From the NCBI GenBank assembly GCA_003558065.1, contig PWMU01000089.1:1-41597 (forward strand): a stretch of 41,597 nt of DNA. The letters are read 5' to 3'. Of this stretch, positions 1-41,597 are shown one piece after another. The DNA is from Opitutia bacterium (GTDB lineage Bacteria; Verrucomicrobiota; Verrucomicrobiia; Opitutales; T3Sed10-336). A program made the translations under genes and the position numbers. Numbering within the stretch: position 1 is the stretch's first letter; every line of letters begins with the position of its first letter. The notes under the pieces are model-generated. The model saw only the letters and a program-made list of their open reading frames with translations. It was not told where the DNA came from and did no database searches.

Positions 1-7
1 GATCCAT
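1..7 (-). CDS. Start of MrpD/MbhH-like antiporter subunit (partial, runs off left edge)
   Basis: The stop codon of the MrpC-like gene overlaps an ATG by one base (TAATG read on the minus strand, ATG at 7-5). In Mrp and MBH operons the gene after subunit C is subunit D (MbhH), a large NuoM/N-like proton or sodium channel subunit. Only two codons are inside the window, so the identity rests entirely on operon order. The one-base overlap suggests translational coupling. Confidence 0.4.
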
Positions 8-381
8 TACCGGCCCCTCATCCTTTCCATCAGTTCGGGCTCCTCCAGGGTTCCGAAGTTTCTGTAGATAGCGATGAGCAGGGCAAAGGCCACGCCGACG
101 ATCGCCACGCCGACCACGATGGCGGTGAGCATGAGCGTATGCGGCAGGGGATTGAGGTAATTGGCCGGATCCTCGGTGGATCGAGCCGGATCGAGCACCG
201 GAACAGTCGCCTCCCATTTGAAGGCTGCCGCCACGAACAGGAGAATAATCGAATTCTGAAAAATGATCATTCCGATCACTTTCTTCATGAGGTTCCTTTT
301 CATGAGCATCCCGTAAAGGCCGATGACCAGGAGCAACATGATCGCCCAGTAGGCGTAGTAGTTGTGCAGAAATTCAATCAT
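7..381 (-). CDS. mrpC: Mrp/MBH-type antiporter subunit C (NuoK-like)
   Basis: Small membrane subunit of a multi-subunit cation/H+ antiporter in the cytoplasmic membrane, homologous to NuoK. The 124-residue product has three hydrophobic segments (about residues 10-26, 35-54 and 84-108) and the NuoK/MrpC-like stretch KKVIGMIIFQNSIILLF, which contains the helix-2 region. It is the seventh gene of the leftward operon and lies 60 bases after the MrpB-like gene. The ATG at 381 has no clear Shine-Dalgarno sequence. The family assignment is firm. Whether the complex is a stand-alone Na+/H+ antiporter or part of a larger redox-linked complex cannot be decided from this window. Confidence 0.9.
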   Translation of the reverse strand: MIEFLHNYYAYWAIMLLLVIGLYGMLMKRNLMKKVIGMIIFQNSIILLFVAAAFKWEATVPVLDPARSTEDPANYLNPLPHTLMLTAIVVGVAIVGVAFALLIAIYRNFGTLEEPELMERMRGR

Positions 382-441
382 ATCGGTCGCGAAGTTTTTT
401 CATACCGGGTTCCACCGGAATTTAATTAATTCGGATCGGGT

Positions 442-930
442 TCAGATTTTCGGCGGCGCTCCCGTGCTCTCCGCCGGAGCATGCTCCCCGTCCCCGCCGG
501 GCGCCTGGCCGAGCATGTCGTCAAAGATGGCGACCAGCGCAGTCATCACCGCCAGCCCGATCCCGAACTCCACCAGAAGGATCCCGTAGTAGCGAACGAT
601 CGGCTCTTCCACTCCCGGAACCGGCACCGCGCCGTAATCCATGTAATAGCCGCCAAACGCAAGCGTCACCAGACCCGTGCCCGCGAAAATCAAAGCGCCG
701 AGCGAGGCGAGTGGGATGGCCGCCGCGGTGGAAGTCTCGGTCTGGGACTCACGGTAGCCCTCGGTCATGCGCAAAAGGATAACGCCGGCCGCCAGCAGGG
801 CGCCTCCCTGAAAGCCGCCCCCCGGACTGTAATGTCCGTGGATGATCACGTAAATACCGAAGAGCTGGATCAGCCGGGCTAGCGCGCGGCTGACCACGAC
901 GATGATCACACTTTCGGACGGGTTAGTCAT
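442..930 (-). CDS. mrpB: Mrp/MBH-type antiporter subunit B (MnhB domain)
   Basis: Membrane subunit of the Mrp-type cation/H+ antiporter. The 162-residue protein carries the MnhB-family signature GHYSPGGGFQGG in its first third (about residues 33-44), preceded by a hydrophobic helix and followed by two or three more (about residues 46-53, 72-92 and 115-138). The acidic and proline-rich C-terminal tail after residue 140 looks like a lineage-specific cytoplasmic extension. The start overlaps the end of the upstream MbhE-like gene by 8 bases, which supports co-translation. Family assignment is secure. Confidence 0.92.
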   Translation of the reverse strand: MTNPSESVIIVVVSRALARLIQLFGIYVIIHGHYSPGGGFQGGALLAAGVILLRMTEGYRESQTETSTAAAIPLASLGALIFAGTGLVTLAFGGYYMDYGAVPVPGVEEPIVRYYGILLVEFGIGLAVMTALVAIFDDMLGQAPGGDGEHAPAESTGAPPKI

Positions 931-1222
931 AGAGCCTCCTCCTCAGGATCAGAAAACAGCAGACGCCGGCGGTGAACACCACGAGTACCTCACCGAGCGT
1001 ATCCACGCTCCGGTAGTCGGCAAGAACCACGGTAACCATGTTGGGAGTGGCGGCATCGCGATAGGCGTTGCTGATGAAGTACGCGCCCGCCACCGGATCC
1101 CCGACCACGTTCTCCTGGCGGTGCATCGGGGCGTCCGCATCCCCCCGGGCCGGCAAGTGAACGGTTGCGTAGATCAGCAAGCCGGCGAAAACCGCGAGCA
1201 GTATGTAGTTAAGAATCCTCAA
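923..1222 (-). CDS. MbhE-like small membrane subunit (MrpA C-terminal segment as a separate gene)
   Basis: The 99-residue protein has an N-terminal membrane helix (residues 3-20), a soluble segment with GAYFISNAYRDAATPNMVT, then DYRSVDTLGEVLVVFTAGVC leading into a second helix. The 'N-V-V-x-V-(L/I)-x-D-(Y/F)-R-x-x-D-T-L-G-E' pattern is the hallmark of the region at the end of full-length MrpA, and of MbhE in membrane-bound hydrogenases. Here it is a free-standing gene. It overlaps the DUF4040 gene by four bases (ATGA) and the MrpB gene by eight. Role: membrane component of the antiporter module; its individual biochemical function is not established. Confidence 0.85.
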   Translation of the reverse strand: MRILNYILLAVFAGLLIYATVHLPARGDADAPMHRQENVVGDPVAGAYFISNAYRDAATPNMVTVVLADYRSVDTLGEVLVVFTAGVCCFLILRRRLYD

Positions 1223-1464
1223 TCCCGGGTCCTCCGCGAAGTTTGAAAGACCGCCGCAATAAAGTAGACTCCGACGATCCCGGCCCCGACGACGGCCTCG
1301 GTGAAGCCCACATCGATGGCTCCCATTGATACGAACAGGAGGGCCATGGTAAACGTAAACGCGGTCGCTGCAGCGGCCCCGGCCAGGAGGTCCCTGACCG
1401 ACAGGGCGAGGATCGCCGTGGTCAGGAGCAACAGGTACAGGACCAATTCGACGAGCCAGTTCAT
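1219..1464 (-). CDS. MbhD-like subunit (DUF4040; detached MrpA C-terminal segment)
   Basis: The 81-residue hydrophobic protein consists of three transmembrane stretches with the DUF4040/MbhD signature AIDVGFTEAVVGAGIVGVYF near residues 49-68. The start was set at the ATG at 1464 because GGGAGGA lies 7-10 bases upstream; an upstream ATG at 1503 would add 13 charged residues and has no such site. In classical seven-gene Mrp operons this segment is fused into MrpA. Here it is separate and coupled by four-base overlaps to the MrpG gene before it and the MbhE-like gene after it. Confidence 0.87.
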   Translation of the reverse strand: MNWLVELVLYLLLLTTAILALSVRDLLAGAAAATAFTFTMALLFVSMGAIDVGFTEAVVGAGIVGVYFIAAVFQTSRRTRD

Positions 1465-1793
1465 TTTGATTTCCTCCCGCCGGAATCGTCGCCGTTCGAC
1501 CATGGTCGTTCCCCGTAATTCCAGGCGGCGCGAGCCAGCGCGTGGACGGCCACCGGATTGGCGAGCATAATGACAGCGATGGTGATCAGCAGCTTTCCCA
1601 TCGCCTGGGTCGGCCCCTCGAAAACAGCCAGGCCCGCCAGCAGGAAGATAATTCCAGTGGTGTCGACCTTGCTCGCCGCGTGGGTACGGGTGAAAAAATC
1701 CGGCAGTCTCAGGATGCCGAGGCTCCCGACGAGCATGATCAGGAGTCCCGCCACGATGAGACTCGCTGCGACGATATCCTGGACCAGGCTCAT
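1461..1793 (-). CDS. mrpG: Mrp/MBH-type antiporter subunit G
   Basis: The 110-residue membrane protein has three hydrophobic helices and the MnhG/PhaG pattern GSLGILRLPDFFTRTHAASK (residues 24-43), which makes family assignment clear. The C-terminus is charged (GERPWSNGDDSGGRKSK). The start ATG at 1793 overlaps the stop of the MrpF gene by four bases, and this gene's own stop overlaps the next start. A longer in-frame reading up to 2111 exists but runs across the MrpF gene and has no membrane-protein character, so the short form was chosen. Confidence 0.92.
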   Translation of the reverse strand: MSLVQDIVAASLIVAGLLIMLVGSLGILRLPDFFTRTHAASKVDTTGIIFLLAGLAVFEGPTQAMGKLLITIAVIMLANPVAVHALARAAWNYGERPWSNGDDSGGRKSK

Positions 1794-2062
1794 TTCTCGG
1801 CGCTCCTTTCCCGGCTGAAGTATTTGGCCACGGCGATCCCGGCGATAAAATTCAGGGTAGCGTAGGCCAGCGCGATATCCGCGAACATGTAGAATCGCCC
1901 GTAAAGAAAGCCGAACATGCACACCAGCCCGACCGTCTTGGCCCCCATCGCACCGATTGCGAGCAGCCGGTCGAATACCGTGGGTCCCCGAATCACCCGG
2001 TAGAACGGCAGGAGAATGATCCCAACCAGGGCGACCGTTGCTCCGACAAAGAAGGATTCCAT
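1790..2062 (-). CDS. mrpF: Mrp/MBH-type antiporter subunit F
   Basis: The 90-residue protein has three transmembrane helices. It carries the MnhF signature YRVIRGPTVFDRLLAIGAMG (residues 21-40) and ADIALAYATLNFIAGIAVAKY (about 61-81). In this family the conserved Asp in 'PTVFDR' and the 'D-I-A-L-x-Y-A' motif lie in or near the membrane. It sits two bases after the MrpE stop and overlaps the MrpG start. It is a membrane subunit of the cation antiporter. MrpF/MbhB assignment is secure. Confidence 0.92.
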   Translation of the reverse strand: MESFFVGATVALVGIILLPFYRVIRGPTVFDRLLAIGAMGAKTVGLVCMFGFLYGRFYMFADIALAYATLNFIAGIAVAKYFSRERSAEK

Positions 2063-2064
2063 GG

Positions 2065-2646
2065 TCAGGCCTCCTCCTCATGTTTGAATTTTCGTCCCTC
2101 GCAAACCGCACCCTCTCCCGAACCCCCGAAGAGCCGGGAAACGTGCGACGGAATCGCCCCCTCCAGCAAGTCGTCCGCGTTTCGGCTTGTCAGGGCGTGC
2201 ACCCGGTAGCGGTCCCCGTCGATCTGCAGCGTCAGCGTTCCGGGTGTGAGCGTTATCGAATTTCCCAGCGTTACATGCGCCACAGAGTGTTGCTGAATGC
2301 TCCTAAACTCAACCAGGCAAGGATCGATGTTGATGCGGGGCGAAACAACAATTACAGCAACCTGCCAAGTGGCCTTGATCATCTGAACCGCAAGCCACGG
2401 AAGATAAAGAGGGAAACGGAACGAGTGGGCCATCAGAGATTGATCGGCCTTGTCCCGAGGGCCGATGGGGAGACGATGCTGAAGCCCCATCACAATTCCC
2501 ACTGCGGTCAACCCGAGCCCGATGTGGACGGGATCGAATTTCCCGCTCATGAGGAACCAGAAAACCAGCAATACGCCCGCTTCCACCCAAAAATAACCAT
2601 GACGGCGGCTGGATCCTGATGCACTGGTTGTCCGATTGTTTGGCAT
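2065..2646 (-). CDS. mrpE: Mrp/MBH-type antiporter subunit E (first gene of operon)
   Basis: The 193-residue protein has hydrophobic segments near residues 20-33, 42-55 and 77-101, followed by a soluble C-terminal domain. MnhE-family features include LPWLAVQMIKATWQVAVIVV and TLGNSITLTPGTLTLQIDGD (MrpE: 'xNSITLTPGTLT'). The ATG at 2646 is preceded by GAGGG nine bases upstream. It is the promoter-proximal gene, and the other operon members follow without gaps of more than about 60 bases. It probably contributes to assembly and stability of the antiporter membrane arm. Confidence 0.92.
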   Translation of the reverse strand: MPNNRTTSASGSSRRHGYFWVEAGVLLVFWFLMSGKFDPVHIGLGLTAVGIVMGLQHRLPIGPRDKADQSLMAHSFRFPLYLPWLAVQMIKATWQVAVIVVSPRINIDPCLVEFRSIQQHSVAHVTLGNSITLTPGTLTLQIDGDRYRVHALTSRNADDLLEGAIPSHVSRLFGGSGEGAVCEGRKFKHEEEA

Positions 2647-3027
2647 AACGTGATTCCCTCAAGTATCAGAAGGCTTCGCGTATAAAAAAAAAGAAGTTAG
2701 AAGGCGCCCTTCGGCGGTCAAGGGGAAAGGCTCAATCCTGTGGCCCTGCACGAAACATTTCCATAAACACAGCCCCCGGCCTTCAGGGGACCCTCCCCGG
2801 ACGGGCTCGGCCCCACACTCCGCCACCGCTGAAATCAAGCCACCTCAAGCACCGGCGGGGCCGGCACCCTGCCAAACAAATGACTCGGGCGTAATATTCC
2901 AATCCTTATTTTTCAGAATAAGAATCGATCACAATCCCTATTAGGCTCCGGGCCCCCTGATCGGATTCGGGTCGGCCCCCCATCGCGCCCGACGTCGCCC
3001 GTGCCGTCGCGGAACCTGAGAGAACTC
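2647..3027. other. Intergenic region between RND operon end and Mrp operon start
   Basis: Both flanking operons read leftward, so this 381-base gap must hold the end of the RND transcript and the Mrp promoter. No coding signal was seen. The only structures noticed are a weak AT-rich hairpin, CTTATT-tttcag-AATAAG at 2905-2922, without a T tract in either direction, and the promoter candidate reported separately. No convincing intrinsic terminator was found. Confidence 0.5.
2694..2721 (-). promoter_or_regulatory. Candidate sigma-70 promoter for the Mrp/MBH operon
   Basis: On the minus strand there is TTGACC (2721-2716), a 16-base spacer and TAACTT (2699-2694). The -35 box matches the consensus at five of six positions and the -10 at only three. 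It lies about 50 bases upstream of the mrpE start, a sensible distance. The run of T after the -10 on the transcript strand would give a U-rich leader. Confidence 0.35.
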
Positions 3028-6000
3028 CTACGCTTCCGCCGGTGCCGGCCGGCGGTTGCGATTGAACCAGATGTAGACAACAGGGATGATAAAGAGAGTG
3101 ATCAACCCGGAGCTGAGCAAGCCCCCGATCACCGCACGAGCGAGCGGAGCCTGGGCTTCAGCTCCCTCGCCGAGGCCCATGGCCAGGGGAACAAGCGCCA
3201 GAATGGTCGTAAGCGAAGTCATCAGAATCGGACGCAGGCGTCGCCGGCCGGCTTCCCGGGCCGCCTCTTCAGCCGACGCTCCCTGAGCCTGGAGACGGGA
3301 CGCCTGGTCGACAATAAGGATCGCGTTGTTAACGACGATTCCCCCAAGCATAATCAGGCCGATATAGGACTGAACATTGAGGGTGCTGCCGGTGAGAAAG
3401 AGCAGCATGAGGGCGCCGATACCGGCCATCGGAACCGAGAACATCACCACCAGGGGGTTGCGAAGGGACTCGTACAGGCACGCCATCACCATGTACACGA
3501 GCAGAATCGACAGCATCATGCTGATCAGGAGTTCCCGAAAGGCCTCCTGCTGCTCTTCATAATCCCCCCGGACAAACATCCGGGTGTTGGGAGGCGTGGG
3601 AATACCCTCAAGCACATCGAGAATATCCCGGCTGGCGGAACCCAGGTCACGACCGGAAAAATTCACCGACACATTGGAGACCCGCTGCTGGTTGTTGCGT
3701 TCAATCCGGGTGGGACCCGGTTCACGATCAAAGGTCACCAGGCTGCGCAGGGAAACCTGCTCCCCGTTGTTGTTGGGCAGTGTCAGGTCCAGGACATCCT
3801 GAAGCTCCATACGATCGGCGTCGCGCAAACGCAAGAGCATCCGAACCTCGTCTCCGTTGTCGCGAAACTCGCCGGCCCTGGATCCGCCGACGGCGGTGCG
3901 CAGCATGCGTGCGATCCGGCCGGTGCTCACTCCGAAGTCGGCGGCCCGATCCCGGTCGATTCGCACCAATTGCCGGGGCACCCCATCCTCGCGGCTGAGC
4001 TCCACATCGGTCACTCCCGGAATGTCCTCCACCGCCTCGGCCACCTGTCGCGCGAGAGCGTCCAGGGTATCGAGATCGAATCCCGTAATCTCGACGCCAA
4101 GCCGGTCGGCTTCGTCGCCGCCCGCGCCCATACGGAGTATGAAGAGGCCGCGACCGGGATTGACGCGCAAGGCAACGCCGGGAATGTCCCTCAACTTCTC
4201 GCGCAGATCGTCGGCAATTTGCTCGCTGGAGCGTTCCCGCTCGCGAATCGGAACGAGGTAGGCGCGGACGCTTCCGCGCATCTGCCCGCCGCCCCGCCAT
4301 CCCCAGGAACCGGACCGGACCTCCAGATTGGCGATTTCGTCGACGTTTTCCCTCACGATGCGTTCGATCTCACGCATCTTCGCATCCATAACCTCGATAC
4401 GGGTACCCGGTTCCATGTCCGCGTTGACCCGTACCTCTCCCTCGTCCGCTTCCGGCATGAATTCCGTTCCGAGGTGGGGCACCAAAAGGAGCGCGCCTGC
4501 AAACAGCAACACAGCGGCCGTGAAAACCGGCCCCGACCGCCGCAACGCCCGGTCGAGCAGGCTCCTGTAGCCGTTTTCGAAACGCCTGAAACGCTCCGCC
4601 GACCATTGAAGCACACGCCGCCCGGTCTCGCCGACCCGGCCGCGGCTTTTCGAGGCGGCTTCGGGCACGCGGGATGCCAGCATCGGCACCAGGCTCAAGG
4701 CCACCACCAGCGAACACAACTGGGTGAATCCGATCACGTAGGCCAGCTGCCGGAACATGACCCCGGTGACCCCTTCAAGAAACACCAGCGGCAAGAAAAT
4801 CGCCAGGGTGGTCAGGGTACTGGCCATGATCGCCGCGGCAACCTCCGACGCCCCCTGATGGGCCGCCTTATTCGGTGCGACGCCTCGTTCCCGCAGCCTG
4901 AAGATGTTTTCGAGAACAACGATGGCATTATCCACCATCATCCCCACTCCGAGCGCGATTCCGCCCAGGGTCATCAGGTTGAGCGTCAACCCGGTGAAGT
5001 ACATCAGGGAGAACGAGGCGATAATCGAGATGGGGATCGCTGTCGCTATGATCGCCGTACTGCGGAAACTGCGGAGAAAGAAAAGGAGGACGACGATGGC
5101 CAGCGCGCCTCCGTAAAGGATGGAGCGGTTGACGTTGGCGATCGATCTTTGAATATACTCGGAGGTGTCCCGGATCGGGGTCAGGGTCACCTGCGGGAAA
5201 TCCCGGTTGATCCGGGCGATTTCCCGCCTGACGTCGCGCACCACCTGGACGGTGTTGGTTCCCGATTGTTTGCGCACGGCGAGACTGACTCCCGGCTCCC
5301 CGTTGATGCGGGTGATCCGGGTTATCTCGGCGTGGGTGTCGTCAACCTCGGCAACTTGTCCGAGGTAAACGGGCGCGCCGTCGCGTTTAGCAACCACAAC
5401 ATCCCGCAGCTCATCCATGGTGGACAGCAGGCCGGGAGTCCGCAAGGCGACACGCAGACGCCCGTCCTCGATCTCACCGGCGGGAACCACCACATTCTCC
5501 TCGCGGATGGCGTCGAGCAGGCTCTCCAGGGAGAGCCCCAGGCCGCGCACCCGTTCCGGGTCGACCTGGATCTGGATTTCCCGCTCCAAACCGCCCCACA
5601 CATCCACCGCCCCGACTCCCGGAACCCGGTCGAGCCGGTTGCGAATCTGGTTATCGAGCAGCCGGCGCAAATCGATCGCGTCCAGGCGGCTGGAGGCGCC
5701 CAGAATGATCACGGGAAAGGCATTGGGATCGAATTTTCTCAATTGAGGGCGGTCCGCATCGTCCGGAAGATTGTTGAGCACCCGGTCGAGGCGATCCCGA
5801 ACGTCGTTGGAGGCTTCATCGAGATTCGTCCCCCAAATGAACGACAGCCTCACGCTGCTGCTGCCTTCGCTCGAAACCGAAGTCACTTCTTCAACACCCG
5901 GAACGGCCGCGACCGCCTCTTCCACCGGACGAGTGATCAATTGTTCGATCTCCTCCGGACTCGCGTTGTCGTAACCGGTCACAACGGTCAGGCGCGGAAA

Positions 6001-6123
6001 CTCGATCTCGGGAATGAGATCGATCGGGAGCCGGGCGAGGGAGATCGCCCCCACCAGGATGACAATCAAGGAAACCATGACCGTGAAAACCGGCCGGTTG
6101 ATGCTGAACGAAGACAGGCTCAT
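3028..6123 (-). CDS. RND-family efflux pump inner-membrane transporter (AcrB/HAE1 type)
   Basis: Proton-driven inner-membrane pump that expels substrates through a tripartite complex. The 1031-residue length is standard. N-terminal [20 protein letters not shown] (residues 6-25) is TM1. The two large periplasmic loops, the paired TM bundles and the C-terminal [21 protein letters not shown] are all recognisable. TM4 has [13 protein letters not shown], with Asp398 present and Asn399 where AcrB has a second Asp; this D-N form is common in HAE1 pumps outside enterobacteria. The ATG at 6123 overlaps the stop of the adaptor gene by four bases. No outer-membrane factor gene is adjacent, so the exit channel must come from elsewhere. 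Substrate unknown. Confidence 0.95.
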
Positions 6124-7352
6124 CGTACCTCCAGAGGCTCCTCCACCTGCGCCACCCCGTCGTCCATGTCCCCGGGATCCCTGTGCCCGACCACCCGCAA
6201 CGGTGTGCCGTCGGCCAGTTGATCCTGCCCCAGGACCACTACGTCACCGCTCAGTTCAGGCTCGGTGATCTGGAGGCGGCCCCCCTCGATGTAACCGGTA
6301 CCCACTTCGACGAACCGGGCTTCGTCACCCTCTTCGCCGCTTCCAACCAGAAAAACCCCTTCCCGCCCTTCACGGCGCACCAGCGAATCACGCGGAACCA
6401 CGACCGCATCCTCCACGCGCCCGAGCTCCAGGGTCACCCGGACGAATTGTCCCGGGGTCAGCCTTCCCTCGGGGTTGGGCACGTCGAGTTCCACCCGGGC
6501 GTGCCGCGATGACTCCCGGAACTGCGGGGCGCGCCGGATGACCGCCCCTTCAAATCGCTCTCCGGGGAGCACATCCGTCGTCACCGTTCCATCCTGTCCG
6601 ATCTCGATACGGGGATAATCCCGCTCGGTCACTTGAATCACCGCCCGAAGGCTTTGCAGATCGACCAGGGAAACGATCGGTTCGTTGGCGGTCAACGTGG
6701 TCCCTTCGTCCACGTACCGTTCACCCACCACCCGAACGTCCCCGCCGCTCTCCCAGCGGGCGACGATTTTGGTGTAGGATAGCCGGAGCTCAGCGGCCCG
6801 CAGCGCGGCCTCGCGCTGCTTGATGGTGGCGTCGGCAACGCGAACACGGGAACGCTCCGCCAGAACCTTCGCTTCCGCAGCCTCCAGGTCGGCCGCCGAG
6901 GCCACCCTTCGCTCGCGCAGGGCACGAACCCGGTCCCGCTCGCGCTCCGCGAGTTCGAGCGAGCTTTCCGCCTCCTCGAGATTCGCACGGGCCACCTCGA
7001 GTTCGGCCTCAGCCTGTGCCACCTCCTGAACAAACTCCTCATCGTCGAGCCGTGCAATCACCTGATTGCGTTCGATGGGATCGCCTATATCCACCTCCAG
7101 CGAGGCCAGCTGCCCGCCCACCTTCGCAACAACATCAAACCGGAAACGGGATGAAAGAGATCCGGTGAACGTCCGCAGATTCCGGATCGTATCGCGCTCG
7201 ACAGCGCTCACCTCGACCGCCACCGCACTTTCACCGCGGTCGGGGCGGTCACCGGCCTCCCCTTCGGAGAACCTCTGGTAAAACAGGGCGGCCAGCGCCG
7301 CAGCCAACAGTCCTCCGAAAATGAGCATCAAGAATTTCCTCACACGATTCAT
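6120..7352 (-). CDS. RND efflux periplasmic adaptor (membrane fusion protein, HlyD/AcrA type)
   Basis: Periplasmic adaptor linking the RND pump to an outer-membrane channel. The 410-residue protein has an N-terminal membrane anchor (about residues 6-25), the first half of a barrel-sandwich/lipoyl domain (VVAKVGGQLASLEVDIGDPI, near 75-94), and a long Ala/Glu/Arg-rich coiled-coil hairpin (about 108-190). The second lipoyl half and beta-barrel domains follow (LTPGQFVRVTLELG near 300). The start ATG overlaps the TetR gene stop by four bases and is preceded by GGAAGG. Co-transcription with the regulator upstream and the pump downstream is very likely. Confidence 0.94.
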   Translation of the reverse strand: MNRVRKFLMLIFGGLLAAALAALFYQRFSEGEAGDRPDRGESAVAVEVSAVERDTIRNLRTFTGSLSSRFRFDVVAKVGGQLASLEVDIGDPIERNQVIARLDDEEFVQEVAQAEAELEVARANLEEAESSLELAERERDRVRALRERRVASAADLEAAEAKVLAERSRVRVADATIKQREAALRAAELRLSYTKIVARWESGGDVRVVGERYVDEGTTLTANEPIVSLVDLQSLRAVIQVTERDYPRIEIGQDGTVTTDVLPGERFEGAVIRRAPQFRESSRHARVELDVPNPEGRLTPGQFVRVTLELGRVEDAVVVPRDSLVRREGREGVFLVGSGEEGDEARFVEVGTGYIEGGRLQITEPELSGDVVVLGQDQLADGTPLRVVGHRDPGDMDDGVAQVEEPLEVR

Positions 7353-7987
7353 AACAACGATCCTTCCAACTCTCCGCCCAAACCGGTTCCGCCAGCGCCG
7401 GCGGGCGCCCTTGGCCCGGCGCCGTTCAGGAACAGCTCCAGCACAAATTCATTCGATTGAAAACGGGGCTCCGCCTCGCCCAGGTCGCGCGAGCGGGTGC
7501 GAAGCATCCCGAGGAGAAAGTTTGCCAGGACGCCGGCCGGAACATCCCCGCGAAGCCGGCCCTGCCCCTGGCCGTGCTCGAGCACCCCGGCAACCGCATC
7601 GACCAGACTGCCCCGGCGACGCATCCATTTGTCCCGCAATCGCTTGTGGCATTGAACAAAACGCACGTCCTCGCTCTGCATCGACTGGAATATCGCCCGG
7701 CGGTCGCGAAAGAACGAACGGATCTCCTCACATACGGCCGCCAGGTTGCGCTCGAAGGGCAGTCCCTCCCCGGCACGGGCCTCGATCCCGGCACACAGCT
7801 CGTCAAACCCCGCAAAAATGACCTGGAAGAAAAGATCCTCCTTGTCCTCGAAGTGCAGGTAAATCGTCCCCTTCCCGACACCGGCACGCACGGCAACCTC
7901 ATCCAGCCTGATCTCGCGCCAATGCCGCTCGGTCATGAGCGACTCCGCCGCCCGCAAAATCCGATCCTTTTTCTCCGCTTTTTTCAC
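7349..7987 (-). CDS. TetR/AcrR-family transcriptional regulator of the RND operon
   Basis: Predicted DNA-binding repressor, 212 residues from the GTG at 7987. The N-terminal helix-turn-helix is typical: RILRAAESLMTERHWREIRL, then DEVAVRAGVGKGTIYLHFED (residues about 25-45). The C-terminal ligand-binding domain is divergent, so the inducer is unknown. The reading frame is open back to a TTG at 8062, but an 18-bp perfect palindrome (8021-8038) typical of a TetR operator would then lie inside the coding sequence. The GTG start gives the usual family length and puts the operator in the leader. The gene overlaps the adaptor gene by four bases, making a regulator-adaptor-pump operon that is probably autoregulated. 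Confidence 0.88.
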   Translation of the reverse strand: MKKAEKKDRILRAAESLMTERHWREIRLDEVAVRAGVGKGTIYLHFEDKEDLFFQVIFAGFDELCAGIEARAGEGLPFERNLAAVCEEIRSFFRDRRAIFQSMQSEDVRFVQCHKRLRDKWMRRRGSLVDAVAGVLEHGQGQGRLRGDVPAGVLANFLLGMLRTRSRDLGEAEPRFQSNEFVLELFLNGAGPRAPAGAGGTGLGGELEGSLL

Positions 7988-8020
7988 AATGACTGAAGGG
8001 GGTTCAGCTCCCGCACTCTG

Positions 8021-8038
8021 AAACTGACCGGTCAGTTT
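8021..8038. promoter_or_regulatory. Putative TetR-type operator (18-bp perfect palindrome)
   Basis: AAACTGACCGGTCAGTTT is a perfect two-fold palindrome. The core TGACCGGTCA is the kind of site bound by TetR/AcrR-type repressors of efflux operons. It lies 34 bases upstream of the chosen tetR start and about 50 bases upstream of the rightward promoter at 8087, so one protein bound here could influence both directions. The binding protein is inferred from position, not shown. Confidence 0.72.
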
Positions 8039-8086
8039 TTGTGGGGTTTCATCCGAATGCAAGATTTCTTCGATGCAAACGGTCCC

Positions 8087-8115
8087 TTTACCCCTCCGCC
8101 CGAATGTGCTATAGC
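8087..8115 (+). promoter_or_regulatory. Candidate sigma-70 promoter for the PLP enzyme gene
   Basis: TTTACC (8087-8092), a 17-base spacer and TATAGC (8110-8115), each four of six to consensus with ideal spacing. The expected transcript start near 8122 leaves only about ten bases before the ATG at 8132, so the leader would be very short and would lack a Shine-Dalgarno sequence. Confidence 0.4.
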
Positions 8116-8131
8116 AGAGCCTTTTTTATCG

Positions 8132-9637
8132 ATGAATCTGTTTCCGTCATATACGGTGGGCACCCGTGTTCCGGACAGTCCGCATGCTGTTTGTTGCAGT
8201 TTGCCGACACTCCGGGAGGTCATCGGCTACGAAGAGGAGGATCCCGCGATACGCAAACACGTCATTTCGGGCTACCCGCGCTTCGTGGAACACACCTACC
8301 TGCGCCGACTGGCGGAGCATGTTCGAACCGAGCTCGGCCTGCAGAACCGAACGGTGGCCCTCGCCCCCTCGAAACGGGCGGTCGAGGGACTGCTGGAATT
8401 TTTGGACTGCCCTGAGGCCGGAAAGCGTGAATGGGGTTCGATCCAGGTCGTGGAATTACCGCAGGGGGAGGACCTGGCCCGGAAAGCGCGCCGGTTTTTC
8501 CAGCACACCGGCTGCGGCCTGTCGTCGCGGGAAGCGGAGGATCTCCTGGTTAATGCCGGGATCTTGAAGGAACGGCATCCGGACATGGACCCGCCAGGCG
8601 ACCCCGAAACCCTGATCCGAAAGGGGTTGATCGAGGCGTGTCCCGAAGCCGATCCGGACTCGCTGCTGCTCAGCCGCAGCGGCATGAACGCTTTTTATTC
8701 CGCCTTCCGCGCGGCCCGCCGGGTCCAGCGTCCCCGCGGAAAAACCGTCTGGATCCAGTTCGGCTGGCTCTACCTCGACACGATCCGGATTCTGGAAAAG
8801 TTTCTCCGTCCGGAGGAGCGCTGCGTCACCCTGCCCGACGCCGGTGACACGGCCGCGCTCGAAGCCGTCTTCGAGCGGGAAGGCGACTTGATCGCGGGAG
8901 TGATCACCGAAACGCCGACCAATCCCCTCCTGCAGACCGCCGACCTTGCCCGGGCCCGTGAGCTCTGCGACCGTCACGGGACCCTGCTCCTGGTCGACCC
9001 GAGCCTGACGAGCTTCTACAATGTGGACGTCATGCCCTACGCGGACGTCGCTCTTCACAGCCTCACGAAATACTTTGGGCACCACGGGGATCTGATGATG
9101 GGGTTGGCCGCGTTCAACACGGCACGGGGTTCGCTCGTCCGGGAGTTGCACCGACTCGCGCGGGAGGAACATGAGCCTCCCTATCATCGCGAGCTGCGGC
9201 AACTCGCCGCCCAGATCGGGAATGCCCGGCGGACCGTGGAAACCATCAACCGGAACACCCTGCGGGTGGCCGCGTACCTGGAATCCCATCCAAAGATCAA
9301 GCGCCTCCACTGGGCCTGCGGGGAAGCGACATCAGCGGGCTACCGGAAGCTGGCCCGCGGTCCCGACCGGCCGGGCGGCATCCTCACCCTGGATCTCAAC
9401 ATGCCGCTGGCCGAATTTTACGATGCGGCGCCGTTCGTCAAGGGCCCGAGTTTCGGAACGACCTTTACGATGATGTGCCCGTTCATGTACCTGGCCCACT
9501 ACGATCTCGTAGCCAGACCGGAAGGGCGCGAGCACCTCCGCCAACAGGGGATCGACCCGGAACTGGTGCGGGTCAGTATCGGGACCGAGGCCGCGGAGGA
9601 CATCATCGAGGGCTTCCGGAGGGCGCTCGGGGAGTAA
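8132..9637 (+). CDS. Cys/Met-metabolism PLP-dependent enzyme, cystathionine gamma-synthase-like (long form)
   Basis: Fold-type I PLP enzyme of the Cys/Met metabolism family, probably acting on an activated homoserine ester in methionine synthesis. The C-terminal two thirds carry the family core: TETPTNPLLQTADL, LLVDPSLTS with the cofactor-contacting Asp, and LHSLTKYFGHHGD with Lys313 as the predicted Schiff-base lysine. The N-terminal region of about 150 residues, including GYPRFVEH, is longer than in typical 380-400-residue bacterial enzymes and recalls the long fungal cystathionine gamma-synthases. The ATG at 8132 was chosen because it begins just before the conserved region and follows a promoter; the frame is open to 8039. 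Exact substrate is uncertain. Confidence 0.78.
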   Translation: MNLFPSYTVGTRVPDSPHAVCCSLPTLREVIGYEEEDPAIRKHVISGYPRFVEHTYLRRLAEHVRTELGLQNRTVALAPSKRAVEGLLEFLDCPEAGKREWGSIQVVELPQGEDLARKARRFFQHTGCGLSSREAEDLLVNAGILKERHPDMDPPGDPETLIRKGLIEACPEADPDSLLLSRSGMNAFYSAFRAARRVQRPRGKTVWIQFGWLYLDTIRILEKFLRPEERCVTLPDAGDTAALEAVFEREGDLIAGVITETPTNPLLQTADLARARELCDRHGTLLLVDPSLTSFYNVDVMPYADVALHSLTKYFGHHGDLMMGLAAFNTARGSLVRELHRLAREEHEPPYHRELRQLAAQIGNARRTVETINRNTLRVAAYLESHPKIKRLHWACGEATSAGYRKLARGPDRPGGILTLDLNMPLAEFYDAAPFVKGPSFGTTFTMMCPFMYLAHYDLVARPEGREHLRQQGIDPELVRVSIGTEAAEDIIEGFRRALGE

Positions 9638-9742
9638 GGGATTGCCCTGTGCCCGATGGGCCGACAGTCTGGGAAACCCGGTCACGCACGCCGCCGAAGG
9701 CGCGACCCGAAAGCAACGCTCACCTGCAACCAAGCAAAGAAG

Positions 9743-11179
9743 ATGGCCGATTCACATCCCAACATCATCCTGATCACCACCGACCAGCAACGCGGCGATT
9801 GCCTGGGCATCGAGGGCCATCCCGTTCTGCAGACTCCGAACCTGGACTGGATGGGACGCGCGGGCACCCATTTCCGCCGGGGTTACGCGGAGTGCCCGAG
9901 CTGCATTCCCGCGCGGCGTGCCCTCATGAGCGGCCAGGCGCCCGACGCCAACGGAATGGTCGGCTTTGCCGACGGCGTGGAATGGAACCCGAAGCACACG
10001 CTCGCCGGCGAGCTGGGAAAGGCGGGCTACCAGACCGAAATGATCGGTAAACTCCACCTTCATCCGCGCCGCAAGCGTTTCGGATTCGATCACATGCGGC
10101 TGGCGGACGCGACCCACGGGAAGCCGGGAGGGGACAACGACTACGTGGACTGGCTGGCCGGGACCGGGGCGACCGAGGTCGACCCCGGCGTCGTGCACGG
10201 CGTCTCCGCCAACGGCTGGGTGGGCCGCCCGCACCACCTGCCCGAGGAACGCATGCACACGACCTGGTGTGTGTCGGAGTCGCTGGACTTTCTCGAAAAG
10301 CGCGATCCGGCGACGCCGTTTTTTCTGAATCTCTCCTTCATTGATCCCCACCCCCCGCTGACCTGTCCGCGGTTTTACTATGACCGGTACCTGGAAGCCG
10401 ATCTGCCGGACCCGGTGGTGGGCGACTGGGCGCCGCCGTTCGAAGGACCGGAACGCGGGATGCAAGTGGACGGCTCCCGCATCTGCCTCGACCGGCAAAC
10501 CATGCGCTACGCCCGGGCCGCCTACTACGGAATGATCAACTATGTCGACGATCAGATCGGACGGTTGATCAACGCTCTGAAGAGGAATAAACTTTTCAAT
10601 AATACCTTCATCCTTTTCACCTCGGACCACGGCGAAATGCTGGGGGATCATCACATTTTCCGCAAAACCTTCGCCTACGAAGCGTCGGCACGGGTTCCTT
10701 TTCTGGCCTGGGCCCCGCCGTCGATGGGCTGTCCCCCTGAGCAGGCCACGCGCTCCCCGGTCGGGCTGCAGGACATCATGCCCACCCTGCTTGAGGTGGC
10801 GGGCGCCCCTGTGCCGGAAACAGTTACAGGAAGGAGCCTACTGCCCGTGATACGGGGCGAGACCGATCGTGTCCGGGAGGTCCTGCACGGCGAACACTCC
10901 GGCTGCTACCGCGACGAAGACGGCATGCATTTCCTGACCGACGGGCGCTGGAAATATATCTGGTACAGCCAGACCGGACAGGAACAATTCTTCGACCTCG
11001 AAGAGGATCCGAACGAGATGCGTGATCTCGCGAGAAAAACGGACGCCGGAGCGGCGCTGGAACCGTGGCGCCAACGGCTCGCCGAACGCCTCGGCCAACG
11101 TCCCGAGGGGTTCAGCGACGGCAGCCGCCTGATTCCCGGAAAGCCGCACGGGACGCTGGTTCCGGAGCGGAACGGGTAG
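9743..11179 (+). CDS. Type I sulfatase (formylglycine, Cys-type)
   Basis: Arylsulfatase-superfamily hydrolase of 478 residues that probably removes sulfate from a glycan or similar ester. The N-terminus PNIILITTDQQRGD supplies a metal-binding Asp14. Cys54 in SCIPARRALMSG matches the C-x-P-x-R motif converted to formylglycine by a maturase. SDHGEMLGDHH (Asp295, His296) is the second metal-binding segment. The C-terminal small domain is present (DGRWKYIWY). No signal peptide is visible from the ATG at 9743, so it may be cytoplasmic; an upstream Arg-rich in-frame extension (from 9656) does not look like a real export signal. It lies 105 bases after the PLP enzyme gene. Confidence 0.92.
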   Translation: MADSHPNIILITTDQQRGDCLGIEGHPVLQTPNLDWMGRAGTHFRRGYAECPSCIPARRALMSGQAPDANGMVGFADGVEWNPKHTLAGELGKAGYQTEMIGKLHLHPRRKRFGFDHMRLADATHGKPGGDNDYVDWLAGTGATEVDPGVVHGVSANGWVGRPHHLPEERMHTTWCVSESLDFLEKRDPATPFFLNLSFIDPHPPLTCPRFYYDRYLEADLPDPVVGDWAPPFEGPERGMQVDGSRICLDRQTMRYARAAYYGMINYVDDQIGRLINALKRNKLFNNTFILFTSDHGEMLGDHHIFRKTFAYEASARVPFLAWAPPSMGCPPEQATRSPVGLQDIMPTLLEVAGAPVPETVTGRSLLPVIRGETDRVREVLHGEHSGCYRDEDGMHFLTDGRWKYIWYSQTGQEQFFDLEEDPNEMRDLARKTDAGAALEPWRQRLAERLGQRPEGFSDGSRLIPGKPHGTLVPERNG

Positions 11180-11286
11180 CCCGGCAGGGCGAGGGTGAAT
11201 CGCGGGGCAACTCCGCTCCCGGCTAACGCCCTCCTGATGCGAAGTCGCTTGCATCGATCGGGAGAACCTATCTGGATGGAAGAACG

Positions 11287-12207
11287 ATGATCCCGACCTC
11301 TCTTACGCATGCCCGTTTCTGGGCCAAGGTTGCCATCGAAGCGGCCAAGGGATGGTCGCGGCACAACGCCTTTCAGCACGCGGCCGCACTCGCCTTTTAC
11401 ACGCTCTTCTCCATGGCCCCCATCCTGATCCTGGTCGTGGCGGCGGCGGGAATGTTTTTCGGTCAGGAGCAGGCGCGGGGGGAAATCGTGGCTGAACTCG
11501 AAACCATGATCGGCGAGGAAGGCGCCGTTGCCGTCGAAACGGCGATCGCCAGATCCGGCCTCGAAGACACCGGCTATTTTTCGACCGCTGTGGGGGTCCT
11601 GCTTCTGCTGGTCGGTGCCACCACCGTCTTCGGCCAGCTCCAGCAGTCGATGAACGACGTTTGGAACGTCACACCGAAACCGACCCGCAGCACGTTCCGC
11701 GAACTGATCAAGACGCGCATTCTCTCACTGACCCTCGTCCTGACCATCGGTTTTCTCCTTCTGGTATCGCTGGTGCTTTCGACCGCCGTTTCGGCCATCA
11801 TCCGGTTCGCCGACGACCGGATCCCCATCCCCGCCGGCCTGCTGAGCGGCGCGGACCTGATCGTTTCGCTGATGGTGATCACCCTGCTTTTCGGCATGAT
11901 CTTCCGAATCCTGCCGGACGTGCAGATCGGGTGGCGCGACGCGGCCAAGGGTTCGCTCGTTACGGCGGTCCTGTTCATCATCGGAAAATCGGGAATCTCC
12001 TTTTATCTCAGCCATACCGGCACGGCCTCCGCCTACGGAGCCGCCGGCTCCCTGGTCGTGGTGTTGCTCTGGGTTTATTATTCCTCGTTGATCCTCCTTT
12101 ACGGCGCCGAATTCACGCGGGCCTACGTTGAAGCAACCGGCCGTATCGTGCTTCCGAAAAAAACCGCGGTAAAGGTCCGGCAGCAGATTCTCGAAGAGAC
12201 GGAGTGA
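11287..12207 (+). CDS. YihY/BrkB-family inner-membrane protein
   Basis: The 306-residue polytopic membrane protein begins with the characteristic AAALAFYTLFSMAPILILVVA (about residues 34-54), followed by ATTVFGQLQQSMNDVWNV and four to five further helices. It ends with VVVLLWVYYSSLILLYGAEF, the conserved C-terminal helix of the family. A Shine-Dalgarno-like GGAAGA precedes the ATG at 11287. The molecular function of YihY/BrkB proteins is not settled; the old 'ribonuclease BN' label is wrong. It ends convergently with rarA. Confidence 0.93.
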   Translation: MIPTSLTHARFWAKVAIEAAKGWSRHNAFQHAAALAFYTLFSMAPILILVVAAAGMFFGQEQARGEIVAELETMIGEEGAVAVETAIARSGLEDTGYFSTAVGVLLLLVGATTVFGQLQQSMNDVWNVTPKPTRSTFRELIKTRILSLTLVLTIGFLLLVSLVLSTAVSAIIRFADDRIPIPAGLLSGADLIVSLMVITLLFGMIFRILPDVQIGWRDAAKGSLVTAVLFIIGKSGISFYLSHTGTASAYGAAGSLVVVLLWVYYSSLILLYGAEFTRAYVEATGRIVLPKKTAVKVRQQILEETE

Positions 12208-12215
12208 CGCGCCCT

Positions 12216-12236
12216 AACAGTCCTTTACTGTTTTCG
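12216..12236 (+). terminator. Weak candidate terminator after the YihY-family gene
   Basis: AACAGT and ACTGTT form a six-base stem with a five-base loop (12216-12232), followed by TTTTC, nine bases after the stop codon. The stem has only two G-C pairs, so it is marginal. Confidence 0.3.
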
Positions 12237-12271
12237 CCGCTCCGCCCCCTCCGGCAGGGGACCGGTCAGGA

Positions 12272-13648
12272 TCACTCCTGTCGGTCCGGTTTTCCGGGCC
12301 GGCTCTCGGATTTCAATCTCTTCCAGCGTTCCAGACGCTCGGCGACCGTTTTCTCTTCTCCGTTCTCGCCGGGACGGTAGAAGTCGAGCGGTTTCTCCAA
12401 AAAGTCCTGTCCGGAAACCGCCTCCGGGTAATCGTGGCTGTATCGGTACCCTTTGCCGTGTCCCAGGCGTTTGGAGGCCTCGCCGCCGGTGTCGCGGAGG
12501 TGGACCGGAACCGCCTGGAGCGGCTGCTCCCTGATCGCCTTCTTCGCGGCCATCAGGCCTTCGTAGGCTCGGTTGCTCTTGGGGGCGGTGGCCAGATAAA
12601 CGGTGGCGTGGGCGAGATTGATTTCGCACTCGGGCCGTCCCACGAAGTCACAGGCACGGTGGGTGGCGGTCGCCAGGGGCAAGGCCCGCGAATCGGCCAT
12701 CCCGACATCCTCGGAAGCGAGAATCACCAGCCGCCGGGCGATAAACCTCGGGTCTTCCCCGCCGGCCAGCATCTTCGCCAGCCAGTATAGCGCGGCGTCC
12801 GGGTCGCCCCCTCGCATGCTTTTGATGTAGGCGGAGATGGTATCGTAATGTTCGTCCTCGTCGGCGTCGTAGCGGATCCGCCGTTCGCGGGCAAAGGTCT
12901 CAATGTGGGCCACCTCCAGTTCGCTTTCCTCCGGCAGGCTCATCACCAGAACTTCCAGGGCGTTGAGCGCCCGGCGCAAATCCCCGTCACAGAGCCCGGC
13001 CAGGCCGGACAGGACCGCTTCATCCGCCCGGCAGCCGCGCGCTCCAAGGCCGCGCTCCGCATCTCCCAGGGCGCGCCTGAGGATGGTCACCACCTCTTCG
13101 CTGCCCAGGGGTTCGAGCCGGAACAAATGGCTGCGGCTGAGCAAGGGAGGATTGACGTAAAACCCGGGGTTGTGGGTGGTGGCGCCAATGAGCCTGACGC
13201 TTCCCTCCTCGACATCCGGAAGCAGGAGGTCCTGCTGGGCCTTGTTGAATCGATGGAGTTCGTCGATGAACAGGACGGTGTCGCTCTCCGGGCGGCGCCG
13301 CGCCACCTCGAGGATCCGGCGCAGTTCGGCGACGTTGGATTGAACGGCGTTGACCCGCACAAAGCGCGCCCCGGTTTCGCGGGCGATGACTTCGGCCAGG
13401 GTCGTTTTTCCGGAGCCCGGTGGCCCGTAAAAGAGCAGACTCCCGAACCGGTTCGTGCGGATCAGCCGCGGGAGCAACGCTTCATCGCGCAGCAGATGCT
13501 CCTGGCCAATGATCTCGGCGAGCGTTCGGGGACGCATCCGGGCCGCAAGCGGCCGGTGCGCGGATTCCTCCCCGGCTGTTTTCCCTTCGGCGACAGGGGT
13601 TGAGGTTTCCTCCTCGGAAAAAAAATCGAACTGGCCGGGTTCCTGCAT
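12272..13648 (-). CDS. rarA: Replication-associated recombination protein RarA (MgsA)
   Basis: AAA+ ATPase of the clamp-loader clade that acts at stalled replication forks. From the ATG at 13648 the product is 458 residues. RPLAARMRPRTLAEIIGQEH is the classic N-terminal segment. Walker A is GPPGSGKTT (75-83) and Walker B is VLFIDELHRFNKAQQD. A sensor-1 region and the MgsA C-terminal tetramerisation domain follow (PLQAVPVHLRDTGGEASKRL; GKGYRYSHDYPEAVSGQ). The segment QFDFF at residues 6-10 resembles a beta-clamp-binding peptide. The frame is open to 13750, but the extra residues are not conserved in character. It diverges from gnd. Confidence 0.95.
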   Translation of the reverse strand: MQEPGQFDFFSEEETSTPVAEGKTAGEESAHRPLAARMRPRTLAEIIGQEHLLRDEALLPRLIRTNRFGSLLFYGPPGSGKTTLAEVIARETGARFVRVNAVQSNVAELRRILEVARRRPESDTVLFIDELHRFNKAQQDLLLPDVEEGSVRLIGATTHNPGFYVNPPLLSRSHLFRLEPLGSEEVVTILRRALGDAERGLGARGCRADEAVLSGLAGLCDGDLRRALNALEVLVMSLPEESELEVAHIETFARERRIRYDADEDEHYDTISAYIKSMRGGDPDAALYWLAKMLAGGEDPRFIARRLVILASEDVGMADSRALPLATATHRACDFVGRPECEINLAHATVYLATAPKSNRAYEGLMAAKKAIREQPLQAVPVHLRDTGGEASKRLGHGKGYRYSHDYPEAVSGQDFLEKPLDFYRPGENGEEKTVAERLERWKRLKSESRPGKPDRQE

Positions 13649-13703
13649 AGATGATCGCAACGACACTCCAGGAGTTTGTCGGGCTTCGCCCACAGACTCC
13701 CAA

Positions 13704-13855
13704 GAGGAAATACCATGACAAATAGCGGGAGAATTTCGAAGAAAAAGCAAGAATTCGGGAAAAATTGAGCGAGGTTCGCGCTTTAAGTGGCCTTAATATA
13801 CGCTTGCATGAGTTGATTTCACCTCTTTTCCACTCCCTTGTCATGATATTTCCTC
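13704..13855. repeat. Inverted pair of an 18-base sequence containing an SD-ATG
   Basis: GAGGAAATAYCATGACAA occurs on the plus strand at 13704-13721 (Y=C) and on the minus strand at 13855-13838 (Y=T), 17 of 18 identical and separated by 116 bases. Each arm holds a Shine-Dalgarno-like GAGGA and an ATG, both reading inward. The plus-strand ATG at 13715 opens a 17-codon frame. The minus-strand ATG at 13844 opens a 120-codon frame that runs into rarA out of frame. Confidence 0.6.
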
Positions 13856-13909
13856 CATTAGCAGCCTGTCGAACTCAGCCGGTAGGCTGAGTTCGACAGG
13901 CTGCTAATG
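13856..13909. repeat. Perfect 25-bp inverted repeat (stem-loop, GGTA loop)
   Basis: Positions 13856-13880 and 13885-13909 are exact reverse complements around the four-base loop GGTA. The core CAGCCTGTCGAACTCAGCC resembles dispersed palindromes built on 'CCTGTCGAA' or 'TTCGACAGG' seen in many bacterial genomes. There is no T tract and the position between divergent genes argues against a terminator. A REP/MITE-like element is more likely. Confidence 0.85.
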
Positions 13910-14055
13910 CTCCGCCCCGCAATGGCATGACAAAATGCCCGTGCCCTTTTCGGACTCATCGGCGGGACGGCGTACGAAAAACCTTTTCTCCGGCGGCCTC
14001 CTCTCTTTGGATGGGAGGTTCCACACCTAAACTAACACCATCAGGCAAACGTGTA

Positions 14056-15558
14056 ATGGAAAAAGAACAATCCGACATCGGACTCATCGGGCTGGCCGTC
14101 ATGGGGCAGAATCTTGCCCTGAATATCGCTGATCACGGCTTCAAGGTCACCGCGTACAACCGGACCACCGGGAAAACCGACAAATTCGTCGCCGAAAACC
14201 CGAATACTCCCGGCGGGCTGACAGGTTCGAAGACATTGACCGAACTGGTCCAGTCTCTCAAGCGGCCGCGGAAGATCATTATCATGGTCCAGGCCGGAAA
14301 GGCCACGGACGCGGTCATCAGCGACCTGGTGCCGCTCCTGGAGAAGGACGATATCATCATCGACGGGGGCAACGCTTACTGGATGGACACGATTCGCCGG
14401 GAGAAGGAACTCCGGGAAAAGAATCTGCGGTTTATCGGGTCCGGCGTCTCGGGCGGCGAAGAAGGCGCGCGTTTCGGTCCTTCGCTCATGCCCGGCGGCG
14501 AAGAAGGTGCCTGGAAAGAGATCGAGCCGATCTGGAAGGCGATCGCGGCGAAAGTCGACCCGGAAACCGGCAAACCGCTCGAGGGAGCGGCGCCCGGGAA
14601 GCCCGTTGAAGGCGGGGTTCCGTGCACCACCCACATCGGTCCGGACGGAGCCGGCCACTATGTGAAGATGGTCCACAATGGGATCGAGTACGGCGACATG
14701 CAGATGATCTGCGAAGCGTACGCCCTCATGAAGAATGTTGCGGGCATGAGCGCCGAGGAAATGGGCAAAGTTTTCGAAAAATGGAACGAGGGCGACCTTG
14801 ATTCCTTCCTGATCGAGATTACCGCCGACATTCTCCAGCAGAAGGATCCCGCGACCGGAAAGGATTTCGTGGACGTGGTTCTCGACACCGCCGGACAGAA
14901 AGGCACCGGCAAGTGGACCTCGGTCAGCGCGCTCGACATGGGCGTACCCGCCCCGACGATCGCCGAAGCGGTCTTCTCCCGCTGCGTGAGCGCTCTCAAA
15001 GAGGAGCGTGTGGCAGCCTCCGGAATTCTTGCCGGCCCGGGAAGCACTTTCAGCGGCGATCGCGAAAGCTTTGTCGAAGCGGTGCGCGACGCTCTGTATT
15101 GTTCGAAGATCTGCTCCTACGCCCAGGGATTCCAGCTCATGCGAGCCGCGCAGGACGAGTACGGTTGGACATTGAACTTCGGCGAGATTGCCAAAATCTT
15201 CCGCGGCGGCTGCATCATACGCGCCCGTTTCCTGCAGAAGATCACCGACGCCTACGCACGGGATCCGAAGCTGGCCAACCTCTTGCTCGATCCGTATTTC
15301 AACGAAGCCATCAAGAAGGCCCAGGCCAGCTGGCGTAAAGTGATCGCCCTGGCTGCGGAACACGGAGTCCCGGCGCCCGCTTTTGCCTCGGCACTCGCCT
15401 ACTACGACAGTTACCGCTCGGAACGGCTGCCGGCCAATCTCCTGCAGGCCCAGCGCGATTACTTCGGCGCCCACACCTACGAACGCGTCGACCAACCGCG
15501 AGGCAGGTTCTTCCACATCGATTGGCCCAAACCCGACCGGCCGCAATTGGAGGCGTGA
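14056..15558 (+). CDS. gnd: 6-phosphogluconate dehydrogenase (decarboxylating)
   Basis: Oxidative pentose-phosphate pathway enzyme that converts 6-phosphogluconate to ribulose 5-phosphate with reduction of NADP+. The dinucleotide-binding motif [12 protein letters not shown] is at the N-terminus, and [12 protein letters not shown] and [21 protein letters not shown] follow. Lys204 in [17 protein letters not shown] is the catalytic lysine. The C-terminal [10 protein letters not shown] is diagnostic. From the ATG at 14056 the length is 500 residues, about 20-30 more than usual. The excess is an insertion near residues 170-190 ([19 protein letters not shown]) just before the catalytic segment. The frame is open to 13927, but the added residues are not conserved. 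Confidence 0.96.
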
Positions 15559-15598
15559 CCGGGCTTTCCGCCCGATTCGCCCGGCATTGCCGCGCACG

Positions 15599-15634
15599 AA
15601 AAAGCCCGCAACCTGAGTTGCGGGCTTTCTTCTG
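15599..15634 (+). terminator. Strong bidirectional intrinsic terminator
   Basis: AAAGCCCGCAAC and GTTGCGGGCTTT (15601-15612 and 15617-15628) form a 12-bp stem with loop CTGA. A T-rich run (CTTCTGTT) follows on the plus strand, and As precede it for the opposite direction. It lies between the converging ends of gnd and the porin-like gene and can serve both. Confidence 0.9.
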
Positions 15635-15655
15635 TTAAATAACCGCTGAACGGCC

Positions 15656-16459
15656 TCAGAAACCCATCGTCAGACTTGCCTTCCAGAACACATTGTTGTC
15701 CCGCGGCTGAATGTCCTCGTTCTGGTTGATGGCGTCGGCATAGTGCAGGCCAAAGCCGAGCGTCGCATTCGGGTCGATCCGGAAGAACACCTGGGCGGAA
15801 CCCCCGTAGTAGTTGTAGCTGTCTTTATAGCCATCCTCCTGCGTTTCCAGTACCCTGTAATTTCTTACCGGTTTCCGATCCGAGAGAAAACCGGCGTAAG
15901 CGTCGAAACGAATCCGGATCGGAAGAACCATTCCGGGACCGTCAAAATCATGCTGGTACGTGGCTCCCGGTTCCAGGATGGTGTGCTTCACATCCGCGTC
16001 GTGGCGAAGGTAGAGGGAAAACTCCAGTCCTTCGACGTTGGGAAAATTCCCGAACAGCAGGCCGCCGTAGAATTCGTGGTTACGGTTGCGATTACCATGG
16101 TCCGGACTGTAGGCGATGGTGGGAAAATCATAAACCACCGTTCCGATGTCCATACCCAGGAAATCGATCCCTGGAAATCCGAACTCCAAGCCCCCGTACA
16201 ACTGGTGTTCCTGGAACTGTGCATCCTGGCTGGTTGTGGGAAAATACGCGTCCCAACCGGCATAGGCGTCTCCGTAGCCGATCTCCAGAGACGGGCTGAA
16301 CGTATCGTCCGCCTGCTTAAAACCACGGAAGACGTGCCGTGATTCGTACTCCATCTGCATGGACAGCGAGTACTGCTGCGGGAAGTCGATCATCTGGGCC
16401 GAAAGGGCGGAGGTTCCGGCCGCCGTCGCCAGTGCCAAGGTAAGTGCTTTTTTCTTCAT
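15656..16459 (-). CDS. Outer-membrane beta-barrel protein (TorF/Gcw_chp-like putative porin)
   Basis: The 267-residue exported protein starts with MKKKALTLALATAAGTSALSA, a standard signal peptide with predicted cleavage after ALSA (residue 21). The mature part is rich in alternating hydrophobic/aromatic strands, for example YESRHVFRGFKQADDTFSPS and HQLYGGLEFGFPGI. It ends in WKASLTMGF, with the terminal Phe typical of outer-membrane barrels. 'R-H-V-F-R-G-F' near the start resembles the Y/F-RG signature of TorF-type putative porins. The frame is open upstream to 16699, but that part is not protein-like. The mRNA just before the ATG reads ACCUCCUUAUG, the opposite of a Shine-Dalgarno sequence. 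Transported compound unknown. Confidence 0.75.
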   Translation of the reverse strand: MKKKALTLALATAAGTSALSAQMIDFPQQYSLSMQMEYESRHVFRGFKQADDTFSPSLEIGYGDAYAGWDAYFPTTSQDAQFQEHQLYGGLEFGFPGIDFLGMDIGTVVYDFPTIAYSPDHGNRNRNHEFYGGLLFGNFPNVEGLEFSLYLRHDADVKHTILEPGATYQHDFDGPGMVLPIRIRFDAYAGFLSDRKPVRNYRVLETQEDGYKDSYNYYGGSAQVFFRIDPNATLGFGLHYADAINQNEDIQPRDNNVFWKASLTMGF

Positions 16460-16825
16460 AAGGAGGTTCAACAATAAGGCTTTGGATTTAGAAAAGATAC
16501 AAGAGGGGGGATAAACACAACCTTCCCAACAAGCAAGGAAAATCTCGCCGGGCAATTCGACCGGAACCCGGCCGGCGACCCCTTCCGGAACCGATCCCGG
16601 TCCGCGGGAAAGTCCTCGTGCCGCTTCTTTCCAATGAACTTCCCGGCCTTGCGGACGGGGCACCGGCGGTGTCGTCATTCGGCTCGGAGCGCAGGCCAAA
16701 CCCGCTCCCGCAGGGTCCGGCAGAAAACGATTTCCTTCCCAACGGTTGTTTTCGTGTTCGTACCATTCTGAGAGACTATTAGTAATTGTCTGGAATCCGT
16801 CACCAAACTTTCATCCACTCACATT
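16460..16825. other. Divergent intergenic region, porin-like gene and DUF423 gene
   Basis: This 366-base region must hold both promoters. On the minus strand TTGTGT and TATCTT are separated by 15 bases about 40 bases upstream of the porin start, a poor match. The GC-rich stretch 16550-16740 is open in one frame but reads as low-complexity Pro/Gly/Arg and was not called. Nothing else was recognised. Confidence 0.4.
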
Positions 16826-17215
16826 ATGCAGCATTCAAAGACGTTTCTCTTTCTCGCCGGGGTGTTCGGCCTGACGGGCATCGTACTCGGGGCGCTGGGG
16901 GCTCATGCGCTGGAGGAAACCCTCCAGGCCCGCGAAACGGTCGAGGCCTGGGACACCGCGGTTCGGTATCATTTTTTCCATACGGCTTCGCTCCTGGCGC
17001 TCGGCATCTGGTTTCGGGTCGAACCGGGGGTGCGTTTCGCGGGTTCCGCGGGATGGTGCTGGACCGCCGGCACCCTGATCTTCTGCGGCACCCTGTATAT
17101 CCTGGCCCTCGGAGGGCCGGGATTTCTCGGTCCGGTAACCCCGGTCGGCGGCGTTCTCTTTATGGCCGGATGGGCGCTGGTGGCCGCGGCAGCCTGGCGA
17201 CCGGGCGGGAATTGA
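16826..17215 (+). CDS. DUF423 family small membrane protein (YgdD/YwdK-like)
   Basis: The 129-residue membrane protein has four predicted helices. Family markers are the first helix ending in GLTGIVLGALGAHALEE (residues 15-31), then AVRYHFFHTASLLALGIW, FCGTLYILALGGPG and TPVGGVLFMAGWALVAAAAW. This matches the DUF423/YgdD arrangement well. The function of the family is unknown. No Shine-Dalgarno sequence precedes the ATG at 16826. It is followed after 64 bases by the CCA-adding enzyme gene, with no obvious functional link. Confidence 0.92.
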   Translation: MQHSKTFLFLAGVFGLTGIVLGALGAHALEETLQARETVEAWDTAVRYHFFHTASLLALGIWFRVEPGVRFAGSAGWCWTAGTLIFCGTLYILALGGPGFLGPVTPVGGVLFMAGWALVAAAAWRPGGN

Positions 17216-17279
17216 GACGCCTCCATCCCGTTTTTTCAGTGCATCGGTACGGGCGGGAGGGCAATGTTTTCGTTACGCA

Positions 17280-18743
17280 ATGAACGCTTCGGAGAACAAC
17301 GCCGGGCACGCTCTTCCACGGAAACCCGGCGAGCAAATGGAACTGCCGCCGGAACTCGGCGAGATGCTCGAAAGGCTTTCCGTCAGGGGCCGGCCACTGC
17401 TGGTCGGCGGGTGCGTGCGCGACTGGCTTCTCGGCTTCGAGCCCAAGGATTTCGATATCGAGGGGTTCGGAATGGATTACGCCGACCTCGCGCGGGCGCT
17501 CCGCGGCTTCGGCCCCGCCAACGTGGTCGGCAAGCAATTCGGGGTGGTCAAGATCCGGGCCCGCGGCCGCGAATACGATTTCAGCCTCCCCCGCAGGGAA
17601 GTCAAGAGCGGCGCCGGACATCGCGGGTTCGACGTCGAACCGGACCCGCACCTCACGGAGGAACGGGCCGCCCTGCGGCGCGATTTCACGCTCAACGCCA
17701 TTTCCTGCGACCCGCGCACCGGCGAAATCATCGATCCGGCCGGGGGGCTGGAGGACCTTAAGGCCGGACGGCTTCGACACACCAGCGACGCGTTTGCGGA
17801 AGATCCGCTGCGCGTGCTGCGGGCGTTTCAGCTGGCCGCCCGATTCGATTTCATTCTCGCCGAGGAAACCGCGGCCTTGTGCCGTTCGATCCGTGACACG
17901 TTCTCCGAACTCCCGAAGGAAAGGATCTGGGGCGAGTGGGAAAAGTGGGCGGCGAAGTCCGTCACCCCGTCGCGGGGCCTCCGGATCCTGGAAGAAACCG
18001 GATGGATCGGGTTTTTTCCGGAGATCGCGGCGCTCGAGGGCGTTCCCCAGGATCCCGAGTGGCACCCCGAGGGCGATGTCTACACTCACACCTTGCACTG
18101 TGTCGACAGCCTGGCGGCGATGCCGGAATGGGCCGAAAGCGGCCTTCCGAAACGGCGCGACCTGATGTTGGCGGTGCTCGCGCACGATTTCGGCAAGGCC
18201 GAAACCACCGAACAGGCTGAAAAGGACGGGGTTCTTCGCTGGGTCAGCCCGCGGCATGAAATCAAAGGCGGCGGGATTGCGGAAACCTTTCTCCGGCGCA
18301 TCGGCGCCCCCAAGGCGACCCGGGCGTTCGTGGTTCCCCTGGTCGAGAGCCACCTTTATCACATTCACATGCAGGACGAGCCGAGTTCCTCGGCTATTCG
18401 GCGGCTGGCGCGGCGTCTGGAGCCCGCCGGTATCGAAGATCTATGCCTGGTCATGCTGGCCGACCTTCGGGGACGCCCGCCGAAACAGGAAGAGGATCAT
18501 CCCGGTATCGCCAGCTTGCGCGAAGGCGCCCGCCGTTTGCACATCGAGGACCGCGCTCCCCGGCCGATCCTGCTGGGGAGGCATTTGATCGCCGAGGGAC
18601 TGAAACCCGGGCCCCATTTTGGAAAAATCCTCGACGCGCTGTTCGAAGCACAGCTGGAGGGAGCCTTTTCGGATGAAGACGAGGGCGTCCGTTACCTGAA
18701 GAAGTTTCTGAAAGACCCGAAGAACCGGGCGTTGTTGAAGTAA
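17280..18743 (+). CDS. cca: CCA tRNA nucleotidyltransferase with HD domain
   Basis: Adds or repairs the 3' CCA end of tRNAs. The 487-residue protein has the nucleotidyltransferase motif LVGGCVRDWLLG (41-52), catalytic Asp57/Asp59 in PKDFDIEGFG, RRDFTLNAISCD, and DPLRVLRAFQLAARF of the neck domain. A C-terminal HD phosphohydrolase domain follows (LAHDFGKAETT, His302-Asp303). A separate CCA or poly(A) polymerase activity cannot be distinguished by eye, but the tRNA-Phe in this window lacks an encoded CCA, so such an enzyme is needed. The initial 17 residues look dispensable; MELPPELGEML at 17337 is an alternative start. Confidence 0.9.
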   Translation: MNASENNAGHALPRKPGEQMELPPELGEMLERLSVRGRPLLVGGCVRDWLLGFEPKDFDIEGFGMDYADLARALRGFGPANVVGKQFGVVKIRARGREYDFSLPRREVKSGAGHRGFDVEPDPHLTEERAALRRDFTLNAISCDPRTGEIIDPAGGLEDLKAGRLRHTSDAFAEDPLRVLRAFQLAARFDFILAEETAALCRSIRDTFSELPKERIWGEWEKWAAKSVTPSRGLRILEETGWIGFFPEIAALEGVPQDPEWHPEGDVYTHTLHCVDSLAAMPEWAESGLPKRRDLMLAVLAHDFGKAETTEQAEKDGVLRWVSPRHEIKGGGIAETFLRRIGAPKATRAFVVPLVESHLYHIHMQDEPSSSAIRRLARRLEPAGIEDLCLVMLADLRGRPPKQEEDHPGIASLREGARRLHIEDRAPRPILLGRHLIAEGLKPGPHFGKILDALFEAQLEGAFSDEDEGVRYLKKFLKDPKNRALLK

Positions 18744-18795
18744 CCTCCCCGGCACTCGAAAATCCCAGTACGCCCCCTCGGCCCCGCGACCCGCG

Positions 18796-20004
18796 TCACG
18801 AGCGGAAGAGCACGCTCTCACGATAAAACAGTCTCACGGCCACCGCGAGCGCAAGGGCCGCGTATAGACTGGTCGTTGCGAAAACGAGACCGATCGCGCC
18901 CCAGTCGTACGAACCGATCATCATTTCCTTGCTGACCAGAGCGATGTTCAGGACCGGCGCCCAGAGCAACGTCGAATTGAGTTCGACCCCGGGAAGCGTG
19001 GCCGCAATGGCCGGAAGGATGGCGAGCAATAACAGCGGAGACACGTAGGTCTGCGCTTCCTTGAAGCTCCGCGCAAATACAGACAGCGCCAGCAAGGCCG
19101 CCGAAAACAGGCACGCGACCGGAATAAGAAGAAAGAACACCGCCACAAGAGAGAGGGGGTCGAGCGCCAGCAGGGCCTCGCCGTCACCGGCTCCGTTTTC
19201 AAGTAATGAAAACCCGAATACCAGTGCGACTCCCAGCGAACCCACCGCCAACAGCGCGGTCGCCACGGAGGCGGTTACCACCACCAGGTACTTCCCCAGC
19301 ACCAACGCCAGACGGGAGACCGGGCTGCTCAGAATCGTCTCCATGGTTCCGCGCTCCTTTTCGCCGGCGGTCAGGTCCATCGCCGGATACATGGCTCCCG
19401 TCACGCACAGCAGGATGATGATATAGGGAATCACCCCGCCCAAGGCGGACCCCGTCACTTTCTCGGGCGGTGCCACATTCCTTGTTTCGACCGTGAAGGG
19501 CTCCAGAAGGTCGGCGGCCAGGTCCCGATCCGTCAGCCGCCGCTCCACGACATCGTCGCGCAACTCCCGGAAAAATTCTCTCAAGACCTGCGCGGCAAGA
19601 CTCGATTTCACATCGCCCTCGAACGTATAAAGGGTCACCTCGCCCGTGGAACGTTCCTCCTCGACGGCAGCTTCGAAGCCGTCGGGAATCCTGACGGCTG
19701 CCCGAACGTCGCGTCGCAGCACGCGGTCAATCGCATCTCCGCTGTCCGGAACCACGGTGATTCCCTGAAGTGCGCCGAGCTTATCGAGCACCCCCGGAGA
19801 ATCCTCCCCGTCGATGACGATCACCCGGTGCTGTTCCTGACGGGCCTGCTCCATCACGACGAACGAGAGCGCTCCCAGCCCGAACATCAGCAACGGTATC
19901 ACCACCAGCGGAACGACGATCATCGAAATCAATGCGCGCCGGTCCCTGAGGATGTCGATCAACTCCTTCAAGTAAACCACCCGCACCTGGCGCAGCACTC
20001 TCAT
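18796..20004 (-). CDS. ABC-2 type transporter permease (NatB-like)
   Basis: The 402-residue membrane protein has one N-terminal helix (about 25-53, ISMIVVPLVVIPLLMFGLGA). A periplasmic domain of about 120 residues follows, then a C-terminal bundle of five helices. That bundle contains DLTAGEKERGTMETILSSPV, the diagnostic cytoplasmic loop of NatB/ABC-2 permeases. It overlaps the ATPase gene upstream by four bases. Together they form an exporter; NatAB pairs export Na+ in Bacillus, but the substrate is not predictable here. It converges on the cca gene. Confidence 0.9.
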   Translation of the reverse strand: MRVLRQVRVVYLKELIDILRDRRALISMIVVPLVVIPLLMFGLGALSFVVMEQARQEQHRVIVIDGEDSPGVLDKLGALQGITVVPDSGDAIDRVLRRDVRAAVRIPDGFEAAVEEERSTGEVTLYTFEGDVKSSLAAQVLREFFRELRDDVVERRLTDRDLAADLLEPFTVETRNVAPPEKVTGSALGGVIPYIIILLCVTGAMYPAMDLTAGEKERGTMETILSSPVSRLALVLGKYLVVVTASVATALLAVGSLGVALVFGFSLLENGAGDGEALLALDPLSLVAVFFLLIPVACLFSAALLALSVFARSFKEAQTYVSPLLLLAILPAIAATLPGVELNSTLLWAPVLNIALVSKEMMIGSYDWGAIGLVFATTSLYAALALAVAVRLFYRESVLFRS

Positions 20005-20744
20005 GCCACCTCCTCCCTGGTGACGAGCTTGACGAATACCTCTTCGAGGTCGGATTCGCCATGGCGCTCGTAAAGCTCGGCGAGCGACCCTTCGTCCACC
20101 AGCCTGCCGCGATGAATGACTCCCACGTTATCGCACAGTTTCTCCGCCTCGCGCATGATGTGGGTGGAAAAGATCACCGTCTTTCCCCGCTCCCGGCATT
20201 CCCGGATGAATCCGAGTACCGCCCTCGCCGTCAGCACGTCCAACCCCGAAGTCGGTTCGTCGAAGATCATGACCGGCGGATCGTGGATAAGGGTACGGGC
20301 AATGGACACTTTCTGTTTCATCCCCGTGGAAAGATTGTCGCACCGCCTATCCTGAAAATCGCGGGCTTCCAGGTTCTCGAACAGGGCGTCCGCCCGGCGG
20401 GCGAGATCCGCTCCGCGCAGACCGTGTAAGCGGCCGAAATACTCCACCATTTCGCGGGCTGTCAGCCGCCCGTAAAGCGCCGTCCCCCCGGACAGGAACC
20501 CGACTCGGGCGCGCACAGCCTCCGGCGCCGACGCGACGTCGAACCCATCGACCGACGCCCGTCCGCGCGTGGGTTTCAGCAACGTCGCCAGCATTCGGAG
20601 AGTCGTGGTTTTCCCCGCCCCGTTGCCGCCGAGCAGACCGTAGATCCGGCCCTCTTCGCATCGAAACGACACGTCGTCCACCGCGTGGAACAACCCGCGC
20701 TTCCTGTCGCTGAACGATTTGCTGATACCCGAAACCTCTACCAT
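20001..20744 (-). CDS. ABC transporter ATP-binding protein (NatA-like)
   Basis: The 247-residue ATPase shows Walker A GGNGAGKTTTLRML (about 38-51), signature DNLSTGMKQKVSIARTLIHD (LSTGM form, typical for NatA/CcmA-type exporters), Walker B VMIFDEPTSGLDV and the switch His in IFSTHIMREAEKL. The start is 12 bases after the OppF stop and the gene overlaps the permease by four bases. It may therefore be transcribed with the oligopeptide transporter operon. Confidence 0.93.
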   Translation of the reverse strand: MVEVSGISKSFSDRKRGLFHAVDDVSFRCEEGRIYGLLGGNGAGKTTTLRMLATLLKPTRGRASVDGFDVASAPEAVRARVGFLSGGTALYGRLTAREMVEYFGRLHGLRGADLARRADALFENLEARDFQDRRCDNLSTGMKQKVSIARTLIHDPPVMIFDEPTSGLDVLTARAVLGFIRECRERGKTVIFSTHIMREAEKLCDNVGVIHRGRLVDEGSLAELYERHGESDLEEVFVKLVTREEVA

Positions 20745-20756
20745 GGGTATTCCGGG

Positions 20757-21611
20757 CTAAAAGTCGGGAACCGCCGCCAACAGCTTTTTCGTGTATTCGT
20801 GTTGCGGATTCTCGTAAATATCCCGCGCCGTAGCCTGCTCGACGATCTTCCCCTCGGTCATCACCAACACCTCGTCGCCGATGTGCTCGACCACCGCGAG
20901 GTCGTGGGCGATGAACAGGTAGGTCAACCCCAGTTTTTCCTGCAGGTCCTGCAGCAGATTGACGATTGACGCCTGGACCGACACGTCCAGGGCGCTCACC
21001 GGCTCGTCACAGACGATGAACTCCGGCTCCACCGAAAGAGCCCGCGCAATGCCGATGCGTTGCCGCTGGCCGCCGCTGAACTCGTGGGGATACCGGTTGA
21101 GGTGCTCCTCTTCCAGCCCGACCTGCTTCAAAAGGTCCGCCGACCGCTCCCGCCGCTGGCTCCGGGTCATTTCCGGAAAATGAATCATCAGGGCCTCCGC
21201 AACGATCGCCTCAACCGTCATTCGCGGATTGAGCGAATTAAAGGGATCCTGGAAGATCATCTGGATCTTCTTTCTGAACGGGAAAAACCCTTTCCGCTTG
21301 AGCGGAGTAATCTCACTGCCCTGATAAAAGAGTTTTCCGGAAGTGACAGGAACGAGCTTGACGATCGACCGACCGATGGTGGTTTTGCCGCTGCCGCTTT
21401 CACCGACCAGCCCGACGGTCTTGCCCTGCGGCACCTTGAACGAAACCCCGTCAACGGCTTTCACGTGGTCCACCACCCGGCGAAACACGCCGCCGTAAAC
21501 CGGGAAGTGCACTTTGAGATCCCTGACCTCGAGCAGAGGGGTCCGGGAGGTGCCGGCGTCCTGATCAGGCATGGATGAAGGGGTTTCGGATTTTTCCGGG
21601 ATGTTTTTCAT
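20757..21611 (-). CDS. oppF: Oligopeptide/dipeptide ABC transporter ATPase F
   Basis: The 284-residue cytoplasmic ATPase shows Walker [19 protein letters not shown]-loop [15 protein letters not shown], signature [15 protein letters not shown], Walker [17 protein letters not shown] and the His-loop [13 protein letters not shown]. The C-terminal segment [15 protein letters not shown] is typical of the OppF/DppF subfamily. It overlaps the OppD gene by four bases. It energises peptide import together with OppD and the two permeases. Confidence 0.94.
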
Positions 21612-22540
21612 TCTACGGTATTCGCGCCGTTATTACGGTTTTCCGTGAGCCGCTGATCCCCCGCCTTCTCCAGTTCAGCGTAATCGATCGTCGTCAAGCG
21701 TTTCTGGCGGACGCCCATGCGGGGGATACAGGAAATGAGGGCCCTCGTGTAGGCATGCTGCGGATTCCTCAGAACCTCCTCGGTCGGGCCGGCCTCGACG
21801 ATCTTTCCGCGAAACATGACGATCACCTTGTCGGCGAAGCCCGAAACGATGCCGAAATTGTGAGTGATGAGAATAATCGACATGGCAAGTTTCTGTTTCA
21901 AATCGCGAAGCAGGTCCATGATCTGGGCCTGAATGGTCACGTCGAGGGCCGTCGTCGGTTCATCGGCCACCAGCAGCTTGGGGTGACAGGCCAGGGCCAT
22001 CGCAATCATCACCCGCTGCTGCATTCCCCCGCTCAACTGATGAGGATAGTCCCGGAATCGCTTTTCGGGCTCGCGGATTTTCACAAGGTCCAGAGAGCGG
22101 ATAATCTCCTTCTCGACGTCGTTGACTTCCGGCCGGTGAAGCTTGATCGCCTCCGCAATCTGATTTCCCACCGTGAACACGGGGTTCAGCGAGGTGGCCG
22201 GCTCCTGGAAGATGTAGGCGATTTCCTTTCCCCGGAACTTGCGGATCTCCCTCTCGGAGCATCGGGTGAGGTTCCTGCCTTCAAAAAGGATATCCCCCGA
22301 TATCCGGCACACCGGCTCTTCGGGGAGCAAACGAGTCAGCGACATGGCCGTCACGCTCTTGCCGCTGCCGCTCTCGCCAACCACCGCAAGGGTTTCTCCC
22401 TTCCTGACCTCAAACGAAATCCCGTCCACGGCCAGGTTCGTTTCTCCCCGGGAGCGGAACTCGATCACCAGGTCCCGGACATCCAGAAGAGGTGACGGAG
22501 ATTCGGTCGACGAACTGTTACGGTTTCCGTTCTTGGCCAT
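21608..22540 (-). CDS. oppD: Oligopeptide/dipeptide ABC transporter ATPase D
   Basis: The 310-residue ATPase shows Walker [19 protein letters not shown] (OppD-type 'GKSVT'), Q-loop [15 protein letters not shown], signature [15 protein letters not shown], Walker [17 protein letters not shown] and His-loop [13 protein letters not shown]. The C-terminal [18 protein letters not shown] is the OppD/DppD Cys-containing region, although only one of the four cysteines associated with an Fe-S cluster in some members is visible. It starts 14 bases after the OppC gene. Confidence 0.94.
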
Positions 22541-22554
22541 GGTACAATCTGTTT

Positions 22555-23613
22555 TCAGCGGCTCAGAAATTTCTGCTTGGGGTCGACAATGTCCCGGAGA
22601 ACATCTCCGAGGACGTTAAAGGCGATCACAGTCACAAAAATGGCCGCCCCGGGAAGCAAAAGCCACCAGAAATTCAGCATGAACACTTTCATATCCTGTG
22701 CCTGACTCAGCATCAACCCCCAGGACGCCGAAGGTTCCTGGATCCCCAGGCCGAGAAAGCTCAGCGCGGCCTCTCCCAGGATAAACCCGGGGATGCTCAG
22801 ACTGGCGGCAACCACCAGATAGCTGAAGACGTTGGGAAGAATGTGCTTCCAGACGATTTTCCAGGACGACTGCCCGAGAACTTCGGCGGCCAGAACAAAC
22901 TGGCGGTTTCTCAGCGAAAGCGTCATTCCCCGGATGATACGCGCCGTGCCCCCCCAGGCCAGGAAACTGAGGATCAACACGATCAGGAAAAAGATCTGCG
23001 CGGGAGAAAGGTGGTCGGGAAAGGTCGACCGGAGAACCAGGAGCAGGTACAATCCGGGAATCGCCATCACCAACTCGATGAAGCGCATGGTGACGCCGTC
23101 CCATATCCCGCCGAAATAACCGGCCAGGCCCCCGGCCATGAAACCGAACACCATAATGATAGAGATTCCCACCAGCCCGATCGAAAGGGATATCCGCGAA
23201 CCGTACAGGAGCCGGGAGAAATTGTCCCGCCCGGTTTCATCGCTGCCCAGCAAATAGATTCGGTCGGGCTCGTCGACCAGAAACAGGTGCCGCTCGGCGG
23301 GGATCAGCCCGAAAAGCCGGTACTCGTAGCCGGACGCGAAAAAACGGATGGGCGCGCCCTCCCCTTCAATCTTGCGATAAACCATCTCTTGGGGCTCCGC
23401 CAGCTCGTACCGCTGCACATGCAGCCCGCCGTCCTTCCAGAACACGGAGGTGGGCGGGTGATAGGTTTTTTGAAGATCCTGGTCCGAGGTTTCGTAAGGG
23501 GATAGAAAGTCCGCAAAGAGCGCCACCAGATAAAACACCGCCAGCAGGCTCAGCACCGCCAGCCCCAGGGGGCGTTCGAGGACCTGCCGGAATATGCCCT
23601 TTTCCCTAGTCAT
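22555..23613 (-). CDS. oppC: Oligopeptide ABC transporter permease C
   Basis: The 352-residue inner-membrane permease has an N-terminal helix (RPLGLAVLSLLAVFYLVALF) and an enlarged periplasmic segment of about 90 residues (roughly 40-130). Five further helices follow. The cytoplasmic EAA loop is EVLGQSSWKIVWKHILPNVF. LLGSDETGRDNFSRLLYGSR is the standard OppC/DppC pre-channel motif. The periplasmic insertion is longer than in Escherichia coli DppC but is common in peptide permeases of other phyla. It overlaps the OppB gene by eight bases. Confidence 0.93.
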   Translation of the reverse strand: MTREKGIFRQVLERPLGLAVLSLLAVFYLVALFADFLSPYETSDQDLQKTYHPPTSVFWKDGGLHVQRYELAEPQEMVYRKIEGEGAPIRFFASGYEYRLFGLIPAERHLFLVDEPDRIYLLGSDETGRDNFSRLLYGSRISLSIGLVGISIIMVFGFMAGGLAGYFGGIWDGVTMRFIELVMAIPGLYLLLVLRSTFPDHLSPAQIFFLIVLILSFLAWGGTARIIRGMTLSLRNRQFVLAAEVLGQSSWKIVWKHILPNVFSYLVVAASLSIPGFILGEAALSFLGLGIQEPSASWGLMLSQAQDMKVFMLNFWWLLLPGAAIFVTVIAFNVLGDVLRDIVDPKQKFLSR

Positions 23614-24583
23614 AGCGGATGCGCGGATCGTTCCAGGCCAGCATGATGTCGGCGAGCAGGTTCCCGAGGATCAGCATCGTACTGCCCATCACCAGCGCCC
23701 CCAGCACCACAAACTGGTCCTGCTGCAACAGGGCGTGGAAAACCAGGTGGCCGATCCCCGGATAGTTCATAACGATCTCCACCATGAGCGCCCCGCTCAG
23801 GATCGTGGAAAAAGCAAACCCCGCCGCCGTGATCAACGGGTTGATGGCGTTGCGGAAAACATGCCGAAACATGACAATACCTTCAGGCACACCTTTCGCC
23901 CGGGCCGTCGTCACGTACTCCGAACGTATATTATCAATAAAATTCGCCCGCATAATCCGCATGATGCTGGCGATACTGCCGATGCCGACCACAATCGTCG
24001 GGAGTACCAGGTGATGAACGATGTCGAAAAACTTCCTGAACGGCGACATGAACTCGAATTCGGTCGAAGTAAAACCTCCCAACGGGAACAGTCCCGTCCG
24101 TGCCGCGAAAAACAGCGCCAGCAGCGCCAGGAAAAACTCCGGGATCGACAACGCCGCGTAGGCCAGAATCGAGCTGATACGATCGAAGACCGAATCCTTG
24201 TAGATGGCCGCGAGGACTCCGAGAGGAATGGCTATGATCCAGGCGAAAGTGAGCGAGGTGAGGGACAGAATGATAGTGGCGGGCAGACGCTGCCCCAGCA
24301 GCTCCCAGACATCGACCTTATAGTGAAAGGAGTAACCGAAATCCGACCGGAGATCCCACGGAATCACGTTCGAAAGCCACAGGAAATACTGAACGTACCA
24401 CGGGTTATGCAGACCGAACTCTTGCTCCAGCCGTTCGATGTAATCGGGATCCACGTCGCGCTGCATCCGCACCTGGTCCAGAAAGTCGCCGGGAGCCAGG
24501 TGCATCAGCATCGTCGCCATAAACGTGATCCCCAACAGCATGGGAATCAGGGCGAGAAGGCGCCTGGTTATGACGGTCCTCAT
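23606..24583 (-). CDS. oppB: Oligopeptide ABC transporter permease B
   Basis: The 325-residue permease has six helices. The N-terminal LLALIPMLLGITFMATMLMH is the conserved first helix, LGVLAAIYKDSVFD follows, and the EAA loop is TARAKGVPEGIVMFRHVFRN. The C-terminal GALMVEIVMNYPGIGHLVF is typical of OppB/DppB. It begins one base after the stop codon of the binding-protein gene. It forms the transmembrane channel with OppC. Confidence 0.93.
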   Translation of the reverse strand: MRTVITRRLLALIPMLLGITFMATMLMHLAPGDFLDQVRMQRDVDPDYIERLEQEFGLHNPWYVQYFLWLSNVIPWDLRSDFGYSFHYKVDVWELLGQRLPATIILSLTSLTFAWIIAIPLGVLAAIYKDSVFDRISSILAYAALSIPEFFLALLALFFAARTGLFPLGGFTSTEFEFMSPFRKFFDIVHHLVLPTIVVGIGSIASIMRIMRANFIDNIRSEYVTTARAKGVPEGIVMFRHVFRNAINPLITAAGFAFSTILSGALMVEIVMNYPGIGHLVFHALLQQDQFVVLGALVMGSTMLILGNLLADIMLAWNDPRIRYD

Positions 24584-24584
24584 A

Positions 24585-26366
24585 TCAGCGCAACAGGCGT
24601 TGCTCAGCCCAGATTTCGTCGATATTCCAGATCATGCTTCCCATATTGGGGGGATCGATGTTCTTCCAACGGTTCCGCATGCCCTCGTAGGTATTGGGGG
24701 TGATCAGGTAAATCAGCGCCATCTGCTCGCTCATGATGTACTGGACCTCGTTAAAATATTCCCTGCGTTCCTCTTCATCCAGGGTAAGCAACTGCTTCTG
24801 CATGAGTTCGTCAATCCTCGCTTCCCACTCCGTCGCGGGTTCGGGTTGATTGGGATGCCAGACATGCAGGCGCCCCCCGCTGCTGTAGATCGACATACCG
24901 CCGTGGGGGTCGCGGCCGCCGGTGAAGCCGAGAAGTCCCGCCTCGTAGCTGAGCGAGTCCGTGATCCGATTGACGAAATTGCTGAAGTCCAGAAGCCGCA
25001 GCCGCACCTCGATTCCCAGGTCCTTCATGTTCTCCATGAATACGGTGGCCATATTCGCGCGGAGCCGGTTGTCTTCGTTGGTTATGAGCGTGAACGTCAC
25101 GCGGTTTCCGTCCGCGTCATAAAGCCTGCCGTCCCGGTACTGAAAGCCTTCCTCCTTAAGCAGGGAACGGGCCTTGTCCGGATCGAAGGGATAGGTCTTC
25201 ACATTCGGATTGTACCACTGGGTGTTCGCCGGGCTCACCGAACTCCACAGCGGCTCCCCGCGCCCGAAGATCACCCCGTCGATGAGACCCTGGCGGTCGA
25301 TTCCGTATGACACCGCCTGGCGAAACTTCTTGTTCGTAAACCACTCCAGCTTGTGAGGCTCAACAAAGGGGGTTCCGTTCTCATTCTTCCCCGGGTTCTG
25401 GTTGAACCAGATAAAATTCGTGCTCGTCGACGGCCCCCGGTCGTGAACTCCGTAATCGTGCCTTTCCGCGTTGCGCCGAATCCACCCGACCTGGTCCGGC
25501 GTGATGCCCTGGTGGTCGCTCTGGCCGGAAGCGAAGGCCACCATGCTCGCGTTCTGATCCTGCACAAACCGCTCGATAAAGAAATCGACGTACGGCAAAC
25601 GCCGGGCTTCCTTGTCAGCCCGCCAGTAATGGGGATTTGGCTCATAGATCATCCGCTGAGCCGGGCGAAAGGATCGAATACGAAACGGGCCGGTAGCCAC
25701 GATCTCTTCCGGCGACCCCGACGCCGTGCTGATGGTCCATTGGCGCATCAGCGTGCCGTCTTCGTAGGCCTCGTGAAGTTTGTGTCGAGGCAGGATCGGG
25801 GTCCCGATATAAAGCAGGAACGGCGCATAAACTTCCGGAGTGGTGATCCGCACGGTATGTTCGTCGATCTTCTCCACCTCGAAGGGCTCGCCGCCAACAG
25901 CGAACTCCATTTGCATGCGGTTGGGGTACCGCTCATCGTAAATCGCCTTGAACGTGAAGACCACGTCGTCCGCCGTGAACGGCTCCCCGTCGCTCCAGCG
26001 GACCCCGCGGCGCAAATGAAAAGTGAAGCTCTTGCTGTCGTCGGATATGTCCCAGGATTCCGCCAGGGCGGGAACCACCTCCTCCTTCACCGGATCAAAC
26101 CGCGTCAATCCGTCGAGAATCCGGGCGATCGCCTCCGACGACGAAGCATCTTCGCTCACCAACGGGTTGAAGGTCGCCGGCGTCCCCGCGGACGTTCCTG
26201 TGAGAATATCCCCGCGCACACCCGGCGGCCGTTCCGAAACATCCGCGCCCTCCGGCAGGGGATGGTCTTCACGCTCCGACTCGATCTCCGCAGAACACGC
26301 GCACAGCGTGATCATCGCCACGAGACACGTCTTGCGAAGGACTATTGCCGCTTGTTTCTTACTCAT
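24585..26366 (-). CDS. Peptide ABC transporter substrate-binding lipoprotein (family 5)
   Basis: The 593-residue extracytoplasmic binding protein has a lipobox LCAC with Cys24 as the lipidation site. The SBP family-5 core is clear: ESWDISDDSKSFTFHLRRGV, WSDGEPFTADDVVFTFKAI, VEKIDEHTVRITTP and KFRQAVSYGIDRQGLIDG. It is the first gene of the leftward operon, followed immediately by the B, C, D and F genes, so it provides specificity for the whole transporter. Ligand could be an oligopeptide, a murein peptide or another solute; no sequence feature decides this. Confidence 0.93.
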   Translation of the reverse strand: MSKKQAAIVLRKTCLVAMITLCACSAEIESEREDHPLPEGADVSERPPGVRGDILTGTSAGTPATFNPLVSEDASSSEAIARILDGLTRFDPVKEEVVPALAESWDISDDSKSFTFHLRRGVRWSDGEPFTADDVVFTFKAIYDERYPNRMQMEFAVGGEPFEVEKIDEHTVRITTPEVYAPFLLYIGTPILPRHKLHEAYEDGTLMRQWTISTASGSPEEIVATGPFRIRSFRPAQRMIYEPNPHYWRADKEARRLPYVDFFIERFVQDQNASMVAFASGQSDHQGITPDQVGWIRRNAERHDYGVHDRGPSTSTNFIWFNQNPGKNENGTPFVEPHKLEWFTNKKFRQAVSYGIDRQGLIDGVIFGRGEPLWSSVSPANTQWYNPNVKTYPFDPDKARSLLKEEGFQYRDGRLYDADGNRVTFTLITNEDNRLRANMATVFMENMKDLGIEVRLRLLDFSNFVNRITDSLSYEAGLLGFTGGRDPHGGMSIYSSGGRLHVWHPNQPEPATEWEARIDELMQKQLLTLDEEERREYFNEVQYIMSEQMALIYLITPNTYEGMRNRWKNIDPPNMGSMIWNIDEIWAEQRLLR

Positions 26367-26720
26367 TTAATGCCTATCGACCGGAAAACCGTAGTTTTTA
26401 TCCCCGGATTTTCAACGCTTCATTTTTTCCCGGCCGATACTCTATCGCGCGTCATCATAGTTTTCGGATTCTTTTCCCTTTCAAATTCAAGATCATTGCC
26501 CAGCTCTGGAGAGGGGGGGACCATGCGCCAGCATGGTGGGGTGTGTTTTCCGAAAACTTGATGAAGGGGAGTAGAGTCATCCCTAATCCGGACAGAGGTG
26601 AAAGGGAAATTCCTTTCCACCGTTATTTATTGCGAACTGTTAGCGTTATCCTGTTGACAAGGGCCGGTTCCCTCGTTTTTGCTTGAAGCCTGGAAGGTCT
26701 CTTTCGATCGTTTTTCTTTT
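26367..26720. other. Divergent intergenic region, opp operon and metal transporter
   Basis: This 354-base region separates the leftward opp operon from the rightward metal importer. It holds a 7-bp inverted repeat, ACCATGC-gcca-GCATGGT (26520-26537). A perfect TTGACA at 26654-26659 lies at a suitable place for the metal operon, but no good -10 sequence follows (TTTTGC after 17 bases). A Zur or MntR box was looked for and not recognised. No coding signal. Confidence 0.45.
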
Positions 26721-27701
26721 ATGGGTTCGGGTAGCAACAGATTTCAGTTATTTGCAATAGTCCTTCTTTTGGGGCTCCTTGCCGGGTGCTCTCGTTCCGA
26801 CACGACCGTCTGGGACGACAATCCCGACGGACGGCTCCAGGTTGTCGCCACTTTCAGCATCATCGAGGATCTCGTCAATGAGATCGGCGGCGACCGGGTC
26901 GCCCTGCGCACGTTCGTCCCCCGGGAAGGCGACCCGCACACATTCGAAGCCACGCCCTCCGACAATCGAGTGCTTTCCGGAGCGGACATCGTCTTCGAAA
27001 TCGGGCGGGGCTTCGAGCCGTGGTTGAACCCGCTCTACCGCTCGTCGCGATCCCGGGCACAACGGATTGTCCTTACCGACGACGTGGAACTCCTGCCGGT
27101 CCCGTCCGACCGCGGGCGGAACGGGGAGCACGACGCCTGTGACGACTCGGAGAAGGATCCCCACATCTGGCACGATGTGGCCCGTACCCGGCAAATGGTC
27201 GAAACGATCGCGGCGGCCCTGGCCGAACTGGATCCGTCGAACGCGGAAGTCTACGCCAGCAACACCCGAAGGTACCTCGAAGAACTGCGGGAACTGGACG
27301 CATGGATCCTCTCACGAACGGAAACCCTGCCCCTTGAACAGCGAAAGCTGTTCACCGGGCACGACGTCTTTCGCTACTTCGCCCAACGCTACGGTTTCGA
27401 AGTCGTCGGAAGCGCCCTCGGTGCAACCAGCACCGATGTTTTCGACCCGGCGGCTTCTCAACTGCGTTACCAGATCCGCACCCTCCGCGCGGAGCAGTTG
27501 CCCATCGTATTCCCCGAGCAGGGAAGCAATCCCAGGCTCCTGACGCAGATCGCACAGGAAGCCGGCGCCAGCGTCGGCCCAAGTCTGTACACCGGTTCTC
27601 TTTCGCGGAAAGGCGGCGAGGCCACAAGTTATATTCAGATGATGCGCTACAACGTCGACACTTTGGTCTCCCACCTTGAGCCACGGCAGCGCGAGCTCTG
27701 A
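26721..27701 (+). CDS. znuA: Metal ABC transporter substrate-binding lipoprotein, zinc-type ligands (ZnuA-like)
   Basis: Cluster 9 binding protein of 326 residues that delivers Zn2+ or Mn2+ to the ABC permease. The lipobox is LLAGC with Cys23 lipidated. Predicted metal ligands are His73 in GDPHTFEATPSD, His148 in DPHIWHD, His214 in TGHDVFRYFAQRYG and an acidic residue in FPEQGSNP (Glu266). Manganese-specific members normally have Glu at the third position, so His214 points to zinc. The Asp/Glu-rich loop 130-147 (GEHDACDDSEKD) is in the place of the His-rich loop of ZnuA. The ATG at 26721 has no Shine-Dalgarno sequence; an upstream TTG at 26679 is less likely. Confidence 0.88.
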   Translation: MGSGSNRFQLFAIVLLLGLLAGCSRSDTTVWDDNPDGRLQVVATFSIIEDLVNEIGGDRVALRTFVPREGDPHTFEATPSDNRVLSGADIVFEIGRGFEPWLNPLYRSSRSRAQRIVLTDDVELLPVPSDRGRNGEHDACDDSEKDPHIWHDVARTRQMVETIAAALAELDPSNAEVYASNTRRYLEELRELDAWILSRTETLPLEQRKLFTGHDVFRYFAQRYGFEVVGSALGATSTDVFDPAASQLRYQIRTLRAEQLPIVFPEQGSNPRLLTQIAQEAGASVGPSLYTGSLSRKGGEATSYIQMMRYNVDTLVSHLEPRQREL

Positions 27702-27848
27702 CCCATCGCATCGCGCGCGCCTGGCATTGCCCGAATTGAAGTTTCATCAGCCGTGTCCCCGCTTGACTCGAATCCTTCCTCCTCGACCCAGGGAATCCGG
27801 TGACGGAACGATCCCTGGGACGGGCGGTTTATTCATCCGTCAATAGCC

Positions 27849-28601
27849 GTGTTCAAACGCAAAATGCTAACCTACAGCGGGTGCCACCACCCGCCCCCGG
27901 TGCGAGACGCACCTGCCCTGGAAGTGAGCGGACTGTCCACCACTTATGAGGGAAGCCGTGTCAGCGCCCTGGAGAATGTCAACCTGAAGGTCCGGCCCGG
28001 CGAGCGGATCGCGCTGGTCGGTGCGAACGGAGCCGGAAAATCGTCTCTCCTCAAAGTCGTTGCGAACCTCCTCCCCCGCACCCGCGGAACGGTACGGATT
28101 TTCGGACACCCCTGCGGAACCTGCCATCACCGCGTTTCCTTCCTGCCGCAACGCAGCGAACTCGACTGGCGATTCCCGGTCGACGTGGAACGCCTGGTCC
28201 TGGCCGGACGTTATGTTCACATGGGGTGGTTGCGCCCGCCCTCGGAAACGGACAGAAAGCTCGTTCAGGAAAAAATCGCTCTTCTTCAGCTCGACCACCT
28301 TCGCGGCCGCCAGATCGGCCAGCTTTCAGGAGGGCAGCAGCAGCGTGCGATTCTTGCCCGCACCCTGGTTCAGGAAGCGGAATTGCTCCTGCTCGACGAA
28401 CCCCTCAATGCGGTAGACGCACGCACCCGCAAAATCATCACGGACGTACTCGATCACCTGAAAGACCAGGGCAAAACGGTAGTGATGGCGACCCATGACA
28501 TCGGCAGGCTGGATTCCGATTTCGATCAAGCCGTCTTTATGCAGGACGGAAAACAGGTTCCTCCGCCTCCCGATCAAACACCCGCGAAACACACCTCATG
28601 A
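27849..28601 (+). CDS. znuC: Metal ABC transporter ATPase (ZnuC/MntB-like)
   Basis: The 250-residue ATPase shows Walker A GANGAGKSSLLKVV, Q-loop SFLPQRSELDWRFPV (the 'R-S-x-x-D-W-x-F-P' form common in Mn/Zn/Fe importers), signature LSGGQQQRAILARTL, Walker B LLLLDEPLNAVDARTRK and His-loop VMATHDIGRL. The GTG at 27849 and the ATG at 27864 are both possible starts, and neither has a clear ribosome-binding site. It lies 147 bases after the binding-protein gene and overlaps the permease gene by four bases. Confidence 0.9.
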   Translation: MFKRKMLTYSGCHHPPPVRDAPALEVSGLSTTYEGSRVSALENVNLKVRPGERIALVGANGAGKSSLLKVVANLLPRTRGTVRIFGHPCGTCHHRVSFLPQRSELDWRFPVDVERLVLAGRYVHMGWLRPPSETDRKLVQEKIALLQLDHLRGRQIGQLSGGQQQRAILARTLVQEAELLLLDEPLNAVDARTRKIITDVLDHLKDQGKTVVMATHDIGRLDSDFDQAVFMQDGKQVPPPPDQTPAKHTS

Positions 28602-29425
28602 GCTGGCTGTGGGATCCATTCCTCGATTACCCGTTTATGCGAATGGCTTTTCTGGCCGTTTTCTTTGTCGGGGTCACCTGTGCCACTCTGGGTGTGTATG
28701 TTGTGCTGCGCCGGATGGCCTTCATCGGCGACGCCCTCGCCCACACCGTTCTTCCCGGCATCGTCATCGCCTACTTCTATGGGTGGAACCTCTTTTGGGG
28801 AGCGCTCGTCGCGGGCCTGATTACCGCACTCGGGATCGGCTGGCTTTCGCGCCGCCAGGAATTGCGCGAGGACACGGCGATCGGGGTGCTGTTCACCGGC
28901 ATGTTCGCCCTCGGAATCCTAATGATCAGCACCGTGCGCTCGTTCCGGGATTTCCAGGGAATCCTGTTCGGAAACGTGCTCGGAATCACCCCGGCCAATC
29001 TGATCCTGCTCGCGATCGTCGCGGTCCTGGTCCTCGGGACAATCCTGCTCCTGTTTAAAGAAATGGAACTCGTCTCCTATGACCCCAATTTCGCCGAAGT
29101 CATCGGTCTCAATACGGAAACCCTGCGCTATGTACTCATGATATTGCTGGCCTTCACCGTGGTTTCAGGGATTCAGGCGGTCGGTGTCGTTCTTACCAGC
29201 GCCCTCCTCATCACTCCCGCAGCCGCGGCCTCCCTCCTTACAGACCGCCTGCCGGTCATGATGCTGATCTCCAGCTTGTTCGCCATCCTTGGAGGCATCA
29301 TCGGCCTCTACACCTCCTACTACTTCCCCGTCTCCTCCGGTGCCGCCATCGTCCTGGCTTGCACGGTAATCTTCGGATTCGCTTACACCTTCCGCACACT
29401 ACGCCGAAAACAGCCAAACCAATAG
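28598..29425 (+). CDS. znuB: Metal ABC transporter permease (ZnuB/MntC-like)
   Basis: The 275-residue inner-membrane permease has about eight hydrophobic helices. Family markers are LGVYVVLRRMAFIGDALAHT and LPGIVIAYFYG near the N-terminus, then TAIGVLFTGMFALGILMIS, FGNVLGI and VVSGIQAVGVVLTSALLITPAAAA. It overlaps the ATPase gene by four bases (ATGA). It translocates Zn2+ or Mn2+ delivered by the upstream lipoprotein. The subfamily cannot be set more precisely by eye. Confidence 0.92.
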   Translation: MSWLWDPFLDYPFMRMAFLAVFFVGVTCATLGVYVVLRRMAFIGDALAHTVLPGIVIAYFYGWNLFWGALVAGLITALGIGWLSRRQELREDTAIGVLFTGMFALGILMISTVRSFRDFQGILFGNVLGITPANLILLAIVAVLVLGTILLLFKEMELVSYDPNFAEVIGLNTETLRYVLMILLAFTVVSGIQAVGVVLTSALLITPAAAASLLTDRLPVMMLISSLFAILGGIIGLYTSYYFPVSSGAAIVLACTVIFGFAYTFRTLRRKQPNQ

Positions 29426-29486
29426 TCTCGGAATGGGACCAAAACGAAACCAACGAACCGAAAGCACACCGTCCCCCCCAGCCCCC

Positions 29487-29520
29487 GTAGCGAGCGGGTT
29501 TACCCCGCGATCCCGCAGCG
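29487..29520. repeat. REP-like palindromic element
   Basis: GTAGCGAGCGGGTTTACCCCGCGA contains GCGGG (29494-29498), a five-base loop and CCCGC (29504-29508). It resembles the 'GTAGGAGCGGGTTTACCCGCGA' family of repetitive extragenic palindromes. It lies between the converging ends of the metal permease and the epimerase genes, the usual place for such repeats. Repeat status needs other copies in the genome. Confidence 0.4.
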
Positions 29521-29637
29521 ATCCGGCCGGAACGAGGACACCGCGGGCGTCGCTTCGATTTTGCGACGACAGGTAACTTCGAGCCCGGGGATTGGCGGGG
29601 GGGTTCGTCAAAACCGGGTACCGGGCGGGGAGAGCTT

Positions 29638-30804
29638 TTAGTCGAGCCGCTCCTGTTGTTCGAGAAGCTGAATGGAGTACAGGAGCGCACGGGGGAGATG
29701 AAAAAAGCCTTTCCATTCTCCCCCTTTCAGTTGGTGGGTCGGTTCGCCGCGGCGATCGAGATACCCCAGCCATTCGCCGTGATCGGGATCGCTGAAACGC
29801 TCAAAGGCCCAGTCGTGCATCCTGTCATGCTTTTCGAGAAAACGCTTCTCTCCGGTGAGACTCCAGGCAAGGAGGAGCGCGTAAAGAGCTTCCGTAGCCG
29901 GCCACCACAGTTTCATATTCCATTCGAGCTGCAGGGGCGGACGGTTTTCAGTATCCAAAAAGTAAAACAATCCCCCGTGGTCGGGATCCCATCCGACGTC
30001 AAACGACTTATCGATAATCTCCGTGGCGATTCCGACCAGTTCCTCGTCCTGATTCTTCCTGCCGAGGCGGGCAAGAAACCACCCCATTTCGATCGCGTGT
30101 CCCGGACACTGCAGGCGTCCCTGGGGCGTATCGATCAGTTCGCCATCAGGATCCACATGCTCGAAAACCAATCCCCGGTCACGGTGGTAATGCCGCAGTG
30201 CAATCGCGGTCATTTGCTTTTCAATCCCGTCGAATCGGCTGTCTTGATCGAGCCGATTGAGTTCTTCAAGAAGGCAAAGAAACACCATGGGCTCGGCGAG
30301 ACTGCTCATCCGGCGGGCTCCCGCCAATTGTGGCCGCCCGAGCTTGCCGGGGTGCTGCCAATAATCGTAAATCTGCCAGAAAACCTCCCTCGCCTCTTCC
30401 AGGTAATCCTGATTCCCGGTAGCGCGGGCCATCTCCGTCATGGCCATGACATAAAAAACCTCGGAGAAAATTTTCCGCTGAATGTGAATGGGCCTTCCCT
30501 GCCGGTCCAGGGAGAAGTACACCCTTCCCTCCGCGTTACGCCCGTGCTTCCGGATAAAATCGGCACCCTGCCGTGCCAGTTCAAGCCACCCCTTGTCCTG
30601 GGAAACCTCGTTGTGAAGACGGGCGAACATCCATACCGCGCGTCCCTGCAGCCACATATACTTGTCCGTACTGAAAAGAGACCCATCCCGGTCAAGACAG
30701 GTAAAATACCCCCCGAACTCGTTGTCGACAGAGTGCTTTTCCCAAAAGGGAATGCAGCGTTCAAACAGTTCGCGCCGGTAAATCTGCAAGTAATCTTTAT
30801 TCAT
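29638..30804 (-). CDS. N-acylglucosamine 2-epimerase (AGE) family protein
   Basis: Cytoplasmic (alpha/alpha)6-barrel sugar epimerase/isomerase of 388 residues, a normal length for the family. Recognisable segments are NEFGGYFTCLDRDGSLFSTD and KYMWLQGRAVWMFARLHNE near residues 26-65, CPGHAIEMGWFLARLG (a conserved His of the active site), and DPDHGGLFYFLD and DPDHGEWLGYLDRRG, each with conserved His/Trp. AGE-fold enzymes act on GlcNAc/ManNAc, mannose/fructose or cellobiose; the substrate cannot be fixed here. The neighbouring GH20 gene favours an N-acetylhexosamine. The ATG at 30804 starts 12 bases after the DUF4434 gene; a TTG at 30810 is possible. Confidence 0.88.
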   Translation of the reverse strand: MNKDYLQIYRRELFERCIPFWEKHSVDNEFGGYFTCLDRDGSLFSTDKYMWLQGRAVWMFARLHNEVSQDKGWLELARQGADFIRKHGRNAEGRVYFSLDRQGRPIHIQRKIFSEVFYVMAMTEMARATGNQDYLEEAREVFWQIYDYWQHPGKLGRPQLAGARRMSSLAEPMVFLCLLEELNRLDQDSRFDGIEKQMTAIALRHYHRDRGLVFEHVDPDGELIDTPQGRLQCPGHAIEMGWFLARLGRKNQDEELVGIATEIIDKSFDVGWDPDHGGLFYFLDTENRPPLQLEWNMKLWWPATEALYALLLAWSLTGEKRFLEKHDRMHDWAFERFSDPDHGEWLGYLDRRGEPTHQLKGGEWKGFFHLPRALLYSIQLLEQQERLD

Positions 30805-30816
30805 TTCCAAAATGTC

Positions 30817-31728
30817 TCACTGCCGTTTCCCCATCCAATCCATGTAACGTTCATAGAGTCCGTGCGCAGCCGGGTAAATGGAATTCGGGCTGAGGAAGTG
30901 AGAGAACTCAAAGGTGATTAACTTGTCCACCTTCGCCTTCCGCGCGGCCTCCATCTTGAAGCGGAGTTTTGGGTACGCAATCGGGGGAAACTTGATCGGC
31001 ATGTCCCGGTCAAAGCTCTCGATATTACTCCAGCTCCGGATCCCGTGGGCGGCGGCAAGCTCGCGGTTGGCCTGAAGGTAATCGGCCAACTCGTGAAAAT
31101 CGATCTGCCCGTCCTGAAACGCGACGATATCAACCTTTCCCCGGATCCGCGCAAAGACCTCCCGCCACTCCTCGATATGCCGCTCGAGCGAGATCGCCTC
31201 CCGCCCGAACTGTTTGATCCCCTTGATATAGGGGGAAATCAGAATCGGGAGATCCTTCAATCCGCGGAGATGATCGGCCAGGTCTTCGTAGACGCCCATC
31301 ATTCCCTCGTTGAAGGTATTGATCTCATGGCTGATGTACCACCCTTTGAAGGCCGCACGTTCTCCATACCGATTGACGACCTCGTCGCAAAACGCCTTAT
31401 TGAGGTCGGTCTCCTCGCGGAAACGTCCGCCCTGCCAGAACTCTCCCGAGTCGTAGGTCCCGAAATAAAAATCCATCCCGCACCGTTCGGCCTCGCTCAG
31501 GAAGAGATCCACCAGGTCCGTATAGACCGGAAAGATATCCCGGCGCCTGCGCAGGACCTCCGAATTGAAAGCGGCCTGGCGCCGGTAACCGGCGCGGATG
31601 AGAATGACGGTATCGATCCCCGCCTCCTTCATTGCATCGAAATCCCGCGCCCATTCCCTGGCCCCCCAATTCTGGGAGGGGATGTCGTGGGTGATTTCGT
31701 CGAGAAAAGTCCCTGTTATTCCCAGCAT
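30817..31728 (-). CDS. DUF4434 domain protein (glycoside-hydrolase-like TIM barrel)
   Basis: The 303-residue protein without a signal peptide is built as a (beta/alpha)8 barrel. It shows GITGTFLDEITHDIPSQNWG at the N-terminus, FDAMKEAGIDTVILIRAGY, MDFYFGTYDSGEFW, KGWYISHEINTFNEGMMGVY with the acidic pair Glu-x-x-x-x-x-Glu, LPILISPYIKG and KVDIVAFQDGQIDFHELADY. This is the DUF4434 layout, related to GH-A type hydrolases. Glu in ISHEIN is the best candidate for a catalytic acid. Enzymatic activity of the family is not established. It is the first gene of a two-gene leftward operon with the epimerase. Confidence 0.8.
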   Translation of the reverse strand: MLGITGTFLDEITHDIPSQNWGAREWARDFDAMKEAGIDTVILIRAGYRRQAAFNSEVLRRRRDIFPVYTDLVDLFLSEAERCGMDFYFGTYDSGEFWQGGRFREETDLNKAFCDEVVNRYGERAAFKGWYISHEINTFNEGMMGVYEDLADHLRGLKDLPILISPYIKGIKQFGREAISLERHIEEWREVFARIRGKVDIVAFQDGQIDFHELADYLQANRELAAAHGIRSWSNIESFDRDMPIKFPPIAYPKLRFKMEAARKAKVDKLITFEFSHFLSPNSIYPAAHGLYERYMDWMGKRQ

Positions 31729-32091
31729 GGATTTCAAAATCGAACAACCGGCAACCCTTGGGCGCCACCGGCAAAAAAAGTCAGTACATTCAAACCCGCG
31801 TCATTTCCCAAGGCACGCCCCAAGGCAGCTCCCGGCCATCCGACAACCGGTCGCCGCCGGTGTCAAGCCAGCCTCGACCGTCGGCCTGACGGGCCCGGAT
31901 GGATGACGGGGAGTGCGGGGTGCGCCGGGAAGGCGGTTTGAGCCGCCTTCTCTTGCCCGCCGCAACCCGCGAATCCGCCGAAAATCCGCCTCACAAGTGA
32001 TATCAGGGATTGATGTCTTTCATTCAACGTAGGAGACTCTTCTTGTTTCGACCGCACCGTGTTCCATCCTGATTCCCGTTCCCGATTCTTC
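31729..32091. other. Divergent intergenic region, DUF4434 and amidase genes
   Basis: This 363-base region contains an 8-bp stem, GAAGGCGG-tttgag-CCGCCTTC (31929-31950), followed by TCTT. It could be a terminator-like or attenuator hairpin for a rightward transcript, but no gene precedes it in that direction. Promoters for the two operons were not resolvable. Confidence 0.4.
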
Positions 32092-35000
32092 ATGAAAAAA
32101 ACCGCCCGTTTCCTCGCTGTTGCCCTGCTGTTCCAATTGGCTTCCGCCCCGGCCCTGGAGGCGGGAGGCCACGATCCTTTCTCCGTTGTTTTCGAGCGGG
32201 ACGGAGCACCGGTCTGGGTGGAACGCCGCGAACTGATTGAACGGATTGATGCGGCCGCTTCGCACGGCGAGGCGCTGGCCGACAAGGAGCTTGCCGCGTT
32301 GATACAAGACTTCCTGGCTGCTCAGGTTGCCGGCCCGACTCCCGATGAGGCAGCCGGCGGAATCAGGCCGCTTTTCCCCGAGGATACCCGGATCGACACG
32401 GTGGAGGTGAGGGACGGACGCGGCACGATGTACCTGACGCTCCCCGAACCGTTTCCCGCGAGCCGGGAGGACGAAGTGCTGCTGGAAGCTCTCGCTCACT
32501 TGACGGTCGCCTGGGGAAACGGGATTTCCGGATTGAGAAGCCTGGTCTGGCGAGTCAGGTCCGCCGACACCGCCGCCTACCACACCTTCGAAGCATTTCT
32601 TCCCGCCGCCCCGCCGCCCGCCTCCAAAATGGATCCGTACGGGGAGGACGATGCGGCGGAACCGGTCGCCGAACCCCTGGCCGCGACGGCTGAAGCCACC
32701 CCCTCGTCGCAGCCGAGCGTCCGGGCCCAGCCGCGACCTTCCGGCAGCCTGAACGACGCCTCCATCTTTCTCAGCCCGGGACACGGCTGGTATGTCAGCG
32801 GGGGTTCCTGGGTGACCCAGCGCGTCCTGCACAACGGCATCATCGAGGATCACAGCAACGCCGAAGCCGTATTGCAGTTTCTCAACCAGTACCTCTGGAA
32901 CGCCGGCGCCAACATTTACACGACCCGCGAACGGGACATGAACACGAACATGGTCATCGTCAACCACACCGACGACGGCTACGAGGAAACCGGAAGCTGG
33001 ACCACGGAGTCGGCCGGCGGAACCCATGGCGGCTCACACCGGCGCGCCACGACCGTCACCGGAGAACCCACCGCCTCGGCCACCTTCACCCCCGACATTC
33101 CCGAGGCCGGCCACTACGCGGTCTACGCGTGGTACCGCCGGGCGGTTTCCGGGAGCACCACAGAGGACGCCCGTATCACCATCAATCACACCGGCGATTC
33201 GACCCCCTGGGTCCAAAACCAGAATCACGACGGCTTCACCTGGAAATACGTCGGCACCTATTACTTCGACGAAGGTTTCAATCCCGAAACCGGTTCGGTC
33301 ACGTTCAGCAACGAAAGCGAGACCGCCGGCAACCAGGTCGTCGCCAACGCCGTTCGTTTCGGCGGCGGCATGGGCGATCTTCCCGACAACGTCACGGGCA
33401 CGATCAGCGGAAAGCCCCGCTGGGAGGAGTCCGGCCGCTATTATGCCGGCTTCATGGGCAAGGGCGACTGGGCCAGTTCCAACCAGGTAAACGCGATGCC
33501 ACGTTACGCCGCCTGGGAGCACGAAAACTGGCAAGCGGGCCGGTCCATTTACCTGTCCTGGCATACCAACGGATTCAATGGAACGGCGCGAGGTACCGAA
33601 ACCTTTGCCTACTCGAGCGAGGGATGGAACGGCAGCTTTGACGGAGTTCCCGGGGGAGACAAACTACGCGACGCCATCCAAAGCAATGTCATCGACGACA
33701 TCCGGGCCAACTGGGACTCCACCTGGCCCTCCAGAAACAATATCACGGCCAACCTGGGCGAAATCAATCCCAGCAACAATCCCCACATGCCCGCCGCCCT
33801 GGTCGAGATCGGTTTCCATGACAACGCCACGGACGCCCAGTACCTGCTCGACCCGGAATTCCGGCGTGAAATGGCACGTGCGGTCTACAAGGGAATCATC
33901 GAGTATTACGTCAATGAGGTCGACGGCTTCGACGATCCCACCCTCGTTCCCGAGCCCCCGGAAGCCCTTCGTGTTGAGAAAAACGACGCCGGAGAAGTCA
34001 CCCTTTCCTGGGACGCCCCTCCGGTGACCGACCCGGGAGACGGCGATGAGGGCGGCCGCCGAAACTCCTCCCCTTCCGAGACCTCCAACGCCGCCACAGG
34101 CTACCGCCTTTACCAATCCTCCAACGGTAAAGGCTTCGACAACGGCGCGGACGTAACCGGCACCACCGCAACCGTTTCGGGCCTCAACCCCGGGGAGATC
34201 GCCTATTTCCGGGTGACCGGCACGAACTCCGGCGGCGAGTCCTTCCCCACCTCGACCCTGGCGGTCCGGGTCGGTGAGGACGGCCCCGCTCCCCTGCTGC
34301 TGGTCAACGGCTTCAACCGCCTCGACCGTCACATGAACATCATGGAAGGATCGGTCAGCCGCGGGTACCTCGACCGGATGAACACCTTCGATTACATCAT
34401 CCAGCACGCCAACGCCATCGCGAACCACCCCGCCGGTATCGGCTTTGATTCGGCCGAGGCCGCCGCCGTCGGGAATGGTTCGGTCGACTTGAACGACTAC
34501 CGGGCGATCCTCTGGATGGCTGGAGTTCAGGCGGAGGACAACCCGATCAATCCCCGCGATTTCACTTCCCTCCCGGCCGACGTCCGATCCCGGCTCGACG
34601 CCTACCTGCGGGCCGGAGGACGCCTTTTCATCTCCGGATCCGAAATAGCCTGGGACCTCGGGCGGTCCGGCAGCGGCACCTTCGTCGACCAGACTCTGCG
34701 TGCCTCCTACCAGGGCCGCAACGCAGGGGTTTTTTCCGCCCGCGGCGCAGCCGGTTCGATTTTCGAGGGAATCGATTTCTTTTCCTTCGACGACGGGAGC
34801 GGAGAAACCTACGGGGTGAAATCTCCCGACGTCATCGCTTCCGTCGGTGACGCGAACGCGGCCCTGGGCTACGGAACGCCGGGCGGTGGTACGATCGACG
34901 GTTTCGAATCGATCGGGGGATGGCAGCAGCCCACCTATTCGGGGCAGTCAAATGCGCATCCCGATTCGAGCTTCACCATCGTCGGCCATCCCGTCCTGTA

Positions 35001-35940
35001 CGGGAACGGTTCGGGGCACCTCCATTACATCTGGGGCGACGGCGACCGGATTCGCCTGTTCAACGCCTCCCAACCGTTGTTTCCCACCGATTCGGATTTT
35101 TCGCTGTGGATCCACGGGGACAATTCCGGACACCTCCTCCGTATCGTCGTCCGGGACCAGGACGGCCGGCTCTTCCGCAATTCCTTCACCCCGATCGATT
35201 TCACCGGCTGGCGCGAACTGGTCTGGGAAGACGTCCGCAACAACGCCGAGTACTGGACCGCCGGTCCGGGGTCGGCCGATGTTATCCCGACCGATTCCGT
35301 CGCCTTCGACAGCATCGACATCAGCCGCACGCCGGGCGGTCCCTCTTCGGGGTCGCTGTACTTCGACGAGGCGACGCACACGCCGACCGCCGAAGACGAT
35401 TCCCCCAGGGCCGCAGCTGTCCAGTACGACGGAGACTACCGGCTGGTTTACCTCGCGTTCCCCTTTGAAACCATAACCGCCGAACCGGTGCGCAACGATC
35501 TCCTGGCGCGGAGCCTCGAATTTTTCGGGGTTCACCTGGCTCCGTTTGACGCCTGGCGCGCGGAACAGTTCACCGAAGCGGAACTGAGCGATCCCTCCGT
35601 AAGCGGCGACACCGCCTCCCCGGCCGGCGACGGCATTCCGAACCTGGTGAAGTACGCGATGGGTCTCGACCCCCGGACGCCGTCGAGGGACGCAATGCCC
35701 GGGGCCGCCATGGTGGACGGTCACCTGACCCTGAGTTACACCCGCCGAACGCTGGCGCCGGATGTTGACTACGTGGTCGAAGTGTCCGAAAACCTGCGTG
35801 ACTGGTTTTCAGGGAATGAGTACGTCGAAGAGGTCGAGGCCAATGAGCAAGGAAGCCGGATACACGTAACCGTCCGTGACCGCGAACCGGCCAAGGGGAA
35901 CACCAGGAGCTTCATTCGTCTGAGAGTCGTTCGTGACTGA
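32092..35940 (+). CDS. Exported multidomain N-acetylmuramoyl-L-alanine amidase (Amidase_3) with nested golvesin-like domain
   Basis: Predicted secreted cell-wall or glycopeptide amidase of 1282 residues with a signal peptide MKKTARFLAVALLFQLASAP. Amidase_3 zinc ligands are visible: His231 in SPGHGWYV (usual form DPGHGG), Glu252 in IIEDHSN and His491 in LSWHTNGF, with catalytic Glu572 in ALVEIGFHDN. Between Glu252 and His491 lies an inserted module (about 297-427, ETGSWTTESAGG to NAVRFGGGMG) like the golvesin/xanthan-lyase carbohydrate-binding-like domain. A fibronectin type III domain follows (about 620-735), then a domain with a 'GGRLFISGSEIAWDL' segment. A jelly-roll-like stretch and the tail DGIPNLVKYAMGLDP complete it. 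The ATG at 32092 was chosen for the signal peptide. Confidence 0.85.
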   Translation: MKKTARFLAVALLFQLASAPALEAGGHDPFSVVFERDGAPVWVERRELIERIDAAASHGEALADKELAALIQDFLAAQVAGPTPDEAAGGIRPLFPEDTRIDTVEVRDGRGTMYLTLPEPFPASREDEVLLEALAHLTVAWGNGISGLRSLVWRVRSADTAAYHTFEAFLPAAPPPASKMDPYGEDDAAEPVAEPLAATAEATPSSQPSVRAQPRPSGSLNDASIFLSPGHGWYVSGGSWVTQRVLHNGIIEDHSNAEAVLQFLNQYLWNAGANIYTTRERDMNTNMVIVNHTDDGYEETGSWTTESAGGTHGGSHRRATTVTGEPTASATFTPDIPEAGHYAVYAWYRRAVSGSTTEDARITINHTGDSTPWVQNQNHDGFTWKYVGTYYFDEGFNPETGSVTFSNESETAGNQVVANAVRFGGGMGDLPDNVTGTISGKPRWEESGRYYAGFMGKGDWASSNQVNAMPRYAAWEHENWQAGRSIYLSWHTNGFNGTARGTETFAYSSEGWNGSFDGVPGGDKLRDAIQSNVIDDIRANWDSTWPSRNNITANLGEINPSNNPHMPAALVEIGFHDNATDAQYLLDPEFRREMARAVYKGIIEYYVNEVDGFDDPTLVPEPPEALRVEKNDAGEVTLSWDAPPVTDPGDGDEGGRRNSSPSETSNAATGYRLYQSSNGKGFDNGADVTGTTATVSGLNPGEIAYFRVTGTNSGGESFPTSTLAVRVGEDGPAPLLLVNGFNRLDRHMNIMEGSVSRGYLDRMNTFDYIIQHANAIANHPAGIGFDSAEAAAVGNGSVDLNDYRAILWMAGVQAEDNPINPRDFTSLPADVRSRLDAYLRAGGRLFISGSEIAWDLGRSGSGTFVDQTLRASYQGRNAGVFSARGAAGSIFEGIDFFSFDDGSGETYGVKSPDVIASVGDANAALGYGTPGGGTIDGFESIGGWQQPTYSGQSNAHPDSSFTIVGHPVLYGNGSGHLHYIWGDGDRIRLFNASQPLFPTDSDFSLWIHGDNSGHLLRIVVRDQDGRLFRNSFTPIDFTGWRELVWEDVRNNAEYWTAGPGSADVIPTDSVAFDSIDISRTPGGPSSGSLYFDEATHTPTAEDDSPRAAAVQYDGDYRLVYLAFPFETITAEPVRNDLLARSLEFFGVHLAPFDAWRAEQFTEAELSDPSVSGDTASPAGDGIPNLVKYAMGLDPRTPSRDAMPGAAMVDGHLTLSYTRRTLAPDVDYVVEVSENLRDWFSGNEYVEEVEANEQGSRIHVTVRDREPAKGNTRSFIRLRVVRD

Positions 35941-36030
35941 ACCGATTTCATCCGGTGTTCACACGAAAACGACAACCGTTTATTGACTTCGATAAGGCAC
36001 TCTGTACCGTTCAGGTGATAAGGCCTGAAG

Positions 36031-36765
36031 ATGATAACGCATACGGAAAATAGAATGAAGTGTCCTCGTTTAAACTCACGCTATCGCTCTCACGGCGGTT
36101 TCACATTGATTGAATTGCTTACTGTGATCGCCATCATCGGCATCCTGGCCTCGATCCTGATTCCGACGGTGAGCGCCGTTCGGGAATCGGCACGCAATGC
36201 CACCTGCGTCAGCAACGTACGTCAGATCGGCACCGGTATCATATCGGCTGCCATGGACAATAACGGACAGTTCCCTCGAATCGACCAGTACGACATCAAC
36301 TGGAACATGGTCGAAGCACTCATGCAGGCGGTCGAGCCGTACATGGAGGAAGGCTTCGGTACCGGCGAGCACCCGGCCAACGCCAGCGCCGAACATGCGG
36401 TTGGTGTCTGGAGGTGCCCGACAATCATGTCGCAGCGCTTCATCCAATGGTCCTATTACCCGAACGGGGATATGTGGATGGAGAGTTCCGGGCGCATCGG
36501 TCGTTCGCTCGACGATCTCCCTGTTCCAACACGATTTCCGATGATCTATGACCGCGGTGTCGACAACATCTCGGATACTTCAACTTTTGGCGGCAACTGG
36601 CAACCGGGCACTCAATTGAACCCAAGAAGCGGTTGGCACTCCAACAATCGCATCAACGTCGCCTTTGCCGACGGAAGCGCCCGCGGCTACACCTACACGC
36701 GGGACTCTTCGGAAGAGTTCTACCAAATCCTGCAGGAAGCCGATCCGGATAACTGGGAATTCTAG
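36031..36765 (+). CDS. Prepilin-type N-terminal methylation domain protein with H-x9-DG motif (pseudopilin 1)
   Basis: The 244-residue type IV pilin-like or pseudopilin protein has a class III signal: a short positive leader, then GG followed by [20 protein letters not shown] with Glu at +5. A soluble domain follows with conserved cysteines in ATCVSN and WRCP, and the C-terminal motif [21 protein letters not shown] (H-x9-DG). Such proteins are abundant in Planctomycetes-Verrucomicrobia-Lentisphaerae genomes, and their function is mostly unknown. It is a clear tandem paralogue of the next gene. The ATG at 36031 is used; the ATG at 36055 (MKCPRLNS) would give a shorter leader and is equally plausible. 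Confidence 0.9.
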
Positions 36766-37199
36766 CAGTCCGTCCCGGGGTTATTCCTTCGACAATCGGC
36801 GCTTTGTTCGGAGCGTTCGGCGGCCGGTGACTTTTACCGGGATTTCGCCGAACTGCTAAGCCGCCCGCTGCGACAAAGGGGCGGACCGATCCATGTTGAC
36901 GATCTTCTCAGACAAGCCCTCGTCATTGCTTGCCCTCCCGAGGACGGCCGGGACTTTTTCCTCAAAAAATCAACTTACCCCCATTTAGCAGCTTCTCGAA
37001 ATCAACTTCCAGGCAGCAACCGGCCTGGAATCGGCCTCTCCTGCCACGAGATGGGAGGGGTGATTGGCATTCGGGGGGGGTGGTATTAGCTGACAGCGTG
37101 GGCTCCTGCCAGCCTGCTCCCAAACACGCAGCGGGCCTGAGATCGTCGACTCCCGGCAGTCGTCTCATGGAATCCGTTCGATTAACGTTCAAGGCCCGG

Positions 37200-37216
37200 G
37201 ATATATTGATAATATC
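37200..37216. promoter_or_regulatory. AT-rich imperfect palindrome upstream of pseudopilin 2 promoter
   Basis: GATATATTGATAATATC has GATAT/ATATC arms and ends 13 bases upstream of the -35 box at 37230. Its position suits an activator or repressor site. It stands out because the surrounding DNA is GC-rich. No family can be assigned. Confidence 0.3.
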
Positions 37217-37229
37217 TCACATCCTCCTA

Positions 37230-37258
37230 TTGACCAAATTCTCAGTAATCAGTATACT
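37230..37258 (+). promoter_or_regulatory. Sigma-70 promoter of pseudopilin 2
   Basis: TTGACC (37230-37235), a 17-base spacer and TATACT (37253-37258), each five of six to consensus. The expected start of transcription near 37265 leaves about 12 bases to the first ATG (37277) or 30 to the second (37295). This is the best promoter sequence in the window. Confidence 0.75.
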
Positions 37259-37276
37259 ATTGTCAGTCAATCTACA

Positions 37277-38032
37277 ATGATTCAGAAAAACACAATGAAC
37301 CGCCACACATCCTGTCGCTCGGCTTTTACATTGATCGAACTCCTTACCGTTATCGCCATCATCGGCATTCTGGCTTCTATCCTTATTCCGACGCTGGGTG
37401 CCGTACGCGAATCCGCCAGGAGTGCGACCTGCGTCAGCAACCTCCGTCAGATCGGCCTGGGGATGGTCGCCGCGGCCAACGACAATGATGACCGTTTTAT
37501 CCATCTCCCGCGCAACCCCGATTCCAGTGACGGAAACTGGCCGTGGAATCCGATTGTCGCGCTCATGGTCACTCTCGACCCGTACATGGACAAAGGAGTC
37601 CAGACCGGCCTTTTCCCCGGAAACCCGACAGCCGAACACGCCATTGGAGTCTGGCGTTGTCCGACCCCTGAAGGCCAGCGGTTCCTTCAGTGGCCGTACT
37701 ACCCAAGCGGATGGCTGTGGTCCGGCTCGAACAGCGAATACCTGGCCCTCGGACGTTCCGTCCATTCCATCGGCGTGGAACTCACCCGCTTCCCCTTGAT
37801 CAGCGACCGCGGAAGCGACAATATTTCCGGTGGGGGAGGCCCCAACTTCGGCAGCTGGAGCCTCGGCGCCTCCGGATCCAGCGGATTCAACCCGCATGAG
37901 GGCTGGCATTCCAATAACCGCTTGAACGTCGCCTTCGCCGACGGGAGCGTACGCAGCTACACCTACGTACGGGGCGAGCCGGGTGACTTCGCGGATATTC
38001 TGACCGAGGCCCAGCCGAACAACTGGCCTTAG
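37277..38032 (+). CDS. Prepilin-type N-terminal methylation domain protein with H-x9-DG motif (pseudopilin 2)
   Basis: The 251-residue paralogue of the preceding pseudopilin shares the N-helix [20 protein letters not shown], the segment [49 protein letters not shown] and [21 protein letters not shown]. The pre-cleavage residue is Ala (CRSA before FTLIE) instead of the usual Gly, which may slow processing by prepilin peptidase. A start at the ATG at 37295 (MNRHTSC) would leave a leader of ten residues and a more normal untranslated region; the ATG at 37277 is the longer form. Likely exposed on the surface or part of a type II-like pseudopilus; role unknown. Confidence 0.9.
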
Positions 38033-38299
38033 CACACGATCGAGCTTCATTCGCGATTCCGTACCCGGTTGGGCTTGTATAAGATTCCACCGGATTCCAG
38101 AAGCGACCTGCTAATAAATCCGATCCGCAGCGGGATCCTGATGGCCTGCCACCCCTCCGCAACGGCCTCCGGAAGCCGGACGACATTCGATCCCCTCCTG
38201 TTCGGCTATCTCGGCAACGGGTTCACTTTTCCCTTTAATTACCTCCGGCTTTTCAGCAGGCTGGGCGTTTTGCTGAACCAACATCAGACTGCCTGAGCC

Positions 38300-40189
38300 A
38301 TGCTGAAAATCGATGAAACGCGGATCCCCGGGGAATTTCTTCCCGGCTTGAATGAAATCAGAAACGACTACGCCGACAGGTTCTCGACCGATACCGGCGA
38401 AAAACTGGCGATCCTTCGGGATGATACTTTGACCGAGGGGGAGTACCGCGTCGAACGGGACAACGGAACGATTACCGTCCGTACCGCCCGGAAGATTGAC
38501 GCGTTCCGGGCACTCGGCCGGATCATGGGGGCGCTGGAAAACGGTCACGGCGATCTGAATTTTTCGGAAAAAACCGCCTTCTCCCTGCTCGGCGGCATGT
38601 ATGATTTCTCGCGAAACGGGGTGGCCCATTTGCCCGGATTCAAAAAAATTCTCCGCCGGCTCGCTCTCATGGGGATCAACTCGGCCGGTCTGTATTGCGA
38701 AGACACCTACGAAATTCCCGGCGAACCCTTTTTCGGCTACTTGCGCGGCGCCTACACGCACGATGAGCTGAAGGAACTCGACGATTACGCGGACCTGTTC
38801 GGTATCGAGCTCTTTCCGTGCATCCAGACCCTGGGACACCTTGACCAGATTCTCCAGTGGCCGGCCTACGCCCATCTCAAGGATGCCGGCGGCGTCCTGA
38901 TCGCCGGACACGATGAAACCTATTCGCTCGTGCGCAAGATGATCGAGGCCGCCGCCGCGCCCTTCCGGTCCAAACGGATGCACGTGGGAATGGACGAAGC
39001 CTGGGGAATCGGGTCCGGCGGCTACAAAAAGCTTTTCGGCGAAAAAAGCCCGTTTGAAATCCTGAACCAACACCTGGCCAAGGTACGGGAGATCTGTCTG
39101 GAAAAAGGGCTGAAACCGATGATGTGGAGCGACATGTACTTCCGGCTCGGATCCAGCGAGGGCGGCTACTACGACCGTGATTGCGTGATCCCGGAGGACG
39201 TCATTGCCGGCATCCCGAAGGACGTTCAACTGGTATATTGGGACTACTACCACACGGACCGCGACTTTTACGAGGAATGGATCGAGCGACACCGTCAACT
39301 CGGATCGGAACCGGTGGTCGCCTCCGGAGTCTGGACCTGGGATCATCACTGGACGGCACTCCCTTTCACCTTCACCACTGTGTCCGCCTGCATGGAGGCC
39401 TGCCGGAACAAAGGGGTGAGCGAGGTCTTTGTCACCATGTGGGGGGACGACGGGATGGAGTGCGATATCCATTCCGCGCTGCCGGGCATCCAGTATTTCG
39501 CGGACTACGGGTACAACGAGCGTATCGACCGGGAATCCTTGAAAACCAACTTCCTCGGCTCCTGCCGGGGCCGCTTCGAGGACTGGGTCAAGGCGAGCGA
39601 ACTGGACCACGTCCCGGCGGTTCAGGAGAATAAGGACAGCCGCACAAACGTCAGCAAGTGGCTGCTCTGGCAGGATCCGATTCTCGGCCTGCTCGATCCA
39701 GAAGTCGAAGGCTTGAAGCTGGAGGACCACTACGCCCGGCTTTCAGAGGAACTTTTCGGGCTGATCGAGGGCAACGCCGAAGGCGACAGCCTCAGACGCG
39801 CCGCACAGTTGGCCCGGGTTCTCGCCCTCAAAGGCGGCCTGCGAAACGGCGTGGTGGAAGCCTACCGGGCGGGCGATAGAGCCGGCGTCAGGAACACCGC
39901 TGAGAACGATATTCCGGCCCTTGTGCACGAGCTCGAAGAACTCTGGCGACTGCACCGCAGGTTGTGGATGGAGAGCTTCAAGCCTTTCGGCTGGGAAGTC
40001 ATCGAACAGCGTTACGGTGGTCTGGCCTTCCGCTTAAGAACGTTCGCCGACCGTCTGGCCGCCTGGGCCGACGAAAAACTCGACCGCATTCCCGAGCTGG
40101 AAACCAAACTGCAGCCCATCTACAAACTTGAAGGCGACCTCCCCAGCCTGCGGACAGCACGCGCCAAAACCGCGAGTTTCATCAAATAG
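38300..40189 (+). CDS. GH20 beta-N-acetylhexosaminidase, cytoplasmic type
   Basis: Exo-acting hexosaminidase of 629 residues that removes terminal beta-linked GlcNAc or GalNAc by substrate-assisted catalysis. The TIM-barrel starts with LLGGMYDFSRNGVAHLPGFK. GIELFPCIQTLGHLDQILQW follows, and the catalytic pair Asp232-Glu233 lies in HVGMDEAWG. Later barrel strands include LKPMMWSDMYFRLG, VYWDYYHTD, ASGVWTWDHHW and VFVTMWGDDGMECD. A helical C-terminal region of about 200 residues follows. No signal peptide is present, unlike many GH20 enzymes, so it should act on imported oligosaccharides; it resembles the GH20C group of cytoplasmic or surface-independent enzymes. The ATG at 38300 has no Shine-Dalgarno sequence. 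Confidence 0.92.
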   Translation: MLKIDETRIPGEFLPGLNEIRNDYADRFSTDTGEKLAILRDDTLTEGEYRVERDNGTITVRTARKIDAFRALGRIMGALENGHGDLNFSEKTAFSLLGGMYDFSRNGVAHLPGFKKILRRLALMGINSAGLYCEDTYEIPGEPFFGYLRGAYTHDELKELDDYADLFGIELFPCIQTLGHLDQILQWPAYAHLKDAGGVLIAGHDETYSLVRKMIEAAAAPFRSKRMHVGMDEAWGIGSGGYKKLFGEKSPFEILNQHLAKVREICLEKGLKPMMWSDMYFRLGSSEGGYYDRDCVIPEDVIAGIPKDVQLVYWDYYHTDRDFYEEWIERHRQLGSEPVVASGVWTWDHHWTALPFTFTTVSACMEACRNKGVSEVFVTMWGDDGMECDIHSALPGIQYFADYGYNERIDRESLKTNFLGSCRGRFEDWVKASELDHVPAVQENKDSRTNVSKWLLWQDPILGLLDPEVEGLKLEDHYARLSEELFGLIEGNAEGDSLRRAAQLARVLALKGGLRNGVVEAYRAGDRAGVRNTAENDIPALVHELEELWRLHRRLWMESFKPFGWEVIEQRYGGLAFRLRTFADRLAAWADEKLDRIPELETKLQPIYKLEGDLPSLRTARAKTASFIK

Positions 40190-40278
40190 CCGGGGACAAC
40201 CCGCCAAACGGTTCCTGCATGTCTTCGTTTGTGTGGGTTCAAACCATCAAACTTCCTCAGAAACTCCCGCAAAAGCAG

Positions 40279-40307
40279 TTGACGCGGAAACCGCCATCGC
40301 TTTTGAT
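40279..40307 (+). promoter_or_regulatory. Promoter of tRNA-Phe
   Basis: TTGACG (40279-40284), a 17-base spacer and TTTGAT (40302-40307); five and four of six matches. Transcription would start near 40314, about ten bases before the tRNA, a usual arrangement for a monocistronic tRNA. Confidence 0.55.
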
Positions 40308-40324
40308 TTCTACTTTCCCTCCAT

Positions 40325-40397
<73 letters not shown>

Positions 40398-40416
40398 CCC
40401 TTCAGAGTCAACAAAT

Positions 40417-40466
40417 TACAGAATGTTGGTTCTTGATTAAAAGATTCTTCTGTACCAGTTCTGTAC
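40417..40466. repeat. TTCTGTA heptamer repeats next to tRNA-Phe
   Basis: TACAGAA at 40417-40423 is the inverse of TTCTGTA at 40448-40454 and 40459-40465; the two direct copies extend to TTCTGTAC with an 11-base period. One helical turn spacing and inverted orientation are features of recombinase arm-binding sites, but no integrase gene lies in the window. Confidence 0.4.
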
Positions 40467-40473
40467 GGCTTAA

Positions 40474-40653
40474 ATTCCCCTCGGAGCCGACAGCCGGGCG
40501 CGTCAGAAGCTGGAGAAGCTGTACGCCGAGGCCCCGGATTATGAGGATGTGGCGGGACGATTGGAGAGCGAGCTGGTTCGGCTAAAATTACGCCGGCCCA
40601 ATTGGTGGTCGCTTGACGGGTACAGGACTATTCGGCCTCTCCTAGAAGGGTGA
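40474..40653 (+). pseudogene. Gene remnant, helical C-terminal fragment
   Basis: A frame opening after a TAA at 40471 and ending at the TGA at 40651 encodes RARQKLEKLYAEAPDYEDVA followed by GRLESELVRL. This is a regular amphipathic helical pattern like the last repeats of a tetratricopeptide-type protein. No ATG, GTG or TTG start precedes it in frame near the beginning, and no ribosome-binding site is seen. It is best read as the 3' end of a gene truncated by the event that created this junction. The family call is tentative. Confidence 0.4.
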
Positions 40654-40737
40654 CTATCAAAGGATTGCCTTCCCTCCTGATAACACGCTAGAAACCTTGA
40701 ACCGCCCAACGACCTCGTCCCCCGCAGCCGGATAACC

Positions 40738-41597
40738 ATGGCAGATGCAACAACTGAAACTTCTCCCACCCACCGGAGCGGTATCCGCGATAACCGGACC
40801 CGGGGCTCCGTCGGGCAATTCCTCCAAACAAAAATCAAACCCGACGCATCCCTCGCCTTCGTCTCCGCCTACTTCACGATTTACGCTTGGGAGAAGCTGA
40901 GGGGTTCGCTGCAGGATGCCGGTTCGCTGCGCTTCCTCTTCGGAGAACCTCGATTCATCGGCTCCCTCGATCCGGAAAAATCCGAACGCCAAAGCTTCCG
41001 CATCGAAGACGACGACCTGGCCCTCGCCAACCGGATCGAGCAAAAACGCATCGCGGCCGACTGTGCCGCCTGGCTCCGGGACAAAGCCGAGATTCGCTCC
41101 ATCAAGGAAGCCGGCCTCCTCCACGGCAAGATGTACCATATCCGCAACGGCCAGGAGGACGAAGCCATTCTGGGCAGCTCCAACTTCACCGTTCGCGGCC
41201 TCGGCCTGGCCGACTCCCGAAACAACATCGAGCTCAACCTTGAAGTCGACAGCCGCCGGGACCTCGGCGACCTGAAGGACTGGTTCGACCACATCTGGAA
41301 CGACGACACACTGGTCACCGACGTCAAGGCCGAGGTTTTGGGCTACCTGGAAAAACTCTACGTCAATAACGCCCCGGAATTCGTCTATTACCTGACCCTG
41401 TTCCGTATTTTTCGCGACGAAATCGAGGGCCGGCTCGAATCCGACGAAAACCTGCGGCAAACCACCCTCCTCGAATCGGCGGTGTGGCAGAAACTGTTCG
41501 GTTTCCAGCGCGACGGCGTCAAAGGCGCCATCAGCAAACTCCTCAAGCACAACGGGTGCATCCTGGCCGACAGCGTGGGGCTCGGCAAAACCTTCGA
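40738..41597 (+). CDS. PLD-nuclease / SNF2-type helicase protein (partial, runs off right edge)
   Basis: The first 286 codons of a large protein remain open to the end of the window. Residues about 25-190 form a phospholipase D-like nuclease domain: SVGQFLQTKIKPDASLAFVS, then His129-x-Lys131 in LLHGKMYHIRNG and Gly146-Ser-Ser-Asn149 in ILGSSNFTVRGL. A helicase domain begins with LFGFQRDGVKGAISKLLKHN and Walker A DSVGLGKTF (Gly281 to Phe286), the SNF2/SF2 'D-x-x-GLGKT' form. PLD-helicase fusions of this type occur in anti-phage and restriction-like loci, usually with a DNA methyltransferase nearby. The ATG at 40738 is the first start in the open frame. Partners lie beyond the window. Confidence 0.85.
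   Translation, partial: MADATTETSPTHRSGIRDNRTRGSVGQFLQTKIKPDASLAFVSAYFTIYAWEKLRGSLQDAGSLRFLFGEPRFIGSLDPEKSERQSFRIEDDDLALANRIEQKRIAADCAAWLRDKAEIRSIKEAGLLHGKMYHIRNGQEDEAILGSSNFTVRGLGLADSRNNIELNLEVDSRRDLGDLKDWFDHIWNDDTLVTDVKAEVLGYLEKLYVNNAPEFVYYLTLFRIFRDEIEGRLESDENLRQTTLLESAVWQKLFGFQRDGVKGAISKLLKHNGCILADSVGLGKTF

Follow-up and report, generated by a model that had tools for sequence, protein, structure and literature searches.

The DNA analyzed here (the window, 41,597 nucleotides) is the whole of contig C194 of its source genome, and it ends inside an operon. The minus strand of positions 1-2646 encodes mrpE, mrpF, mrpG, MbhD (DUF4040), MbhE, mrpB and mrpC, in that order, followed by the first codons of mrpD (Table 1). 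Each of the seven complete genes scores above the Pfam gathering threshold of its family (MNHE, MrpF_PhaF, PhaG_MnhG, MbhD or DUF4040, MbhE, MnhB and Oxidored_q2) and the NCBIfam assignments agree with those of Pfam, mostly with scores under the strict NCBIfam cut-offs. The MbhD and MbhE genes correspond to the first and second halves, respectively, of the MrpA C-terminal domain. Both the gene order, which a preliminary description had likened to the antiporter module of membrane-bound hydrogenase (MBH), and the presence of the MrpA C-terminal segments as two small genes are therefore confirmed. The near-complete translational coupling that it described is also borne out, as the distances between successive genes from mrpE to mrpC are +2, −4, −4, −4, −8 and +60 bases and the mrpC stop and mrpD start codons overlap as TAATG (complement 9..5), with the 60-base gap between mrpB and mrpC as the one exception.

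Several conserved features are evident within these genes. MrpE retains the TPGT motif (T134-P135-G136-T137), P80 of MrpG is present in all 51 loci compared, and in MbhD E56 and G60 are found in 50/50 and 49/50 loci, respectively. A Shine-Dalgarno-like sequence, GGAAAGGAG, lies upstream of mrpG. The spacer that separates mrpE from the upstream RND pump gene has three terminator-like matches, two of which overlap, where 0.6 are expected, and no sigma-70-like promoter was found in it upstream of mrpE; transcription of the operon probably starts from a site of its own.

Table 1. Features of the operon in the window (contig C194) and on contig C146 of the same genome.
Feature	Position	Strand	Description and matches
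Spacer, upstream RND pump gene to mrpE	2647..3027	-	Terminator-like hairpins 2792-2771 and 2712-2700
mrpE	2065..2646	-	193 aa, first gene of the operon; Pfam MNHE 1.6e-26; PDB MBS subunit A 2.4e-17
mrpF	1790..2062	-	90 aa; Pfam MrpF_PhaF 3.2e-12
mrpG	1461..1793	-	110 aa from ATG 1793; Pfam PhaG_MnhG 1.7e-24
MbhD/DUF4040	1219..1464	-	81 aa from ATG 1464; Pfam MbhD 9.1e-12; PDB MBS and MBH subunit D
MbhE	923..1222	-	99 aa, TTG start; Pfam MbhE 1.1e-10; PDB 7d3u_A, 6u8y_E, 6z16_A
mrpB	442..930	-	162 aa; Pfam MnhB 1.6e-25
mrpC	7..381	-	124 aa, NuoK-like; Pfam Oxidored_q2 8.3e-21
mrpD (D1) start	1..7	-	ATG complement 7..5, truncated by contig end
D1 (mrpD) continuation	C146, L059 10290..8887		
D2	C146, L059 8846..7350		Antiporter-like subunit
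X	C146, L059 7331..7134		65-aa membrane protein
D3	C146, L059 7147..5426		Third antiporter-like subunit with lateral-helix tail

The operon is truncated by the contig end, and the genes that decide its nature lie to the left of the window, as the preliminary description anticipated. The second half is found at the end of contig C146 of the same genome, where D1 is followed by D2, by a gene for a two-helix membrane protein, herein termed X, by D3 and then by unrelated genes. In genome G001 the flanking genes, an RND pump upstream and a DTW-like gene and a GNAT/nitrilase fusion downstream, are all located on one contig, and this synteny would join C194 to C146 across a gap within mrpD of some 35 codons (∼100 bases), as gauged from a relative. 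The cassette order is the same in all eight relatives examined, in six of them uncut, and those with the cassette on one contig end alike, with D3 followed by unrelated genes. It is thus very likely that an assembly gap has broken an eleven-gene operon, E-F-G-MbhD-MbhE-B-C-D1-D2-X-D3, of which the window contains the 5′ half. Two other contigs were ruled out as the continuation: C138 carries the end of a nuoK-L-M-N cluster and C110 carries a second Mrp-like cluster with its own F, fused MbhD-E-B, C and E.

We propose, with a probability of about 0.8 and by analogy with characterized systems, that this operon encodes an Mrp-type (CPA3) antiporter that stands alone, exchanges a monovalent cation for protons, has a split MrpA and belongs among the irregular systems of group 3. 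Homologues of MrpB, C, D, E, F and G and of the MrpA C-terminal domain are encoded together in one operon, as expected of an Mrp antiporter in the broad, group 3 sense, and the irregular order and the split or doubled large subunits are shared with the group 3 systems of cyanobacteria (mrpCD1D2EFGAB) and Ca. Nitrospira alkalitolerans. The operon does not conform to classical groups 1 and 2, as there is no full-length MrpA at the start, the MrpA C-terminal domain is divided between two genes and the large subunits come last. On the pattern of the solved Mrp complexes, the membrane potential would draw protons in through the successive antiporter-like subunits, and their entry would expel one cation, most likely Na+, by way of the part formed by MbhD/MbhE, B, C, F, G and E. 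For the source genome alone this is an ordinary ion-homeostasis operon. The relatives G002, G003 and G004 are sediment MAGs, and their isolate codes CSSed and T3Sed are ones that we take to denote soda-lake samples; the operon would suit soda-lake Opitutales, the soda-lake origin of the host being itself probable.

The preliminary description left open whether the operon is a split-MrpA antiporter or the antiporter arm of a redox complex. MBH has the gene order A-B-C-D-E-F-G-H with separate MbhD and MbhE. The Pyrococcus MBH, MBS and MBX systems share with the present operon both these separate genes and the order E-F-G-D-E-B-C-H, and this identity, the PDB matches to MBH and MBS subunits and the MBH-like Glu/Gly pattern of MbhD are what a redox complex (MBH, MBS/MBX or formate-linked) with its redox genes adjacent or in trans would be expected to show in its membrane arm. 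Moreover, in two Ignavibacteria (L078 and L085) the whole cassette sits between nuoM-type and nuoN-type genes, so that it might work together with complex I. However, the operon adds D2-X and lacks the NuoB/C/D/H/I-like redox genes of the MBH, MBS and MBX systems, and neither these nor NiFe-hydrogenase genes, which the preliminary description suggested looking for after mrpD, are present in the continuation at the end of C146, where unrelated genes follow D3 as they do in the relatives examined. Indeed, no redox genes were found within the cassette in the source genome, the relatives or the 80 named loci, and of the 40 loci with a complete canonical cassette not one includes a NuoB/C/D/G/H/I-like gene within the cassette, although two (L072 and L134) have such a gene several kb away. 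Elsewhere in the source genome NuoD-type matches are located on C96, C28, C72 and C97, while the only NiFe hydrogenase, on C48, belongs by its neighbors to a Hox-type NAD-linked cluster, and a group-4-like hydrogenase was not recognized. Since the cassette has no redox subunit, a redox arm is unsupported for the source genome, and we consider it very improbable. The split-MrpA half of the proposal stands, although the ending on mrpD and a NuoL/MrpA-N-type gene expected of a plain antiporter is not what the operon has: there are three antiporter-like genes as well as X, and none of D1, D2 and D3 falls inside the NuoL/MrpA-N clade.

Of the three antiporter-like subunits, D1 is closest to MbsH among the solved chains. 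D2 and D3 form two separate clades, each outside the NuoL/MrpA-N clade. D2 has every residue of the proton machinery (Glu in TM5, Lys in TM7, His and Lys in TM8, and Lys in TM12); the Glu, the Lys residues of TM7 and TM12 and the TM8 His are conserved in 66/66 sequences, and D2 retains the histidine switch of NuoL and MrpA. In 79 of 80 sequences D3 has Asn where the universal TM7 lysine would stand. MbsH′ and MbhH have Lys there, and according to the available text of PMC5703873 loss of this type of lysine abolishes antiport in both MrpA and MrpD. The predicted model of D3 (pLDDT 87.6) matches NuoL and MrpA best (Z ∼44). Although no subunit falls in the MrpA-N clade, D2 has the histidine of MrpA-N, and D3 has its predicted fold and lateral helix and, in the mrp operon of a Nitrospirota member (L135), is likewise fused to the C-terminal part of MrpA. 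The single MrpA-N/NuoL position would be taken by two proteins, D2 and D3, and given its lateral-helix tail and lost lysine D3 may serve as a brace and terminal gate more than as an ordinary pump, with X putatively clamping D2 to D3. X is encoded directly 5′ of D3 in 75 of the 77 loci in which this stretch is covered, with Gly and Tyr residues conserved in 68/68 and 67/68 sequences, respectively. This small conserved membrane subunit had no credible match in Pfam, NCBIfam or the PDB sequences (best E 0.25), and the accessible parts of the literature on Mrp and complex I variants contain no description of X or of the residue pattern of the cassette.

These properties bear on a simpler view, by which the operon encodes a plain Na+/H+ antiporter with split MrpA, D2 and D3 being merely diverged MrpA-N/MrpD copies with ordinary functions and X being unimportant. 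Doubled D genes also occur in cyanobacterial group 3 mrp clusters, as described in the consulted sections of PMC5703873, and NCBIfam already names D3 ‘Na(+)/H(+) antiporter subunit D’ by family NF009310 (PRK12668), the curated cut-off of which D3 exceeds (623.9 versus 564 bits), as happens in 13 of 288 genomes of the phylum and in none of 14 control genomes. Yet the near-invariant Asn of D3, the tight linkage and conserved residues of X, and the recurrence of D2-X-D3 as a unit within operons for complex I argue against this view, which we regard as rather unlikely. A bolder reading, somewhat less likely than not, is a distinct Mrp class in which the MrpA-N/NuoL pump is split into D2, as a histidine-switch proton channel, and D3, as a lateral brace with Asn, both tied by X, in which the cation path is rerouted (with no MrpF Asp38 and Glu687 shifted), and from which green complex I gained a distal D2-X-D3 once.

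The residues that line the cation path are altered on the entry side. By alignment to 7qru_F, 6u8y_B and 6cfw_B, MrpF has G37 at the position of Asp38 of B. pseudofirmus MrpF, and across 51 loci this position is G in 28, N in 13, S in 5, A in 2, T in 2 and D in only 1, whereas the Asp is present in MBH and MBS. Gly occupies the position of MrpA Glu687 and a Glu stands four residues before it, an arrangement also found in MBH/MBS. Hence the ion may be other than Na+, or Na+ may take another path, and the complex might move K+ or Ca2+, or indirectly aid bicarbonate uptake, rather than export Na+. Exchange of Ca2+ is reported for at least one Mrp antiporter (PMC5703873, as far as its accessible text goes) and in Ca. 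N. alkalitolerans an mrp cluster adjoins BicA (PMC7784846, likewise in part). Nevertheless, the exit-site residues are retained (D69, R71, D74 and E78 of MbhE and F40 of MrpB), with R71, D74, E78 and F40 each present in 52/52 loci, and the probable soda-lake origin would favor Na+; another ion, or a role in bicarbonate uptake, is unlikely.

The replacement of one large subunit by a pair of linked pump-like proteins with a tiny partner is a widespread and little-studied variant, with the complete cassette in canonical order in 40 of the 80 named loci, representing 14 named phyla. This variant is partly known already, from Ca. N. alkalitolerans, haloarchaea and rhizobial complex I. The mrp operon of Ca. 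N. alkalitolerans is described as having two extra antiporter-like (NuoM/NuoL-like) genes after mrpD, and judging from that description they are most likely of the same kind as D2 and D3, with no mention of X in the available text (PMC7784846). The haloarchaeal operon on a Halosolutus plasmid has the order E-F-G-DUF4040-B-C-D1-D2-D3 and the same Asn in D3, but MbhD and MbhE are fused and there is no X; a fusion of X into the haloarchaeal D2 was sought and is absent, the extra length of D2 being an acidic insert.

The coupling of ion movement within the membrane arm is an open question common to complex I and Mrp. A D3 that lacks a lysine thought to be essential, together with the lost cation-entry aspartate, represents a natural test of coupling models, and does so in an antiporter without redox chemistry. 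Green complex I, exemplified by the nuo operon of S. meliloti pSymA and its relatives in Desulfobacteria, is a redox complex with nuoA-F and other redox genes, which the present operon lacks, and without mrpE, F, G, B, MbhD and MbhE, but it has orthologous D2-X-D3 in the place of NuoL; on pSymA the order is nuoK, D2, an 84-aa hypothetical protein, D3, nuoM and nuoN. The replacement of NuoL by two MrpD-like subunits is noted in the accessible part of PMC9040806, while that of PMC8879329 has nothing on such a pair and that of PMC5419562 gives only the name green complex I. In our tree the D2 and D3 copies of green complex I nest within the antiporter copies, which suggests an origin for its extra pump.

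The seven-gene, Mrp/MBH-like operon that the preliminary description claimed at 1-2646 of the window is borne out by Pfam matches, by the intergenic spacing from mrpE to mrpC (+2, -4, -4, -4, -8 and +60 bases), and by an overlap in which the mrpC stop and the mrpD start share TAATG, just after which the contig (C194, all of it the window, in a source genome of 4.13 Mb and 197 contigs) terminates. Most starts are preceded by a Shine-Dalgarno-like sequence. Of the 16 Proton_antipo_M matches in the same genome, contig C146 has three at its end, oriented toward the interior, and these are D1 (mrpD) and the second and third antiporter-like subunits, D2 and D3, with a small membrane protein, X, encoded between the latter two. 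A DTW-like gene and then a GNAT/nitrilase fusion gene (names from inspecting translations) lie past D3. In G001, a relative of the same genus, the RND pump gene and the complete D3-to-mrpE set are on one contig, and two other ORFs beyond D3 are followed by the same DTW-like and GNAT/nitrilase genes. Because both flanks and the whole set are thus on one contig, C194 and C146 are treated as adjacent, with a stretch of mrpD of ~35 codons (estimated from G002, another relative) in the gap. As read from sequence, this is a Mrp-type antiporter operon, real and widespread, that is interrupted by an assembly gap. The RND pump gene upstream of mrpE is kept in G001 and G002, and the fusion-like gene in G002.

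Features of the operon, its surroundings and related loci
Feature	Location	Strand	Description
mrpE, mrpF, mrpG, MbhD (DUF4040), MbhE, mrpB, mrpC	window 2646 to 1	minus	each above its Pfam gathering score
RND-type pump, membrane-fusion-like and TetR-like regulator genes	window 3028-8062	minus	names by eye
Two proteins, almost identical prepilin-like N-terminus	window 36031-36765 and 37277-38032	plus	by eye
D1	C146 end		467 aa, first residues missing; Proton_antipo_M
D2	C146 end		498 aa; Proton_antipo_M
X	C146, between D2 and D3		65-aa ORF
D3	C146 end		573 aa; Proton_antipo_M
NiFe hydrogenase	C48 (L172 5085-10521)		only one in the genome
Complex I cluster	C72 (L057 8419-15006)		four antiporter-like genes (L, two M-type, N)
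Second Mrp-like cluster	C110 (L058 4499-11782)		F, G, fused MbhD-MbhE-MrpB (347 aa), C, two antiporter-like genes, very diverged third, E
Second, diverged X gene (two delta-type bacteria)	L106 2675-4640; L109 12134-12352		in L106, 3' of cut copy, with a second D3 next; in L109, 3' of cassette

A MrpB match was found in 26 of 53 relatives (own genome included), and the cassette region was compared in eight relatives besides the own genome. Gene order is identical in all eight; the cassette is uncut in G001, G002, G004, G007, G010 and G034 and broken off within D3 in G003 and G005, the former also being without mrpE. X was read or matched in 7/8, an open frame occupying its position in G001, and in G007 the D3 homology extends beyond a stop codon. 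A scan of the D3 alignment against 84,980 species genomes gave at least 530 relatives, the best 80 of which (including G002, G003, G004 and G034 as loci L060, L064, L061 and L093) were classed by hand. Among these best 80, 47 have a complete Mrp set, seven are complex I operons (L126, L127, L129, L130, L136, L137, L139) and a contig end or gap truncates the other 26. Of the 47, 40 repeat the gene order of the window and carry X, while L091 is without X, mrpB is relocated in L109, L121, L122 and L131, the order is rotated in L114, and D3 is fused to the C-terminal part of MrpA in L135. The 40 canonical loci are spread over 14 named phyla, including an archaeal one; 'Deltaproteobacteria' titles are doubtfully counted here as Myxococcota, and two loci belong to no named phylum. 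L080, L104 and L112 start within D3; of the other 77 loci, 75 have X immediately 5' of D3, and only L090 and L091 are without it. X is also missing from an otherwise matching operon on a haloarchaeal plasmid. For Ca. Nitrospira alkalitolerans, PMC7784846 describes a group 3 mrp cluster in which mrpD is followed by two NuoM/NuoL-like genes.

The suggestion that the operon leads into a redox-complex arm is not supported in this genome, since C146 shows D1-D2-X-D3 and then the DTW-like and GNAT/nitrilase genes, and own-genome queries (E up to 0.01) found NuoB/C/D/G/H/I-like genes within 0/40 canonical cassettes. The own genome has NuoD-type matches on C96, C28, C72 and C97, and its NiFe hydrogenase genes, next to HoxE/F/Y-type-reading genes, are read as a putative Hox-type NAD-linked cluster. 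The cassette may not be wholly separate from complex I. A working link is suggested in Ignavibacteria, because in L078 and L085 the complete cassette sits between NuoM-type and NuoN-type genes; divergent NuoL/M-type genes adjoin it in L062 and, by position, L067, and a hydrogenase-4-like cluster lies some kb 3' of it in L072. The own-genome complex I on C72 resembles the published 2M complex I in its four antiporter-like genes.

The operon goes beyond routine in its D2-X-D3 block, which has a residue pattern of its own and occurs in green complex I too. In E. coli NuoL numbering, with the letters verified in the alignment, D2 keeps Glu144, Lys229, His254, His338, Lys342 and Lys399 in 66/66; of the five references, NuoL and MrpA alone share His254. 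In D3, Glu144, Lys342 and Lys399 are retained in 80/80, but position 229, Lys in MbsH' and MbhH, is Asn in 79/80 and Ser in 1/80. Mutation of the equivalent lysine abolished antiport in MrpA and MrpD, according to PMC5703873. At B. pseudofirmus Mrp positions from PMC9568556, MrpF Asp38 is replaced in most of 51 loci (G 28, N 13, S 5, A 2, T 2, D 1), and the MrpA Glu687 site, located from a motif in classical MrpA, is Gly in 49/50 with Glu four residues earlier in 50/50, a pattern resembling MBH; MbhE exit-site residues and MrpB Phe40 are retained. Searches of an open-access literature collection showed no description of X or of the missing D3 lysine.

An AlphaFold2 model of the G002 D3 homologue (37 sequences, mean pLDDT 87.6) predicts a NuoL/MrpA-N-like body followed by helices 494-528 and 546-571 at lower confidence; it is most similar to chains of NuoL and MrpA (Z ~44), with 490 residues superposing on B. 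pseudofirmus MrpA at 2.4 A. Since a single 765-aa protein joins D3 to the C-terminal region of MrpA in L135 (Nitrospirota; order D2, X, fusion, B-C-D-E-F-G), D3 would be at the MrpA-N position and D2-X the added piece. X modelled alone is predicted to form two helices (pLDDT 77). The X sequences give an approximate profile of W..IP.F.A..G..GC...K.LG...EDYYD, in which Gly is present in 68/68 and the second Tyr in 67/68, and no family was found for it in Pfam, NCBIfam or PDB sequences.

In a FastTree of 130 rows (30 hand-picked loci of the 80 plus references; long branches flagged), all D3 copies form a single clade (100), as does D2 of the block (100), the Mrp-context D1 clade is placed near MrpD and NuoN, and NuoL, MrpA-N and HyfD fall outside all three. 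One antiporter-like gene of C110 is sister to the D2 clade; no X was seen in that cluster. In an 83-row D3 tree, a single change of context accounts for the 49 rows labelled Mrp and the 8 labelled complex I, and the complex I copies nest within the Mrp-context ones. With 26 rows lacking a label and a very long root branch to the haloarchaea, the direction from Mrp context to complex I is only probable. The S. meliloti pSymA nuo cluster, ordered nuoK, D2, an 84-aa hypothetical protein, D3, nuoM, nuoN and then nuoA to nuoF, is taken to be green complex I, in which, according to PMC9040806 and PMC7415380, two MrpD-like subunits stand in for NuoL; both papers cite Degli Esposti and Martinez Romero (2016) for this.
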